A stretch of 64,000 nt of DNA, taken from assembly GCA_947593515.1 (NCBI GenBank), contig CANQDQ010000005.1, positions 1-64,000 on the forward strand. The letters run 5' to 3'. Each line of letters opens with the position of its first letter. Positions within the stretch are counted from its first letter, which is position 1. Below, one piece after another: positions 1-64,000 of this stretch. The DNA comes from an uncultured Bacteroidales bacterium (GTDB taxonomy: Bacteria > Bacteroidota > Bacteroidia > Bacteroidales > UBA11471). Under the pieces are notes generated by a model. The model ran no database searches. It saw only the letters and a list, made by a program, of their open reading frames with translations, and had not been told where the DNA came from. The position numbers were made by a program, and so were the translations under genes.

Positions 1-710
1 ACATGGCTGATGTCACCGTTGCCCTTGTCCTTTTCTACCTGCAATACGGTTTCCGCCTTGTTGTTCAACTCCGTACCGATATGCCCTCTCGCATTCTCAT
101 CCCCCTTGTTCTGATGCAGTATCGTATGGATGTGTATCTGCCTGTCGTCCGTCCACTGCATCAGTTTGGATATGATGCGTGTGGATTCACCGGGGCTGTT
201 GATGTCGTACACCATATCACGGATGCCGTCTATGATTACAAGACCAATGTCGGGAGTGTTGTAGATAGCCTGTTCTACAATCCTGATACGTTGCTCAGGC
301 GTGTATTTTCTCAAAGCGAGAAATTCAAGGTTCTCATTGTCCCTGTCATCTGGCAAGCCGGCCATCCGCAAAATGCGTGTCATGACTTTCAGGCAATGGT
401 AAGGGCTTTGCTCTGTATCAACATAAAGCACTTTCCGCTTATCTTCCGGCAGTTCCGCCACATACCGCAACACTGTGCCGTTCTTCAATGCGGCGGCTAC
501 GATAGCCGATACATTGAATGTCTTTTTACTTTTGGCTTTGCCGATGGATGCGCTGAAATTGCCCAATGTCCCAATGACAGAACCATGTACTTTGAGGATT
601 TCAGGTGCTTTCTCATAACTTTTCGACAGGCTCAAACGTGAGGCTTGCCAAAGGATAATGGCTTCTTCTGCCGATATGTCCTTAGTCTCTTTAATATAGT
701 CCATAGCCAT
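1..710 (-). CDS. RepA-like / AAA-family ATPase of a Bacteroidales mobile element (3' end truncated by window edge)
   Basis: Reverse-strand reading from ATG at 710 gives MAMDYIKETKDISAEEAIILWQASRLSLSKSYEKAPEILKVHGSVIGTLGNFSASIGKAKSKKTFNVSAIVAAALKNG...VLYVDTEQSPYHCLKVMTRIL...IGLVIIDGIRDMVYDINSPGES; Walker-A-like GKAKSKKT and Walker-B-like LVIIDGI. The + strand ORF 3..641 is its antisense. Confidence 0.75.
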   Translation of the reverse strand, partial: MAMDYIKETKDISAEEAIILWQASRLSLSKSYEKAPEILKVHGSVIGTLGNFSASIGKAKSKKTFNVSAIVAAALKNGTVLRYVAELPEDKRKVLYVDTEQSPYHCLKVMTRILRMAGLPDDRDNENLEFLALRKYTPEQRIRIVEQAIYNTPDIGLVIIDGIRDMVYDINSPGESTRIISKLMQWTDDRQIHIHTILHQNKGDENARGHIGTELNNKAETVLQVEKDKGNGDISH

Positions 711-718
711 GCCTCCCG

Positions 719-1027
719 TTATTTTCGTCCTCCTGTTTTCTTCCCGGCCAGTTCAAGGGCAAGCTCCACATCTACGATAATCTTGCGACCTATCTGGGTG
801 ATTGCCTTGTCAATCTTTCCGCTTTTCTTGATGCGGTTGGCGGTGGGCAGGCTGCACCCGAACAGTTTGGCAATGCCCAGTATTCCGTACACATACTTCC
901 TTTCTGTGTCCGTAACGGGCTGTGGCTGCATTTCCGTTTGACCGGAAGCGTGCTTGCTTAAGAATATGAACTCTTCGCCTGTCATCTGCCAGACGGGTTT
1001 TGATAATAACTCTTGAAGATTTGTCAT
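719..1027 (-). CDS. DUF3853-like small DNA-binding/helix-turn-helix protein
   Basis: 102 aa ORF directly upstream of the ATPase; helix-turn-helix-like segment YGILGIAKLFGCSLPTANRIKKSGKI...GRKIIVDVELALEL. Confidence 0.7.
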   Translation of the reverse strand: MTNLQELLSKPVWQMTGEEFIFLSKHASGQTEMQPQPVTDTERKYVYGILGIAKLFGCSLPTANRIKKSGKIDKAITQIGRKIIVDVELALELAGKKTGGRK

Positions 1028-1183
1028 CGTCCAATCTATTTAGTCGTTTAACAATCAGCCCTGCGCACTGGCTGTTATTTCTGTTCTCGAACGATGCAAA
1101 ATTAGGTAGGTTTGTAAGTGGTAAGGATGTGGTTAGTGCAAATGGAATATTTTATTATTTCTTTGAATATCAGACAATAAAAA

Positions 1184-1211
1184 TACCACTCAAAAATTAA
1201 TTTGAGTGGTA
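1184..1211. terminator. Perfect 11-bp inverted repeat (TACCACTCAAA-AATTAA-TTTGAGTGGTA), probable hairpin/terminator between element genes
   Basis: Perfect inverted repeat in the intergenic gap between 1027 and 1251. Confidence 0.5.
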
Positions 1212-1250
1212 AAAGTGGTTATTTCGTAATATGTCAGGGTATATCACGGA

Positions 1251-2288
1251 TTATCGGAATATTGCGTCCATTTCTTTGGCGAACTTCTGGTTGCTGTCAC
1301 TTGGGAAATCGGAAACAGGTTCCTTGTATTTTGACTTGTAATAGTTCTCTTCAATATCCAGCATTTTGAGGATATTCTTTTTCCAATTCTCCCTGTCAAG
1401 TTTGGGCAGTTGTTCACCCATCAGGAATATCAGGTAGCAGACACGTATTTTCTCTCTCGTTTTTATTTTCAGCTTGCATTTGCCGGGGTGCAGATTCATA
1501 CAAGCATAGAAATCATATTCGGAAATATTCTCGAATTGTTCTCCTACGCAGGTCGTGTAAACGTGCGAAAGCAACTCCATGTCGAAATATTCGTGTTGTT
1601 CCTCTTTGGGTGCTTCTTCTTGCATATCGGGTTCGCTTGGCTTGGTTAGCTCTTCCGGTTTATCTTTAGCTACGGGAATATATTTTGCTAATATTTCCAT
1701 AAAATGGAAACTCAATTTATAAATATCTCCGCAGCAGTTCTCTATATATTGGAAAGCCTCTTTTCTTGCTTGCTTTTGCAATTCATAAAGCCTGTTCAGT
1801 TCTTCTTTTTCTTTCTCATATTCAGCCTTGCAGCGTTCATATTCCTTTTCGGCTTGCTTTTCTTCTTCTGCCGTATGTTCCCTGTAACCAATAAAATCAT
1901 ATCTGTTATATGCCTCGTTCAAAGGCTTGTTTAGTCTTTGTGTAACCTCCAGTTGTTCCTCTATATCAATATTATATCTATCAGCGAAATGGTAGCACAC
2001 ACGAGAAATTATCTCATCATCAAGCAATGGATATTTTTCGTAAAGCATCATGTTTTTCTCTATCTCGGCTCTTAGACTGTCGAGAATCAGAGTGTACTGT
2101 TCTTTCTGCTTGTCAAGTACCAATTCAAGGATAGCGGCTTCAAAAGCTTTTGTGTCATTGTATTGCTTGTAGAAGTTCGTGATGAATTTCTGCTTGTCAA
2201 AAGAAAAAGTATGGCTTACAATAAAGTCACTGTATATTCGGTTGAGTTCACCGTATTGGGGAATCATAATCAGTATTTCTCCTGCCAT
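1251..2288 (-). CDS. Uncharacterised mobile-element protein with central charged coiled coil
   Basis: 345 aa ORF; coiled coil AEEEKQAEKEYERCKAEYEKEKEELNRLYELQKQARKEA; 11 nt downstream of the DUF1016 gene stop, same strand. Confidence 0.75.
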   Translation of the reverse strand: MAGEILIMIPQYGELNRIYSDFIVSHTFSFDKQKFITNFYKQYNDTKAFEAAILELVLDKQKEQYTLILDSLRAEIEKNMMLYEKYPLLDDEIISRVCYHFADRYNIDIEEQLEVTQRLNKPLNEAYNRYDFIGYREHTAEEEKQAEKEYERCKAEYEKEKEELNRLYELQKQARKEAFQYIENCCGDIYKLSFHFMEILAKYIPVAKDKPEELTKPSEPDMQEEAPKEEQHEYFDMELLSHVYTTCVGEQFENISEYDFYACMNLHPGKCKLKIKTREKIRVCYLIFLMGEQLPKLDRENWKKNILKMLDIEENYYKSKYKEPVSDFPSDSNQKFAKEMDAIFR

Positions 2289-2299
2289 ATATCTTGGGT

Positions 2300-3589
2300 T
2301 TATGGATTTTTGTCTTTATCAAGAAAGGAAGCCAGTTCTTCTTCCACTTCTTCTATACTTGGCAGAGCCGATTTTAAGTTTTCAGGTATAGCCTTGCTCA
2401 GTTGGTAATCGCTGATGCCTATCGGCTGGTCATAGCCTGTCAATGCGTATTGTGCTACAACTTCGTCTTTTCCCTTGCACAGCAACAACCCGATAGTCTT
2501 GTTGTCATTCTCTCCCCTCAGTTTATCATCCACCACATTGATGTAGAAGTTCAGTTGTCCTGCATACTCCGGTTTGAATGGGGTAGCCTTTAATTCTACC
2601 ACGATATATGCGTGCAACGGAATGGAATATAGAATCAGGTCGGCAAAGAAATCGCTGTTTCCGACTTGGAAGTGCTTCTGCCGGGCAACGAAGGCAAAAC
2701 CGTTGCCCATTTCCAACAGGTAGCGGGTAACGTGTTTCACCAGCTGTTCTTCAATATCCCTTTCGTCTGCTTTTTCTTTGGCTCCTGCCAAATCAAAGAT
2801 GTACGGGTCTTTGAGTAGGTAATTGGCAAGGTCGCTTTGTGGAGCCGGAAGTGTGGTCGTGAAATTGTTTACCTTGTTGTTGCTGATTTGTCGGCTATAC
2901 AAATCACTGTCAATTTGCATTTTCAATACATTGCTGCTCCATCCCATTTCCACAGACTGCTTCATGTACCAGTAGCTTAGACCTAAAGGTAGCGAACTGT
3001 CAAGTATAGTCATTTGGCTTGTCCAGTTTATTTTGGCTATAGGAGAGGTCAAGAAAACTTCTTCTATTTCCCTGATTCCCATCCTGTAAATGGCAGACAC
3101 GGTTTTTCCCACATCTTCAAATTGCGCAGGAACTTCCTGCGTAATTGCTAATGATTGACAATCAATCGATTGTATTTGCGCAGTAAGTTCCTGCGTAAAT
3201 TGCTTGTCATTCAGTTTTAATACTTCATTGGTCACACTCTGTATGGTTGGGACAGACAGGCTTGCATCTGTTTCTATGAAACTTTGCAACGCTCTTAAAG
3301 GATATGCTTTTGCAAACTGGCACATATAGGTAAGGTTACGTTCCGAATAGCCTTTCTTTTCAGGGTAATGCAGTCGGATAGCCTTTGCCAACTGCTTGAT
3401 GATTTTGCTTCCCCATCCGTGCAGCTGCTGGTGATAAAGGATGTAATTGCCTATCTTCCAGTAATGGAACAGCATTTGTGCATTGGCTGCAACAATCAGC
3501 CTTACTTGTGCCTGTTCTATTTCCGAACCGACCGCTTGTATGAATGCATCAAAATTCGTTTTCTCTATGTTGGATTCCTTGTTGCTCAT
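2300..3589 (-). CDS. DUF1016 (YhcG-type) PDDEXK nuclease domain-containing protein
   Basis: N-terminal segment RLIVAANAQMLFHYWKIGNYILYHQQLHGWGSKIIKQLAKAI; C-terminal PD-(D/E)XK-like GNSDFFADLILYSIPLHAYIVVELKATPFKPEYAGQLNFYINVVD. Confidence 0.88.
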   Translation of the reverse strand: MSNKESNIEKTNFDAFIQAVGSEIEQAQVRLIVAANAQMLFHYWKIGNYILYHQQLHGWGSKIIKQLAKAIRLHYPEKKGYSERNLTYMCQFAKAYPLRALQSFIETDASLSVPTIQSVTNEVLKLNDKQFTQELTAQIQSIDCQSLAITQEVPAQFEDVGKTVSAIYRMGIREIEEVFLTSPIAKINWTSQMTILDSSLPLGLSYWYMKQSVEMGWSSNVLKMQIDSDLYSRQISNNKVNNFTTTLPAPQSDLANYLLKDPYIFDLAGAKEKADERDIEEQLVKHVTRYLLEMGNGFAFVARQKHFQVGNSDFFADLILYSIPLHAYIVVELKATPFKPEYAGQLNFYINVVDDKLRGENDNKTIGLLLCKGKDEVVAQYALTGYDQPIGISDYQLSKAIPENLKSALPSIEEVEEELASFLDKDKNP

Positions 3590-3652
3590 ATTGTGATGAT
3601 AATTTCTACAAATATAGTCATTGGTAACTATCTATGAAACTGTTTGATACTT

Positions 3653-4936
3653 TTATAGTTGATTAAACTTGTTCATGGCATTTGCCTTAATATCATCCGC
3701 TATGTCAATGTAGGGTTTCATAGCTTTGTAGTCGCTGTGTCCCGTCCATTTCATGACCACCTGTGCCGGGATTCCGAGAGCCAGCGCATTGCAGATGAAT
3801 GTCCTTCTTCCTGCATGGGTACTGAGCAAAGCGTATTTGGGTGTGACTTCATCAATACGTTCATTTCCCTTGTAGTAGGTTTCCCGTACAGGCTCGTTGA
3901 TTTCTGCCAGTTCGCCCAGCTCTTTCAGGTAATCGTTCATCTTCTGGTTGCTGATGACGGGCAGAGCCATGTAATTCTCGAAATGGATGTCCTTGTATTT
4001 GTCCAGTATGGCTTTGCTGTATTTGTTCAGTTCAATCGTCAGGCTGTCGGCAGTCTTGACTGTGGTTATTTCGATGTGGTCGGACTTCACATCGCTTCTT
4101 TTCAGATTGCGAACATCCGAATACCGCAAACTCGTAAAGCAGCAGAACAGGAAAACATCACGCACACGTTCCAGGTATTGCTTATCCTTGGGTATCTGGT
4201 AGTCTTTCAGCTTGTTCAGTTCATCCCAAGTCAGGAAGATTACTTTTTTCGAGGTGGTTTTCAGTTTCGGTTTGAACGTATCGTATGCAATGTTCTGATG
4301 ATGTCCTTTCTTGAAGCTCCAGCGCAGGAACCATTTGAGGAATCCCATTTGCTTGCCGATGGTGCTGTTTCTCATATCCTTGGTGTCACGCAGGAAGTTG
4401 ACGTATTCGTTCAATCCAAACTCGTTGAAATAGTTGAACGTTGCATCCTCCTTGAACTCTTTGAGGTGGTTCCTCACTGCTGCAAATTTTTCATAGGTGG
4501 ATGCCGTCCAGTTATTCTGGTTACCGCACTCTTTTACAAACTCATCGAACACCTCCCAAAAGCTGACAGGGGCTTCTTCCGGCTGTTCTTCGCTGGTGTC
4601 TTTCATTCTCATGTTGAAAGCTTCCTTCAACTGTTGGGTCGTTGGCATGACCTCCTGCACCTCAAATTCCTTGAAAATATTCTGGATTTCGGCATAGTAT
4701 TTCAGCAAGTCCGTATTGATTTCGGCTGCACTTTGCTTTAGCTTGTTGGTACATCCGTTCTTTACCCGCTGCTTATCTGCATCCCATTTGGCTACGTCAA
4801 TCCGGTAGCCCGTTGTAAACTCGATGCGTTGGCTGGCAAAGATGACACGCATACGGATGGGTACGTTCTCTACGATTGGCACACCGTTCTTTTTCCGGCT
4901 CTCCAATGCAAAAATGATGTTGCGCTTGATATTCAT
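3653..4936 (-). CDS. Tyrosine-type site-specific integrase (phage integrase SAM-like)
   Basis: Catalytic-type motifs CFTSLRYSDVRNL, HAGRRTFICNALALGIPAQVVMKWTGHSDYKAMKPYIDI; internal start MNIKRNIIFALESRKKNGVPIVENVPIRMRVIF at 4936 preferred over the ORF start 4978. Confidence 0.92.
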   Translation of the reverse strand: MNIKRNIIFALESRKKNGVPIVENVPIRMRVIFASQRIEFTTGYRIDVAKWDADKQRVKNGCTNKLKQSAAEINTDLLKYYAEIQNIFKEFEVQEVMPTTQQLKEAFNMRMKDTSEEQPEEAPVSFWEVFDEFVKECGNQNNWTASTYEKFAAVRNHLKEFKEDATFNYFNEFGLNEYVNFLRDTKDMRNSTIGKQMGFLKWFLRWSFKKGHHQNIAYDTFKPKLKTTSKKVIFLTWDELNKLKDYQIPKDKQYLERVRDVFLFCCFTSLRYSDVRNLKRSDVKSDHIEITTVKTADSLTIELNKYSKAILDKYKDIHFENYMALPVISNQKMNDYLKELGELAEINEPVRETYYKGNERIDEVTPKYALLSTHAGRRTFICNALALGIPAQVVMKWTGHSDYKAMKPYIDIADDIKANAMNKFNQL

Positions 4937-4980
4937 AATTGGGTGCGTTTGAAATTCTACACCCAAATATACACCCAATT
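4937..4980. promoter_or_regulatory. Repeat cluster upstream of integrase (candidate arm-type/operator sites)
   Basis: TACACCCAA at 4958-4966 and 4970-4978 (direct), plus inverted AATTGGGTG at 4937-4945 pairing with CACCCAATT 4972-4980. Confidence 0.45.
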
Positions 4981-5086
4981 ATTGAGATAGCAAAAGACAT
5001 TTAGAAACATTTAGTTTTACTCTATGTTGTAATTTGCACTTGATTATCAGCCGTTTGCAGTTTTATGATATTCTGTGAAAGTATAA

Positions 5087-5110
5087 GTTCGAGAGCCTGT
5101 CTCTCCGCCA
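5087..5110 (+). other. tRNA-3'-end-like sequence, candidate att site of the integrative element
   Basis: GTTCGAGAGCCTGTCTCTCCGCCA: TTCGA T-loop motif followed by a possible acceptor 3' strand and CCA; no matching 5' half precedes it; lies 151 nt beyond the integrase start. Confidence 0.45.
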
Positions 5111-5166
5111 ATACGGCAGATAGTAAATTAATCGACGCTAAAAAATCGCAAAATTATTGTTATTGT

Positions 5167-5197
5167 TTTGTCAATTCAGAAGAATCGACTATTTTTG
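5167..5197 (+). promoter_or_regulatory. Bacteroidota-type promoter (TTTG - 19 nt - TATTTTTG)
   Basis: TTTG 5167-5170 and TATTTTTG 5190-5197, matching the TTTG/TAnnTTTG consensus with 19-nt spacing. Confidence 0.65.
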
Positions 5198-5255
5198 TAA
5201 TGAATAGCGGCAGACGCGTAAAGTAAGATTTCGTAAACGTTTTTGCCTAACTTGT

Positions 5256-6146
5256 ATGGAAATAAAAATAGAAGCCAATATCAAGGATAATCGAATGTCT
5301 GACGGATTATTCAATGCAATGACGGTAATCCATCAAATTAATAATCTGCCGGAAGAAAGCATAAATCTCGATTTTTCGGGCGTTAAATTCGTTACACCTT
5401 TGTATGTTTTGCCATTGGTCATATATCTACATGGTTGCGGACGAAATATAACGATTGCCAACGAAAATAATTATTTACAAACCATACTGTTCTCGCAAGG
5501 TTTGCAACCGGACAAGATGCGCAGAAGCGAATTTCTTGCCATCATGGAAAAATATTCGTTGAAAACATATACCCCTATTATAAGTTTTCCGGCGACAAAA
5601 GAGCGTGATGATGAGAAAGATGCAATCATATCGACGGTGGAATCTATCATTGCACGGCAATTGAATTTAAGTACGAATATTGTAACAGGAATCAAATATA
5701 TATTGGGCGAATGTGTGGATAATATAATTCAGCACGCCAATTCGGAACGGGGTTATATTATTGCACAGTCTTATCCGACAAAAAAGTATCTCGATATTTG
5801 TATTGCAGATAATGGTATTACCTTATTAGGCAGTTATAAAGCGGCAGCCAACAATGAAATCAAAACCGATATCGACGCCATACAGGCTGCCAACAGGGGT
5901 GTTTCGACTAAAAATCTTCCGAATGCCGAGAATCGGGGATACGGTATCATAACGTCGAAAAAAATGTTGATAAAAGGTTTGAGCGGAACTTTCGTCATGA
6001 TGTCGGGAAATTCCGTGTATCTTTACAATGATTCTTTCGACACGTTTATCGAGATGCCGCAAGAAATTCGCTGGCAAGGAACTATAATCGGTTTGCGAAT
6101 ACCGTACAATAATAAGTCGTTCCAATATATTCATTATGTCGAATAA
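5256..6146 (+). CDS. STAS-like domain + GHKL/HATPase domain protein
   Basis: N-term INLDFSGVKFVTPLYVLPLVIYLHGCGRNI (STAS-like); N-box ECVDNIIQHA; G1-like IADNG; G2-like NRGYGIITSKKM. Confidence 0.78.
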   Translation: MEIKIEANIKDNRMSDGLFNAMTVIHQINNLPEESINLDFSGVKFVTPLYVLPLVIYLHGCGRNITIANENNYLQTILFSQGLQPDKMRRSEFLAIMEKYSLKTYTPIISFPATKERDDEKDAIISTVESIIARQLNLSTNIVTGIKYILGECVDNIIQHANSERGYIIAQSYPTKKYLDICIADNGITLLGSYKAAANNEIKTDIDAIQAANRGVSTKNLPNAENRGYGIITSKKMLIKGLSGTFVMMSGNSVYLYNDSFDTFIEMPQEIRWQGTIIGLRIPYNNKSFQYIHYVE

Positions 6147-6164
6147 TTATAGTAGCTTTGCGAT

Positions 6165-6524
6165 ATGAAACCAACAGTTATTGATATAACGACCGTATTA
6201 AGTCCGGAACTTAAATCGAGATTTGCCGTCAAGGATTTGTTTCTGTTTATTCAGAATACGGGCAGTCGATCTGTAACCGTCGATTTTTCCGGTGTAAAGT
6301 TTGCCACAAGAAGTTTCATCGACGAATATTACAACACTATTGTAAAGGGGGCAGCATCTTCCATTCGGATTGAAACGATAAATATACCGGAAGATATTCA
6401 AATGATTTTCACGGCGGTGGAACGGACGCAGAATAAAACGAAAAGTGCCCGGTCGAAAAGCGGTGTGATAAAGTGCCGGACATTTGTCGATGTGCAGCGA
6501 GTGTTTAGTGATCTGCCTTTATAA
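6165..6524 (+). CDS. DUF4325-like STAS-family protein
   Basis: 119 aa; VTVDFSGVKFATRSFIDEYYNTIV resembles the DUF4325 motif; 18-nt gap from the HATPase gene. Confidence 0.75.
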   Translation: MKPTVIDITTVLSPELKSRFAVKDLFLFIQNTGSRSVTVDFSGVKFATRSFIDEYYNTIVKGAASSIRIETINIPEDIQMIFTAVERTQNKTKSARSKSGVIKCRTFVDVQRVFSDLPL

Positions 6525-6558
6525 GAAAAAGTAGTAAAGAAATATTGGCTGTTTAGCC

Positions 6559-6744
6559 TTGACTACCACTCTTGTGTTCCTGACCTCCTGTAAAGATGAC
6601 GACGCTCCAAGTATCGAAGAGGAGAGTGCGCTCGAGAACCCGACTTCGCCCGAAGCCGCTTTCGACGAACGTGTTGCATATCCGTACACGGCAGCGGCAG
6701 TTCGGTGTTATGACGTTGCAGGGGTTAATTGTGTGGAGAAATGA
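6559..6744 (+). pseudogene. Short lipoprotein-like remnant
   Basis: TTG-start ORF TTTLVFLTSCKDDDAPSIEEESALENP... resembles a lipobox followed by an acidic linker, but has no full signal peptide and stops after 61 aa. Confidence 0.35.
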
Positions 6745-6835
6745 GAACTCGAATTCATACCGTCCATATGAGATAACGGATAGGTCGAGAGTCCCAGCTT
6801 TTTTTAGTTTTATTTCAAAATAGTTTTCCGGTAAT

Positions 6836-6866
6836 TTTGACGGAACGATTTTTTCTTGTAATTTTG
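6836..6866 (+). promoter_or_regulatory. Bacteroidota-type promoter for the polysaccharide export gene
   Basis: TTTG 6836-6839, TAATTTTG 6859-6866, 19-nt spacing. Confidence 0.6.
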
Positions 6867-6931
6867 TGCACGATTTTTATGGGAAAGAGCGAGAGAACGT
6901 TTATCTTAGAATGAAAAACAATAGTTGATTT

Positions 6932-9346
6932 ATGAAACAAAAAATTTTTGTATGTATTTTGCTGATGATGGGATTGTGTGCCGTTGCACAGGCGCAAATG
7001 TCCGATAATCAGGTGATTGCTTATGTAAAAGCAGCCAAGAGCGCCGGCAAGGGAGAAACCCAGATAGGGCAGGAGCTGATAGCCCGGGGCGTAACTCCGG
7101 CTCAAATCGAGCGGTTGAAAACCCGTTTTGAAGAAGGGCAGGGCAGTGAGGCTCAGGTTGTAGACCAGAGTGTCAGCGCCCAATATCGGGAACGTACCCG
7201 AGATGCCGCCAATGAAGTTACGGCAGGTTCTCTCGACGGAGTGGCACAGGCGGTCGATAACGTTACCGAGAGTGGTGCCGCACGGCGTCATGTTTATGGT
7301 CGTAATGTATTCAATGGCAGAACATTGACTTTCGAACCGAACGAAAATACGGCGACGCCTGAAAATTACCGCTTGGGTCCGGGCGATGAAATCATCATCG
7401 ACATTTGGGGCGAAAACGAAGCCAGTCTGCGGCAGGAAATATCGCCGGAAGGCAATATCATGGTTTCGCAGTTGGGTCCCGTATATTTGAACGGATTGAC
7501 CATAAAACAGGCTTCCGACCGAATCAAAGAGTTGTTTGCACGGAAGTACAGCGGCGTTTCGGGCGACAATCCCGATTCGCAGATACGGGTAACGCTGGGG
7601 CAGATACGCACCATACAGGTCAATATCATGGGCGAGGTGCAAATGCCGGGAACCTATCGGCTCTCGTCGTTTTCGACGCTGTTCCATGCCCTGTATCGCG
7701 CCGGCGGTGTGAGCGGTGTCGGCTCTTTGCGCAATATTCAAGTGATACGCGACGGAAAACCGTTGGCGACGATCGATGTATATCAATATCTTTTTGAAGG
7801 AAAAACTTCCGATGACATACGTTTGCAGGAAGGCGACGTGATAATCGTGCCTCCCTATGAAATCATGGCGAATATCGACGGGAATGTAAAACGTCCGATG
7901 CTTTACGAGATGAAGAAGGGCGAAACGCTTTCTACCTTGATAGAGTATGCCGGCGGGTTCACAGGCGATGCCTATACCAAAGAGATGCGCCTCGTTCGCA
8001 GAACCGGTCGTGAAAACGAATTGTTCAATATCGACAGCGACGAATACGCCTCCTATCGGTTGGAAGACGGCGATGCCATTACAGTAGGGGCTATTCTCGA
8101 CCGTTTTGCCAATCGAGTGGAAGTGCGCGGCTCCGTGTATCGTCCGGGTATGTACGAGCTTGGCGACAAAGTGAAAACGGTCAAAGAGCTTATCGCGCGT
8201 GCCGACGGTTTGAAAGAAGACGCTTTCCTCAACCGTGTGCAATTGTTCCGTGAACGCGAAGACCTGTCGCTGGAAATTTTGGCTGTCGACTTGGGCGGAT
8301 TGATGAACGGGACGCTTCCCGACATAGAACTGCGCCGCAACGATGTGCTGGTGATACCGAGCATTCACGAATTGGAAGAGCGCGGCGCATTCGTCATCAG
8401 CGGGTTGGTTGCCCGTCCGGGCGTATATCCTTATGCCGAAAACACGACGCTGGAAGACCTTATCGTCCAAGCCGGCGGTTTGTTGGAGAGCGCCTCTTCG
8501 GCAAGAGTCGATATTTCCCGTCGCTTGAAAGATCCGATGGGTATGGAAGAGGTCGATTCGTTGAGTCAGCTTTTCTCTTTCTCCGTAAAAGACGGATATG
8601 TCATCGACGGTGAGAGCGATTTCGTATTGGAGCCGTTCGATATGGTCGATATTCGCAAAAGTCCGGCTTATCAGGCGCAGCGCCGCGTACATATCGGCGG
8701 TGAAGTACTCTTTCCGGGCGGTTACGTAATTAAGGAAAAAAACGAACGCCTCTCCGATTTGGTGGCACGCGCCGGCGGGTGTACGAAAGACGCTTATATC
8801 GAAGGCGCGCGACTGATTCGCCAAATGACCGACGACGAGCGTGCCATTCGCGACAAAGTGCTGAATGTGGCTCGAAGCAGCTCCGGCGACTCGGTGGCGA
8901 TAGCTCGTCTGCAATTGTCGAATACCTATCTGGTAGGTATAGAATTGAACAAAGCGTTGAAAAAGCCCGGTTCCGATTTCGATTTGGTGCTGCGTGAAGG
9001 CGACAGGTTGGAAATACCCGAACACGAAACGACCGTCAAAATCGAAGGTCAGGTTTTATACCCCAATACGGTAACCTACCTGAAAGGGAAAAAACTGAAA
9101 TACTATATAGCCCAAGCCGGCGGATATGCACACGGGGCAAAGAAGCGCAAAGTCTATATCGTGTATATGAACGGAACTGTTGCCAAAGCAAAAAGAGGAA
9201 AAGCCCATATAGCAGAGGGCTCCCGCATTATCGTGCCGACGAAGAAAGAGCGGAAGGGGCTCAGCGTGGGTGAAATCGTCGGATTGACCACTTCGGCTGC
9301 TTCCGTTGGTACCATGGCTGCCTCTATTGCCAATTTAGCGAAATAA
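6932..9346 (+). CDS. SLBB-domain polysaccharide biosynthesis/export protein (Wza-like)
   Basis: YRLGPGDEIIIDIWGENEASLRQEISPEGNIMVSQLGPVYLNGLTI; repeated SLBB-like segments (IMGEVQMPGTYRL, VRGSVYRPGMYEL, ISGLVARPGVYPY, IGGEVLFPGGYVI). Confidence 0.92.
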   Translation: MKQKIFVCILLMMGLCAVAQAQMSDNQVIAYVKAAKSAGKGETQIGQELIARGVTPAQIERLKTRFEEGQGSEAQVVDQSVSAQYRERTRDAANEVTAGSLDGVAQAVDNVTESGAARRHVYGRNVFNGRTLTFEPNENTATPENYRLGPGDEIIIDIWGENEASLRQEISPEGNIMVSQLGPVYLNGLTIKQASDRIKELFARKYSGVSGDNPDSQIRVTLGQIRTIQVNIMGEVQMPGTYRLSSFSTLFHALYRAGGVSGVGSLRNIQVIRDGKPLATIDVYQYLFEGKTSDDIRLQEGDVIIVPPYEIMANIDGNVKRPMLYEMKKGETLSTLIEYAGGFTGDAYTKEMRLVRRTGRENELFNIDSDEYASYRLEDGDAITVGAILDRFANRVEVRGSVYRPGMYELGDKVKTVKELIARADGLKEDAFLNRVQLFREREDLSLEILAVDLGGLMNGTLPDIELRRNDVLVIPSIHELEERGAFVISGLVARPGVYPYAENTTLEDLIVQAGGLLESASSARVDISRRLKDPMGMEEVDSLSQLFSFSVKDGYVIDGESDFVLEPFDMVDIRKSPAYQAQRRVHIGGEVLFPGGYVIKEKNERLSDLVARAGGCTKDAYIEGARLIRQMTDDERAIRDKVLNVARSSSGDSVAIARLQLSNTYLVGIELNKALKKPGSDFDLVLREGDRLEIPEHETTVKIEGQVLYPNTVTYLKGKKLKYYIAQAGGYAHGAKKRKVYIVYMNGTVAKAKRGKAHIAEGSRIIVPTKKERKGLSVGEIVGLTTSAASVGTMAASIANLAK

Positions 9347-9364
9347 TATCTAAATATCGAAGCA

Positions 9365-10474
9365 ATGAAAGAAACCGATATGCCGGAACAGAATATTCCG
9401 GACACAGAAGACGAAATCGATTTGATAGAGCTTGCCCGAAAACTTTGGGTGGAGAAAAAACTCATCTTGAAGTGGTGCGGGGTGGCTGCCGTGTTGGCAA
9501 TCGTCATCGCATTCAGCATTCCCAAGCAATATACGACAGAAGTAATACTTGCGCCGGAGCTTGCCGACCAAAAGATGAACGGCAACATGGGTGCGCTGGC
9601 ATCGCTGGCAGGTGTCAATGCAGGTCAGGCGGGAGCCGATGCCGTATATCCCGATTTGTATCCCGACATCGTATCTTCCGTTCCCTTTATAGTCGAGCTG
9701 TTCGATGTGCCCGTAACCAATCTCGACGGCGATTTGCAGACCACCGTCTATGATTATATGGAGAACCATACGCGTTCGCCGTGGTGGAGCGTTATCATTT
9801 CCGCTCCGTTCAAAGCGCTCGGTTGGTTCGTTTCGCTCTTCGAAGACGAAGAGGAGGAAAAAGAGGGAATCGATGTTTTCCAATTGACGAAGCAGGAAAC
9901 CGATATCGTAAAAGCCTTGAACGACTGCATCAACGTTTCCGTCGATAAGAAAACGTCGGTGATAACGCTTGCCGTAACCATGCAAGACCCCCTCATATCG
10001 GCAGTGCTCACCGATACGGTAATGCGCAATTTGCAGGAGTATATCACGGACTACCGTACCAACAAAGCGCGGCACGATTTGGAATTTATGCAAAAACTTT
10101 ACGATGAAGCGCAGCAAAATTATTATGCCGCCCAACAGGAATATGCCGATTATGTGGATTCCAATCAGGGGCTTTCGTCGAACAGCGCGCAGACCAAACG
10201 CGAACGCCTGCAAAATGAAATGAATCTTGCCTATAATCTTTATAATCGAATGGCACAGCAGTTGCAGCAGGCGAAAGCCAAAGTGCAGGAGAGTACTCCC
10301 GTGTATGCTGTCGTGCAGCCTGCCTCTGTACCTATCAAGGCATCTAAACCTTCCAAACTTCTTATCTTGGTCGGTTGCGTGTTTTTGGCAGGAGTTATCG
10401 CTTCGGCATGGATTCTTTTCGGTCGGGGCATTGTGGAGCAGTTCCGCAAGAAACCCGAAGAATCGGTTGCTTAG
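9365..10474 (+). CDS. Wzz-type chain length determinant protein
   Basis: EIDLIELARKLWVEKKLILKWCGVAAVLAIVIAFSIPKQYTTEVILAPE N-term; C-terminal PSKLLILVGCVFLAGVIASAWIL; no kinase domain. Confidence 0.88.
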   Translation: MKETDMPEQNIPDTEDEIDLIELARKLWVEKKLILKWCGVAAVLAIVIAFSIPKQYTTEVILAPELADQKMNGNMGALASLAGVNAGQAGADAVYPDLYPDIVSSVPFIVELFDVPVTNLDGDLQTTVYDYMENHTRSPWWSVIISAPFKALGWFVSLFEDEEEEKEGIDVFQLTKQETDIVKALNDCINVSVDKKTSVITLAVTMQDPLISAVLTDTVMRNLQEYITDYRTNKARHDLEFMQKLYDEAQQNYYAAQQEYADYVDSNQGLSSNSAQTKRERLQNEMNLAYNLYNRMAQQLQQAKAKVQESTPVYAVVQPASVPIKASKPSKLLILVGCVFLAGVIASAWILFGRGIVEQFRKKPEESVA

Positions 10475-10500
10475 CCGGACGGAGGTTTGAAGAGTACGAA

Positions 10501-10532
10501 AGCGGTCGCTTAACCAAGCGACCGCTTTTTTT
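10501..10532 (+). terminator. Intrinsic terminator after wzz-like gene
   Basis: AGCGGTCGCTTAACCAAGCGACCGCTTTTTTT. Confidence 0.85.
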
Positions 10533-10565
10533 GTACATTGTCTTTTGTTGAGGAGAGCGAAGCGT

Positions 10566-10598
10566 AAAAAAAGCAGCGCGACCGACGGGTCGCGCTGC
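10566..10598 (-). terminator. Intrinsic terminator downstream of glyA
   Basis: GCAGCGCGACC-GACG-GGTCGCGCTGC, followed on the minus strand by a T-run. Confidence 0.8.
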
Positions 10599-10621
10599 GT
10601 ATTTCGATGAATCGGTGTCCG

Positions 10622-11902
10622 TTAGTAAGCGAACAGCGGATAGTTTTTCATCGTTTCGTTTACCTTCTCGCGCACGGCTTTGATGACCGCCTCGTTTTCG
10701 GGAGCGGCAAGTACGGTGTCTATCATTTCCACGATTTCGAGCATCAGCCCCTCTTTGGCGCCGCGTGTGGTGATGGCGGGCGTGCCGAGGCGTATGCCGG
10801 AAGTCTGGAACGGCGAACGGCTGTCGAACGGCACCATGTTTTTGTTGGCGGTGATGTCGGCTGCTACGAGCGCTTTCTCCGCCACCTTACCCGTGAGTTC
10901 GGGATATTTGGTGCGCAGATCTATCAACATGCAGTGGTTGTCGGTACCGTTTGAAATCACCTTGTAGCCTTTGTCTATGAAAGCCTGAGCCATGACGGCG
11001 GCGTTTTTCTTCACCTGTTTCTGGTACTCTTTGTATTCGGGTTGCAGCGCCTCGCCGAAAGCTACGGCTTTGGCGGCGATGACGTGTTCCAACGGACCGC
11101 CCTGTACGCCCGGGAAAACGGCGGAGTCGAGCAGTGCCGACATTTTTTTGATTTCGCCTTTCGGCGTCGTTTTGCCCCACGGATTGTCGAAATCCTTGCC
11201 CAACAGAATGATGCCGCCGCGCGGTCCTCTCAGGGTCTTGTGCGTCGTAGAGGTAACGATGTGGGCATATTTCAGCGGATTGTCGAGCAGTCCGGCGGCA
11301 ATAAGACCCGCCGGGTGCGCCATATCTATCATGAAGATGGCGCCTATCTCGTCGGCGATGCGGCGCATACGGGCGTAGTCCCATTCGCGCGAGTAAGCCG
11401 ACGCGCCGCCGATAAGCAGTTTCGGACGTTCACGCAATGCCACCTCTTCCATCATGTCGTAATCCACGTAGCCCGTGTCTTCCTTCACGCCGTAGTCGAG
11501 GGCGTGGAACACCAGACCCGAGAAATTTACGGGGGAGCCGTGCGACAGGTGTCCGCCGTGCGAGAGGTTCAGACCGAGAAATTTGTCGCCCGGATTGAGT
11601 ACGGCCATGAACACCGCCATGTTGGCTTGTGCGCCCGAGTGCGGCTGCACGTTCACCCATTCGGCGCCGAAGATTTTTTTCAGGCGGTCTATGGCAAGTT
11701 GTTCCGATTCATCTACCACTTCGCAGCCGCCGTAGTAGCGTTTGCCCGGATAGCCTTCGGCATATTTGTTGGTCAGGCAGGAACCCATAGCCTGCATTAC
11801 TTGGTCGCTCACGAAATTTTCCGAAGCAATCAGCTCGATGCCTTTCATCTGGCGCTGCCGCTCGCGGTCGATAATGTCGAAAATAGCATTGTCTCTCTTC
11901 AT
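10622..11902 (-). CDS. glyA: Serine hydroxymethyltransferase
   Basis: 426 aa; [65 protein letters not shown]. Confidence 0.97.
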
Positions 11903-11976
11903 TTTTTATACTTGTTTTGAGAATTTTTTCGTTTTTGAAGCCGCAAAGATAATCTTTTTTTACCGCTTGCGGGGTA

Positions 11977-12579
11977 TCATTTTCTTTTTTTCTCGACCGA
12001 CCAGCCGAATTTTCCGATTTTCTCGCCCGTGCCGTAGTAATTGCCGTGCGAATAGACCAACAGACCGGCTTTCTCCATATCGAATGCGCCGCTTTCGGGG
12101 TCGATGTAGGCGGTATCGGCGAGAATGCCCTCCACGTCGGCGATGAACATATCGTGGCTGCCGAGCCGCATGACTTCGCGCACGCGGCACTCGATGCACA
12201 TCGGCGCCTCTTTCAGGTAAGGAGCCGCCACCGTCTGCGACGGCACGGGCGTCAATCCGCACTCGGCGAATTTGTCGTAATCACGACCCGAGCGCACGCC
12301 GCACCAGTCGGTTTCGCGTGCGAGCGCTTCGGTCGTCAGGTTGATGACGAATGCCATGTTTTTTTCGATAATCGGGTGCGAATGCCGTTCGGGGCGTATC
12401 GACACGTAGCACATCGGCGGGTTGCTGCATATCGTGCCCACCCATGCGGCGGTGAGCACGTTGTACTCTTCGGGCGCGGCGCCGCAGCTGATAAGCGCCG
12501 CCGGCAGCGGATAAATCATCGTACCCGCTTTCCATGCCACCTTTTCGCCGGAGGCGGCGACACGTTTTTTCTCGCTCAT
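11977..12579 (-). CDS. Flavin reductase family protein (FMN-binding split barrel)
   Basis: GTMIYPLPAALISCGAAPEEYNVLTAAWVGTICSNPPMCYVSIRPERHSHPIIEKNMAFVINL. Confidence 0.85.
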   Translation of the reverse strand: MSEKKRVAASGEKVAWKAGTMIYPLPAALISCGAAPEEYNVLTAAWVGTICSNPPMCYVSIRPERHSHPIIEKNMAFVINLTTEALARETDWCGVRSGRDYDKFAECGLTPVPSQTVAAPYLKEAPMCIECRVREVMRLGSHDMFIADVEGILADTAYIDPESGAFDMEKAGLLVYSHGNYYGTGEKIGKFGWSVEKKRK

Positions 12580-12592
12580 GGTGCGCTGCGGA

Positions 12593-13054
12593 TTATTTGA
12601 TTTTTATCTGCTCTTTCGAGATAGCCTGTTCGCAATAGCAGCATTTCACCGTAACGTTTTCTTTGTCGATGACGTCGAATTTCGTCGCCATCGGCTCGTT
12701 GTTGGTGATGCACTTGGGGTTGGCGCAGCGTATGATGTCGTGCAGTTGGTCGGGGAGCGAAACCTCCTGTTTGTGTACGACCTGATAGTCTTTGATGATG
12801 TTTATTTTGGCTTTCGGCGCCAGAATGGCGATTTTGTTTATATCTTCCTCTTTGAAGAATGTATCGGCGATTTTTATGATGCCTTTCTTTCCTATTTTAT
12901 GGCTGTACAGGTTGTTGCCGATGGTGATGCTTTTGTCCATCGTGTCGAGGTGCAGCAGCGATACGACCTTGAACAGTTGGTCGGAAGGTATGCGGTCTAT
13001 GACCGTGCCGTTTTCGAGGGCAGCCACTTTCAGTTCTTTGTCGGACAGTTCCAT
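12593..13054 (-). CDS. pyrI: Aspartate carbamoyltransferase regulatory subunit
   Basis: [28 protein letters not shown]; zinc cysteines CANPKCITN...VKCCYCEQ. Confidence 0.96.
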
Positions 13055-13076
13055 GACGGTATGTTTTGTGGGTCGA

Positions 13077-13997
13077 TTAATCCGTGATTTTTATTCCTAA
13101 CACTTTGCAGATGATAGCCTGCCGTGTGTACAGCCCGTTTTTCGCCTGCTCGAAATAGTAGGCTTTCGGGTTGTCATCGACGTCGTAAGCGATTTCGTTT
13201 ACGCGGGGCAGGGGGTGCAGTATGCGCAGGTTGGGCTTGCTGCCGGCGAGCATGGCGTTGCGCAGCGTATATACGTTTTTCACTTTCTCGTATTCCATCA
13301 GGTCGGTGAACCGCTCCCGCTGTACGCGCGTCATGTAGAGAATATCCGCGCGGTTGATGATGTCTTCGGTGAAGTCGCGGTGTTCCTCGTAGGGAATGCC
13401 GAGTTTGTCGCAATACACTTTGTACTCGTCGGGCATTTTCAGCTCTTCGGGCGCCACGAAGTGGAAGGTCGGGCGGAAGTGCGACATCGCCATCAGCAGC
13501 GAGTGCACCGTGCGTCCGTATTTCAGGTCGCCCACCATGGTGATGTTCAGGTTTTCGAGCGTGTCCTGCGTCTTGTATATGGAGTAGAGGTCGAGCAGCG
13601 TCTGCGACGGGTGTTGGTTGGAGCCGTCGCCCGCATTGATGATAGGCTTGGGCGATACTTCCGAGGCGTAGCGGGCGGCGCCGTCGAGGTAGTGGCGCAT
13701 GATAATAAGATCGACATAGTTGCTTACCATGATAATGGTATCTTTCAGCGTCTCGCCTTTGGTGGAGCTGGTGGTCGAAGCGTCGGAAAATCCGATGATG
13801 CGTCCGCCCAACCGGTTTACGGCGGTTTCAAAACTCAGTCGCGTGCGCGTCGACGGCTCGAAAAACAGCGTGGCGATGACTTTCCCCTCCAACACGCGGC
13901 GATTGGGATTCGCCTCGAACAGCTTGGCGGTTTCCAGCACTTCGAGTATTTCGTCTTTCGAGTAGTCGGTAATGGAAACTAAACTCTCTTTTTTCAT
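13077..13997 (-). CDS. pyrB: Aspartate carbamoyltransferase catalytic subunit
   Basis: [36 protein letters not shown]. Confidence 0.97.
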
Positions 13998-14161
13998 AAT
14001 ATGGTTGCGTTAAATAAGTCGGGCATAAAAAAGACCGCAGCCGGAAACATTTCCGGAACGGTCGTTCGACGAAACGATGCCGGCGCCCCTTTTCTGCAAA
14101 AGAGTTTGAATCCGTTTCCCGTCGGCAGTTGTCGTGTTTTCGGTATCATCGCTTCGTACAT
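13994..14161 (-). CDS. Putative 55-aa pyrB leader peptide overlapping the pyrB start
   Basis: ATG at 14161 reads [55 protein letters not shown] then TGA at 13996-13994, overlapping pyrB ATG (13997-13995). Confidence 0.5.
14027..14063 (-). terminator. Intrinsic terminator inside the pyrB leader (candidate attenuator)
   Basis: Minus strand GACCG-TT-CCGGAAA-TG-TTTCCGG-CTG-CGGTC followed by TTTTTT, located between a TACTTTTG -7 box and pyrB. Confidence 0.75.
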
Positions 14162-14327
14162 TCGTTCTTACAAAAGTACAAAAAAAATGGTATCGCCAAC
14201 ATTTCCGATAAAAATATTTTTTCGAGAATTTGTGAACAGCACCTTTGGGGTAATTTATTTCGTGATGTTGATAAAAAATGAAAAGAAAAGTATAAAAATA
14301 TGTATCTTTGCCCCAAAACGAAAAAAA

Positions 14328-15074
14328 ATGATAGGGAATAAAAAAATCGTAGTCGTGATGCCGGCTTACAATGCCGAGCAAACATTGAAGCAGACTTACG
14401 ATGAAATACCTTTCGATATTGTCGATGAGGTGATACTCACCGACGATTGCAGCAACGACAATACGGTGGACGAAGCCCGCCGCATCGGCATAAAGGAAGT
14501 ATTGGTACATAAGCGTAACAAAGGTTACGGCGGAAATCAGAAAACCTGTTACGACCGTGCGCTGGCGCTGGGTGCCGATGTGGTGATTATGGTGCACCCC
14601 GATTATCAATATACGCCGAAACTTATCGCCTCGATGGCTTACGTCATTGCAAACGGCGTTTATCCCGTCGTACTGGCATCGCGCATCTTGGGAAAGGGCG
14701 CACTCAAAGGCGGTATGCCCATGCTCAAATATATTTCCAACCGCATACTGACATTCGTGCAAAACGTGCTGCTCAACCAAAAACTTTCGGAATATCATAC
14801 CGGTTATCGGGCTTTTTCGGCAGAGGTGCTGCGGGCTATCGACTATCATGCCGGTTCCGACGACTTCGTGTTCGACAACGAAATGCTGGCGCAGATATTC
14901 TGGGCAGGTTACGAAATAGGCGAAATCACGTGTCCCACCAAATATTTTGCCGAAGCCTCGTCCATCAACCTGCGGCGCAGCGCCGTTTACGGATTGGGCG
15001 TGCTGTGGGTTTCGTTTCTTTACCGCTTGTGCAAGTGGCATTTGGCAAAGTCGAAACTTTTCCATAGAAAATAA
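14328..15074 (+). CDS. Family 2 glycosyltransferase
   Basis: MIGNKKIVVVMPAYNAEQTLKQTYDEIPFDIVDEVILTDDCSNDNTVDEARRIG; TATCTTTG -7 box at 14303-14310. Confidence 0.9.
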   Translation: MIGNKKIVVVMPAYNAEQTLKQTYDEIPFDIVDEVILTDDCSNDNTVDEARRIGIKEVLVHKRNKGYGGNQKTCYDRALALGADVVIMVHPDYQYTPKLIASMAYVIANGVYPVVLASRILGKGALKGGMPMLKYISNRILTFVQNVLLNQKLSEYHTGYRAFSAEVLRAIDYHAGSDDFVFDNEMLAQIFWAGYEIGEITCPTKYFAEASSINLRRSAVYGLGVLWVSFLYRLCKWHLAKSKLFHRK

Positions 15075-15082
15075 TTGAGGTT

Positions 15083-16669
15083 ATGATGAAGAAATACATT
15101 CCCCTGCTGGCTGTCGTGCTGGTGTTTGCCGCCGTCTATGCCTTCTGTTTCGATGCCAAACTCGACCTGAACGGCGACAATGCCGCCTATATACAGTTGG
15201 CGCGAAATCTCTCGCACGGATTGGGCTACTCCAACGTCGCGCCCGGCGGTATTACCCCTGCCGGACATTTCCCGCCCGGATATCCTTTTTTCTTGGCGCT
15301 GTTCATGTGGGTGGGAATCGATAACCTCGTATTCTTCAAAATTCTCAACGGGTTGTTGCTGCTGTTTTCCATTGTGGCGCTTTTCGCTCTGTCGCGCCGC
15401 CTTTCGGGAAACAATGTCGCTGTGGCGGCGACGGCGGCGCTGCTTACCTGTTTTTCGCCGCACCTGATGCACTTCGCGTCGATGGCGATGTCCGAAATGC
15501 TCTATCTTGCCTGCGTGGTGCTTGCTTTCGCGGCGTTGTACCGGTATGCGGTGCAGCAGCCGGCGTCGTTTTACCGGTCGCCGTGGTTTTACGCCGCATT
15601 GTTGGCAGCAGGAGCCGCCTATTATATTCGCACCGTAGGCGCGTCGATACTTTTTGCCGTGTTGCTGTTTTTCCTCTTTCGCAAAGAGTGGAAAGCTGCG
15701 GCTGCCTCCGTCGGCGGCATCGTGCTGCTGCTCCTGCCGTGGTCGATACGCAATGCGGTCTGCGGCATAGAGTCGCGCTATTTCGGTACGATTATGGTCG
15801 TCAATCCGTGGCGTCCCGAAATGGGAACCGTGTCGAGCGCGGGCGAGATGTTCTCCAAAATGATAACCAACTTCGACGAAACCGTGCTCAAAGGGTTTGC
15901 CGAAATTCTTTTTCCTTTCCTCTCTATCGATTATCAGCACCCGTCGGGATTCGGCGGCATCGTTGCCGGCTTGGCGATACTTGCGGTTGTGTTGTATGGC
16001 TGCTGGTCGCTGGGCGGAAAAAACTTCCGCTATCCTTTTCTCGGATTCATCGCGGCGAATATCGGGCTGTTTGCCTTGTGGCATGGCGGCAACGGCAGCC
16101 GCTATGTTGTGCCGGTGGCTCCGTTTCTCTACCTGTTTTTCTATTTCGGTCTGTACAATTTGTTGGTGCTGGCAGCCCGTAAAATGACGAAAACGGCATT
16201 CGATTCCGTGCGCGTGCAGCGTTGGGCATACGCGGCTTTGTTCCTGTTTATCCCCATGTACACACCCGTAGAAGCGCAGGCGCAGCTGTCGCGGCAGCCG
16301 TTCCCGCCCGCTTACCGCAACTATTTCAGGATTGCGGAAACCATGCAGAAGCAACTGCCTGCCGGTGCGATAGTCGTTTGCCGCAAGCCGGAACTGTTCT
16401 CCTATTTTGCACCGGATCACTTTGCCGACCGCTATCTGTTTACAAAAGATGCCGACGCTCTCATTGCCGACCTCGTGGCGCGAAAAGCCGATTTCGTCAT
16501 TTTGGAACAGTTGGGTTACAGCTCTACGCCGCTTTACCTTTATCCTGCCATACAGCAGAATCCCGACCTTTTTCCGGTCGTGCTGCATTTGCAGAATCCC
16601 GATACCTACCTGTTGCGATTCGACCTGAAAGCTGCCGCCGAGCATCTTGCCGGCGGACGTACGGAATAA
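15083..16669 (+). CDS. GT-C type (family 39-like) membrane glycosyltransferase
   Basis: 528 aa multi-TM; FDAKLDLNGDNAAYIQLARNLSHGLGYSNVA...FPPGYPFFLALF. Confidence 0.75.
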   Translation: MMKKYIPLLAVVLVFAAVYAFCFDAKLDLNGDNAAYIQLARNLSHGLGYSNVAPGGITPAGHFPPGYPFFLALFMWVGIDNLVFFKILNGLLLLFSIVALFALSRRLSGNNVAVAATAALLTCFSPHLMHFASMAMSEMLYLACVVLAFAALYRYAVQQPASFYRSPWFYAALLAAGAAYYIRTVGASILFAVLLFFLFRKEWKAAAASVGGIVLLLLPWSIRNAVCGIESRYFGTIMVVNPWRPEMGTVSSAGEMFSKMITNFDETVLKGFAEILFPFLSIDYQHPSGFGGIVAGLAILAVVLYGCWSLGGKNFRYPFLGFIAANIGLFALWHGGNGSRYVVPVAPFLYLFFYFGLYNLLVLAARKMTKTAFDSVRVQRWAYAALFLFIPMYTPVEAQAQLSRQPFPPAYRNYFRIAETMQKQLPAGAIVVCRKPELFSYFAPDHFADRYLFTKDADALIADLVARKADFVILEQLGYSSTPLYLYPAIQQNPDLFPVVLHLQNPDTYLLRFDLKAAAEHLAGGRTE

Positions 16670-16784
16670 AAAATCTTTTTGACAGGGAACAAAGATATTC
16701 CGGCTTTATGTCGATATGTCGGGGAAAATGGCTAACTTGCGCCCGCTTCTCCGCAGAGAGGTGATATACATAATAAAAATACCG

Positions 16785-18761
16785 ATGAAAGAAGAAGAAA
16801 AACTTCCGGCGGGTCTGCCGGAAAATGCTTTTCGGGAACTGAAAGAGGGAGAGGAGTACCGTCCCGTCATGTCGCCCGACAAAAACTATCGTGAAGTAAC
16901 CCCGTGGTCGGTGTCGTGGGGCATTCTCATGGCAATCGTCTTTTCGGCGGCTGCCGCCTATCTGGGACTGAAAGTGGGGCAGGTGTTCGAGGCTGCCATA
17001 CCTATCGCCATCATTGCCGTCGGACTCTCCACCGCCGCCAAACGTAAAGATGCACTGGGCGAGAATGTCATCATACAATCCATCGGAGCCTGTTCGGGCA
17101 ATGTCGTCGCCGGCGTGATTTTCACCCTGCCTGCGCTTTACATCATACCCGGACTGTCGGCAGGTTTCCTGCAAATTTTTCTGAGTTCGCTTTTGGGCGG
17201 GGTTTTGGGTATTCTTTTTCTGATACCGTTCCGCAAATATTTCGTGTCGGATATGCACGGAAAATATCCTTTCCCCGAAGCTACGGCGACGACGCAGATT
17301 CTCATCTCCGGACAGAAGGGCGGCAGTCAGGCGAAGCCGCTGATTTTCGCCGGACTTATCGGCGGACTCTACGACTTCGTCTTATCTACGTTCGGTTGGT
17401 GGAGCGAGGTGCTCACCACCCGTGTGCTGCCTTTCGGCGAAGCCGTTGCCGAAAAAGCCAAACTGGTGTTCAAGGTCAATACCGGCGCTGCCGTATTGGG
17501 GCTCGGTTACATCGTCGGGCTGAAATACTGTCTGATTATCTGTGCCGGCTCCATATTCGTGTGGCTGCTCCTGATACCCGGATTCAATCTGATATGGGGC
17601 GATACCGTGCTGCAACTCAATAGCGGCGACGTAGCCGTTGCCGTCGGCGACATGACGCCCGAACAGATATTCACCACCTATGCCCGTTACATCGGCATCG
17701 GCGGCATAGCCATGGCGGGTGTCATCGGCATTGTTCGCTCGTGGGGCGTGATACGCAGTGCGGTGGGGCTGGCATCGAAAGAGCTGCGCGGACAGGCTGC
17801 CGCCTCGCGTGTCGTCGTGAAACGCACGCAGCGCGACATCGCCATGAAATCGCTCGTGCTTGCCATTGCGCTCACGCTGGTTTTGATACTGCTCTTTTTC
17901 TATCTCGGCGTGATACACAATTTCGTACAGGCTCTCATCGCCTTTGTCGTGGTAACGCTTATCGCTTTCCTCTTTACGACGGTGGCGGCGAATGCCATTG
18001 CCATTGTGGGCACCAACCCCGTATCGGGCATGACGCTCATGTCGCTTATCTTGGCGTCGGTGGTGCTGGTGGCATCGGGATTGTCGGGCACGTCGGGCAT
18101 GGTGGCGGCATTGGTCATCGGAGGTGTGGTATGCACCGCCCTTTCTACAGCCGGCGAGTTGGTTACCGACTTGAAAATAGGCTATTGGTTAGGCTCCACG
18201 CCCGCCAAACAGCAGACGTGGAAATTCGTCGGCACGCTGGTGGCTGCGGCTACGGTGGGCGGCGTTATGATTATTCTGAACAAGACCTACGGCTTCACGG
18301 GCGACCATGCGCTGGCTGCCCCGCAAGCCAACGCCATGGCTGCTGTCATACAGCCCCTTATGTCGGGGCAGGGCGCGCCGTGGCTGCTCTATGGCGTAGG
18401 GGCATTGATAGCCTTGCTGCTTACATGGCTCAAAGTGCCGGCGCTGGCTTTTGCGCTCGGTATGTTCATTCCGTTGGAACTGAATATCCCGTTGGTTATC
18501 GGCGGATTGGTAAGCTGGTATGTCTCCACCCGTTCTACTGATAAGGAACTCAACAAAGCCCGTTTGGAAAAAGGCACGCTGCTGGCTTCGGGATTCATTG
18601 CCGGCGGTGCGCTCATGGGCGTGGTAAGCGCGGCGATACGTTTTGCCGGATTTGAATACGTTTGCACATGGAACGAAACCATGCAGCAATCGCTCGGTTT
18701 GGTGATGTATCTGCTGTTGATCGGTTATCTGGCGAAGTCGTCTTTGAACGCAAAGAAATAA
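16785..18761 (+). CDS. OPT-family oligopeptide transporter
   Basis: YREVTPWSVSWGILMAIVFSAAAAYLGLKVGQVFEAAIPIAIIAVGL; ENVIIQSIGACSGNVVAGVIFTLPALYI; HGKYPFPEATATTQIL. Start MKEEEKLPAG preferred over ORF start 16716. Confidence 0.92.
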   Translation: MKEEEKLPAGLPENAFRELKEGEEYRPVMSPDKNYREVTPWSVSWGILMAIVFSAAAAYLGLKVGQVFEAAIPIAIIAVGLSTAAKRKDALGENVIIQSIGACSGNVVAGVIFTLPALYIIPGLSAGFLQIFLSSLLGGVLGILFLIPFRKYFVSDMHGKYPFPEATATTQILISGQKGGSQAKPLIFAGLIGGLYDFVLSTFGWWSEVLTTRVLPFGEAVAEKAKLVFKVNTGAAVLGLGYIVGLKYCLIICAGSIFVWLLLIPGFNLIWGDTVLQLNSGDVAVAVGDMTPEQIFTTYARYIGIGGIAMAGVIGIVRSWGVIRSAVGLASKELRGQAAASRVVVKRTQRDIAMKSLVLAIALTLVLILLFFYLGVIHNFVQALIAFVVVTLIAFLFTTVAANAIAIVGTNPVSGMTLMSLILASVVLVASGLSGTSGMVAALVIGGVVCTALSTAGELVTDLKIGYWLGSTPAKQQTWKFVGTLVAAATVGGVMIILNKTYGFTGDHALAAPQANAMAAVIQPLMSGQGAPWLLYGVGALIALLLTWLKVPALAFALGMFIPLELNIPLVIGGLVSWYVSTRSTDKELNKARLEKGTLLASGFIAGGALMGVVSAAIRFAGFEYVCTWNETMQQSLGLVMYLLLIGYLAKSSLNAKK

Positions 18762-18778
18762 ACGGCATTTATATAATG

Positions 18779-18813
18779 CAGGCAGGCGCGACCCGTCGGG
18801 TCGCGCCTGCCTG
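18779..18813. terminator. Near-perfect 17-bp palindrome between convergent genes
   Basis: CAGGCAGGCGCGACCCG-T-CGGGTCGCGCCTGCCTG. Confidence 0.6.
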
Positions 18814-18817
18814 TTTG

Positions 18818-19750
18818 TTATTCTACCTCTTGCTTAAAGAATCCGATGGAATCGAGATACGTTTTCAGGTCATGGGCAAAAACGGAGGTAAACAGTCGCG
18901 CCCCCTTGTCCCATAAATGCAGTTTGTCTCTGAAATATTCGGGGTGGTCGAGATACAGTCCTGCCGAATGGTAATCGAAAAACGGAATATCGTTTTCGGC
19001 GGCAATCTGTTTCAGCACGCCGTATTGACCGGGCACAACAATTTCGTAACGTGGCGATACGGTGAAAACCAACAGAATATCGTGTTCGCGGCACAACGAT
19101 ATGAATTTTCGGATATATTTCACTTTGTTGCTGTCGCATGAAAAGACGAAGTCGCTATTCTTCAATGTATCGGGAAAATGCGGAGGCGGCGGAAAAGGTA
19201 TATAGCCGTTGTCCTCATTACTTTGTCGATTGACCAATAAACCTGCGACATTAGAAACAGCTTTGGCATTATATCGGTACAGATGTGAAATTTTGTATCG
19301 CCAATATTTCCCCGCTTCCCGAAATATCGAGTCGGAATTATTGTTGCGACCGACGTATGGAGCAAAAAAAGAAATTGCCTTAAAAGGAGTCCTTTCTTCC
19401 CAAAAATCGGCTGCACTCACCTCCAAACAAATAATTCTCGGGATATGATGCGACAAAATATAATTCAGCACCATATATTGCGAATATATATTTTCGGAAC
19501 CCGCAATACCACCATTATAGAAATCGATATTCAGCGTATCCATCAATATGGACGGAACATAATGTTCATTACATCGGGAATTCCCCAAAAGCAAAATATC
19601 TTCTTTGCAGATATCTGTCAAATACCTGATTTTAGGCGCAGAAACATCATTGGAGTGTTGATTGACCCACCACATCACGGCACCGCCTATCCTATCGAAA
19701 GCAAATAAAAGAATTATTATAAACAATACGCTATATATCAGTCGTTTCAT
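18818..19750 (-). CDS. SGNH/GDSL-like membrane-anchored protein partnering with MBOAT
   Basis: N-terminal TM; LLLGNSRCNEHYVPSIL; DKLHLWDKGARLF (Asp-x-x-His type); adjacent to MBOAT gene. Confidence 0.65.
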   Translation of the reverse strand: MKRLIYSVLFIIILLFAFDRIGGAVMWWVNQHSNDVSAPKIRYLTDICKEDILLLGNSRCNEHYVPSILMDTLNIDFYNGGIAGSENIYSQYMVLNYILSHHIPRIICLEVSAADFWEERTPFKAISFFAPYVGRNNNSDSIFREAGKYWRYKISHLYRYNAKAVSNVAGLLVNRQSNEDNGYIPFPPPPHFPDTLKNSDFVFSCDSNKVKYIRKFISLCREHDILLVFTVSPRYEIVVPGQYGVLKQIAAENDIPFFDYHSAGLYLDHPEYFRDKLHLWDKGARLFTSVFAHDLKTYLDSIGFFKQEVE

Positions 19751-19754
19751 ACTG

Positions 19755-21158
19755 TTAAAATTGAAAGTAGATGAATTGGTCGCCGTTCAACACGCCGAAA
19801 AGAAGAATGTAAGAAATGGCGGCAGCAATATACATATGTCGTACTACCCAATATGGGGAATCGGACAGGTGGATATTCCAATGAAATTCATCTTTGCACT
19901 CTTTGAAAAGCACAATAGACAACGCCATGAAAATAGCCATAAGGTCGGCGAGGCGTAAAAAAGGCATTTCCAAATTCGTAAAAATGCCTTTGATAATCCG
20001 TCCGGCATCAGAAAGCGTTTCGGCGCGGAAAAATATCCATGCGAATGCCACGAGGCAGAATGTAACGAGCCAATGGAAAAACTTGCGCACACCCGACATC
20101 GGCTTTTTGGAAAAGCCCAAGAACTTCTCGAGGCAGAGAATGATGCCGTGCAGCGCGCCCCACACGATAAACGTCCAGTTGGCTCCGTGCCATGCCCCCG
20201 AAACGACGAACGTAACCAACAGGTTGAAATAGCCGCGCGCCTTGCCCACACGGTTTCCCCCGAGCGGAATATAGACATAGTCCTTGAACCACGTGGAAAG
20301 CGAGATGTGCCACCGGTGCCAGAAGTCGGTAACCGTAGCCGCAAAATAGGGTCGGCGGAAGTTGTCCATCAGTCGGAAGCCCATCACCCGCGCCGCCCCG
20401 ATAGCCACGAGCGAATAGCCGGCAAAATCGCCGTAAATCTGGAACGGGAAAATCAGCGATGCCAGCAGGTAGGAGCCGCCGTTGTGCTGTATCAGGTTGT
20501 TATAAACGGCATCGACATAGGTGCCGCATCGGTCGGCAAGAGCCAGTTTCAGAAAATAGCCCCAAATCATCAGACGGATACCCTCCATGACAGCGTCGTA
20601 GTCGAAACGCTGCTTCACCTTGAATTGCGGCAGCAGGTGGGTCGAACGCTCGATAGGACCTGCCACGAGCTGCGGGAAAAACGAAACGAACAGAGCGTAG
20701 GTGAAAAAGTTTTTTTCGACCGCCGTCTGTCCCCGATAGACGTCGATGGAATAACCCAGCGCCTGAAACGTGTAGAACGATATGCCCACCGGCAGAAGCA
20801 GTCCGAACTCCGGCATCGGCAGCGCAATCCCCAGATGTTCGAGCAGTAGCGAGAGCGATTCCGCTGCAAAGTTATAATATTTGAACAGAAACAGAATGGC
20901 GAGGTTGAGTACGAGGCTCGCCGTCAGCCACGCCCGTTTTCCCCGTCTGCCCGTGCAACGGTTGATGCCGAGAGCGGCGGTGTAGGTAACCGCTGTGCTC
21001 GTGAGCAGCAGCAGTGCATACGCCGGCTTCCAATTCATGTAAAACCAATAGCTTGCCGCCAGCAAGAAGAGGTTGCGCCACTTCAACGCCGGAATGGCGA
21101 AATAGATGATGCAGACAACCGGAAAAAAGAGTAGAAAATTCAGGGAGTTGAACAGCAT
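19755..21158 (-). CDS. MBOAT-family O-acyltransferase
   Basis: LLPVGISFYTFQALGYSIDVYRGQ; FFPQLVAGPIERSTHLLPQ; FWHRWHISLSTWFKDYVYIPLGGNRVG; FVVSGAWHGANWTFIVWGALHG. Confidence 0.95.
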   Translation of the reverse strand: MLFNSLNFLLFFPVVCIIYFAIPALKWRNLFLLAASYWFYMNWKPAYALLLLTSTAVTYTAALGINRCTGRRGKRAWLTASLVLNLAILFLFKYYNFAAESLSLLLEHLGIALPMPEFGLLLPVGISFYTFQALGYSIDVYRGQTAVEKNFFTYALFVSFFPQLVAGPIERSTHLLPQFKVKQRFDYDAVMEGIRLMIWGYFLKLALADRCGTYVDAVYNNLIQHNGGSYLLASLIFPFQIYGDFAGYSLVAIGAARVMGFRLMDNFRRPYFAATVTDFWHRWHISLSTWFKDYVYIPLGGNRVGKARGYFNLLVTFVVSGAWHGANWTFIVWGALHGIILCLEKFLGFSKKPMSGVRKFFHWLVTFCLVAFAWIFFRAETLSDAGRIIKGIFTNLEMPFLRLADLMAIFMALSIVLFKECKDEFHWNIHLSDSPYWVVRHMYIAAAISYILLFGVLNGDQFIYFQF

Positions 21159-21378
21159 GGCATAGGATTGATGCGATGAACATACAGAAATATTGATGCA
21201 AAAATATATATAATATCCGAAATGATTAACCGATGATGATAAAAATAGAGAAATTTTATTTTGAAAAAAGTTAAAGCTCTCAACCGGAACGGGAAAAATG
21301 CGATTGATAAATCGTATGCCGAAAGCGTGGATTATTCAAAATAATATCCGTATATTTGTAGGTTGAAAAAACGAAGAT

Positions 21379-22422
21379 ATGATACCGAAGATTCTGACCA
21401 AAGCGCAAGCCGACGAAATGGGGCAGTTGATCGATGAGGCGAGCCGCATCGTCATTGTCTGTCATGTGGCGCCCGACGGCGATGCCGTAGGTTCGTCGCT
21501 GGCGTTGTGGAATCTTTTGACCGAATTGGGAAAAGATGTCCAAATCATTACGCCTGATGCCTATCCTGCCGATTTGCGTTTTCTCAAAGGGTGTAAAGAT
21601 ATTCTCGTTTATTCCCAATATGTCGATTTTGCAAAAGAGCTGCTCGGTCGTGCCGACCTCGTTTTCTGCCTCGATTTCAACGAGCCGAAACGGGTCGATC
21701 AGATGGAAGCCGTCTTGTGTGCCTCGCCGGCGAAAAAAGTTTTGATAGACCACCATCTCGCTCCGAAACCCTTTTGCGACATGACGGTGTCGCACCCCGA
21801 AATATCTTCGACTTGCGAACTCCTTTTTCGGGTTATCTGTTCGCTGGGCTTGTTCGACCGGCTGACCCTCGACGCAGCCGCCGCCATTTATACGGGTATG
21901 ATGACCGATACGGGCAATTTCACCTACAACTCCAATTCGCCCGAAACGTACCTCATCATCGCGGAGCTGATAAAAAAAGGATTGAACAAGGACGCCGTGT
22001 ATGCGCGGCTGCACAATAACAACCGCGCTGAAAAACTGCAACTCAACAGTTACGCGATTTCCAAGAAAATGGAGCTGTTTCCCTTGCAGGGAGCCTCCAT
22101 TATTTCGCTTTCGCAGCGGGAGTTGAATCACTATCGCTACCAGAAGGGCGATACCGAAGGGCTGGTCAATGTGCCGCTGTCGATAGAAAATATCTATTTC
22201 TCGGCATTCGTGCGCGAAGAAACCAATCTGATAAAAATATCGCTGCGCTCGAAAGGCTCGTTCCCTGCCAATAAAATCGCGGAAGAGTATTTCAACGGCG
22301 GCGGACACCTCAACGCGGCGGGCGGAGAATTTTTCGGTACGTTGCAGGAGGCTTGCGAGGCATTGAAAAAATTGTTGCCGCTGATAGCTCGTCTTACCGA
22401 ACAGGCAAAAAAAGAATCGTGA
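21379..22422 (+). CDS. DHH-family phosphoesterase (NrnA-like)
   Basis: IVIVCHVAPDGDAVGSSLALWNLL; KKVLIDHHLAPKPF; GGGHLNAAGGEF. Confidence 0.92.
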   Translation: MIPKILTKAQADEMGQLIDEASRIVIVCHVAPDGDAVGSSLALWNLLTELGKDVQIITPDAYPADLRFLKGCKDILVYSQYVDFAKELLGRADLVFCLDFNEPKRVDQMEAVLCASPAKKVLIDHHLAPKPFCDMTVSHPEISSTCELLFRVICSLGLFDRLTLDAAAAIYTGMMTDTGNFTYNSNSPETYLIIAELIKKGLNKDAVYARLHNNNRAEKLQLNSYAISKKMELFPLQGASIISLSQRELNHYRYQKGDTEGLVNVPLSIENIYFSAFVREETNLIKISLRSKGSFPANKIAEEYFNGGGHLNAAGGEFFGTLQEACEALKKLLPLIARLTEQAKKES

Positions 22423-22423
22423 T

Positions 22424-23026
22424 ATGAAGAAGATAAAAATCGGAACAGGACTCGTGTTTGCCGCATTGGCTTGTATGCTGCTTTTCTCTTGCAAAAACGG
22501 GAAATCGTACATCGAGCTGCGCAAAGAAGAAGATAATGCTATCAATAAATATTTGTCGAGCGACGGTCGGACAACGGCGCCCCTGCCGGAAGACGGAAAT
22601 TTTCTGACACTGGAAAATTCGGAAAATGCTCCTTTCTACATTCTTCCCGACGGCGTGTATATGCAGATTGCGCGAATGGGGTATCGTGATTCCACCGGCA
22701 CGTTTTTCCGCTCGGGCGACCGCGTATATTTCCGTTTCGAGCGCATGAGTCTTACGTTGTGGGCAACCGGTGTCGAAAGATGGGGCGGCAATTGGAGCGA
22801 TTCCTCCGGTGCGAGCGATACTTACTTTTTCGATTATACTACGCAAGAGGGTACCAATTATTCCCAGTATTTTCAATACGGCTTGGGCATAGAATATCCC
22901 TTACGTTATGTGGGTAACGGGGCGGTGCTCAACCTCATCGTTCCCTCCAAAATGGGATTTGCTACTGAAATATCGAATGTGATACCCTATTTATTCAAAA
23001 TAAGATATAACCTGAAAGAAAACTGA
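22424..23026 (+). CDS. DUF4827-like lipoprotein
   Basis: Lipobox LLFSCKNGKSYIELRKEEDNAINKYL; adjacent to glmM. Confidence 0.75.
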   Translation: MKKIKIGTGLVFAALACMLLFSCKNGKSYIELRKEEDNAINKYLSSDGRTTAPLPEDGNFLTLENSENAPFYILPDGVYMQIARMGYRDSTGTFFRSGDRVYFRFERMSLTLWATGVERWGGNWSDSSGASDTYFFDYTTQEGTNYSQYFQYGLGIEYPLRYVGNGAVLNLIVPSKMGFATEISNVIPYLFKIRYNLKEN

Positions 23027-23033
23027 TACTGAA

Positions 23034-24422
23034 ATGGCACTGATAAAATCCATATCGGGAATACGGGGCACGATCGGCGGTCGTGCCGGTGAAGGACTCA
23101 ATCCTTTGGATATTGTGAAGTTTACGGCGGCGTATGCCACCTTTATACGCCGGACGACGAAAAATCCGTCGTCGAAAATTGTGGTGGGTCGCGATGCCCG
23201 CGTGTCGGGCGAAATGGTAGCCCGCTGCGTGGTGGGCACGCTCATGGGCATGGGCTTCGATGTCGTCGATATAGGTCTTGCCACGACGCCTACCACCGAA
23301 TTGGCGGTAACGATGGAAAAGGCTTGCGGCGGCATAATCCTTACGGCAAGCCATAACCCGAAACAGTGGAACGCGCTCAAACTCTTGAACGAGCGGGGCG
23401 AGTTTCTGAATGCGGCAGAGGGCAATGAAGTGCTGTGCATCGCCGAAGCCGAAGATTTCGACTTTGCCGATGTCGAACATTTGGGGCACGTACGGTGCGA
23501 CGACTCGTTTACGCGCAGGCATATCGAAAATGTGTTGGCGCTCGATTTGGTCGATGTCGATGCCATACGCGCCGCCGGTTTCCGCGTGGCGGTCGATTGC
23601 GTCGATTCGGTCGGCGGCATTGCTATTCCCGCGCTGCTCGAAGCGCTGGGCGTGAAAGAAATCGTAAAGCTCAACTGCACGCCCGACGGACTTTTCCCGC
23701 ACAACCCCGAACCGCTGCCGCAGCATCTTACCGAAATTTCCGACCTGATGAAATCGGGCAAAGCCGACGTGGGATTCGTGGTCGACCCCGATGTCGACAG
23801 ACTGGCGATTATTTGCGAGAACGGCGATATGTTCGGCGAGGAATATACGCTGGTTGCCGTAGCCGATTATGTGCTGCACCATACGCCCGGCAGCACGGTC
23901 TCCAATCTGAGTTCGTCGCGGGCGCTGCGCGATGTTACCCGCGCCTGCGGGCAGCGTTACGAGGCTGCCGCCGTGGGTGAAGTCAATGTCGTGGCGAAGA
24001 TGAAAGAAATCGGAGCCGTCATCGGCGGCGAGGGCAACGGCGGTGTCATATATCCCGCTTCCCATTACGGGCGCGATGCCTTGGTAGGCATTGCCCTGTT
24101 CCTTTCGCATCTGGCGAAGTCGCGTAAAAGCGTCAGCGCGCTGCGGGCGGGTTATCCTCCTTACTGCATTACCAAACAGCGGGTCGAGCTTACGCCTGCG
24201 ATAAATGTCGATGCACTGCTGGCTGCCGTCAAAGAAAAATATGCTTCTTACGAAGTTACCGACATCGACGGGGTGAAAATCGATTTTCCTGACAGTTGGG
24301 TACACCTGCGCAAGTCGAACACCGAACCGATAATCCGCGTCTATGCCGAAGCTGCCACCATGCAGCTTGCCGAAGCGAAAGCCGCCGACGTCATGGCGGT
24401 AATCCGTTCGATGATAGCGTGA
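23034..24422 (+). CDS. glmM: Phosphoglucosamine mutase
   Basis: MALIKSISGIRGTIGG; IILTASHNPKQWNALK; DPDVDRLAII; RKSNTEPIIRVYAEA. Confidence 0.9.
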   Translation: MALIKSISGIRGTIGGRAGEGLNPLDIVKFTAAYATFIRRTTKNPSSKIVVGRDARVSGEMVARCVVGTLMGMGFDVVDIGLATTPTTELAVTMEKACGGIILTASHNPKQWNALKLLNERGEFLNAAEGNEVLCIAEAEDFDFADVEHLGHVRCDDSFTRRHIENVLALDLVDVDAIRAAGFRVAVDCVDSVGGIAIPALLEALGVKEIVKLNCTPDGLFPHNPEPLPQHLTEISDLMKSGKADVGFVVDPDVDRLAIICENGDMFGEEYTLVAVADYVLHHTPGSTVSNLSSSRALRDVTRACGQRYEAAAVGEVNVVAKMKEIGAVIGGEGNGGVIYPASHYGRDALVGIALFLSHLAKSRKSVSALRAGYPPYCITKQRVELTPAINVDALLAAVKEKYASYEVTDIDGVKIDFPDSWVHLRKSNTEPIIRVYAEAATMQLAEAKAADVMAVIRSMIA

Positions 24423-24443
24423 TAACGAACCATACAATACGTA

Positions 24444-24486
24444 TGCGGGAGAGAAATTCTTGAATTTCTCTCCCGCATTTTTTTTG
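24444..24486. terminator. Terminator between glmM and MBL-fold gene
   Basis: GCGGGAGAGAAATTC-TT-GAATTTCTCTCCCGC followed by ATTTTTTTT. Confidence 0.85.
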
Positions 24487-24496
24487 TGAACGGACG

Positions 24497-25141
24497 TTAT
24501 TGCAGATAGGGGTTGTGCGTCTTTTCGTAGCCGATGCTCGTCGCCGCACCGTGCCCCGTATAGACGACGGTCGTGTCGGGCAGTGTGAGCAATTTCGTTT
24601 CGATGCCCTCGATGAGTTGTTCGTAATTGCCGCCCCACAGGTCGGTGCGCCCGATGCTGTCGCGGAAAATCACATCGCCGGCGAATGCCGCGCCTGCCTT
24701 TGCACAGTAATAGATGAGGCTGCCCGGCGAGTGTCCGGGTACGTGCAGGGCGGTGAAGCCGTACCGTCCCACCGACAGTGTGTCGCCCTCATCGACGTAT
24801 CGGGCGATAGGGACGGTTTCTCCGTTCGACACCAGTCCGAAAATTTCGGTCTGCCGCTTGAAATTTTTCAATAGAAATTCGTCGTCGCGATGGGCGGCAA
24901 GTCCCGCACCGAATGTTTCGGCGGCGAATGCGTTGCCGAGTATGTGGTCGAAGTGCAGGTGCGTTGCCCATATCTGTTTTACCGTCAGATTTTCCGACAC
25001 GATGAACTGCCGCAGCCTTTCGTTCTCGTCAGGCGTGTAGCACCCTGCGTCGATGACGACGCTTTCGAGCGACTCGTCGTCCCATGCCACATACGTGTTT
25101 ACGGCAATGGGATTGAACTCGAATGATTTTATTTTCAGCAT
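24497..25141 (-). CDS. MBL-fold metallo-hydrolase (glyoxalase II-like)
   Basis: VVIDAGCYTPDENERL; THLHFDHILGN; HVPGHSPGSLIYY; VYTGHGAATSIGYE; start MLKIKSFEFNPIAVNTYV. Confidence 0.9.
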   Translation of the reverse strand: MLKIKSFEFNPIAVNTYVAWDDESLESVVIDAGCYTPDENERLRQFIVSENLTVKQIWATHLHFDHILGNAFAAETFGAGLAAHRDDEFLLKNFKRQTEIFGLVSNGETVPIARYVDEGDTLSVGRYGFTALHVPGHSPGSLIYYCAKAGAAFAGDVIFRDSIGRTDLWGGNYEQLIEGIETKLLTLPDTTVVYTGHGAATSIGYEKTHNPYLQ

Positions 25142-25149
25142 GATATGAA

Positions 25150-25770
25150 TTAAATCTGTACGTAGATGACTTTTTTCGTATCGAAAAATTCTTCTTGGAA
25201 ATAATCTTTCAAATCGAATACCGATGCCGTGCGTCTCACCGGTGCCACTTCGGCTTGCACGTCGCCGCCTTTCAGGCAGATGATGCCGTTGGGCAGGGCG
25301 TTGTGCTGCTTGCTGTCGATATTTTTGCGGGTCAGCCGCAGCAGGTCGCCCAGCGGCATGACGGCGCGGCTTACCACGAAGTCGTATTTGGCTTTGTCTT
25401 CCTCGACGCTGCAATGGGCGAACGTCGTGTTCTGCAACCCGATGGCTTGCGCCACTTCCTGTGCCACCCGCACTTTCTTGCCGATGCGGTCGATGAGCCG
25501 GAAGCGGCATTCGGGAAAGAGTATGGCGAGCGGAATGCCCGGAAAGCCGCCGCCCGTGCCCACGTCGAGTATCGACGTGTCGGGCGTGAACTGTATGATG
25601 CGTGCGATGCCTAACGAATGCAGTACATGATGCAGGTAGAGGTTGTCGATGTCCTTGCGCGAAATGACGTTGATTTTCGCATTCCAGTCGTTGTACAGCA
25701 CTTGCAGGGCACCGAACTGTTCGCGCTGCCGTTCGGTGAGTGTGGGGAAATATTTTTCGATGATTTGCAT
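25150..25770 (-). CDS. rsmG: 16S rRNA (guanine(527)-N(7))-methyltransferase
   Basis: YNDWNAKINVISRKDIDNLYLHHVLHSL; ILDVGTGGGFPGIPLAILFPE. Confidence 0.95.
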   Translation of the reverse strand: MQIIEKYFPTLTERQREQFGALQVLYNDWNAKINVISRKDIDNLYLHHVLHSLGIARIIQFTPDTSILDVGTGGGFPGIPLAILFPECRFRLIDRIGKKVRVAQEVAQAIGLQNTTFAHCSVEEDKAKYDFVVSRAVMPLGDLLRLTRKNIDSKQHNALPNGIICLKGGDVQAEVAPVRRTASVFDLKDYFQEEFFDTKKVIYVQI

Positions 25771-25777
25771 GGCGCGA

Positions 25778-26671
25778 CTATTCCGGAAGCACCCGACGCA
25801 GGGGCGAGTTCGTTTTCAGATAGCCGGCAATTGCCCGATAGGGCAGCGCGATGCGTATGGTGCCGAACGAGTAGGGGGCGATGTCGTAGGGGTTGTACAG
25901 CCATGTAACGGCGTCGCTGCCGAGCATGAACGAATCGTTTACGACGATATTGTCCACGTCGTAATCGCTGTCGAGCTTATCGACACTTGTGCCCGTATCG
26001 TCGGCAAGCTGCTGCCGCAGCATACGGTTTATTACGGCGTAATCGCTTTCGGCAAAGAGGTCTTCCAGCGACAGCGGACGACCGCTTTTCAAGTCGATGA
26101 CGTTGTAGGTCGTGGTCGATATGCCGTGCGCTCCGCCCGTGTATTGGTACACCTCTACGCTGTATCCCCAGAAATCGTGCTTGTTGTAGAGGCTTTTGCT
26201 CGAAACGATGGTTTCGTAATTCATCCACGCATTATCTTTCTTGCTGGCTTCTTTCCGGTATTCGCTCATTTCGCTTTGGTATTCGCGAATATAATTCTCG
26301 ATGAACCGGCGGGCGGCAACCGACGGTGTTGCATCGCTTTGCATACTTTCGGGCAGGCTTTTCAGAAAGAGCTGCTGCAATTGTTTCAGCGACAGTTTGC
26401 CCGTGTAACCGCCGTCGGGATATACGAGCGACACCTCCGCCGTGCAGGCGGGCAGGGCGGCATCGTTGTCGATATGCCCCTTTCGCGATTCGGAGAAGGT
26501 GGTGAGTTTCAATTCTTTGTTCGGTGCGGCGGCTTCCTTTTTCGGGGCGGGTGTTTCGGTACTTGTGTTTTGAGCCTTGTCTTCCTTTTCGGATTGAAAG
26601 TAGCGGCACGACCCCAAGCCCGTCATTCCGCCTATCAACATCAAGGCTATTGTCTTATGTACGAATTTCAT
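25778..26671 (-). CDS. RsiV-family / DUF3298-DUF4163-like lipoprotein
   Basis: Lipobox GLGSCRYFQ; YTGGAHGISTTTYNVIDLKSGRPLSLEDLF. Confidence 0.8.
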   Translation of the reverse strand: MKFVHKTIALMLIGGMTGLGSCRYFQSEKEDKAQNTSTETPAPKKEAAAPNKELKLTTFSESRKGHIDNDAALPACTAEVSLVYPDGGYTGKLSLKQLQQLFLKSLPESMQSDATPSVAARRFIENYIREYQSEMSEYRKEASKKDNAWMNYETIVSSKSLYNKHDFWGYSVEVYQYTGGAHGISTTTYNVIDLKSGRPLSLEDLFAESDYAVINRMLRQQLADDTGTSVDKLDSDYDVDNIVVNDSFMLGSDAVTWLYNPYDIAPYSFGTIRIALPYRAIAGYLKTNSPLRRVLPE

Positions 26672-26809
26672 ATTCCTGTCGTTTTTGTTTATACTGCAAA
26701 TATAACGAGAAAAAATTGAAAATTCCTTTTCTCCGTTTGTAAAACAAAAAAGCGCCGGCTAAGTTTCTTCCGTTGTCGGGGCAGAAACGGAAGCGTGCCG
26801 GTGAAAAAT

Positions 26810-26840
26810 TTTGTCTTTCGCCGGCTTTGTCCTATCTTTG
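26810..26840 (+). promoter_or_regulatory. Bacteroidota-type promoter for CvfB-like gene
   Basis: TTTG 26810-26813, TATCTTTG 26833-26840, 19-nt spacing, 24 nt before the ATG. Confidence 0.65.
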
Positions 26841-26863
26841 CCGACGGAAAAATAAGAATCGTC

Positions 26864-27700
26864 ATGTTGCAAATAGGCAGATACAATACGTTGCGGGTCG
26901 TCAAGAGCGTCGATTTCGGCGTCTATCTCGACGGCGGGGAACAGGGTGAAATACTTTTGCCGTCAAATACCGTGCCGCCGGATTGCAAGGTCGGCGATGA
27001 AATAGAGGCGTTTATCTATTTCGACAGCGACGACCGTATCATCGCCACGACCGAACGCCCCTATGCCCAAGTCGGCGACTTCGCCTGCCTGCGGGTCGAT
27101 TCGGTGAATCGTGTCGGCGTCTTTTTGGATTGGGGGCTTCGGGGCAAACAGCTGCTCGTCCCATTCCGCGAACAGCGGGCGGAAATGCGTGTCGGCAAAT
27201 ATTATACGGTGTATGTCTATCTCGACGAAGCGAGCGGACGCATTGTCGCCACTGCCAAGATAAATCGCTACCTGCACCGCACGTCGGTCGAATACAGCTA
27301 CAATCAGGAGGTCGATATATTGGTGGTGCAGCGTACCGATTTGGGCTTTCGGGTCATCGTGAACAACGCCCACTGGGGCATGATTTATCATAGTGAAATA
27401 TTTACGCCCGTGCATTGCGGCGACCGGTTGAAAGGATATGTTACCCATATCCGCGCCGACGAAAAAGTCGATGTGGCTCTGCGTCCGGCGGGTTACGAAA
27501 GTGTCGAGGCGCTTTCGCAGACGATACTCGATGCGCTGCGCGAGGCGGGCGGATTCCTGCCTTTGACCGATAAGAGCGATGCCGATGTCATAGCCGAGCG
27601 GTTCGGTTGCAGCAAAAAGAATTTCAAGAAAGCGCTCGGTGCCCTTTACAAGAAAAGAGAAATACGGATTCTCGAAAACAGTATCGAATCGGTGAAATAG
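26864..27700 (+). CDS. S1-like RNA-binding protein (CvfB-like)
   Basis: MLQIGRYNTLRVVKSVDFGVYLDGGEQGEILLPS; RVGVFLDWGLRGKQLLVPFREQ. Confidence 0.88.
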   Translation: MLQIGRYNTLRVVKSVDFGVYLDGGEQGEILLPSNTVPPDCKVGDEIEAFIYFDSDDRIIATTERPYAQVGDFACLRVDSVNRVGVFLDWGLRGKQLLVPFREQRAEMRVGKYYTVYVYLDEASGRIVATAKINRYLHRTSVEYSYNQEVDILVVQRTDLGFRVIVNNAHWGMIYHSEIFTPVHCGDRLKGYVTHIRADEKVDVALRPAGYESVEALSQTILDALREAGGFLPLTDKSDADVIAERFGCSKKNFKKALGALYKKREIRILENSIESVK

Positions 27701-27705
27701 CAGGT

Positions 27706-28614
27706 TTATTGGCGGGGCAGTTTCACGGCAAGCGTGCGAAAGTGCGTCAGATGCCCGCAGAACGTTTCGATAAGTTTTTCATCGGTGGCGCGCACGGGGT
27801 TGATGTCGATGCCGCCCCGACGGGTGTAAAATGCCATGACTAATAAGTCTTCGGGGGCGAACCGCGTGTGTAGCGCGTTGAAAATCATTTCTACCACTTC
27901 TTCGTGAAAATGGTTCTCGTTGCGGAACGAAACGATATAGCGCAGCAGCGAATCGACAGCGGGCAACTCGTCGCCTTTCATATAGAGATAGAGGTCGCCC
28001 CAGTCGGGCTGGCTTGTAATTTTGCAGCGGCTTCGCAACAGGTCGGTGTGTCCTTGCAGTGCGCCGCTTCGACCGCTTTCGGGGCATAGCAGCGCGGTGT
28101 CCTGCGTGTAGGCGGACAGCGGCTCGGGCGATAGCTGTTCGATGCCCCAGTATTCCCATGCTGTTTCTCCTTTTTCGGCGGACGGGTGCGAAAGCGTGTG
28201 CCGTGCCGCTTCTTCCGGCGTTTCGGCGCATACGGCAACTTCCGTTTCGAGCAGAGCCGACAGGTCGCGCGCTATCGTTTCCGTCAGGAATTGCCGCACC
28301 ACCTCCCGCGTTGCGCCGCACGGGGTCATGTTCAGCGCATTCAAATAAAGTTTGAGCGACTTGCTCTCCACGATATAGCGGCTTGTGCAGGCGTAACGAA
28401 TCCGCACGATGAAATTCACCGGCGCGCCTTTGTCCGTCAGTGCGCTGGCTTCGTAGCAGTTCCACAAGTCGGCGCCTGTGAACGGCAGGTGCGATTCGTC
28501 GATGCCGTATTTTCTGCGGTTTTCGATGCGGGGCACGCGCACCAAGATGTCGGGTGCATACCGGTCGGGATAGGCGACCCGCCGTCCTAAAACGTGTTGT
28601 ATGTCATTTTCCAT
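27706..28614 (-). CDS. queF: NADPH-dependent 7-cyano-7-deazaguanine reductase
   Basis: GADLWNCYEASALTDKGAPV; YIVESKSLKLYLNALNMT; FHEEVVEMIFNALHTRF. Confidence 0.93.
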   Translation of the reverse strand: MENDIQHVLGRRVAYPDRYAPDILVRVPRIENRRKYGIDESHLPFTGADLWNCYEASALTDKGAPVNFIVRIRYACTSRYIVESKSLKLYLNALNMTPCGATREVVRQFLTETIARDLSALLETEVAVCAETPEEAARHTLSHPSAEKGETAWEYWGIEQLSPEPLSAYTQDTALLCPESGRSGALQGHTDLLRSRCKITSQPDWGDLYLYMKGDELPAVDSLLRYIVSFRNENHFHEEVVEMIFNALHTRFAPEDLLVMAFYTRRGGIDINPVRATDEKLIETFCGHLTHFRTLAVKLPRQ

Positions 28615-28620
28615 AGGCTG

Positions 28621-29847
28621 TTACAAGGAAGGTAGCAATAAAGAACTGTCGCCGTAGCTGAGGAAGCGGAAATCGTGCGCCAGCGCATAGTCGTAAACCC
28701 GCCGCCAATCGTTGCCGATAAACGCCGATACGAGCAGCAGCAGCGTGCTGCGCGGTTGGTGGAAGTTGGTGATGAGACCGCGCACGAGGCGGTAGCGGTA
28801 GCCGGGTACGATGATGATGCGGGTTGCCGACACTAACCGGTCGAGGCGTTTCCGGTCGAGATAGTCGACAATTGCCTGCAATGTCTCGCGCACGGGAATG
28901 TCGGGCGCCGGTTCGTAAGGCTGCCATTGTGCCACGACCAATTCTTCGGGGGCGACGTCGGGCGACGAAATCAGCCGGCAGCCGATATAATAGAGGCTTT
29001 CGAGGGTGCGTACCGATGTGGTGCCCACCGCCACGATGCGGCGGTCGGTCGCGGCGAGGGTGCGGAGCGTGTCGCGCGGCACTGAAATATATTCCAGATG
29101 CATTTCGTGGTCGGCGATGGTATCGCTTTTTACCGGTTTGAACGTGCCTGCCCCCACGTGCAGCGTCAGTTCCAGACGAGGAATGCCCCGCTTTTGCAGC
29201 GCGTCGAAAACTTCGGGCGTGAAGTGCAGCCCCGCTGTTGGAGCGGCAACCGACCCTTCGATGCGCGAATAGACCGTTTGGTAAGTCGTCTTGTCCGACT
29301 CCTCCGCTTCGCGGTGGAGGTAGGGGGGAATGGGCAGTTCGCCGAAACTTTCGAGCAGGGCGGCGAATGTCGTTTCGGCATCGTCCCACGAAAAAATGAT
29401 TTCGTGCGCCTGCGAGCCGTGTGTCGCGCCGCGTTCCGCCGTGAGCGTTACTTCCCGTCCGTCGATTGTCAGCGTGCGGACGAGTGCGCCCTGTTTCCAT
29501 TTGCTCAGGTTGCCCACCAAGCAACTCCACACGCAGCGTCCGGTAGTCTGAAATACAGATAGATAGTCGCACGGCGACAGCGGTTCGAGGCAGAAAATTT
29601 CAATCAGTGCGCCGGTCGGTTTGCGGAAGTGCAGCCGCGCCTGTATCACCCGCGTATTGTTGCACACCAACAGGGTGTCGTCGGGCAGATAATCGGCGAG
29701 CGAGCGAAAAGTCGATTCCGCAATTTCCCCGTTCCGGTAGAGCAGCAGTTTCGAGGCGTCGCGGCGAGCGACCGGAAATTTCGCGATGCGCTCGCCGGAC
29801 AGCGGGTAGTCGTAGTCGTCGATGCGTATATCTTTCGGATTTTGCAT
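28621..29847 (-). CDS. queA: S-adenosylmethionine:tRNA ribosyltransferase-isomerase
   Basis: DYDYPLSGERIAKFPVARRDASKLLLY; TYQTVYSRIEGSVAAPTAGLHFTPE; LTLHVGAGTFKPV; start MQNPKDIRIDDYDYP. Confidence 0.94.
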   Translation of the reverse strand: MQNPKDIRIDDYDYPLSGERIAKFPVARRDASKLLLYRNGEIAESTFRSLADYLPDDTLLVCNNTRVIQARLHFRKPTGALIEIFCLEPLSPCDYLSVFQTTGRCVWSCLVGNLSKWKQGALVRTLTIDGREVTLTAERGATHGSQAHEIIFSWDDAETTFAALLESFGELPIPPYLHREAEESDKTTYQTVYSRIEGSVAAPTAGLHFTPEVFDALQKRGIPRLELTLHVGAGTFKPVKSDTIADHEMHLEYISVPRDTLRTLAATDRRIVAVGTTSVRTLESLYYIGCRLISSPDVAPEELVVAQWQPYEPAPDIPVRETLQAIVDYLDRKRLDRLVSATRIIIVPGYRYRLVRGLITNFHQPRSTLLLLVSAFIGNDWRRVYDYALAHDFRFLSYGDSSLLLPSL

Positions 29848-29906
29848 TTCGTTGTTGAATATTTCTGCAAAAATAGGCATCTTTGCAGGATAAATCAAAA
29901 AAGACC

Positions 29907-30989
29907 ATGATAAAGATTGGAGACAAGGTGCGATTTCTGAATGCCGTAGGCGGGGGCGTAGTGCGCCGCATCGACCGCGACATCGTTTTTGTGGAGGAGG
30001 AAGACGGTTTTGAAACGCCGATTCTCGCCCGTGAATGCGTAGTGATAGAGGAGGGCAGGGTGCAGGACAAGGGTGTGCCGCCCGTCGGCAAAGACGAGGA
30101 GCCGCGCCGGCACGGCGGGTCGCCCCAACAGCCGGCAACCCCGCAGCCTGACGATGAGGACGAGGAAATGAAGATTCCCATCGAGGAAACCCGCGAAGGC
30201 GAGCGGCTCAGCCTCTACCTCGCATTCGTGCCCGAAGATACCGCACGGCTCGATAAAACGACGTTTGATGCCTATCTGATAAACGACAGCAACTATTATC
30301 TCGACTATATCTGCCTTTCCCGCTGCGACGACGGCAGCTGGCAGCTGCGCAGCCGCGGCACGGCGGAGCCGAACATACAGGTGTGTCTGGAAACTTTCGA
30401 CCGCGAAACGGTCGGCGAGTGGGAGCATCTTTCGATGCAAGCCGTTGCCTACAAGCGAGGTAAAAATTTCGAATGCAAAGAACCGGTGTCGGTATCGCTG
30501 CATATCGACCCCGTGAAATTCTATAAACTGCACACCTTCGGCACGAGCGAATTTTTCGATGAAATGACGTGGGTGCTGCCGCTCGTGGAGCGGGATTTGC
30601 CGATGAAATCGCTGCATATCGATGCGCAGGCGTTGGTGCGGGCTATGCACGAGAAACACGACGACGCCCCTGCACGCCGACCTGAACCCCGCAAGCAGCC
30701 CCGCAATGAAATCGTGGAGGTCGATCTCCACATTCACGAACTGGTCGATACGACCGCCGGCATGAGCAACGGCGATATGCTGCAACTGCAATTGCAGACT
30801 TTCCGCGATACGCTCGAACAGCATAAAGGCGAGAAAGGCCGCAAAATCGTATTCATACACGGGAAAGGCGACGGCGTGCTGCGGCGCGCTATTCTCGACG
30901 AGTTGCAGCGCCGCTACAAGCACTATGACTATCAGGACGCCTCGTTTCGGGAATACGGATTCGGCGCTACGCAGGTTACGATACGGTAA
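29907..30989 (+). CDS. DUF2027 / Smr-domain protein
   Basis: MIKIGDKVRFLNAVGGGVVRRID N-term; C-terminal Smr EVDLHIHELVDTTAGMSNGDMLQLQLQTFRDTLEQHKGEKGRKIVFIHGKGDGVLRRAIL. Confidence 0.9.
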   Translation: MIKIGDKVRFLNAVGGGVVRRIDRDIVFVEEEDGFETPILARECVVIEEGRVQDKGVPPVGKDEEPRRHGGSPQQPATPQPDDEDEEMKIPIEETREGERLSLYLAFVPEDTARLDKTTFDAYLINDSNYYLDYICLSRCDDGSWQLRSRGTAEPNIQVCLETFDRETVGEWEHLSMQAVAYKRGKNFECKEPVSVSLHIDPVKFYKLHTFGTSEFFDEMTWVLPLVERDLPMKSLHIDAQALVRAMHEKHDDAPARRPEPRKQPRNEIVEVDLHIHELVDTTAGMSNGDMLQLQLQTFRDTLEQHKGEKGRKIVFIHGKGDGVLRRAILDELQRRYKHYDYQDASFREYGFGATQVTIR

Positions 30990-31013
30990 CGGCGACGGTC
31001 GCCGTGCCGTCGG

Positions 31014-31715
31014 TTATTTGTATTCTTGCAGCAGGGCGGTAAGCTCTTTCACCCCTTCGCTCGCCCCTTTGGCGATGACGTGCGTTATCCGCCCGCTCAC
31101 GTCGTTTACGGGGTTGGGGTCGATGAGGAATGCCGGCACGCCGGAGCGTATGTAGCGCAACAGCCCTGCGGCGGGATAGACATTCAGCGACGTGCCGATG
31201 ACGACGAAAATATCGGCTTTTTCCACCTCCTCGATGGCATCTTCAATCAAAGGCACGGCCTCGCCGAACCATACGATGTGCGGGCGCAGCTGCGACCCTT
31301 TTTCGCAAAGGTCGCCGAGTTTGGTATCCAAGTGGTCGGGCGCGACGTCGTAGACCAGATTGTCATCGACCGACGAGCGCACTTTCATCAACTCCCCGTG
31401 CAGGTGTATGACGTTCCGGCTTCCGGCGGCTTCGTGCAGATTATCCACGTTTTGCGTGATGATGCGCACATCGAAATCGTTTTCGAGAGCGGCAAGCCCC
31501 CGATGCCCGTCGTTGGGCGATACGTTCATCAATTCCCGCCGTCGGGCGTTGTAGAAATCCAGCACCTGCTGCGGGTTGCGCGCCCACCCTTCGGGCGTAG
31601 CCACATCTTCGACGCGGTAGCCCGACCAGAGTCCGTTGCTTCCCCGAAAAACCGCCAAGCCGCTTTCCGCGCTCATGCCTGCGCCCGTAAGGACGACCAA
31701 ATGTTTTTTATTCAT
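31014..31715 (-). CDS. cobB: NAD-dependent protein deacylase (Sir2 family)
   Basis: LVVLTGAGMSAESGLAVFRGSNGLW; IITQNVDNLHEAAGSRNVIHLHGEL; VVIGTSLNVYPAAGL. Confidence 0.93.
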   Translation of the reverse strand: MNKKHLVVLTGAGMSAESGLAVFRGSNGLWSGYRVEDVATPEGWARNPQQVLDFYNARRRELMNVSPNDGHRGLAALENDFDVRIITQNVDNLHEAAGSRNVIHLHGELMKVRSSVDDNLVYDVAPDHLDTKLGDLCEKGSQLRPHIVWFGEAVPLIEDAIEEVEKADIFVVIGTSLNVYPAAGLLRYIRSGVPAFLIDPNPVNDVSGRITHVIAKGASEGVKELTALLQEYK

Positions 31716-31857
31716 GATGCAATGTGTTTTTGCGACGTTTCCTGCAAAATTAGAATTTTTTTTGTTTCAAAAAAGAAATCTCTGCAATAAAAACCGTATC
31801 TTCGCCTCGCTTTTCACGGAAATGTGAAAGTTTCCAATAAAATCATAACTCACGGAT

Positions 31858-32442
31858 ATGGATAAATTAAGTTACGCTTTGGGTTTGAGCATGGGCAACA
31901 ACTTCAAATCGTCGGGCATCGCAGCGTTGTCGGTCGATGATTTTGCGCGCGGCGTGCAAGCTGTTTATGAAAATGCGAAACCGGAAATGAACTACGACGA
32001 AGCCAAGCAAATCGTGAACGACTATTTCACCCGTTTGCAGCAAGAGGTCGAGGAGCGTAATTTGCGTGCCGGAGAAGCCTTTTTGGCAGAAAACAAAAAG
32101 CGTGCCGGCGTGGTAACGCTGCCCAGCGGATTGCAGTACGAAGTGCTGGCGGAGGGCAAGGGGCGTCGTCCGTCGGCGACCGACCGCGTGCAGTGCCATT
32201 ATCACGGCACGCTCATCGACGGTACGGTGTTCGACAGCTCCGTGCAGCGGGGTACGCCCGCCGTGTTCGGCGTCAATCAGGTGATACCCGGTTGGGTGGA
32301 AGCGCTGCAACTCATGCCCGAAGGCTCGCGCTGGAAACTTTATATCCCTTCCGAACTCGCATACGGAAAACGGGGTGCCGGAGGCAGCATTGCCCCCAAC
32401 AGCGCACTCGTTTTTGAAGTGGAACTTATAAAAATCATTTAA
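31858..32442 (+). CDS. FKBP-type peptidyl-prolyl cis-trans isomerase
   Basis: VQCHYHGTLIDGTVFDSSVQRGTPAVFGVNQVIPGWVEALQLMPEGSRWKLYIPSELAYG. Confidence 0.95.
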   Translation: MDKLSYALGLSMGNNFKSSGIAALSVDDFARGVQAVYENAKPEMNYDEAKQIVNDYFTRLQQEVEERNLRAGEAFLAENKKRAGVVTLPSGLQYEVLAEGKGRRPSATDRVQCHYHGTLIDGTVFDSSVQRGTPAVFGVNQVIPGWVEALQLMPEGSRWKLYIPSELAYGKRGAGGSIAPNSALVFEVELIKII

Positions 32443-32452
32443 TCATAAAACA

Positions 32453-33292
32453 ATGAAAAAAATCGTAATCAGTTTGGCGGCAGCCTTGTCGTTTGCCGCT
32501 GTATCGTGCGACTCTTGCAAGTCGGTTAAGGAATTGAACAGCGAAACCGATTCGTTGTCCTACGCATTCGGCGTTTTAGCCGGTTCCGATGTGTTGAACG
32601 GCGTTCAGCGTATGGACCCTGCTGTGGATATGGCTCAATTTTTCAAAGGCGCAAAAGAGGGCTTGAAAGGCGATTCCACCAAATTCTCGTATGAATTGGG
32701 TTACTCCTTTGCACTCTCCATGAAACAGCAAATGGAAAAAATGTACAAGCAATTGAATTTGACCGTCGATAAAGACGTGTTCATGGCGGCTCTTTGCGCT
32801 GCCGTAGAGAAAGATTCCACCGCGTTGATGAACGAGATGACTGCCCAAATGGCATGGCAATCGATTTTGACGGCTGCCGATGAAAGAAAAATAGCTTCGT
32901 CGCCGGAGGCTATCCAGAACAAAGCCGACGGTGAAGCCTTCTTGGCTGCCAAAGCAAAAGAAGAGGGCATCGTTGCCACTCCCAGCGGTCTGCTCTACAA
33001 AGTACAGAAAGAGGGCAAGGGCGAAGCTGCCAAAATGGGCGATAAGGTAAAAGTGAATTATAAAGGTACGTTGGCAGATGGCAAGCAATTCGATGCCAAC
33101 GATAACGTGCAGATGACCATCGGTCAGATGGTGCCCGGATTCAACGAAGCCCTCATGCTGATGTCGCCCGGCGCCAAATATACGATATACATTCCTTCGG
33201 AGTTGGGATATGGCGTGCGCGGTCGCGGCGCCCTCATTCCCACCAATTCGGTTCTCGTTTTCGATGTAGAATTGTTGGAAATCGTAAAATAA
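32453..33292 (+). CDS. FKBP-type peptidyl-prolyl cis-trans isomerase, lipoprotein
   Basis: Lipobox AAVSCDSCK; VKVNYKGTLADGKQFDANDNVQMTIGQMVPGFNEALMLMSPGAKYTIYIPSELGYG. Confidence 0.94.
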   Translation: MKKIVISLAAALSFAAVSCDSCKSVKELNSETDSLSYAFGVLAGSDVLNGVQRMDPAVDMAQFFKGAKEGLKGDSTKFSYELGYSFALSMKQQMEKMYKQLNLTVDKDVFMAALCAAVEKDSTALMNEMTAQMAWQSILTAADERKIASSPEAIQNKADGEAFLAAKAKEEGIVATPSGLLYKVQKEGKGEAAKMGDKVKVNYKGTLADGKQFDANDNVQMTIGQMVPGFNEALMLMSPGAKYTIYIPSELGYGVRGRGALIPTNSVLVFDVELLEIVK

Positions 33293-33321
33293 CAAATAAC
33301 AGATAGTTATTATTTATGCAG

Positions 33322-33357
33322 AAAGGTTCGGGATTTATTCCGAACCTTTCTTTTTTT
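33322..33357 (+). terminator. Intrinsic terminator after FKBP genes
   Basis: AAAGGTTCGGGATTTATTCCGAACCTTTCTTTTTTT. Confidence 0.85.
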
Positions 33358-33480
33358 GAAACGGATTTTTATTAAAAAGAAATTTTAGAGAAAAAATACA
33401 TTATTTCACTATTTGAATGAACAACAATATCAAAAAAGGTGTATTTTTGCTTTACCAAATCAGAATTAAAAACCGATATT

Positions 33481-33948
33481 ATGGAGAAGATTGATAATCT
33501 TGACCGTCAAATCCTCGAAATCATCATGTGCAATGCACGTATTCCGTCGAAAGATGTTGCAGCCAAATGCGGCGTTTCGCGTGCTGCTATACACCAACGC
33601 ATACAGCGATTGATCGATATGAATGTGATCGTCGGCTCCGGCTATCACGTCAATCCCAAAATTTTGGGGTATCGCACATGCACCTATATCGGAGTCCGTC
33701 TCGAAAAAGGCTCCATGTATAAAGATGTCGTGCCCGAGCTGTCGAAGATTCCCGAAGTGGTGGAATGCCATTTCACCACCGGTCCCTACACGATGCTCTG
33801 CAAGCTCTACGCCCGCGACAACGAACATCTGATGCAGTTGATAAACGACCATGTACAGCAGATTCCGGGTGTCGTATCGACCGAAACCCTCATATCGCTC
33901 GATCAAAGTCTTAACAGGGAAATTCCTATCAATAAGCCCGAAGAGTGA
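33481..33948 (+). CDS. Lrp/AsnC-family transcriptional regulator
   Basis: MEKIDNLDRQILEIIMCNARIPSKDVAAKCGVSRAAIHQRIQRLIDMNVI. Confidence 0.94.
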   Translation: MEKIDNLDRQILEIIMCNARIPSKDVAAKCGVSRAAIHQRIQRLIDMNVIVGSGYHVNPKILGYRTCTYIGVRLEKGSMYKDVVPELSKIPEVVECHFTTGPYTMLCKLYARDNEHLMQLINDHVQQIPGVVSTETLISLDQSLNREIPINKPEE

Positions 33949-33965
33949 GGCGCATGGTCTGTTAT

Positions 33966-33999
33966 AAAAAATCCGTCCTTTTGCAAGAACGGATTTTTT
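33966..33999. terminator. Bidirectional terminator between lrp-like and ribF
   Basis: AAAAATCCGTCCTTTTGCAAGAACGGATTTTTT. Confidence 0.75.
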
Positions 34000-34015
34000 C
34001 TTTTCTCAATACTCC

Positions 34016-34939
34016 TTAGAACAGAATGCCGAGCGCTTTTTCTCGGTCGCGCAGCAGCTGCATGCGCAGCGATTCTATATTGTCCATGTGGTATTCCGGT
34101 CGCAGGAACTCCACAAATTCTATGCGGAGCCGCTGCCCGTAGAGTGAGCCTTTGAAATCGAACAGATGCGCTTCGATGTTTTTCTCCCGGCTGTCGGGCG
34201 TAACGGTGGGGTGCGTTCCGATGTTCAGCATACCGCCGTATTCTTTGCCGCCGTCGAGCCATACCCGTACGGCGTATGCCCCGTTGGCGGGAATTATCTT
34301 GTCGGCACACGCAGGAACGATATTGGCAGTCGGAAATCCGATGCGCCTGCCGAGTTGTTGTCCTTCCACTACGGTGCCTCCCAGACGGTATTCGTAGGAG
34401 AGCAGGCGGGCGGCTTCACGCACCTGTCCGCTGTCGAGCAGCCGGCGTATGACGGAAGAACTCGCTTTGCGTCCGTCGGGCATATAGGCTGCCGCTTGCG
34501 ATACCGTAATGCCGAGCCTCTCGCCGTAGCGGCGGTAATCGTCGGGCGTGTCGCTGCTGTCGTGTCCGAACCGGTGGTCGTATCCCATTGTCAGATGCTG
34601 CACACCGTAACGTTCGTGTATCGACGCCATGAAATCATATGCCGACAAGCCGGCGACGGCAGGGGTGAAATCGAGCAGTATGCAGAAGTCGATGCCGGTC
34701 GCGGCGAGCAATGCCATTCGTTCTTCGGTCGTGGTGAGCAGCGGCATACGCTCGTGTGTCAGTACGGTTTTCGGGTGTTCGCGGAAAGTGATGATTCCCG
34801 ATGCCAGCCCTTTTTCGGCGGCAGCGGTTTGTACGTCGGCGAGCAGGGCGCGATGTCCCGCGTGTACCCCGTCGAAAAATCCGATAGTGGCTGCCAATCC
34901 TTTTTCCGGACGGAACGGTAGAGATTCGATAATTTGCAT
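34016..34939 (-). CDS. ribF: Bifunctional riboflavin kinase / FAD synthetase
   Basis: AATIGFFDGVHAGHRALL; GYDHRFGHDSSDT; SSSVIRRLLDSGQV; GRRIGFPTANI. Confidence 0.95.
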   Translation of the reverse strand: MQIIESLPFRPEKGLAATIGFFDGVHAGHRALLADVQTAAAEKGLASGIITFREHPKTVLTHERMPLLTTTEERMALLAATGIDFCILLDFTPAVAGLSAYDFMASIHERYGVQHLTMGYDHRFGHDSSDTPDDYRRYGERLGITVSQAAAYMPDGRKASSSVIRRLLDSGQVREAARLLSYEYRLGGTVVEGQQLGRRIGFPTANIVPACADKIIPANGAYAVRVWLDGGKEYGGMLNIGTHPTVTPDSREKNIEAHLFDFKGSLYGQRLRIEFVEFLRPEYHMDNIESLRMQLLRDREKALGILF

Positions 34940-35115
34940 GGTGTCGTTCAAGTCGGAACAAAAATACATAAACTTTTACATTTCTACCGATACACGACGG
35001 CGGATTAACGTTTATTTTCCCGATAGCGTGCGTTCAATGAGGCTGTCGTGGGCAATAAATTTGTTTTTTACATATAAAACATATATTTTTGCAAACAAAC
35101 TAAAATTTATGTGCT

Positions 35116-35553
35116 ATGAAAATGCTTCAGGAATTTAAGGAATTTGCCATGCGTGGCAATGTGGTCGATATGGCAGTCGGTGTTATCATCGGCGGTGCAT
35201 TCGGCAAAATCGTTTCTTCGTTGGTTGCCGACGTTGTCATGCCGCTCATCGGTATTTTGATCGGCGGTATCGATTTTACCTCTTTGAAATGGACCTTCAA
35301 AGCGCCGGGTTTCGATTTGGCATCGCATGAAGTAACCGTGAATTATGGAAACTTCATACAGGTAACTTTCGATTTCTTGGTAATCGCTTTCTCTATCTTC
35401 ATGGTGATAAAGCTCATCAACCGTTTCTCTGCGAAGAAGAAAGCTGCCGAAGAGGCTGCCGCTGCCGCTGCGGCTCCTGCTCCCGAACCTGTGGAGCCCG
35501 ACGATGTGAAGTTGCTGAAAGAAATTCGCGACCTCCTCAAAGAGAAAAAGTAA
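35116..35553 (+). CDS. mscL: Large-conductance mechanosensitive channel
   Basis: [52 protein letters not shown]. Confidence 0.97.
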
Positions 35554-35573
35554 TTGCAATAATTTTATAAAGA

Positions 35574-35611
35574 AACGACCGGCGGCACGGTGTGCTGTCG
35601 GTCGTTCTTTT
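35574..35611 (+). terminator. Terminator downstream of mscL
   Basis: AACGACCGgCGGCACGGTGTGCTGtCGGTCGTTCTTTT hairpin. Confidence 0.7.
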
Positions 35612-35642
35612 ATCGGAATATCCGGTGTGATGCTCCTTTTAT

Positions 35643-36197
35643 TTAGTTGGTTTTGCTGGTTTCGACGATCTTGTCTTTTTCTGCGTTCAAGTCAACCGTA
35701 AAAGCGGTACGATATAAGGGGCGCGATTCGACACTGGCGATTTTATCTTTTGTCGCGGTTAAGTTAGTTCCGCCGTGTGTTATCGAGCTATCTTTATCTT
35801 TGCCGTCGGAGAGAAAGATTTTTGTTGTACGGGTGTAAGAATAGCCAATACCGTAATTATCTTTTGTATATTCCACGCCCGTTTTGAGTGTACGTACTAT
35901 TTGCAACGAAAAATCACTCGGGAATTTTTCGCATACAAAGGTCTTTTCCCATTTTCCCGTAACGGGTTCCGTTTGGGTCTTGCCGGCAAAATCGGTATAT
36001 TCGGCAGTCAGGTCGAATACTTCTAACTGATCGGCGTTCGGCTCGATCGAAAAAGTATATTCCGCTTTCGTTATCGTTGACGATTCGGTAGGATTTTGGG
36101 GTTCATTATCTTTTTTGTCGTCGTCGCTGCATGAAGCGGCACCCAAACCGAGCAATGCTATGGCACAGCCTAATAGAAATGTTTTTGTAGTTTTCAT
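35643..36197 (-). CDS. Lipoprotein of unknown function (tandem paralog A)
   Basis: MKTTKTFLLGCAIALLGLGAASCSDDDKK signal; shares body with neighbour (FDLTAEYTDFAGKTQTEPVTGKWEKTFVCEKFPSDFSLQIVRTL). Confidence 0.75.
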   Translation of the reverse strand: MKTTKTFLLGCAIALLGLGAASCSDDDKKDNEPQNPTESSTITKAEYTFSIEPNADQLEVFDLTAEYTDFAGKTQTEPVTGKWEKTFVCEKFPSDFSLQIVRTLKTGVEYTKDNYGIGYSYTRTTKIFLSDGKDKDSSITHGGTNLTATKDKIASVESRPLYRTAFTVDLNAEKDKIVETSKTN

Positions 36198-36234
36198 AAT
36201 GTTTTTATAATAAAAATTTTCAAGATGCTCTTTA

Positions 36235-36786
36235 TTAAATATTCGGAGTTGACCCCGTTTTTACGACATGATTTTTTTCTTCTGTCAAGTTAAGCATAAA
36301 AGAGGTTACGTAATCATCTAATTTTAAGTAGTCTTCAATATTCTCTTTTTCTATATCCATTTTGTCCTCCCTATCAGAGCGTTCCAAAAAAATGGGGGTA
36401 GCGGAGTTGGAAAGGAAATAGTTTGTTTCGTCTGCATAGGTATAACCGAGATTATAAATTTCTTTTGTTAATTCTGCTCCGCTTTGGAGTGTACGTACTA
36501 TTTTCAACGAAAAATTGCTTGGGAATTTTTCGCATACAAGAGTCTTTTCCCATTTCTCTGTCGTAATGGGTTCCGTTTGGAGCTTGCCGGCAAAATCGGT
36601 GTATTCGGCAGTCAGGTCGAATATTGCCAATTCATCGGCTTGTAGATCGATAGAAATGGTGTATTCCGCTTTTGTTACTGTTGCTTGAGGTTCTTGTTCA
36701 TCTTTGTCGTCGCTGCATGAAGCGGCACCCAAACCGAGCAATGTTATGGCACCGCCCAGTAGGAATAAAGTTTTTGTAGTTTTCAT
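36235..36786 (-). CDS. Lipoprotein of unknown function (tandem paralog B)
   Basis: MKTTKTLFLLGGAITLLGLGAASCSDDKDEQ; FDLTAEYTDFAGKLQTEPITTEKWEKTLVCEKFPSNFSLKIVRTL. Confidence 0.75.
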   Translation of the reverse strand: MKTTKTLFLLGGAITLLGLGAASCSDDKDEQEPQATVTKAEYTISIDLQADELAIFDLTAEYTDFAGKLQTEPITTEKWEKTLVCEKFPSNFSLKIVRTLQSGAELTKEIYNLGYTYADETNYFLSNSATPIFLERSDREDKMDIEKENIEDYLKLDDYVTSFMLNLTEEKNHVVKTGSTPNI

Positions 36787-36848
36787 AATGTTTAATTTTA
36801 TGATATGATTTACGGTGCAAAGATATTAAAATAAAAGATATTAAAAAT

Positions 36849-36879
36849 AAAAAAGGTTAGAAATTTTCTAACCTTTTTT
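36849..36879. terminator. Terminator downstream of trxB
   Basis: AAAAAAGGTTAGAAATTTTCTAACCTTTTTT. Confidence 0.8.
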
Positions 36880-36899
36880 GCGGTTTTTGTTGGAATAAA

Positions 36900-37844
36900 T
36901 TACAAGCCTTTTTCCAGCAGGTATTTTTCGGCGTCGATAGCCGCACGGCAGCCGCTTGCCGCAGCCGTTACGGCTTGGCGGTACAGCGGGTCGGCAACGT
37001 CGCCGGCAGCGAACACGCCGGCAATGTTGGTGGCGGTGGTACGTCCGTCGGTTACGATGTAACCCGCTTCGTCGGTGGCGATGTCGGGGAACGCCTTTGT
37101 GTTGGGCGTGTGCCCGATAGCGAGGAAGAATCCGTCGATGGCGATGTCGATATATTCTTCGCGGTCTGTGCCCTTGTATTTTACGAGATGCGCTCCCTCT
37201 ACGCCGTTTTCGCCGAACAGTCCGACGGTTTGGGTCTCGAACAGCACTTCGATGTTTTCGCTCTGCATCACGCGTTCCTGCATGATTTTGGAGGCGCGCA
37301 GGTAGTCTTTCCGCACGATCATATATACTTTCGATGCCAGATGCGACAGGTATATGGCTTCTTCGCAAGCCGTATCGCCGCCGCCGACTACTGCCACGCG
37401 TTTTTTGCGATAGAAAAATCCGTCGCAGGTGGCACAGGCGGAGACGCCTTGACCGGCATATTTCGTTTCATCGGGCAGTCCGAGATATTTGGCGGAAGCG
37501 CCGGTGGCGATAATCAGTGCATCGGCTTCGACCGTTTTTTCGCCGTCGATGGTAAGGCGGTAGGGGGTATGGGAAAAATCGCTTTGCGTAACGATGCCGT
37601 TGCGTATGTCGGTGCCGAAACGCTGCGCCTGTTGGCGCAGCTGTTCCATCATTTCCGTTCCCGATACGCCTTCGGGATAGCCCGGAAAGTTTTCTATATC
37701 GGTGGTCGTGGTCAGTTGTCCGCCCGGTTGTATGCCTTCGTACAATACGGGCGAGAGATTGGCGCGTGCGGCATAAATGGCGGCGGTAAATCCGGCAGGT
37801 CCGGAACCTACGATAAGACAACGGATTCTTTCGATTGTTTCCAT
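36900..37844 (-). CDS. trxB: Thioredoxin-disulfide reductase
   Basis: IVGSGPAGFTAAIYAARANL; CATCDGFFYRKKRVAVVGGGDTACEEA. Confidence 0.96.
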   Translation of the reverse strand: METIERIRCLIVGSGPAGFTAAIYAARANLSPVLYEGIQPGGQLTTTTDIENFPGYPEGVSGTEMMEQLRQQAQRFGTDIRNGIVTQSDFSHTPYRLTIDGEKTVEADALIIATGASAKYLGLPDETKYAGQGVSACATCDGFFYRKKRVAVVGGGDTACEEAIYLSHLASKVYMIVRKDYLRASKIMQERVMQSENIEVLFETQTVGLFGENGVEGAHLVKYKGTDREEYIDIAIDGFFLAIGHTPNTKAFPDIATDEAGYIVTDGRTTATNIAGVFAAGDVADPLYRQAVTAAASGCRAAIDAEKYLLEKGL

Positions 37845-37869
37845 AGTTTTGATGTTTAGAGTGTTTATG

Positions 37870-38478
37870 TCAGCGTAAATCTATGATTTCGGCATTCGGA
37901 TATTTGTTTTTGTCGAAAACAAAATGGTCGGACGAAAAGTTTTTGCCCATTTCATACGATTGCAGCGTTATTTCTATTGAGGCGCCTCCCTCTTGTGTAA
38001 CGGATAGTCGGGTTATTTCATTCTTCTTTGCGTCCCATGTTACCGTTGCGGATTGTATGTCCGACGGCTCTTTCGGTCGAAGTACGGCGGTGTACATATC
38101 TCCGTTTTTTTCGGTGGATTGGCAGATGAAATCCTTTTTGTACGATTGCAGCAGCCGGAGCGGATTGGTCTGTTCCAATTCTTCGGCTTCGGGGGTGCTG
38201 ATATTCACTTCCTGTGCCGATTCGATGTAAGTCCATTGCGTCGTGCCGTCGAACCATACCGTCATGTCAGGGAGGTGCAAGACGAATTTTTCGCGCTGCA
38301 TATCGAGCGTTCCTGCGGTTTCGTCGCCCTCTTGACACAGCGTGAAGTTTATCGAAATGCTTTCGGCTTCGCTTATTTTCGCAATGGCTTTGTCGAGCGA
38401 AGCAATAGCATTCTCTTCTGTCCTACCGGGAAGGGCAAGCAGGAGAAGGGGCAATATGAAAAGCATCTTTTTGAACAT
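37870..38478 (-). CDS. LolA-like outer-membrane lipoprotein carrier protein
   Basis: MFKKMLFILPLLLLALPGRTEENAIASLDKAIAKISEAESISINFTLC...KFVLHLPDMTVWFDGTTQWTY. Confidence 0.82.
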   Translation of the reverse strand: MFKKMLFILPLLLLALPGRTEENAIASLDKAIAKISEAESISINFTLCQEGDETAGTLDMQREKFVLHLPDMTVWFDGTTQWTYIESAQEVNISTPEAEELEQTNPLRLLQSYKKDFICQSTEKNGDMYTAVLRPKEPSDIQSATVTWDAKKNEITRLSVTQEGGASIEITLQSYEMGKNFSSDHFVFDKNKYPNAEIIDLR

Positions 38479-38480
38479 GA

Positions 38481-40964
38481 CTATCGCAGCGATTCCAATA
38501 TCTGATCGAGGTGCATATCGTCCATGACGAGGACTTGGCGGGCTTTGCTGCCTTCGAACGGACCGACGATGCCGGCAGCCTCCAACTGGTCCATCAGCCG
38601 TCCGGCACGGTTGTAGCCGATAGCGAATTTCCGCTGAATGAGGGAGGTCGAGCCTTGCTGGTTGGCGACAATCAATCGGGCGGCGTCCTCGAAGAAGGGG
38701 TCGCGGTCTTTCAAGTCGTCGGCGTTTCCGGTGGCACCGCTGTTTTCCGTCACATATTCGGGCAGCAAGTACGCGGTAGGATAGCCTTGTTGCGCTCCGA
38801 TGTACTGGCAGATGCCTTCGACTTCGGGCGTGTCGATGAAAGCGCACTGTACGCGGGTGATGCCGCCGTTGCACGAAATCAACATATCGCCTTTGCCTAT
38901 CAGCTGGTTGGCGCCCGGCGTGTCGAGAATGGTGCGCGAGTCGATCATTGACGCCACTTTGAACGCAATGCGTGCAGGGAAGTTGGCTTTGATGCTGCCC
39001 GTGATGATGTTGGTCGAGGGGCGTTGGGTAGCAATAATCATATGTAACCCTGCCGCACGACCCAGTTGGGCAATGCGCGCGATAGGCATCTCGACTTCCC
39101 GTCCTGCCGTCATGATGAGGTCGCCGAACTCGTCGATGACCACTACTAAATAGGGCATATAGCGATGTCCCTTTTCGGGGTTGAGCTGGCGGGCTATGAA
39201 TTTGTCGTTATACTCTTTGATGTTGTGTACACGGGCGAGTTGCAGCAGTTTGAAACGACTGTCCATCTCCACGCACACCGAATTGAGCGTTTGCACCACC
39301 TTGTCGGTTTCGGTGATAATGGCATCTTCGCTGTCGGGCAGCTTTGCCAAGAAGTGGCGCTCGATAGAGCTGTACAAACTGAATTCCACCTTCTTGGGGT
39401 CGACCATCACGAATTTCAACTGCGAGGGGTGCTTCTTATACAGCAACGAGGTGATAATGGCATTCAGTCCCACCGATTTTCCTTGACCGGTCGCACCGGC
39501 TACCAGTATGTGCGGCATCTTGCAGAGATCGACCATGAATATTTCGTTGGTAATGGTTTTGCCCAATGCCAGCGGCAATTCGTAGGTGCATTCCTGAAAT
39601 TTCTGCGAAGCGATAATCGGGCGCATCATTACCGTCTGCGGGTTGTGGTTCGGCACCTCGATACCTACTGTACCTTTGCCCGGAATGGGGGCGATGATGC
39701 GAATTCCGAGAGCGGCGAGGCTGAGAGCTATATCGTCTTCGAGATTTTTGATTTTTGAAATTTTTATCCCCGCTTCGGGCACGATTTCGTAAAGCGTTAC
39801 CGTAGGACCGACGGTCGCTTTGATGGAGCTGATGCGTATGCCGTAGTTTTCGAGCGTGGTGATGATGCGCTGTTTATTGGCTTCCTGTTCCGCTATGTCG
39901 ATATTGGTGCCGCTTGAATTGTCGGGTTTCAACAGGTCGAACGACGGGGGCATGTAGTACGACAAATCGAGTGTCGGGTCGTATTTGTCGAGCTTTGCCT
40001 GTTTCGTAGCTTCGGCTTCATTCTTGCCTGCGTTTATTTCAAATTTCGGTTCCTCCGGCGTTTCCGTCAGTTTGTCGGGAGCGGGGTTATAAAGTGTAAA
40101 ATCTTCTTGCTCGGGCGTATCGAACGGGTATGGCATTTCGGCTGCCGGTGCAGCAGCATCGGGTTCGGAAGAATCGGACGCTGTAGCATCGATAATCGTC
40201 ATTTCTATATCGGACGGAGTTTTTTCGATGGATTCGCCATTTTCCTCCTCTTGCGGGGCATCGTTCATCGTTGCTTCCGACGTAACGACCGGCTCTTTTT
40301 TCTTCCGCTTGATGAAGTCCATGCGGAACAGGTGGCGCAGCGCCGATATGGTGCGGCGGCTTATGGCAATAGCCAGCAGCAATATGCCGGCGATGATAAG
40401 CAGCAGCGTGCCGGGCCAACCGATTGCCGATTCCAGCCACAAGGTTACGTAATAGCCTTGATACCCGCCTAAAAAGAGATAGGAGTCTTCGTAGAGGTGG
40501 CGAAAGAAAAATCCGCAGGCAAGCGATACGATGATGCAGAGCGCGGCTGTATATGCCAATGCTTTGGCAGTGGAAAATGTGATGACTTTCATCAGTTTCA
40601 ATCCCACGCTGCCTAAAAAGAACACGATGAAAAATGCCGATATGCCTATCCAGCGGTTTATGAACAAGTCGGCGCAATACGCGCCCCATAATCCTGTCCA
40701 ACTATGTATGCCGTTCCCGATATAGCGGGGCGATTTTATCGAATGGTGGTCGATGAGGCTTTGGTCGGCTGCACCGGAAAAGAAAAAGGAGATAAACGAA
40801 ATTGTCAGGAAGATGGTGAATATCAGCAGCAACAGCCCTCCGATGAAACGGGTGCGCTCGTCTTGCAGTACCCGTCGGGTTTTATGCAGGAAACCTTCGC
40901 GCGGAGGTATTGCGGCATTGTTCTCTTTTTTAGGCTTGGTATTATCGACTTTTTTGGTTGCCAT
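38481..40964 (-). CDS. ftsK: FtsK/SpoIIIE-type DNA translocase
   Basis: PHILVAGATGQGKSVGLNAIITSLLYKKHPSQLKFVMVDPKKVE; VVVIDEFGDLIMTAGREVE; C-term gamma-like winged helix. Confidence 0.96.
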   Translation of the reverse strand: MATKKVDNTKPKKENNAAIPPREGFLHKTRRVLQDERTRFIGGLLLLIFTIFLTISFISFFFSGAADQSLIDHHSIKSPRYIGNGIHSWTGLWGAYCADLFINRWIGISAFFIVFFLGSVGLKLMKVITFSTAKALAYTAALCIIVSLACGFFFRHLYEDSYLFLGGYQGYYVTLWLESAIGWPGTLLLIIAGILLLAIAISRRTISALRHLFRMDFIKRKKKEPVVTSEATMNDAPQEEENGESIEKTPSDIEMTIIDATASDSSEPDAAAPAAEMPYPFDTPEQEDFTLYNPAPDKLTETPEEPKFEINAGKNEAEATKQAKLDKYDPTLDLSYYMPPSFDLLKPDNSSGTNIDIAEQEANKQRIITTLENYGIRISSIKATVGPTVTLYEIVPEAGIKISKIKNLEDDIALSLAALGIRIIAPIPGKGTVGIEVPNHNPQTVMMRPIIASQKFQECTYELPLALGKTITNEIFMVDLCKMPHILVAGATGQGKSVGLNAIITSLLYKKHPSQLKFVMVDPKKVEFSLYSSIERHFLAKLPDSEDAIITETDKVVQTLNSVCVEMDSRFKLLQLARVHNIKEYNDKFIARQLNPEKGHRYMPYLVVVIDEFGDLIMTAGREVEMPIARIAQLGRAAGLHMIIATQRPSTNIITGSIKANFPARIAFKVASMIDSRTILDTPGANQLIGKGDMLISCNGGITRVQCAFIDTPEVEGICQYIGAQQGYPTAYLLPEYVTENSGATGNADDLKDRDPFFEDAARLIVANQQGSTSLIQRKFAIGYNRAGRLMDQLEAAGIVGPFEGSKARQVLVMDDMHLDQILESLR

Positions 40965-41037
40965 ATTCTCGTTTTTACGGATTACAAAAGTAATGACTTT
41001 TTGATAAAAAGAGCGATTTTATCGAGAAAACTTACGG

Positions 41038-42504
41038 TTATTTTTTCCAAAAATAAGAAGTAAAGAGTATCAGTACGGTGAAAATTTCAAGACGACCCAC
41101 CAGCATATCGAATGTCAGCAGCCATTTGCCGACGGTGGGTATCGTCTCGAACGAAAAGATCATTCCGCCGAGTGCCGGACCGATGTTGCTGATGCAGGAT
41201 ATGGAGCAGCCGAATGCCTCTTCGAGGGTCAATCCCATAGCCGACAGCACCAGCGAACTGACAATCGCCAGAAAAGCGTAAATGAACAAGAACGCCAAAA
41301 TCTTCGATACGATTTCGTAGGAGATGACTTGCTGGTTCACACGCACCGGAATGATGGCATTCGGGTGTATCTGCCGGTAAAATTCATTGACGGTATTTTT
41401 CATCAGCACGACGATGCGTATCACTTTGGCGCCGCCGCTGGTGGAGCCGGCGCACCCGCCGCAGAACATCAGCAGGCAGATGATGACGCAGAAGAAGGCG
41501 CCCCATTCCGCATAGTTTGAGGTAAGAAATCCCGTTGAAGAAATAATTGCCGACACTTGGAACAGAGCCGTGCGCAGCGTCCGTTCGATGCCCCATGTTT
41601 CGCCCGTGCCCGTTACGAACAAACCGGCGGCGATAAATACGGTGGCAATGGCGACGATGAACAGAAACCAGCGCACCTCTTCGTTGCCGAACATTTTTTT
41701 GAATTTGCCCTGCGTTGCCCAATATACCAATGAATAATTGACGCTCGACAGCAACATGAACACGATGATGACGTATTCCATGTAAGCCGAATCCCAATAC
41801 ATAAGTCCGTTTGCCTTTGTCGAAAAACCGCCAGTGGCAGCGGTCGTCATGGCATGGCATACGGCGTCGAATCCTCCCATCGGTCCGGCGAACAACAGGA
41901 CGGCTATCAGAGCCGTAATGCCGATGTAGGTCGTCCACAACCGCTTGGCTGTCTGGCTGATGCGCGGACGTATCTTATCGTACATGATACCCGACGTTTC
42001 GGCGGCGAACAGTTGCACGCCGCCTCCGCCTTTGTTGAGCAACGGCATGACCGCCAACGTGAAAAGTATGATGCCCAATCCGCCCAGCCACTGCGTCATA
42101 GAGCGCCAGAGAAGTATGCCGTGCGGCAGGCTTTCGATGTCGTGTATCACGCTGGCGCCGGTCGTCGTAACGCCCGACATCGTTTCAAAAAAGGCGTCGG
42201 TTACATTGTCTATGCTTCCTGAAATCAGGTAGGGCAGCATTCCCACTACCGAAAAGAAGAGCCACGACGAGGTAACGATAAGGAATCCGTCGCGTTTGCC
42301 GAACGTTCGGTGTTCGGCATTCGGATATTGGAAATAGGCGATGCAACCTAAAACGATGGAAATGGCTGTCGTTATGGCGAATGCCGGAAAATCGCCGTCG
42401 CCATACCAAAGCGATACGCCCAACGGCAGGAGCAGGAACAGCGTCTCTATGCCGAACAGCACGCCGATGGTTTTGAGTATGAGCCGATAATTTATCTTGA
42501 ACAT
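41038..42504 (-). CDS. trkH: TrkH-family potassium uptake protein
   Basis: ETMSGVTTTGASVIHDIESLPHGILLWRSMTQWLGGLGIILF; MFCGGCAGSTSGGAKVIRIVV. Confidence 0.94.
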   Translation of the reverse strand: MFKINYRLILKTIGVLFGIETLFLLLPLGVSLWYGDGDFPAFAITTAISIVLGCIAYFQYPNAEHRTFGKRDGFLIVTSSWLFFSVVGMLPYLISGSIDNVTDAFFETMSGVTTTGASVIHDIESLPHGILLWRSMTQWLGGLGIILFTLAVMPLLNKGGGGVQLFAAETSGIMYDKIRPRISQTAKRLWTTYIGITALIAVLLFAGPMGGFDAVCHAMTTAATGGFSTKANGLMYWDSAYMEYVIIVFMLLSSVNYSLVYWATQGKFKKMFGNEEVRWFLFIVAIATVFIAAGLFVTGTGETWGIERTLRTALFQVSAIISSTGFLTSNYAEWGAFFCVIICLLMFCGGCAGSTSGGAKVIRIVVLMKNTVNEFYRQIHPNAIIPVRVNQQVISYEIVSKILAFLFIYAFLAIVSSLVLSAMGLTLEEAFGCSISCISNIGPALGGMIFSFETIPTVGKWLLTFDMLVGRLEIFTVLILFTSYFWKK

Positions 42505-42507
42505 GAT

Positions 42508-43842
42508 TTATCCGAAAAGTTTCTCCAATTTATACAGTACCGTATTCAGACAGAATACCATGACGTGGTCGTTGGCTTCTATCTGCGTATTGCCGTTTAC
42601 AATCATCGCTTTTCCGTCGCGTATGAGACCGCCGAGCGTCAGGTCGCGCGGCAAGTCCAAATCTTTGACCGGCTTTTTCGTAATGGCTGCGCCCTCTTTA
42701 ACGACAAGTTCCGCCACTTCGGCATCGGAAAGGGCAAGGCATTTGGCGTTCGACGAATCTTCGTCGAGCAGTATTTGGAAAATGCGGCTGGCGGCAAGCA
42801 GTTTCTTGTTGATGACCGAACCGATGTCCAGTCCTTCTGCCGTAGGAATAAGCGAGAGGTTTTCGACTTCGGCTATCGTCTTGATTACCCCGAAGCGTTT
42901 GGCGGTGAGGCAGGCGAGAATATTGGTTTCTGCGCTGTCGGTCAGCGCGATGAAAGCGTCGGTATCCTGTATGCCCTCTTCCAGAAGCACTTCGGTGTCG
43001 CAGGCATCGCCGTTGATGATAGGAATGTCGGGTATCTTTTCGGCGAGCTGGTAGCAGCGGTCTTTGTCGATTTCGATGATTTTCATGCGCATCGACTCCG
43101 GCAGTATGCGGGCGAGCCGTATGGCGATGCGGCTGCCGCCCATCACCAATATCTTGCGGACGTCGATTTCTATTTTTCCGGTCAGCTGCTGTATGTCGTG
43201 TATATGTTCGGGCGTGGTGGTGAAATACACGATGTCGCCTGCCTCTATGATGTCGGAGCCGCGCGGTATGATGGTTTCCGACTTACGCCGTATGGCGGCG
43301 ATGTGGTAGAGCAGGTGCGTCTTGTTCAGCTCGAAAAGTTTCTGATTGAGAATGTGGGCGTTTTCGCGTATTTTCGCTCCGATGAGTATCAGTTCGCCGT
43401 TGCATAGCTCGAACCAGTTGCGCGCCCAGTTGTGGCTCAGAGCGGTAATCATTTCTTCGGCAGCCAGCATTTCAGGATAGATAAGGTCGTCGACCCCCAT
43501 CGCCTTGAAATGTTCGCGGTTTTCGGGCAGCATATATTCGTAGTTGTCGATGCGCGCCACCGTTTTGCGGCTGCCCAGATGTTTGGCGAGCTGGCAGGCT
43601 AAAATGTTCCGTGTCTCCGACGGCATGACGCCGATGAACAGGTCGGCATTGCCTACATTCGCCTGTTCCAAAATGTGGATAGAGGTGGGCGAGCCGGTAA
43701 CGGTCATCAGGTTGTAATTGGAATCGAGCCATCGCAACGTTTCCACGTCGGTATCGATGAGGACGATATCCAACTCTTCTTTTGAAAGCAGCTTTGCCAA
43801 ATGGACGCCTACTTCACCCGCACCTGCGATAACGATTTTCAT
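42508..43842 (-). CDS. trkA: Trk system potassium transporter TrkA
   Basis: MKIVIAGAGEVGVHLAKLLSKEELDIVLIDTD; two NAD-binding repeats. Confidence 0.95.
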   Translation of the reverse strand: MKIVIAGAGEVGVHLAKLLSKEELDIVLIDTDVETLRWLDSNYNLMTVTGSPTSIHILEQANVGNADLFIGVMPSETRNILACQLAKHLGSRKTVARIDNYEYMLPENREHFKAMGVDDLIYPEMLAAEEMITALSHNWARNWFELCNGELILIGAKIRENAHILNQKLFELNKTHLLYHIAAIRRKSETIIPRGSDIIEAGDIVYFTTTPEHIHDIQQLTGKIEIDVRKILVMGGSRIAIRLARILPESMRMKIIEIDKDRCYQLAEKIPDIPIINGDACDTEVLLEEGIQDTDAFIALTDSAETNILACLTAKRFGVIKTIAEVENLSLIPTAEGLDIGSVINKKLLAASRIFQILLDEDSSNAKCLALSDAEVAELVVKEGAAITKKPVKDLDLPRDLTLGGLIRDGKAMIVNGNTQIEANDHVMVFCLNTVLYKLEKLFG

Positions 43843-43863
43843 ATTGTAAAAATTTTTACCTTT

Positions 43864-45780
43864 CTATTGTTTCGCGCCGCCGCGCACGCATTCCGCTATG
43901 GCTGCGACGATGCTTTCTTCGTCCATGCCGCACAGGGTGTACAGCTCGGCTACGCTTCCGTGTTCGACGAAACGGTCGGGCAACCCGATGCGCTTTATGT
44001 GGGGCGTATAGCCGTTTTCCGCCATAAATTCCATGACTGCGCTGCCCAATCCGCCGTTCACTATACCGTCTTCCAGCGTGATGATGTGTTTGTATTTCCG
44101 TCCGATTTCATGCAATATTTCCGTGTCTATCGGTTTCAGAAATATCATGTCGTAGAGGGCTGCCGATATGCCTTGTGCGCGGACTTTCTCCACCGCTTTC
44201 TGCGCTATCTTGCCGATAGGTCCGATGGCGACGAGGGCGATGTCGGTGCCGTCGGCAAGGCGGCGACCTTTTCCTGTTTCGAGCAACTGCATGGGGCATT
44301 GCCATTCCACCTGCGACCCGCGCCCGCGCGGGTAGCGTATGGTGAAACACCCGTTGGCTTTTTGCGCCGTAAACATCAGGTGGCGCAGGTAGTGTTCGTC
44401 GATGGGCGACGCGATGGTCATGTTGGGAATGCACCGCATATAGGCAAGGTCGAATGCTCCGTGGTGCGTGGCGCCGTCTTCGCCGACCAGACCGGCGCGG
44501 TCGAGGCAGAACACGACGTGCAGGTTTTGTATGGCGACGTCGTGTATCACTTCGTCGAAAGCCCGCTGCATAAACGAAGAATAGATGTTGCAATAGGGGA
44601 TAAGCCCCTCTTTGGCAAGCCCTCCCGAAAACGTTACGGCGTGTTCTTCGGCTATTCCCACATCGAACGTGCGACGCGGATATTTTTCCATCATGTACGT
44701 CATGGAGCAGCCGGTGGGCATGGCGGGGGTGATGCCCACGATTCTTTCGTCGGCATCTGCCAGTTCCACCAATGTGTGTCCGAATACGTCTTGGAAACGG
44801 GGTGGCAGATTCGTTTCGTCCGGCAACAGCCGTTCGCCCGTTTCTTTGTTGAACCGACCCGGTGCGTGCCACGTCGTGGCATCTTTCTCGGCAGGGGCGT
44901 AGCCTTTGCCTTTTACGGTCTTGATATGCAGGATTTTCGGCCCCGACATATCCTTGATGTTGTTCAGCACCCGCACGAGATGTTTCACGTCGTGTCCGTC
45001 TATCGGTCCGAAATAGCGAATGTTCATGCCCTCGAAAATGTTTTGATGTCGGGCGATGAGGGCTTTCAGGCTGTTGTTGAAGCGCAGTATGGCGCCTCGC
45101 TGTTTTTCGGAGATGAGGCGCATACGCACCAGCAGACGATAGAGTTTGTACCGTATGTTGTTGTACAGCGGCAGCGTGTTGAATCGGGAGAGGTATTTAT
45201 GAAAAGCTCCGACGTTGTCGTCGATAGCCATATCGTTGTCGTTGAGAATGATAAGCAGGTTGTTCGGATTTATGGCGGCATTGTTCAACCCCTCGAAAGC
45301 CAATCCGCCGCCTATCGCTGCGTCACCTATGACGGCTACGACCAGACGGTCGGTTTCGTTTTTCAGATGGGAGGCGACCGCAAGACCCAACGCTGCCGAA
45401 ATGGAGTTGGAGGCATGACCGGCGGTGAATGTGTCGTATTCGCTTTCGGCAGGAGAGGGGAATCCGCTCAATCCTCCGAATTTGCGGTTGGTGTCGAATC
45501 GCTCCCGCCGTCCCGTCAGTATCTTATGCCCGTAGGCCTGATGCCCCACGTCCCACACGATGCGGTCGTAAGGCGTGTTCAACACGTAGTGCAGCGCCAC
45601 CGTAAGCTCCACCGTACCCAGACTCGAAGCGAAATGTCCGGGATTTTTCGAGAGCGAATCTATGATGAACTCGCGCAATTCGTTGCACACCTGCGGCAGT
45701 TGGTCGAGTTGCAGTTTCCGCAGGTCGTCGGGAATATATATGGTAGATAGTATTTCTCTTTTTTCCGTGTTCATATCCAT
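43864..45780 (-). CDS. dxs: 1-deoxy-D-xylulose-5-phosphate synthase
   Basis: [60 protein letters not shown]; start MDMNTEKRE or MNTEKRE. Confidence 0.96.
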
Positions 45781-45875
45781 GCAATAGAATTGCAAAGATA
45801 CGTTTTTTTTACAAGTAGATGTGTCGTAGGCAAAAATAAATGAATTTTCCTTTTTTTCCCGAAGCGACGGCATAA

Positions 45876-48407
45876 TTATTCGAACTCGACAACGGTGATG
45901 CCCGCTCCGCCGAATTGCACGTGTTCATCGTGAAAATCGCGTATGCCCGCCACGCCTTTCAGGTATTGGCGCACGAGCTGCCGCAGAATGCCCGTGCCCG
46001 TGCCGTGCAGAATGCGCACCTGCTCGGCGCCCGTCTGTATGGCGTCGTCGATGTAGTAGATGACCGCTTGCAGGGCTTCGTCGCCTCTCATGCCGCGAAT
46101 GTCTATCTCCCGACGGAAGTGCAGCTGCTTGTCCCGCATACTGTTGGCGGTATTTTCGCTCACGAAGGTGGCTTTTGCCGTCGGGTTTCGTTTTATCCGG
46201 TTGGGGCTTGTTTTTTCGAGCAATTCGGTTTTTACGGTCGTTTTCACCTGCCCGAAGACGACGGTTGCTTTTTTCCCGTTTATCTCCACCACTTCGCCGG
46301 CGGTCGATTGCCCTTGCAGGCACACGGCGTCGCCTACGGCGATGACGCTTTCTGTCGGTGCGGGTTTCGCCTCTTTCTTGGGACGGTTTTTCTTTTCCTC
46401 TTTCGCCTTTATTTTGGAAATCTTGTGGGCAATGGTATCGTCGTCGCAGCTCTCTGTTGCCAGTCCGCTTTTGAATGCGGCCAACTCCTGTCTTGCTTTT
46501 CGGGTTTTCTCCTTTTCGGCGTCGGCTTCTTTTATCGTGCGAATGGTATTTTCGATGCGGGCGTTTGCTTCGGCGACGAGTTGCTCGGCTTTCTCTTTGG
46601 CTTCTTTGAGAATGCGCTTGCGCTCTTTCTCTATCGCCTGCAAATCTGCCGAATACCGCTCGGTGATTTCGTCGAGCTGCTTTTCCCGCAGGCGGATATT
46701 CTGACGTTTGTTTTCCCAATATCGTTTGTCCCGCACGATGTCTTGCAGGTACTTGTCCATATCGATGTAGTCGGAGCCCACTTTTTCCGACGCATCGGCG
46801 ATGACCTCTTCGGGCAGTCCGATTTTGCGGGCTATCTCTATGGCGAACGAGCTGCCCGGATTGCCGATGGAGAGCTTGAACAGCGGCTGCATCAGGTGCC
46901 GGTCGTAGAGCATGGCGCCATTGACGATGCCGGCGGTATCTTCGGCAAAATGTTTCAGATTCTGGTAATGCGTGGTGATGACGCCGAAAGCCTCTTTCCG
47001 GTTAAAGCGGTCGAGCAGCGCTTCGGCTATGGCGCCGCCTATCTGCGGCTCGGTACCGCTGCCGAACTCGTCGATGAGCAGGAGGGTGGCGTTGTCGCAG
47101 TTCCGGACGAAAAATTTCATGTTCGTCAGGTGCGAGCTGTACGTACTCAGGTCGTTTTCAATCGATTGCTCGTCGCCGATGTCGATAAAGATGCGCTCGA
47201 AGACGCCCGTATGCGAATTTTCGTAAACCGGTATCAACATACCGCACTGCAACATATATTGCAACAGTCCCACCGTTTTCAGACACACCGATTTGCCGCC
47301 GGCATTCGGACCCGAAATGAGCAGTATGCGCTGTTTTTCCGTGAGCGTTATGTCGAGCGGTACGACCTGTTTCTGCTGCTTTTTCAACGCCAGATACAGA
47401 AGCGGGTGCACGGCATGATACCACTCTATCTGCCGACACTCTTCCACGTGCGGTAATAACCCGTTTATCTCCGCTGCCAACAAGGCTTTGGCGCGAATAA
47501 AATCGATGTCGGCAAGAAATTCATACGATTGCAGCAGGTCGGGCAGGGTGGGGCGCAGTTCGTCGGTGAAGCGGGTGAGAATGCGCACGATTTCGCGCCG
47601 TTCCTCCCCTTCGAGTTCCCGCACGCGGTTGTTGGCTTCCACCACTTCGGCAGGCTCCACATACACCGTTTTTCCGCTCGCCGACTCGTCGTGCACGATG
47701 CCTTGAATGCGGCGTTTGTAGGCAGGGCTTACCGGTATGACCAACCGACCGTCGCGTAGCGACGGAGCCACGTCTTTATCGACAAAACCATCGTTTTGCG
47801 CCTTTTTCAGAATCAGATTCAGACTGCGCGATATGCCTGCCGTCGTCCGGCTCAATTCGCGGCGTATCTCCGCCAATTCCGGCGACGCATTATCTTTCAC
47901 ACGACCGAATTTGTCGATGATTCGGTCGATTTTCACCAACAGCTGCGGAAATACCGCCACCTCGCTCGCCAGCGATTGCAGGTGCGGGTAGGGGCGCTCG
48001 CTCTCCTCATCGTCCGGCACGAGAAAATGCACGATGCCATTTATCGTTTCGAGCGACCGCCGCAGGTCGAAAAGCTCGGATTCATCGAGAAAAGTCCCCT
48101 CAATGCGCACGTGCTGCAACGACGGACGCACGTCGAAAAAATTGTCCGACGGAAAATTTTCCTCCGCCGACAGCAGCCGGCAAAACTCCTCCGTTTCCCG
48201 CAAGCGCGCATCGATGTCGGCAAACGAAGTCATAAACTTCATTTGCTCCACCCGCTCTTCGCCCAACGGACAAAGGCAGCGGTCGGCAATCAACCGGCGT
48301 ATCTTGTCGAACCCGATTTTCTCTTCAAAATTCTGCGGATAAAACACAATCTTGATTACTTGAAACTGTGGCAAAGGTAATAAAAAAAACTCCACGTCGC
48401 TACCCAC
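45876..48407 (-). CDS. mutS2: Endonuclease MutS2 (start uncertain)
   Basis: [64 protein letters not shown]-terminal Smr [24 protein letters not shown]...[16 protein letters not shown]. Confidence 0.93.
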
Positions 48408-48467
48408 ACACCTTGTAAGTATTGTCTGTTTGAATGATTTTTATTTAAAAGGATATTTTTGTAATGT

Positions 48468-48587
48468 TGCCTTTGCCGGTTGACTCTACCGTCCGATTTT
48501 TTCAACTCGCCTTGACCTTTATTGTTTTTACGGTAAAATATTGAAGAAAATGAAAAGAGGAGCTTGAAATCAGGTTCCTCTTTTTTA
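48468..48587 (+). ncRNA. Candidate small non-coding RNA upstream of mutS2
   Basis: Promoter-like TTTG (48429-48432) - 21 nt - TATTTTTG (48454-48461), then ~120 nt without a convincing ORF, ending in AAAAGAGGA...TTCCTCTTTTTT hairpin/T-run. Confidence 0.3.
48553..48587 (+). terminator. Intrinsic terminator in mutS2 upstream region
   Basis: AAAAGAGGA-gcttgaaatcaggt-TCCTCTTTTTT. Confidence 0.5.
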
Positions 48588-48810
48588 TAGTTTTTTTATA
48601 AGAAATATCATTGTGAAAATATATGATATATACTATTCTCATATTGTGATAATTAGAGAAATGCACGTAAAAAGTGTAAAATAATAGTTTCAATCTGTCA
48701 AAGAAAAGAAAGTTAAAAAATAAAAAAGACGCTTCCGATAAAAAAAAAATCTCCGTTTTGTGTGAAATATAAATTTTTTATATACCTTTGTCGCTAAAAG
48801 GCACTGTAAA

Positions 48811-49596
48811 ATGTCCGATGTTTGCATAGAACGCATAAAAACGACGCTTTCGGAATTGCAAGAGTTGGTGGAACTTATCGCAAAAAATTCCCCAGAAACG
48901 CCGGAAATTTTATACAAAATAACTCTCGAAAAGGGGGAGTCGTTATGTGAACAGGTGAGGGCATTCATTACCGATAACAAAACGGTTGCAGCGGCAGCCG
49001 TGATGCCTGATAAAGCTATTGAAACAAGCATTCCCGTGTCGGCAGAGGCTCTTGCGAGCGACACTTCTACCGGTGTGGACGGAAAAGAAGATGAGTCGAA
49101 GCCCGAAGAAAAAAACGATTCGGCGCCGGAGACTTCCCCCTTTTCATGGGATACTTCCGATGAGGACTTTTGTCTTTTTGACGGAATTATCCCGACGAAA
49201 AAATCGTCCGATGTCCCTGCCGCAGAAGATGAAAAAGCCGAAGAATCTGCCGTACTTGCATCGGCGGAGGACGAAACTCCGGCGGCAGAAGATTCGGTTC
49301 CGGACGAATCGTCGGAGACCGTTTCCGATAAAGAAAATGAAATTTCGGCATCGGAAAATGGACAACCGGTACAGGGAAAAGAATTAGAGACTATGATGAG
49401 CATCAACGACCGTTTTCTCTTTCGGAGAGAACTTTTCGATGGAGACGGGGAGTTGATGGCGTCCGTTATCGACGCGCTCAATCATATAACGTCATACGAA
49501 GCGTCGTTGGCGTATCTGCATACGCATTTTGCGTGGGATTTCGAGTCGGAGACAGTCGGTCTGCTGTGTATGTTGATACAGCAGCGTTTTGAGTAA
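48811..49596 (+). CDS. Hypothetical protein with acidic low-complexity linker and conserved-looking C-terminal helical domain
   Basis: 261 aa; long D/E/S-rich middle; C-term SINDRFLFRRELFDGDGELMASVIDALNHITSYEASLAYLHTHFAWDFESETVGLLCMLIQQRFE; immediately before rsmI. Confidence 0.75.
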   Translation: MSDVCIERIKTTLSELQELVELIAKNSPETPEILYKITLEKGESLCEQVRAFITDNKTVAAAAVMPDKAIETSIPVSAEALASDTSTGVDGKEDESKPEEKNDSAPETSPFSWDTSDEDFCLFDGIIPTKKSSDVPAAEDEKAEESAVLASAEDETPAAEDSVPDESSETVSDKENEISASENGQPVQGKELETMMSINDRFLFRRELFDGDGELMASVIDALNHITSYEASLAYLHTHFAWDFESETVGLLCMLIQQRFE

Positions 49597-49601
49597 CAGC
49601 C

Positions 49602-50321
49602 ATGTCGAAACTCTACATCGTACCCACCCCGATCGGTAATCTCGAAGACATGACGATGAGAGCCGTGCGCGTATTGCAGGAAGTCGATTGCATATTGGCG
49701 GAAGATACCCGCACCAGCGGAATCCTGCTGAAACATTACGGCATCAAAACCCGTATGCAGTCGCACCACAAATTTAATGAACGCCAAACCGTCGATGCGG
49801 TGGTCGAGCGGCTCTCTGCCGGCGAGACGATTGCATTGATTTCCGACGCAGGCACACCGGCTATTTCCGATCCGGGATTTCTTTTGGTACGGGCTTGTCG
49901 GCGGGCGGGAGTCGAAGTCGAGTGTCTGCCGGGAGCGACGGCATTCGTTCCGGCGCTTGTCGATTCGGGGTTGCCGTGCGACCGATTCGTTTTCGAGGGC
50001 TTTCTGCCCCAGAAAAAAGGTCGTGCCACCCGACTGAATGAGCTTGCGACCGAGCGGCGTACCATGATATTTTATGAGGCGCCTTTCCGATTGGTCAAGA
50101 CGTTGGAACAGATGGCTGCGGTTTTCGGTGCGGACAGACAAGTATCGGTAAGCCGTGAAATCTCAAAGATTCATGAAGAGACTCTTTGCGGTACTTTTAC
50201 CGAGCTTCTTGCCCGATATGCCGAACGGGAGCCGCGTGGTGAATGTGTAATCATAGTAGAGGGAACTTCGCTTGCGGAGGAGAAACCTCGAAAAAACATA
50301 AAAGAAAAACAACAAAAATAG
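49602..50321 (+). CDS. rsmI: 16S rRNA (cytidine(1402)-2'-O)-methyltransferase
   Basis: LYIVPTPIGNLEDMTMRAVRVLQEVDCILAEDTRTSGILLKHYGI; ISDAGTPAISDPGFLLVRAC. Confidence 0.96.
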   Translation: MSKLYIVPTPIGNLEDMTMRAVRVLQEVDCILAEDTRTSGILLKHYGIKTRMQSHHKFNERQTVDAVVERLSAGETIALISDAGTPAISDPGFLLVRACRRAGVEVECLPGATAFVPALVDSGLPCDRFVFEGFLPQKKGRATRLNELATERRTMIFYEAPFRLVKTLEQMAAVFGADRQVSVSREISKIHEETLCGTFTELLARYAEREPRGECVIIVEGTSLAEEKPRKNIKEKQQK

Positions 50322-50345
50322 AAACAACTTTTAAAAACAAAAATT

Positions 50346-51179
50346 ATGAAAAAAGTAGTGTTAAGCATGACAGCCCTTTCGATGCTTCTTTTGGTATCTT
50401 GCCAGGGCTACAAAGATCAGATTGCTCGTTTGCAATTCCAAAACGACTCTATTGCGCAGGTAAACGCCCGCATTAGCTCCGAATTTGACGAATTGCTCCA
50501 AATGATGGACGAAATCGAAGCCGGTTTCCTGCAGGTTGAACAGACCGAAGCCGGTTTGAGCCAAGAAGACGGTGAACGTCTCAAAGCCGATATCGCTCAA
50601 ATCGTGGACATTCTCAAAGAGAACCAAGCTAAACTCGCCGATTTGGAAAAGAAATATAAATCTCGCGGCTATACTATTTCGCAATTGAACAAAACGATCG
50701 AACGCCTCAAAGCCGAAAACGAAGAAAAAGTGGCTATGATCACCCAATTGCAACAAGAACTTGCACAGCGCGATGCCCAAATCAAAGAACTCGATGCTTC
50801 TGTTGCTTCTTTGAACGACAAAGTTTCTGCTCTTTCCGCTGAGTCTGCCGAACAGCAAGGTGTTATCGGTGCACAAGACAGAGTGCTCAATACCGTATAT
50901 TACATGGTTTCCAAATATAAAGATCTCAAAGCCAACGGTGTTGTAATCAAAGGTCGTGCTCTGCAAGGCGAAGTAAACAACGCTTTGTTCACGGAAGTCG
51001 ATTTGCGCAATCTTACCTCTATTCCTTTGAATAATGTGAAAAGAGCTACTATTCTGACGGCTCATCCCGCAGGTTCTTATACTTTGGTAAAAGAAGGAAA
51101 ACGCTATACCGAACTGGCAATTACCAATCCTGCCGAATTTTGGAGCGTATCGCGTTATCTCGTAATTCGCGTTAAATAA
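50346..51179 (+). CDS. Cbp1-family collagen-binding-like coiled-coil lipoprotein
   Basis: MKKVVLSMTALSMLLLVSCQGYKDQIARLQFQNDSIAQVN; long coiled coil; C-term VIKGRALQGEVNNALFTEVDLRNLTSIPL. Confidence 0.78.
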   Translation: MKKVVLSMTALSMLLLVSCQGYKDQIARLQFQNDSIAQVNARISSEFDELLQMMDEIEAGFLQVEQTEAGLSQEDGERLKADIAQIVDILKENQAKLADLEKKYKSRGYTISQLNKTIERLKAENEEKVAMITQLQQELAQRDAQIKELDASVASLNDKVSALSAESAEQQGVIGAQDRVLNTVYYMVSKYKDLKANGVVIKGRALQGEVNNALFTEVDLRNLTSIPLNNVKRATILTAHPAGSYTLVKEGKRYTELAITNPAEFWSVSRYLVIRVK

Positions 51180-51200
51180 AACGGATTCACAGATAAAAAT

Positions 51201-51235
51201 AAAAAGCATCGGAATTTTTCCGATGCTTTTTTTGT
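51201..51235 (+). terminator. Terminator after Cbp1-like gene
   Basis: AAAAAGCATCGGAATTTTTCCGATGCTTTTTTT. Confidence 0.85.
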
Positions 51236-51373
51236 GCTTTTATGCGACGGTATGCTTTTATTATGAAATTGACTTTTTGCCAGCAAAAGATAAATATTTT
51301 TCATCGTAAAAGAGAAAAAGTAGTAGGTAATCGCATTTAGAGTAAAAATAAAATGGCAAATTGTCAGAAAATA

Positions 51374-51404
51374 TTTGCGGACGTCAAAATAATATGTATA
51401 TTTG
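51374..51404 (+). promoter_or_regulatory. Bacteroidota-type promoter for gdhA
   Basis: TTTG 51374-51377, TATATTTG 51397-51404, 19-nt spacing. Confidence 0.65.
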
Positions 51405-51438
51405 TAGTATTAAAAATTAACCCTTAAATCTTGACGTT

Positions 51439-52773
51439 ATGAATATCCAGACAATCATGAACAATCTGTCGGCGAAGCACCCGGGCGAGTCGGAGTATTT
51501 GCAAGCCGTACACGAGGTATTGCTCTCTATCGAAGAGATTTATAATCAACACCCCGAATTTGAAAAAGCCAAACTTATCGAACGTATGGTCGAGCCCGAC
51601 CGTATTTTTACTTTCAAAGTGCCTTGGGTCGATGACAAAGGCGAGGTACAGGTAAACCTCGGCTACCGCATTCAGTTCAACAATGCCATCGGTCCGTACA
51701 AAGGCGGCATACGTTTCCATGCGTCGGTAAATCTTTCCATTCTCAAATTTCTCGGTTTTGAACAGACATTCAAAAACGCTTTGACCACCCTGCCTATGGG
51801 CGGTGGCAAAGGCGGTTCCGATTTCAGTCCGCGCGGAAAATCCGATGCCGAAATCATGCGCTTCTGCCAAGCCTTCATGTTGGAGCTGTGGCGTCATCTC
51901 GGTCCCGATACCGACGTGCCTGCCGGCGATATAGGCGTAGGCGGCCGCGAAGTGGGCTACATGTACGGAATGTATAAAAAACTGGCACGGGAAAATACGG
52001 GAACATTCACCGGCAAAGGTCTTGAATTCGGCGGTTCGCTCATACGTCCCGAAGCCACCGGTTTCGGCGGACTCTATTTCGTACAGCAGATGTTGGCGAC
52101 GAAAGGTATCGACATCAAGGGCAAGACCATTGCTATCAGCGGATTCGGCAACGTGGCATGGGGCGCAGCGACTAAGGCTGTGGAGCTGGGCGGCAAGGTC
52201 GTTACCATTTCCGGACCCGACGGATACGTTTACGACCCCGACGGCATCAGCGGCGAAAAAATCGATTATATGCTCGAATTGCGGGCATCGGGCAATGATA
52301 TTGTAGAACCCTATGCCGAGAAATACGGCGTGCAATTCTTCCCCGACCGTCGTCCGTGGGAACAGAAGGTGGATATTGCCCTTCCTTGCGCCACGCAAAA
52401 CGAACTCGATGCCGACGATGCCCGCCGCCTTATCGACAACGGCGTGATATGCGTCGGTGAAATATCGAATATGGGCTGCCGTCCCGAAGCTATCGACCTC
52501 TTTATCGAAAACCGCATCATGTACGGACCCGGCAAGGCTGTCAATGCCGGCGGCGTAGCCACGTCGGGACTTGAAATGACGCAGAACGCCATGCACCTCA
52601 GTTGGGACGCTGCCGAAGTGGATAAACGCCTGCACGGTATCATGCGCGACATACACGCGCAGTGCGTGAAATACGGTACGGAACCCGACGGATACATCAA
52701 CTATATGAAAGGCGCCAATATTGCCGGATTCATGAAAGTTGCCCGAGCCATGCTGGCACAGGGCGTTATATAA
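51439..52773 (+). CDS. gdhA: NADP-specific glutamate dehydrogenase
   Basis: GPYKGGIRFHASVNLSILKFLGFEQTFKNALTTLPMGGGKGGSDFSPRGKSDAEIMRFCQAFM; DVPAGDIGVGGREVGYM. Confidence 0.97.
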   Translation: MNIQTIMNNLSAKHPGESEYLQAVHEVLLSIEEIYNQHPEFEKAKLIERMVEPDRIFTFKVPWVDDKGEVQVNLGYRIQFNNAIGPYKGGIRFHASVNLSILKFLGFEQTFKNALTTLPMGGGKGGSDFSPRGKSDAEIMRFCQAFMLELWRHLGPDTDVPAGDIGVGGREVGYMYGMYKKLARENTGTFTGKGLEFGGSLIRPEATGFGGLYFVQQMLATKGIDIKGKTIAISGFGNVAWGAATKAVELGGKVVTISGPDGYVYDPDGISGEKIDYMLELRASGNDIVEPYAEKYGVQFFPDRRPWEQKVDIALPCATQNELDADDARRLIDNGVICVGEISNMGCRPEAIDLFIENRIMYGPGKAVNAGGVATSGLEMTQNAMHLSWDAAEVDKRLHGIMRDIHAQCVKYGTEPDGYINYMKGANIAGFMKVARAMLAQGVI

Positions 52774-52827
52774 TCCGACCACATACCCGAATGCAGAAGC
52801 GGGGGCGAATCGTTCGTCCCCGCTTTT

Positions 52828-53553
52828 TTATCCTTTCCCGACAATGGCGTGTCGGGCGAGCTGTTCCATAAGAGCCGACTTGTACGAATCGGAGATGGGG
52901 ATATACTCTTTGCCGAAGACGATGCGGTTTCGCTCGATGACTTTGATTTTGTCCGTCCGCACGATGAACGAGCGGTGCACCCGCACGAATTGTTGTGCCG
53001 GCAGCTGCTCTTCGAGCGATTTCAGACTCATCAGCGAAAGCAGCGGGCGCGGCTCGTCGTCGATATATATCTTTACGTAATCTTTCAGTCCTTCGATGTA
53101 GATGATTTTGGCCAGCTCCACCTGCACGAGTTTGTAGTCGGTCTTTACGAGAATGGAAGTCGGCGTATCGCTTTCCGGCGGTTGGGGAGCCGTGTGGGCA
53201 AACCATTGCCGAGCCTTTTCGCAGGCTTGCAGAAATTCGGGATAGGCAATCGGTTTCAACAGGTAGTCGAGGGCGTTCACCCGATAGCTGTCCACCGCAT
53301 ATTGTTCAAATGCCGTCGTAAATACGACCCGGCACCGCTCGCCGACGATGCGCGAAAACTCCAAACCGTTAAGCTCCGGCATCTGTATGTCGAGAAAGAG
53401 CAGGTCGGGGCAGTCGTCGGAAACCCCTTCCATCGCTTTCACGGCGTTGGTGTAAGAGCCGATGAGTTGTAGAAACGGCGTTTTGGCAACGTAGCTTTCG
53501 AGCAGGCTTACAGCCAGCGGTTCGTCGTCGATGATGGCGCAGCGTAGTTTCAT
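52828..53553 (-). CDS. LytTR-family response regulator
   Basis: MKLRCAIIDDEPLAVSLLESYVAKTPFLQLIGSYTNAVKAM...LLFLDIQMPELNGLEFSR; LytTR YIEGLKDYVKIYIDDEPRPLLSLMSLKSLEEQLPAQQFVRVHRSFIV. Confidence 0.95.
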   Translation of the reverse strand: MKLRCAIIDDEPLAVSLLESYVAKTPFLQLIGSYTNAVKAMEGVSDDCPDLLFLDIQMPELNGLEFSRIVGERCRVVFTTAFEQYAVDSYRVNALDYLLKPIAYPEFLQACEKARQWFAHTAPQPPESDTPTSILVKTDYKLVQVELAKIIYIEGLKDYVKIYIDDEPRPLLSLMSLKSLEEQLPAQQFVRVHRSFIVRTDKIKVIERNRIVFGKEYIPISDSYKSALMEQLARHAIVGKG

Positions 53554-54602
53554 GGCAGTTGTTTTTGCGGGTGCAGGGTCAAGGTGGCGCAATAGCGCGT
53601 ATCGTTTTGCTCGACGGTGTAGTCGTAGCGTCCGGCATAGAGTATGTCGAGCCGCTTGTGCAGGTTGTCGAGCCCGATGCCGGAGCCGCTTTTGTCGCTT
53701 TCGTCTTTGGGGAAGCAGCTGTTTTCGATGCGGCATTCGATGTCGTGTGCGGCGGTTGCGCGCAGCTTTATGTGTACGAAAGAGGGGCGTGTGTTGCTTA
53801 CACCGTGTTTGAATGCGTTTTCTATCAAGGCGATGAAAAGGAGAGGAGCCACCTCGATGTCGCGCTCTTTGCCGGTGGGCAGCTCCACGATGACTTCGGT
53901 GTCGGTAGTCAGTCGCAGCCGCATCAATTCCACGTAATTGTGGATAAAATCTATCTCTTTGCCCAACGGCACGTAGCGGGGCGTATTTTCATACAGCACG
54001 TAACGCATGAGTTTGCTCAGTTCCAGAATTGCCTGCTGTGCCTTGTCGGGCGAAATGGCTGTCAGCGAATAGATGTTGTTGAGCGTGTTGAAAAGGAAAT
54101 GCGGATTGATTTGGCTTTTCAAAGTTTTCAGCTCCGCCTCCATGCGCTCTTTCTCCAGCGTTTCGAGTTCTTTTTCTATGGCGACCCAGCGGTTGGTTAC
54201 TTTCAGCGCCACGCTCATGCCTACGGCTAAGATAAGCGGTATCATGTCTCTGAAAAAGAAACCGAATGCCGCTTGCAGGAAACTCTCTTCGGGGTGCGGC
54301 GGCAGATGCTGTCCGTGGCGTATCGCCATCAAGGCGAATGAAACGCAAACGACCATTACGAGGTTGAAAATCCAAAAACGGGAAAGCGATTTCTTGTCGA
54401 ACAGAAATTTCTCGACCAAAAAGAAATAGTTGATGTAAAATACCGTAAGCAGGGCGAGCGGTATGGTGGAAAATCGCAGGTAATGCTGCAAGTAGCCGTT
54501 TGCCGTGTGGTCGGTAAAGAGCAGCGGCAAGCCGAATACGAATCCCCACCCGATGATGTGAATGGCGATGCTTACGGTTTTGTGTCGGCTTTCCGATTTC
54601 AT
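53550..54602 (-). CDS. LytS-type sensor histidine kinase (His_kinase family)
   Basis: LKTLKSQINPHFLFNTLNNIYSLT; GIGLDNLHKRLDILY; overlaps response regulator by 4 nt. Confidence 0.94.
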   Translation of the reverse strand: MKSESRHKTVSIAIHIIGWGFVFGLPLLFTDHTANGYLQHYLRFSTIPLALLTVFYINYFFLVEKFLFDKKSLSRFWIFNLVMVVCVSFALMAIRHGQHLPPHPEESFLQAAFGFFFRDMIPLILAVGMSVALKVTNRWVAIEKELETLEKERMEAELKTLKSQINPHFLFNTLNNIYSLTAISPDKAQQAILELSKLMRYVLYENTPRYVPLGKEIDFIHNYVELMRLRLTTDTEVIVELPTGKERDIEVAPLLFIALIENAFKHGVSNTRPSFVHIKLRATAAHDIECRIENSCFPKDESDKSGSGIGLDNLHKRLDILYAGRYDYTVEQNDTRYCATLTLHPQKQLP

Positions 54603-54612
54603 GGATTCGTTT

Positions 54613-55833
54613 TTATTCGTATCGCAAGGCTTCGATAGGGTCGAGGTCGGCAGCTTTTTTGGCGGGGTACCAGCCGAAAAATACGCCGGTAACCGTGCAG
54701 ACGGCAAACGACAGTACTACGCTCCACACCTGTATGAATACCGGCCAGTGGGCGATGCTCTTTACCGCCCAGCTTGCCCCGCAGCCCAAGACGACACCGA
54801 TGACGCCTCCCGTGATGCTGATAAGCACCGCCTCGATAAGGAATTGGGCGAGTATGTCGATGCCGCGTGCGCCTACGCTCATGCGCAATCCGATTTCCCG
54901 CGTGCGTTCGGTAACGCTTACGTACATGATGTTCATGATGCCTATTCCTCCGACAATAAGCGATATACCGGCGATGCAGGCAAGCAGCGTGGTCATCAGG
55001 GAGGTCGTGGTGTTGAGCATGGTGCTTATTTCTTGTTGGGTGCGTATGGTGAAATTGTCGTCATCGCCCTCTTTCAGCTTGTGTTCGCGGCGGAGAATTT
55101 TGCCGATTTCGTCGGTGGCATACTCCGTCATATCTTCCGAGAGCGCCGAAGCGAAGATGCTTTGCAGGTAGGTTATGGCGAGCAGCCGTTTCATGACGGT
55201 GGTGTAGGGGGCAAGCACGACGGCGTCTTGGTCTTGTCCCATCGAGTTGTATCCTTTCGATTTCAGCACACCGATGACGCGGAACGGTATTTTGTTGAAC
55301 CGTATCACTTTGCCGATAGGGTTGCTGCCGTCGGGAAAGAGATTGTCGACGATGGTTTTCCCGATGACGCACACTTTGGCGGAGCCTTGTATGTCGCTTT
55401 CGGTGAACATCGTTCCGTCTTCCACTTTCAACTGCCGTATATCCAAATATCCCAACCCCACGCCGTTGATGGTGGCGGGATAGTTGTTGTTGCCGCAGAT
55501 GAATTGTCCCGAAGTGCTGACGTTCGGCGAAATGGCTGCCAGAAAATTGGTTTCGTTCCGCAGCGCTTCGTAGTTTTCCAGTTTCAGCGTCTGCATCTCC
55601 GACGGGTCGCGCCGCACGCCGCCGCGCCGGTCGCCGCCCGGGTGTATCATTATCATGTTCGAGCCCATTTCCGATATTTGGGCTTGAATACTTCTTTTCG
55701 AGCCTTGTCCGATAGCCAGCATGGTGATGACCGATGCCACGCCGATGATGATGCCCAGCATGGTGAGAAAGGCGCGCAGCTTGTTGTTGGCGAGTGCCCG
55801 AAAGGCTATTTTGAAAAGGTTGGTAGCGTTCAT
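54613..55833 (-). CDS. MacB-type ABC transporter permease
   Basis: FRALANNKLRAFLTMLGIIIGVASVITMLAIGQGSK; IVGGIGIMNIMYVSVTERTREIGLRMSVGAR. Confidence 0.94.
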   Translation of the reverse strand: MNATNLFKIAFRALANNKLRAFLTMLGIIIGVASVITMLAIGQGSKRSIQAQISEMGSNMIMIHPGGDRRGGVRRDPSEMQTLKLENYEALRNETNFLAAISPNVSTSGQFICGNNNYPATINGVGLGYLDIRQLKVEDGTMFTESDIQGSAKVCVIGKTIVDNLFPDGSNPIGKVIRFNKIPFRVIGVLKSKGYNSMGQDQDAVVLAPYTTVMKRLLAITYLQSIFASALSEDMTEYATDEIGKILRREHKLKEGDDDNFTIRTQQEISTMLNTTTSLMTTLLACIAGISLIVGGIGIMNIMYVSVTERTREIGLRMSVGARGIDILAQFLIEAVLISITGGVIGVVLGCGASWAVKSIAHWPVFIQVWSVVLSFAVCTVTGVFFGWYPAKKAADLDPIEALRYE

Positions 55834-55838
55834 GGCGA

Positions 55839-56585
55839 TTATTCTTCATCGTTTTTCGGCAGGGCGGCTAAGGCTTTTTCTGCCGACAGAATATTCGGGT
55901 TTGTGCTGTCTTCGATTACCTGTCCGTCGCGCAGACGTATGGTGCGGCTGCTGTATTGCGACAGTTCGGGGTTGTGCGTTACGAAGATGATGGTGCGCCC
56001 TTTCCGGTGCAGTTCCTGAAAGAGGACAAGTATCTCGAACGACGTTCGCGTATCGAGGTTTCCCGTCGCCTCGTCGGCGAGGATTACAGCGGGATTGTTC
56101 ACCAATGCGCGGGCTATCGCCACGCGCTGCATCTGCCCGCCCGACATTTGGTTAGACTTATGGTTCAGCCGGTCGCCGAGCCCTACCGATTGCAGCGCCT
56201 CTATGGCGCGGCGCCGCCGCTCCGAAGCACTGACGGAGGAGTTGTACATCAACGGGAGTTCGACATTTTCGACGGCGGTCGTTTTGGGCAAAAGATTGTA
56301 ATTCTGGAACACGAAACCGATTTTGCGGTTGCGCAATACGGCTCTTGCCGGTTTGCTCATGGTGCGCACGGCGATGCCGTCGAGCAGGTATTCGCCAGAG
56401 GTCGGCGTGTCGAGACAGCCTAACGTATTGAGCAGAGTCGATTTGCCCGACCCCGATGTGCCCATGATGGTTACAAATTCGCCTTCGGTGATGGTGAACG
56501 ATACGCCGCGCAGGGCGTGTACCGTTTCATCGCCGACGCGGAAGTCCCGACGAATGTTCTGCAATTCGATGACTTTCTTTTCCAT
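55839..56585 (-). CDS. ABC transporter ATP-binding protein (MacB/LolD type)
   Basis: [62 protein letters not shown]. Confidence 0.96.
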
Positions 56586-56596
56586 CTTAGCCGACG

Positions 56597-57802
56597 TTAT
56601 TTCTTCTTGTTATTATTCCGATTGGGCGGACCGGGCATGAAAGGGCTCCGCTCTATACTGGACGTATTAGCTTCTTCCTCTGCCGCAGCACCCATTATCG
56701 CTTCTTCGACAACGACCGTTCCTTCGTCGATGCCGCCCAAAATTTCGGTCATGATGCCGTTGCTGATGCCGGTTTGCACGGGGTGGGCGGTGAAGGTGTT
56801 TCCGTCGCGCGTCCACAGTTTGCTGCTGCCCTCGCAGTCGACGACGATGTCGTCTTTACCGATGAGCGGAACCGTCGGCGAAAAACGCAGGGCGCGCGAT
56901 GAAACGCTCAATACGTTTTGTTTGTCGAGTATGTAAATGGCGATGTTGGCGGTCAGTCGCGGTTTCAGTTTCAAATCGGGATTTTGCGCCATGATCACTA
57001 CCTCGTAGGTAACGACGCTTTCCGAAGTCGTGGCGCCGGTGCTGGCGGTGCTTCCGAGACGTATCTGCGTTACTTTTCCCTCGAATACGTCGTTGGGGTA
57101 GGCATCGACGGTGAAACTTACCCGTTGCCCTTCCTCCACGCCGCCGATGTCGGCTTCATCGACGTCGGCAACCACCTGCATCTGCGTCAGGTCGGCGGCA
57201 ATGTTGAAAAGGGTAGGCGTCTCGAATCCCGATGCCACTGTCTGTCCCTCCTCTACGTCGCGGCTTATTACCACGCCGTCGATAGGCGACGTAATGGTGG
57301 CGTAGGAGAGGTTGCGCTGCGCTTTGGCGAGTGCGGCTTTACTGCTGTCGAAAGCGCTTTTTGCTTTCTTGTAATTGTATTCCGACTGCTCGTACTCCAT
57401 GTCGCTGATGAGCGATTGGGCGTGCAGACCTTTGTTGCGCTCGAAATTTTTCTTCTGGTATTCGTATTCTGCCAGATTTCCGTCGTAAGCGGCTTGTGCG
57501 GAGGCAAGTTCGCTTTGCAGGGTAACTTTGTCCATTTCGGCAATCAACTGCCCTTTTTTCACGACGGAATTGTAATCGACGTATATTTTGTCGATGATGC
57601 CCGATACCTGCGTGCCTACCTGCACTTCGGTAACCGGTTCGATGGTTCCGGTGGCGGTTACCGAGTTGGAAATGTCGCTTCGCCCTACGGTAACGGTCGC
57701 ATACGAAATTTTGTGCTTTTCTCCCTTTTCGAAGAAATAAAAGTAACAGCCGGCAGCTGCCGCGACAGCCACACAGACGCCGATGACAATGCTTTTTTTC
57801 AT
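56597..57802 (-). CDS. Efflux periplasmic adaptor subunit (MacA-like)
   Basis: VTVGRSDISNSVTATGTIEPVTEVQVGTQVSGIIDKIYVDYNSVVKKGQLIAEMDK; SPIDGVVISRDVEEGQTV. Confidence 0.94.
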   Translation of the reverse strand: MKKSIVIGVCVAVAAAAGCYFYFFEKGEKHKISYATVTVGRSDISNSVTATGTIEPVTEVQVGTQVSGIIDKIYVDYNSVVKKGQLIAEMDKVTLQSELASAQAAYDGNLAEYEYQKKNFERNKGLHAQSLISDMEYEQSEYNYKKAKSAFDSSKAALAKAQRNLSYATITSPIDGVVISRDVEEGQTVASGFETPTLFNIAADLTQMQVVADVDEADIGGVEEGQRVSFTVDAYPNDVFEGKVTQIRLGSTASTGATTSESVVTYEVVIMAQNPDLKLKPRLTANIAIYILDKQNVLSVSSRALRFSPTVPLIGKDDIVVDCEGSSKLWTRDGNTFTAHPVQTGISNGIMTEILGGIDEGTVVVEEAIMGAAAEEEANTSSIERSPFMPGPPNRNNNKKK

Positions 57803-57822
57803 ATAGATGGAATGTTATTTCG

Positions 57823-59175
57823 TTAAAGAGTTACGGGTTTGTTTTGGTAAATATCCAGCAGTAGGCGGTTGAGTATCGCCATGTATTTGGCTTGCAGCAC
57901 CTGTTGTTCGGCGGCAAGCAGGTTGTTCTTTTCCGTCAGAAGTTCGAGTGTATTCGCCATGCCCGAATCGAATTTGCGCTGCATCAGTTCGTAGCTGCTG
58001 CGGGTTGCTTTCACCTGTTCCTGCGCCGACACGTATTGCTCTTGTGCCGCCTGTGTTTCGAGGTAGAGGTTTTCGATTTCGCTCAACAGATTTTTTTTCG
58101 TATTCTGCAATTCGAGTTCCGAAGTCGTAAGAGAGATGCGGGCTTTCGATACCGCCGAGCGCGTGTTCCGGTTGCTGTACAGCGGAATGGAAAGCGAGAG
58201 TCCCACCGATTCGTTGAGTTTGTTTTTCAGCTGCTTGCCGGTGGCATCGTCGGAAATAGAGAGGTGTCCCGTACTTATACCTGCCGACAGCGACAGCGAC
58301 GGGTAGTAGTCGGCTTTTGCGCTGCGCAGGGCGAGTTGTGCGGCGGCAATGTCGAGTTCGCTGCTTTTGATGCCCGGCCGGCAGGCGAGAGCTGTTTGAT
58401 AGATTTCGTTTTTGGAAGCCAATGGCGCCAACACGTCGCTGTCGTCGATTTCGGGTACGACGATTTCTATGCTTTCGTCAATGCCCAACTCTAAAATCTG
58501 TTTCAGGGTAAGCCGGTTTTGTTCCAACGTGTTTTGCGATACGACGAGCTGGTATCGGTCGTTGCTATATTGGGCGACCAGTTGGGCGTAGTCGCTTTCC
58601 GACAGAGAACCGGCAGCCCGCAGTTTTTCGCCCCGCTCGCATTGCGCCTTCGACACCTCTACGGTGTTTTCGTTGATACGCACTGCCTCTTGGGCATAAA
58701 GTATTTGCAGATAGCCCGATACGATAGCCGACTCGATGTCGTCGAATGTCTCTTCGAGCAGGCTTTCCTGTTTCTGTTCATTGACTTTTTCGGTCTTTAT
58801 GCGGGTGAGTTTTTTCCCGCCGTTGAACAGCGTCAGAGAGCCTCGCAGGTTGTAGCTGCCGGTAAATTGGTTTTTGTTGCTGCCGCTGTTGCCGGTAACG
58901 ATGTAATTGTCGAGGTCGCTGATACCGGTTTCGATAAATGGCGAGTTGGTGAACTGGTAGCTCACGCCGGCGGTCAACGAGGGAAAGAGCTGCGCTTTGG
59001 CGTTGCGGCGGTCTATGACGCTGCTTTCGAGCGAAAGGCGGCTTTTCTTCAAGTCGATGTTTTGCTCGTAGGCATATTGCAGGCACTCGTTCAGGGTCCA
59101 TGCTTTCGGCTCTGTTTGCCCGTAGCCGGCAGCGGATAGCAGAGAGGCTGCTGCGAAGAAAAAGATTCGTTTCAT
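57823..59175 (-). CDS. TolC-family outer-membrane protein
   Basis: WTLNECLQYAYEQNIDLKKSRLSLESSVIDRRNAKAQLFPSLTAGVSY; IPLYSNRNTRSAVSKARI. Confidence 0.93.
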   Translation of the reverse strand: MKRIFFFAAASLLSAAGYGQTEPKAWTLNECLQYAYEQNIDLKKSRLSLESSVIDRRNAKAQLFPSLTAGVSYQFTNSPFIETGISDLDNYIVTGNSGSNKNQFTGSYNLRGSLTLFNGGKKLTRIKTEKVNEQKQESLLEETFDDIESAIVSGYLQILYAQEAVRINENTVEVSKAQCERGEKLRAAGSLSESDYAQLVAQYSNDRYQLVVSQNTLEQNRLTLKQILELGIDESIEIVVPEIDDSDVLAPLASKNEIYQTALACRPGIKSSELDIAAAQLALRSAKADYYPSLSLSAGISTGHLSISDDATGKQLKNKLNESVGLSLSIPLYSNRNTRSAVSKARISLTTSELELQNTKKNLLSEIENLYLETQAAQEQYVSAQEQVKATRSSYELMQRKFDSGMANTLELLTEKNNLLAAEQQVLQAKYMAILNRLLLDIYQNKPVTL

Positions 59176-59317
59176 GAATGGTCTGTTTTTAGGAACAGAA
59201 AAGACGCGTTCCTCTATCGGCTACAAAGGTAAGAAAGAATATGTTAGCCGGCAACCGATTTATAAATAAACCCTGTTTTTATCGACGAAAAAACGATTTT
59301 TACCGCCGAACGAAAGA

Positions 59318-59348
59318 AAAAGCGAGTCGCTTTGCAGGCAGCTCGCTT
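59318..59348 (-). terminator. Terminator downstream of the AspT-like transporter gene
   Basis: AAAGCGAG...CTCGCTTT hairpin with T-run on the minus strand. Confidence 0.5.
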
Positions 59349-59357
59349 TCGGTCTTG

Positions 59358-61037
59358 TTATACAAAGCACAGAATCAGCAGCTGGGCGGTGAGCACCCGT
59401 AGAAACATGGTCAATGGATATACGGTGGAGTAGGCGACTGCCGGCGCATCGTTGCCCGAAACTTTGTTGGCGTATGCCAGTGCGGGAGGGTCGGTCATAC
59501 TGCCCGACAACAGACCCATGATAGTGAAGTAGTTGAGCTTGTAGCGCCACCGCGCGATGATGCCGATGACCAACATCGGAACAAGGGTGATGAGGAATCC
59601 CCAGAATACCCACAGCAGTCCGTCGCCGGTAAATACCGTCGCGGCGAAATTGCCGCCTGCCTCTATGCCGATACTGGCGAGAAAGAGGCAGATGCCTATT
59701 TCGCGCAGCATCAGGCTGGCGCTGGTCGAGGTGTATGTTACCAGTTTCATTTTATGCCCGAAGCGTCCTATCAGTATGGCTACCACCAACGGACCTCCGG
59801 CGAGTCCGAGTTTCATCGACGACGTCATACCCGGTATGGAGAGGGGCATACTGCCCAACAAAATACCCAAGAATATGCCGATGAAAATCGTAATCATGTT
59901 CGGTTCGTTCAACCGTTTCATGGAGTTGCCCAATCGCGATGCCAGTCGGTTGATGTCTTCCAGTTTTCCAACGACCGTGAGGCGGTCGCCGATTTGCAGC
60001 ACGAGGTTCGGTGTAACGAGCAAATCGACACCGGCGCGGTTCAGTCGGGTGGCGTTCAACCGGTAACCCATGCGCAGCCGCAGCGAGCCGATGGTGCGAC
60101 CGTTGTATTCCGACTTGGTAACGACGATGCGGCGCGACAGTACCGGCGAGGGTATTGCTTCCCAGTCCATTTCGACGATAGGACCGATAAAGGCTTTCAG
60201 CGCATCTTCGTCCTGCTCCGAAAGTACGGTCAGCAGCAAATCGCCCTGTCCGATGACGGTATTGTTGTCGGGAATGATTACTTCTCCGTTTTTCTGCACG
60301 CGCGATACCACGAAGTTGCGGTCGATGAGGGCTGCCAGTTTTTCGAGCGTCCGACCTACAATCAGTTGGTTTTCCACTTTGTAGGTTACGATATGGGGAG
60401 CCAGCGTACTGGCTTCGTTTTCATCTTCTATCTGTTTGGCTTCGGCATCGTTATTGATACGGAACACGAAACGGATAATGATTATCGCCAGAATGATGCC
60501 GATGACGCCCAACGGATAGGCGGCAGCATAACCCGACGCGATTTCGGGCACTTCGGTAATCTTTCCGTCGTATTGCAGCTGCGACAAGGTTTGCTGCGCG
60601 GCACCGAGTCCGGGCGTATTGGTTACCGCACCGGAGAGAATGCCCACCAGTTCGGGCATCGACACGCGGTCGTGCGCGATGGCGTAAATCGTGCAAACGA
60701 CAACGATATTTAGCAGCACGACGCCGGCGGCAAGCATATTGAGCCTCATGCCCCCTTTTTTGAACGAAGAGAAAAAGCCCGGTCCCACTTGCAGCCCGAT
60801 GGAATAGACGAACAAAATAAGTCCGAAATCTTTGGTGAAGTTCAGAATATTCTTTTCGGCGGTGAATCCGAAGTGGGCGACAAACAGCCCCACGAACAAC
60901 ACGAAAGTTACTCCCAATGAAATGCCGAATATTTTTTGCTTTCCCAAATAGACTCCCAACGCGATGACGAAAGCAAAAAGCAAAACGGTGTGAGCAACGG
61001 AATCGGTTGTGTACAATAGATTTTCAATCCAATTCAT
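59358..61037 (-). CDS. AspT/YidE-YbjL-type transporter with TrkA-C domains
   Basis: [87 protein letters not shown]. Confidence 0.9.
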
Positions 61038-61238
61038 CTCTGTTTTGTTTTGAAAAATGGTTTGTTTTCTCCCGTCCGAAAACAGGCTGGCGGGAATTTC
61101 TTTTTTACCTTGATTTTTGCCGGCGCAAAGGTAGCGCTTTTATCGTTATCCGCAAAAAGATTTCAATCGTTTTGGAAAACCTTTCTGCCGTTTGTCGGGA
61201 AAAGTTTATTTTTGCAACGAAAAACAAACTTTTTCGAT

Positions 61239-61637
61239 ATGACGGTTTTGCATCGGGTTATCGTGGGCATCGGCTCCAACGCCGCCGACCGGGAAGCGAC
61301 GGTGGCGAAAGCGTGCGCCATGCTGGCGGCGCGATTCTTCGATTTCCGGGCTTCGTCGATATACACGACGCCTGCGGAGGGCAGTTGTGCAGGGGCACCC
61401 GATTATTGCAATGCCGTAGCCCTGTTTTCGACCGATACCGAATGCGAAACGCTGGAACGCTTTTTCAAAGGTATGGAAACCGATTTCGGTCGCACGCCCG
61501 AATGCAAGACGCTCGGACTTGTTCCGCTCGACATCGACGTCGTCGTGTGGGACGACCGCATACTGCGCCCTCGCGATATGGCGCGGGATTATATGCGCAT
61601 TGGGTTGCGACAGCTCGGCAAAACCTCTTTTCTCTAA
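61239..61637 (+). CDS. folK: 2-amino-4-hydroxy-6-hydroxymethyldihydropteridine diphosphokinase
   Basis: HRVIVGIGSNAADREATVAKACAML; YTTPAEGSCAGAPDYCNAVALF; PLDIDVVVWDDRILR. Confidence 0.82.
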   Translation: MTVLHRVIVGIGSNAADREATVAKACAMLAARFFDFRASSIYTTPAEGSCAGAPDYCNAVALFSTDTECETLERFFKGMETDFGRTPECKTLGLVPLDIDVVVWDDRILRPRDMARDYMRIGLRQLGKTSFL

Positions 61638-61729
61638 CGCAGAGCGCATCGTTTTCGTTCGGAAAAAGTCGGAAAGAAAAGTTTTTCCGATACCGAAAAA
61701 TGCTTCCCTTTCCGCTTGCTTTTATCCCG

Positions 61730-62803
61730 TTATTTGAATGCGACGTGTCCCGGACTCACTCCGGCAAATACCGTATTTTCTATTTCCCCGTCGGGCGTGA
61801 TGAAATATACCTTTCCCGACGTTGTATAGTCGCCGGCATCGGTTACCACCAACTTTTTCGTTATCGGATTCACCGTCAGGCTGTACGGCGCTACGCCTTC
61901 GGGAATGAAATGCCCTTCGCTCACGGCTTGGCTGTTCAAGTCGATGGTGTGGCTCGTGTAGGTAGTTTTGCCTGTTACATCGCTCCATTCCGATGAGTAG
62001 ACGTAGGCGATGTCGTCGTCCATACCGATGTCGGAAGCGGCGATGTTCAGCGTTTTCACCGTTTCGGTAGCAAGGTCGATGACGTAGAGATTCGACGGAA
62101 TATCTCCATAATTTCCGCGCGAGGTAACATAGAGATTGCCTTTGCCGTCGGCTTTGAGGTGATGCAGGTTTATCGCCACCTCTATTTTTTTTGATTCCGT
62201 GAACGTGGCGAGGTCGATTACCGATACCGTGCTGTCGTATTCTCCCGAAAGGTAGCTGTAGCCGCCGGAATTGGCGACGTAGAGTTTTCCGCCGACGACA
62301 GCCATTTCTTCTGGCTCGCGACCTACGCTTACGCTATCGACCACTTTGGCGGCGGCAATATCTATTTTATAAACTTGCGCAGTGTATGAACTTACATACG
62401 CGTAGCCGCCCTCGAAGCAGATGTAACGGCAGTTGGGCACATCGACGCCGGCAATGTGTTTGGCGCTGTCGGCGGTCATGATTTCGACCTTGTGCGAACC
62501 GTTCATTACGGCATACAGACGGTTTTCGTAGATTTTCAAATCCGTACCTGTACCGCCCAGCTCCATGGCGACTTCGGGATTGCGCGACGGATAGATATTG
62601 GTATAATACGTTCCGTCTTCGGCATCGAAGAAGTCGAGTGTCGCATTGTTTTGACCATAGTTGCCTTCGTTGAGCAGATAGAACGAACCGTTGCCGGGTG
62701 TCGTCGTTTGAGTGTCAGGCAGAAGCAGTTTTTCGTCTTCGTTGTTGCAGCCGCTCAGGAGAGCTGCCGCGCATAACCATGTGCATAAAAGACTTTTTTT
62801 CAT
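61730..62803 (-). CDS. YncE-like beta-propeller surface lipoprotein (BtuG-like)
   Basis: Lipobox AALLSGCNNEDEK; propeller repeats YVANSGGYSYLSGEYDSTVSVIDLATF, YVTSRGNYGDIPSNLYVIDLAT, FITPDGEIENTVFAGVSPGHVAF. Confidence 0.7.
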   Translation of the reverse strand: MKKSLLCTWLCAAALLSGCNNEDEKLLLPDTQTTTPGNGSFYLLNEGNYGQNNATLDFFDAEDGTYYTNIYPSRNPEVAMELGGTGTDLKIYENRLYAVMNGSHKVEIMTADSAKHIAGVDVPNCRYICFEGGYAYVSSYTAQVYKIDIAAAKVVDSVSVGREPEEMAVVGGKLYVANSGGYSYLSGEYDSTVSVIDLATFTESKKIEVAINLHHLKADGKGNLYVTSRGNYGDIPSNLYVIDLATETVKTLNIAASDIGMDDDIAYVYSSEWSDVTGKTTYTSHTIDLNSQAVSEGHFIPEGVAPYSLTVNPITKKLVVTDAGDYTTSGKVYFITPDGEIENTVFAGVSPGHVAFK

Positions 62804-62909
62804 ACGTAGATAGTTTTTAGGTGTTTAAGGGAACGTTTATTTTTTAATGCAAAACGGGTGCAAAGATACGACTTTTTTCAGTTGTGAGCTTTTTGTCTTT
62901 GCAGTCGTT

Positions 62910-64000
62910 TCATTGTTTGAGAAGCGGGGCATATCCGCTGCCCGACGACGTGGAGATGCGCACCATGTACAGCCCAGCCGACAGTGTTTCCACCGATACC
63001 GGTTCTCCTTTTTCCACCGGCGAGGAGAGCAGCCGCTGCCCGTCAAGGCTGAAAATGTCGACCGTCACGCTTTCTTCCGTATTTATCGTAAAATACCGTT
63101 GGGCGGGATTGGGGTAGATGCGGTATGTTTTTTCGGACATGGCAGTTTCTCGGTTGCTTGAAAGTCCCGAAACGGTTACGGATATTTCTTTCTCTACGGT
63201 TTTGCCGTTGGAGTTGAATACGACCGTCAGGGTCGCGGTGCCGTTACCGACCGGCTCTGCGATGAGCGAATCGTTTTCGATGCGGGCATCGAGCACGGCT
63301 TTATTTGTCGTAATCACCGATTTCACGATTGTGCAGGCAAGATTGTCGTCGTCGGACACTTTGTCGCCCAAATAGAGCGAGAAACGACGCTGTTCGGAGT
63401 CGAAGACGATTTTGTCGGGAAATTCATCAGAGACGACCGGTGCGGCAGTGTCGGGAAAAATGACTAACGCCGGAAACCAGTAATTGCTTTCCAAGTCGTA
63501 TTTGCCGGCGACTTTCCACGTTTCTCCGCCGTTTTTTGAAAGGCGAAGCATACGGTATTTCCGGCTTGTGTTCGAGCGATATATCATGGCATATATATCG
63601 TCGGTTACAGGGTGTATGCGGAATCCGGCATGATATAACGTCCAACTTCCGTCGTCGTACGTTCCGAAATCGAAAATTTCGGAACTCGATTCGTTGTCGA
63701 TGTCGTAACAATAGATGACGTCCTGTCCCCACCAATCGTTTGTTTGGGAATAAGCCCAATAGATTTTGTTCTCCTGATAGGAGGCACAAAACGGGTCGGC
63801 TGTCCACGCATACCACGATTCCGGCAGCGGCACGGGAACAGGGTGCTGTTCGGTTTTCAGCGTGTAGGGGTCGAGGCATACGAGGTTGTCGTTGCTGCTG
63901 AGCCACAGATTTCCGTCACGGGCGGGAATGACAGAGTTGTATTTTCCTTCGATGATGGTTTCCAGTGTATGCGTTTCCGTGTCGATAACCAGCAAGCCTT
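62910..64000 (-). CDS. DUF5074-like protein with C-terminal T9SS-type sorting domain (5' part outside window)
   Basis: C-term YRIYPNPAQRYFTINTEESVTVDIFSLDGQRLLSSPVEKGEPVSVETLSAGLYMVRIST; open at the right window edge. Confidence 0.7.
   Translation of the reverse strand, partial: GLLVIDTETHTLETIIEGKYNSVIPARDGNLWLSSNDNLVCLDPYTLKTEQHPVPVPLPESWYAWTADPFCASYQENKIYWAYSQTNDWWGQDVIYCYDIDNESSSEIFDFGTYDDGSWTLYHAGFRIHPVTDDIYAMIYRSNTSRKYRMLRLSKNGGETWKVAGKYDLESNYWFPALVIFPDTAAPVVSDEFPDKIVFDSEQRRFSLYLGDKVSDDDNLACTIVKSVITTNKAVLDARIENDSLIAEPVGNGTATLTVVFNSNGKTVEKEISVTVSGLSSNRETAMSEKTYRIYPNPAQRYFTINTEESVTVDIFSLDGQRLLSSPVEKGEPVSVETLSAGLYMVRISTSSGSGYAPLLKQ

Follow-up and report, generated by a model that had tools for sequence, protein, structure and literature searches.

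Two related systems, CapKS and VapKSC, the latter described by Chambers et al. (EMBO J, June 2026; PMC13373217), have a kinase that senses single-stranded DNA (ssDNA) wired to immune genes or to a toxin. CapK (HTH-STAS-GHKL), once activated by ssDNA, phosphorylates CapS (STAS-wHTH), and in VapKSC the VapS protein (STAS plus a short tail) inhibits the VapC toxin and shares an operon, protective against a phage, with VapK (STAS-GHKL) (PMC13373217). In VapKSC, too, the kinase would phosphorylate its STAS partner once activated by ssDNA; that ssDNA activates VapK is a prediction of the paper, which names an aromatic residue contacting ssDNA in each kinase (W68 in CapK, F54 in VapK; PMC13373217). 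Neither Bacteroidota nor orphan pairs, STAS-GHKL-STAS fusions or DUF4325 come up in its main text, though its supplementary datasets may list some of the pairs found here.

The gene pair studied here (ORF1 and ORF2; Table 1) comes from a gut Bacteroidales genome and adjoins a mobile-element end within a 64,000-nucleotide stretch of DNA that was analysed as a whole (the window). An ORF check placed both genes, their frames intact and separated by 18 nt, where a first-pass annotation of this DNA had put them, and several of its other readings held as well: the module is AT-rich (GC 0.38 and 0.41 for ORF1 and ORF2 versus 0.507 in the window), the neighbouring element end is marked by a tyrosine integrase gene and an att-like tRNA-Ser 3' end, ORF reading shows neither a sigma factor gene nor a PP2C gene next to the pair, and the pair has a promoter of its own. 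TTTG-N19-TATTTTTG is the Bacteroidetes-type promoter consensus, and the window contains 10 such sites against 0.67 expected (at least 10 in 0 of 100 shuffles). Besides the exact match ahead of ORF1, sites of this type serve the integrase gene (4994-4964) and wza (6836-6866), which lies 3' of ORF2 beyond a lipoprotein gene remnant. Since pair, integrase and wza each have their own promoter, ORF1-ORF2 most likely form an independent two-gene transcription unit. A candidate operator in the promoter spacer (GTCAATTC-AGAA-GAATCGAC) was rejected, as 94 of 100 shuffles equalled it.

Table 1. Coordinates in the window of the ORF1-ORF2 pair and of the features that flank it.
Feature	Position	Strand	Description
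ORF1	5256..6146	+	296 aa; N-terminal STAS-like domain (~1-105) and SpoIIAB-type GHKL kinase/ATPase domain (~115-285)
ORF2	6165..6524	+	119 aa; stand-alone STAS-like protein with a weak DUF4325 match
Promoter of ORF1-ORF2	5167..5197	+	Bacteroidetes-type, TTTG-N19-TATTTTTG, exact match
Att-like remnant of tRNA-Ser(TGA) 3' end	5087..5111	+	GTTCGAGAGCCTGTCTCTCCGCCAA; resembles the intact 3' end in the sister species
Tyrosine integrase of neighbouring element	3653..4978	-	Phage_integrase, Phage_int_SAM_5, Arm-DNA-bind_5; boundary marker, separate from the pair
Lipoprotein gene remnant	6544..6823	+	5' end fused to 3' flank, middle deleted

AlphaFold2 was run on a single ORF1-ORF2 chain, the genes being in frame and the three intervening stops read as Gln to give an artificial 7-residue linker (mean pLDDT 87.9, pTM 0.75). 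In the model, ORF1 starts straight with a STAS strand and has no N-terminal HTH, while its GHKL fold finds its best PDB matches, in a fold library extending to April 2026, in SpoIIAB (1til, 1tid; probability 1.00, TM 0.74-0.77 by target length, none at E<=0.001). The N-terminal STAS is marked by D39-F45-P48 and the GHKL domain by an N box (E152xxxN156xxxH160), D185xG187 and RG228xG230, of which E152, N156, H160, D185, G187, G228 and G230 are invariant among 25 homologues; judged by sequence, the ATP site is intact. The proposed architecture, an N-terminal STAS-like segment followed by a GHKL ATPase, is thereby borne out with a predicted ATPase fold, albeit with Pfam matches that stay under the cut-offs (HATPase_c_2, E=1.5e-4; HATPase_c, E=1.8e-3). 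Phrog_3364 matches ORF1 over its full length, and three aromatics (F45, Y50, Y73) are candidates for an ssDNA-contacting residue. A PADLOC match to DrmA of DISARM (5e-12) was discarded as an identity for ORF1, for it covers model positions 110-261 of 1750 and the GHKL region only.

With SpoIIAB as best GHKL fold match, and with weak NCBIfam matches to TIGR01925 (SpoIIAB) and RsbW (scores 19.2 and 15.7 against cut-offs of 135 and 145), one may think of a classical anti-sigma partner switch, in which ORF1 would bind and inhibit a host sigma factor and ORF2 would act as the antagonist. This is, however, improbable given that neither a sigma factor nor a PP2C gene is adjacent, that ORF1 carries an extra N-terminal STAS absent from SpoIIAB and RsbW, and that the pair has a sporadic, transferred distribution (see below); the sigma-factor version of the partner switch raised in the first-pass annotation is left without support.

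ORF2 matches DUF4325 weakly (E=9.6e-4; 19.3 bits versus a cut-off of 23), and its AlphaFold model (pLDDT 90.7) displays a STAS fold with a single short C-terminal helix of 10 residues (107-116) after it and no winged helix. Fold matches of this model include RsbS (probability 1.00, TM 0.55, E-values weak); a sequence search of a PDB copy gave no match for the CapS and VapS structures. The description of ORF2 as a stand-alone STAS-like protein agrees with the modelled RsbS-like fold, whereas its DUF4325-like label stays sub-cut-off. A motif repeated in ORF1 and ORF2 (DFSGVKF) is real, and Pro48-Leu49 in the N-terminal STAS of ORF1 takes the position of Arg49-Ser50 in ORF2. In a weak profile alignment, for which the SpoIIAA sequence was checked against PDB 1auz, S50 of ORF2 falls on S58 of SpoIIAA and T48 on D56. 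An earlier proposal that this Ser is the phosphorylated residue gains from its register with Ser58 and from the Pro-Leu in ORF1, and loses from its conservation: the T48 column is Ser/Thr in 24 of 24 homologues, and the S50 column is Ser in 21 of 24, with Ala in two (L034, L036) and Gly in one (L148). One alignment of ORF2 homologues that contained the joined ORF1-ORF2 construct was excluded, as the homologues had aligned to the N-terminal STAS of ORF1. T48 and S50 both sit at the start of helix 2 and, as candidates, either could be the phospho-acceptor.

Relatives were sought in genome samples of the genus, order, class and phylum (some genomes being sampled more than once), across which ORF1 relatives occur sporadically. 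Within the ORF1 clade, taken as loci with a profile E of about 1e-35 or better, a STAS gene adjoins the kinase gene in 31 of 31 loci including the window (30 downstream, one upstream), a co-occurrence far above chance. The upstream case (L099:9097-10346, genome G585) is the sole one seen with the order reversed, STAS then kinase, and the two genes overlap by 1 bp. Ten more distant proteins (413-430 aa) are STAS-GHKL-STAS fusions, which stop short of the C-terminal helix of ORF2.

Outside the genus, the nearest ORF1 relative is a protein of Bacteroides phage BF1-TP2 (41.5% identity), where the kinase/STAS pair lies among structural genes and away from any lysogeny module, and further pairs are found on related viral contigs, on a Halobaculum plasmid and, within an inserted fragment, in Methanothermobacter prophage psiM100. 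At L157, an HTH-like gene, the pair and an integrase gene are consecutive, an order resembled by that of an apparent pair in Francisella phage KIRK, which is known from annotation only. This BF1-TP2 kinship, the full-length phrog match, the L157 row with its annotated KIRK counterpart and the integrase beside our pair would suit a prophage-type sensor that links DNA damage or superinfection with induction or exclusion and so serves mobile elements rather than host defence. We nonetheless regard such a role as rather unlikely, because most inspected loci are chromosomal, some of them with defence neighbours, and because the BF1-TP2 pair does not sit in a lysogeny module. In psiM100 ('inserted fragment IFa'; L056:3517-6442) the pair is followed by a protein of 492 aa that looks weakly PIN-like at its N-terminus (E=0.013, sub-cut-off), possibly making up an archaeal vapKSC, and the record notes host homologues MTH315/MTH316.

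As to its own location, the att-like sequence upstream of the pair is the only match to the tRNA-Ser 3' end in the whole assembly and is probably the boundary of the integrative element that lies to the left of the pair. That element (719-4978 in the window) encodes the integrase, a YhcG/DUF1016 PDDEXK nuclease, DUF3853 and a 345-aa protein without clear family match, and its other end lies past the contig start. In a sister genome (G005), whose wza is 94.4% identical to that of the window, wza comes immediately after tRNA-Ser(TGA) and the pair is absent. In a second sister species (G004), a 3.9-kb block between tRNA-Ser and wza (L053:11259-15283) has the pair flanked by two lipoprotein gene copies, the first ahead of it and the second, internally deleted, behind it; the window shares the pair and the deleted copy but has the integrative element on its left side, and this shared remnant marks the right side of the transferred block. 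Since the pair is 98.9 and 97.8% identical in DNA between window and G004, as opposed to 77.5% for wza, and since the closer species (G005) lacks it, these comparisons indicate recent horizontal transfer of the pair between species. Seven of the ten changed ORF1 codons are synonymous, and purifying selection on the pair is weakly indicated. G004 and G005 are 94% identical upstream of the tRNA and 83% downstream, so the tRNA-Ser/wza hotspot is a recombination boundary. We also weighed a circular permutation of the insert, which would put the pair on either side of the lipoprotein gene, but set it aside because the two lipoprotein copies of G004 explain both orders. The first-pass annotation placed the pair just outside a mobile-element end, in a setting it considered typical of defence or regulatory cargo; the pair is cargo of the hotspot, beyond the att site of the present integrative element, and not cargo of that element. 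Its place directly upstream of wza in two species might also suggest that it regulates the capsule-export genes next to it, wza and wzz; yet wza has its own promoter, it follows tRNA-Ser without the pair in the closer species and relatives elsewhere have unrelated neighbours, so that we judge this reading very unlikely.

To see what else accompanies such pairs, two protein sets were screened with PADLOC models: 98 proteins lying within ~3.5 kb of the pair at 21 loci and, as controls, 103 proteins taken from 18 regions of the same or sampled genomes. With a threshold of E<=1e-30, the near set drew matches from 55 models and the control set from 2 (both methyltransferases), counts being of models, several of which match one protein, and some models (RT, PDC) standing for candidate defence families only. 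The defence enrichment expected from the first pass is thus seen, although the control regions were arbitrary contig positions unmatched for mobile-element content and the excess may therefore partly reflect genomic islands generally. Neighbours include a PDC-S37 helicase-nuclease (L035), a type IIG R-M system (L038), DrmD and MTase_III (L103) and DruE, with a DpdE/DrmD-like helicase at 6 kb (L100), while at L098 a helicase fragment overlaps the kinase gene. Many relatives adjoin housekeeping rather than defence genes, which makes the defence association partial; at the same time, the pair is not confined to fixed housekeeping contexts but also occurs in phages and near defence genes. Two neighbourhoods deserve separate mention. 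At L037:9191-12073 (G462) two genes come after the pair, one XRE-like HTH gene (identified by eye) and one IrrE/Peptidase_M78 gene; CapH+CapP, a further regulator of immune operons that responds to damage, has this composition, and the locus may hold two damage sensors side by side. At L100:8428-10187 (G665) only 7 bp separate the kinase gene from the end of a preceding Clp-protease-like gene (PF00574, E=1.8e-18), which forms with the pair an apparent three-gene operon adjoining DruE and the DpdE/DrmD-like helicase.

Flanking-gene clustering over 30 loci revealed no recurring third gene beside the pair. For PIN-type toxins, to which this search was restricted, the genome (99.4% complete) gave no PIN domain match, and PF01850 is absent from G000, G004 and G005. 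Loss of a toxin could in principle leave a decaying remnant of a vapKSC operon, and there is indeed no VapC here while psiM100 has its weakly PIN-like gene after the pair. Against this, both frames are intact in two species, the codon changes in ORF1 are mostly synonymous and ~30 diverse relatives with intact catalytic residues are likewise devoid of a recurring linked third gene; decay is therefore very unlikely.

To our minds, ORF1-ORF2 are, with somewhat better than even confidence, an orphan kinase/STAS switch of two genes that is mobile, resembles VapK-VapS and has no linked effector, so that its output may be unlinked. By analogy, the pair probably works like VapK-VapS, yet it is not a VapKSC system. 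From homology we infer kinase activity, activation by ssDNA and the phospho-site, and likewise a part in defence or in the response to damage. At rest, ORF2 would be unphosphorylated and bound to a partner. ORF1 would sense a signal, most likely ssDNA from phage replication or DNA damage, that binds between its STAS and GHKL domains, upon which the GHKL domain may phosphorylate ORF2 where STAS helix 2 begins (T48 or S50) and so free the partner. The latter could be an unlinked host or phage protein; alternatively, ORF2 itself may act via its C-terminal helix. The earlier picture, in which a kinase with a degenerate STAS domain of its own neighbours a STAS substrate in a conflict-type context, has gained ground through the CapKS/VapKSC precedent (PMC13373217), universal pairing, fusions, phage carriage and defence neighbours. 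More tentatively, the GHKL/STAS damage switch may have a third class of output, represented by an autonomous module, transferable as two proteins or one fused protein, whose STAS protein would control an unlinked target, unlike the CapS repressor or the linked antitoxin VapS. It is conceivable, though we would not presume it, that Bacteroidota chromosomes and phages commonly carry this module. Provided that the pair is active, its target would be an undescribed link in the response to damage or phage.

Set against known systems, ORF1-ORF2 resemble SpoIIAB-SpoIIAA and RsbW-RsbV in the Bergerat fold, the ExxxNxxxH N box and a STAS partner with a Ser in register with SpoIIAA S58, but SpoIIAB and RsbW are stand-alone GHKL proteins, whereas ORF1 has an extra N-terminal STAS, no sigma factor or phosphatase nearby and a mobile distribution. 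HATPase/DUF4325 pairs and STAS-GHKL-STAS fusions (PF14213; phrog_3364 and phrog_20761, of unknown function) have the same domains, adjacent or fused, and ORF2 differs from PF14213 members in scoring under the DUF4325 cut-off. With CapKS the pair shares an adjacent GHKL kinase with an internal STAS, a STAS substrate and proximity to immune operons, yet CapK has an N-terminal HTH and CapS a C-terminal wHTH, and as ORF1 and ORF2 lack these, the CapKS repressor mechanism does not apply as described. In domain architecture, VapK is a STAS-GHKL kinase without HTH, like ORF1, and VapS a STAS domain with a short C-terminal region, like ORF2 (VapS is described to residue 116, ORF2 has 119 aa); adjacent kinase and STAS genes and a defence neighbourhood add to the likeness. 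The conserved Ser/Thr phospho-acceptor of VapKSC may have its counterpart in T48 or S50 of ORF2. VapKSC differs by its third gene for the VapC PIN toxin: no such gene adjoins ORF1-ORF2, none was detected in the genome and no third gene recurs in the Bacteroidota clade, and with neither an adjacent VapC nor a PIN match in the genome we do not class the pair as VapKSC. The pair is real, recurrent, mobile and partly explained by the 2026 precedent, and its missing output is the point of interest: phages, defence neighbourhoods and single fused proteins all feature the sensor-substrate unit of CapKS and VapKSC, with neither of the two outputs attached.
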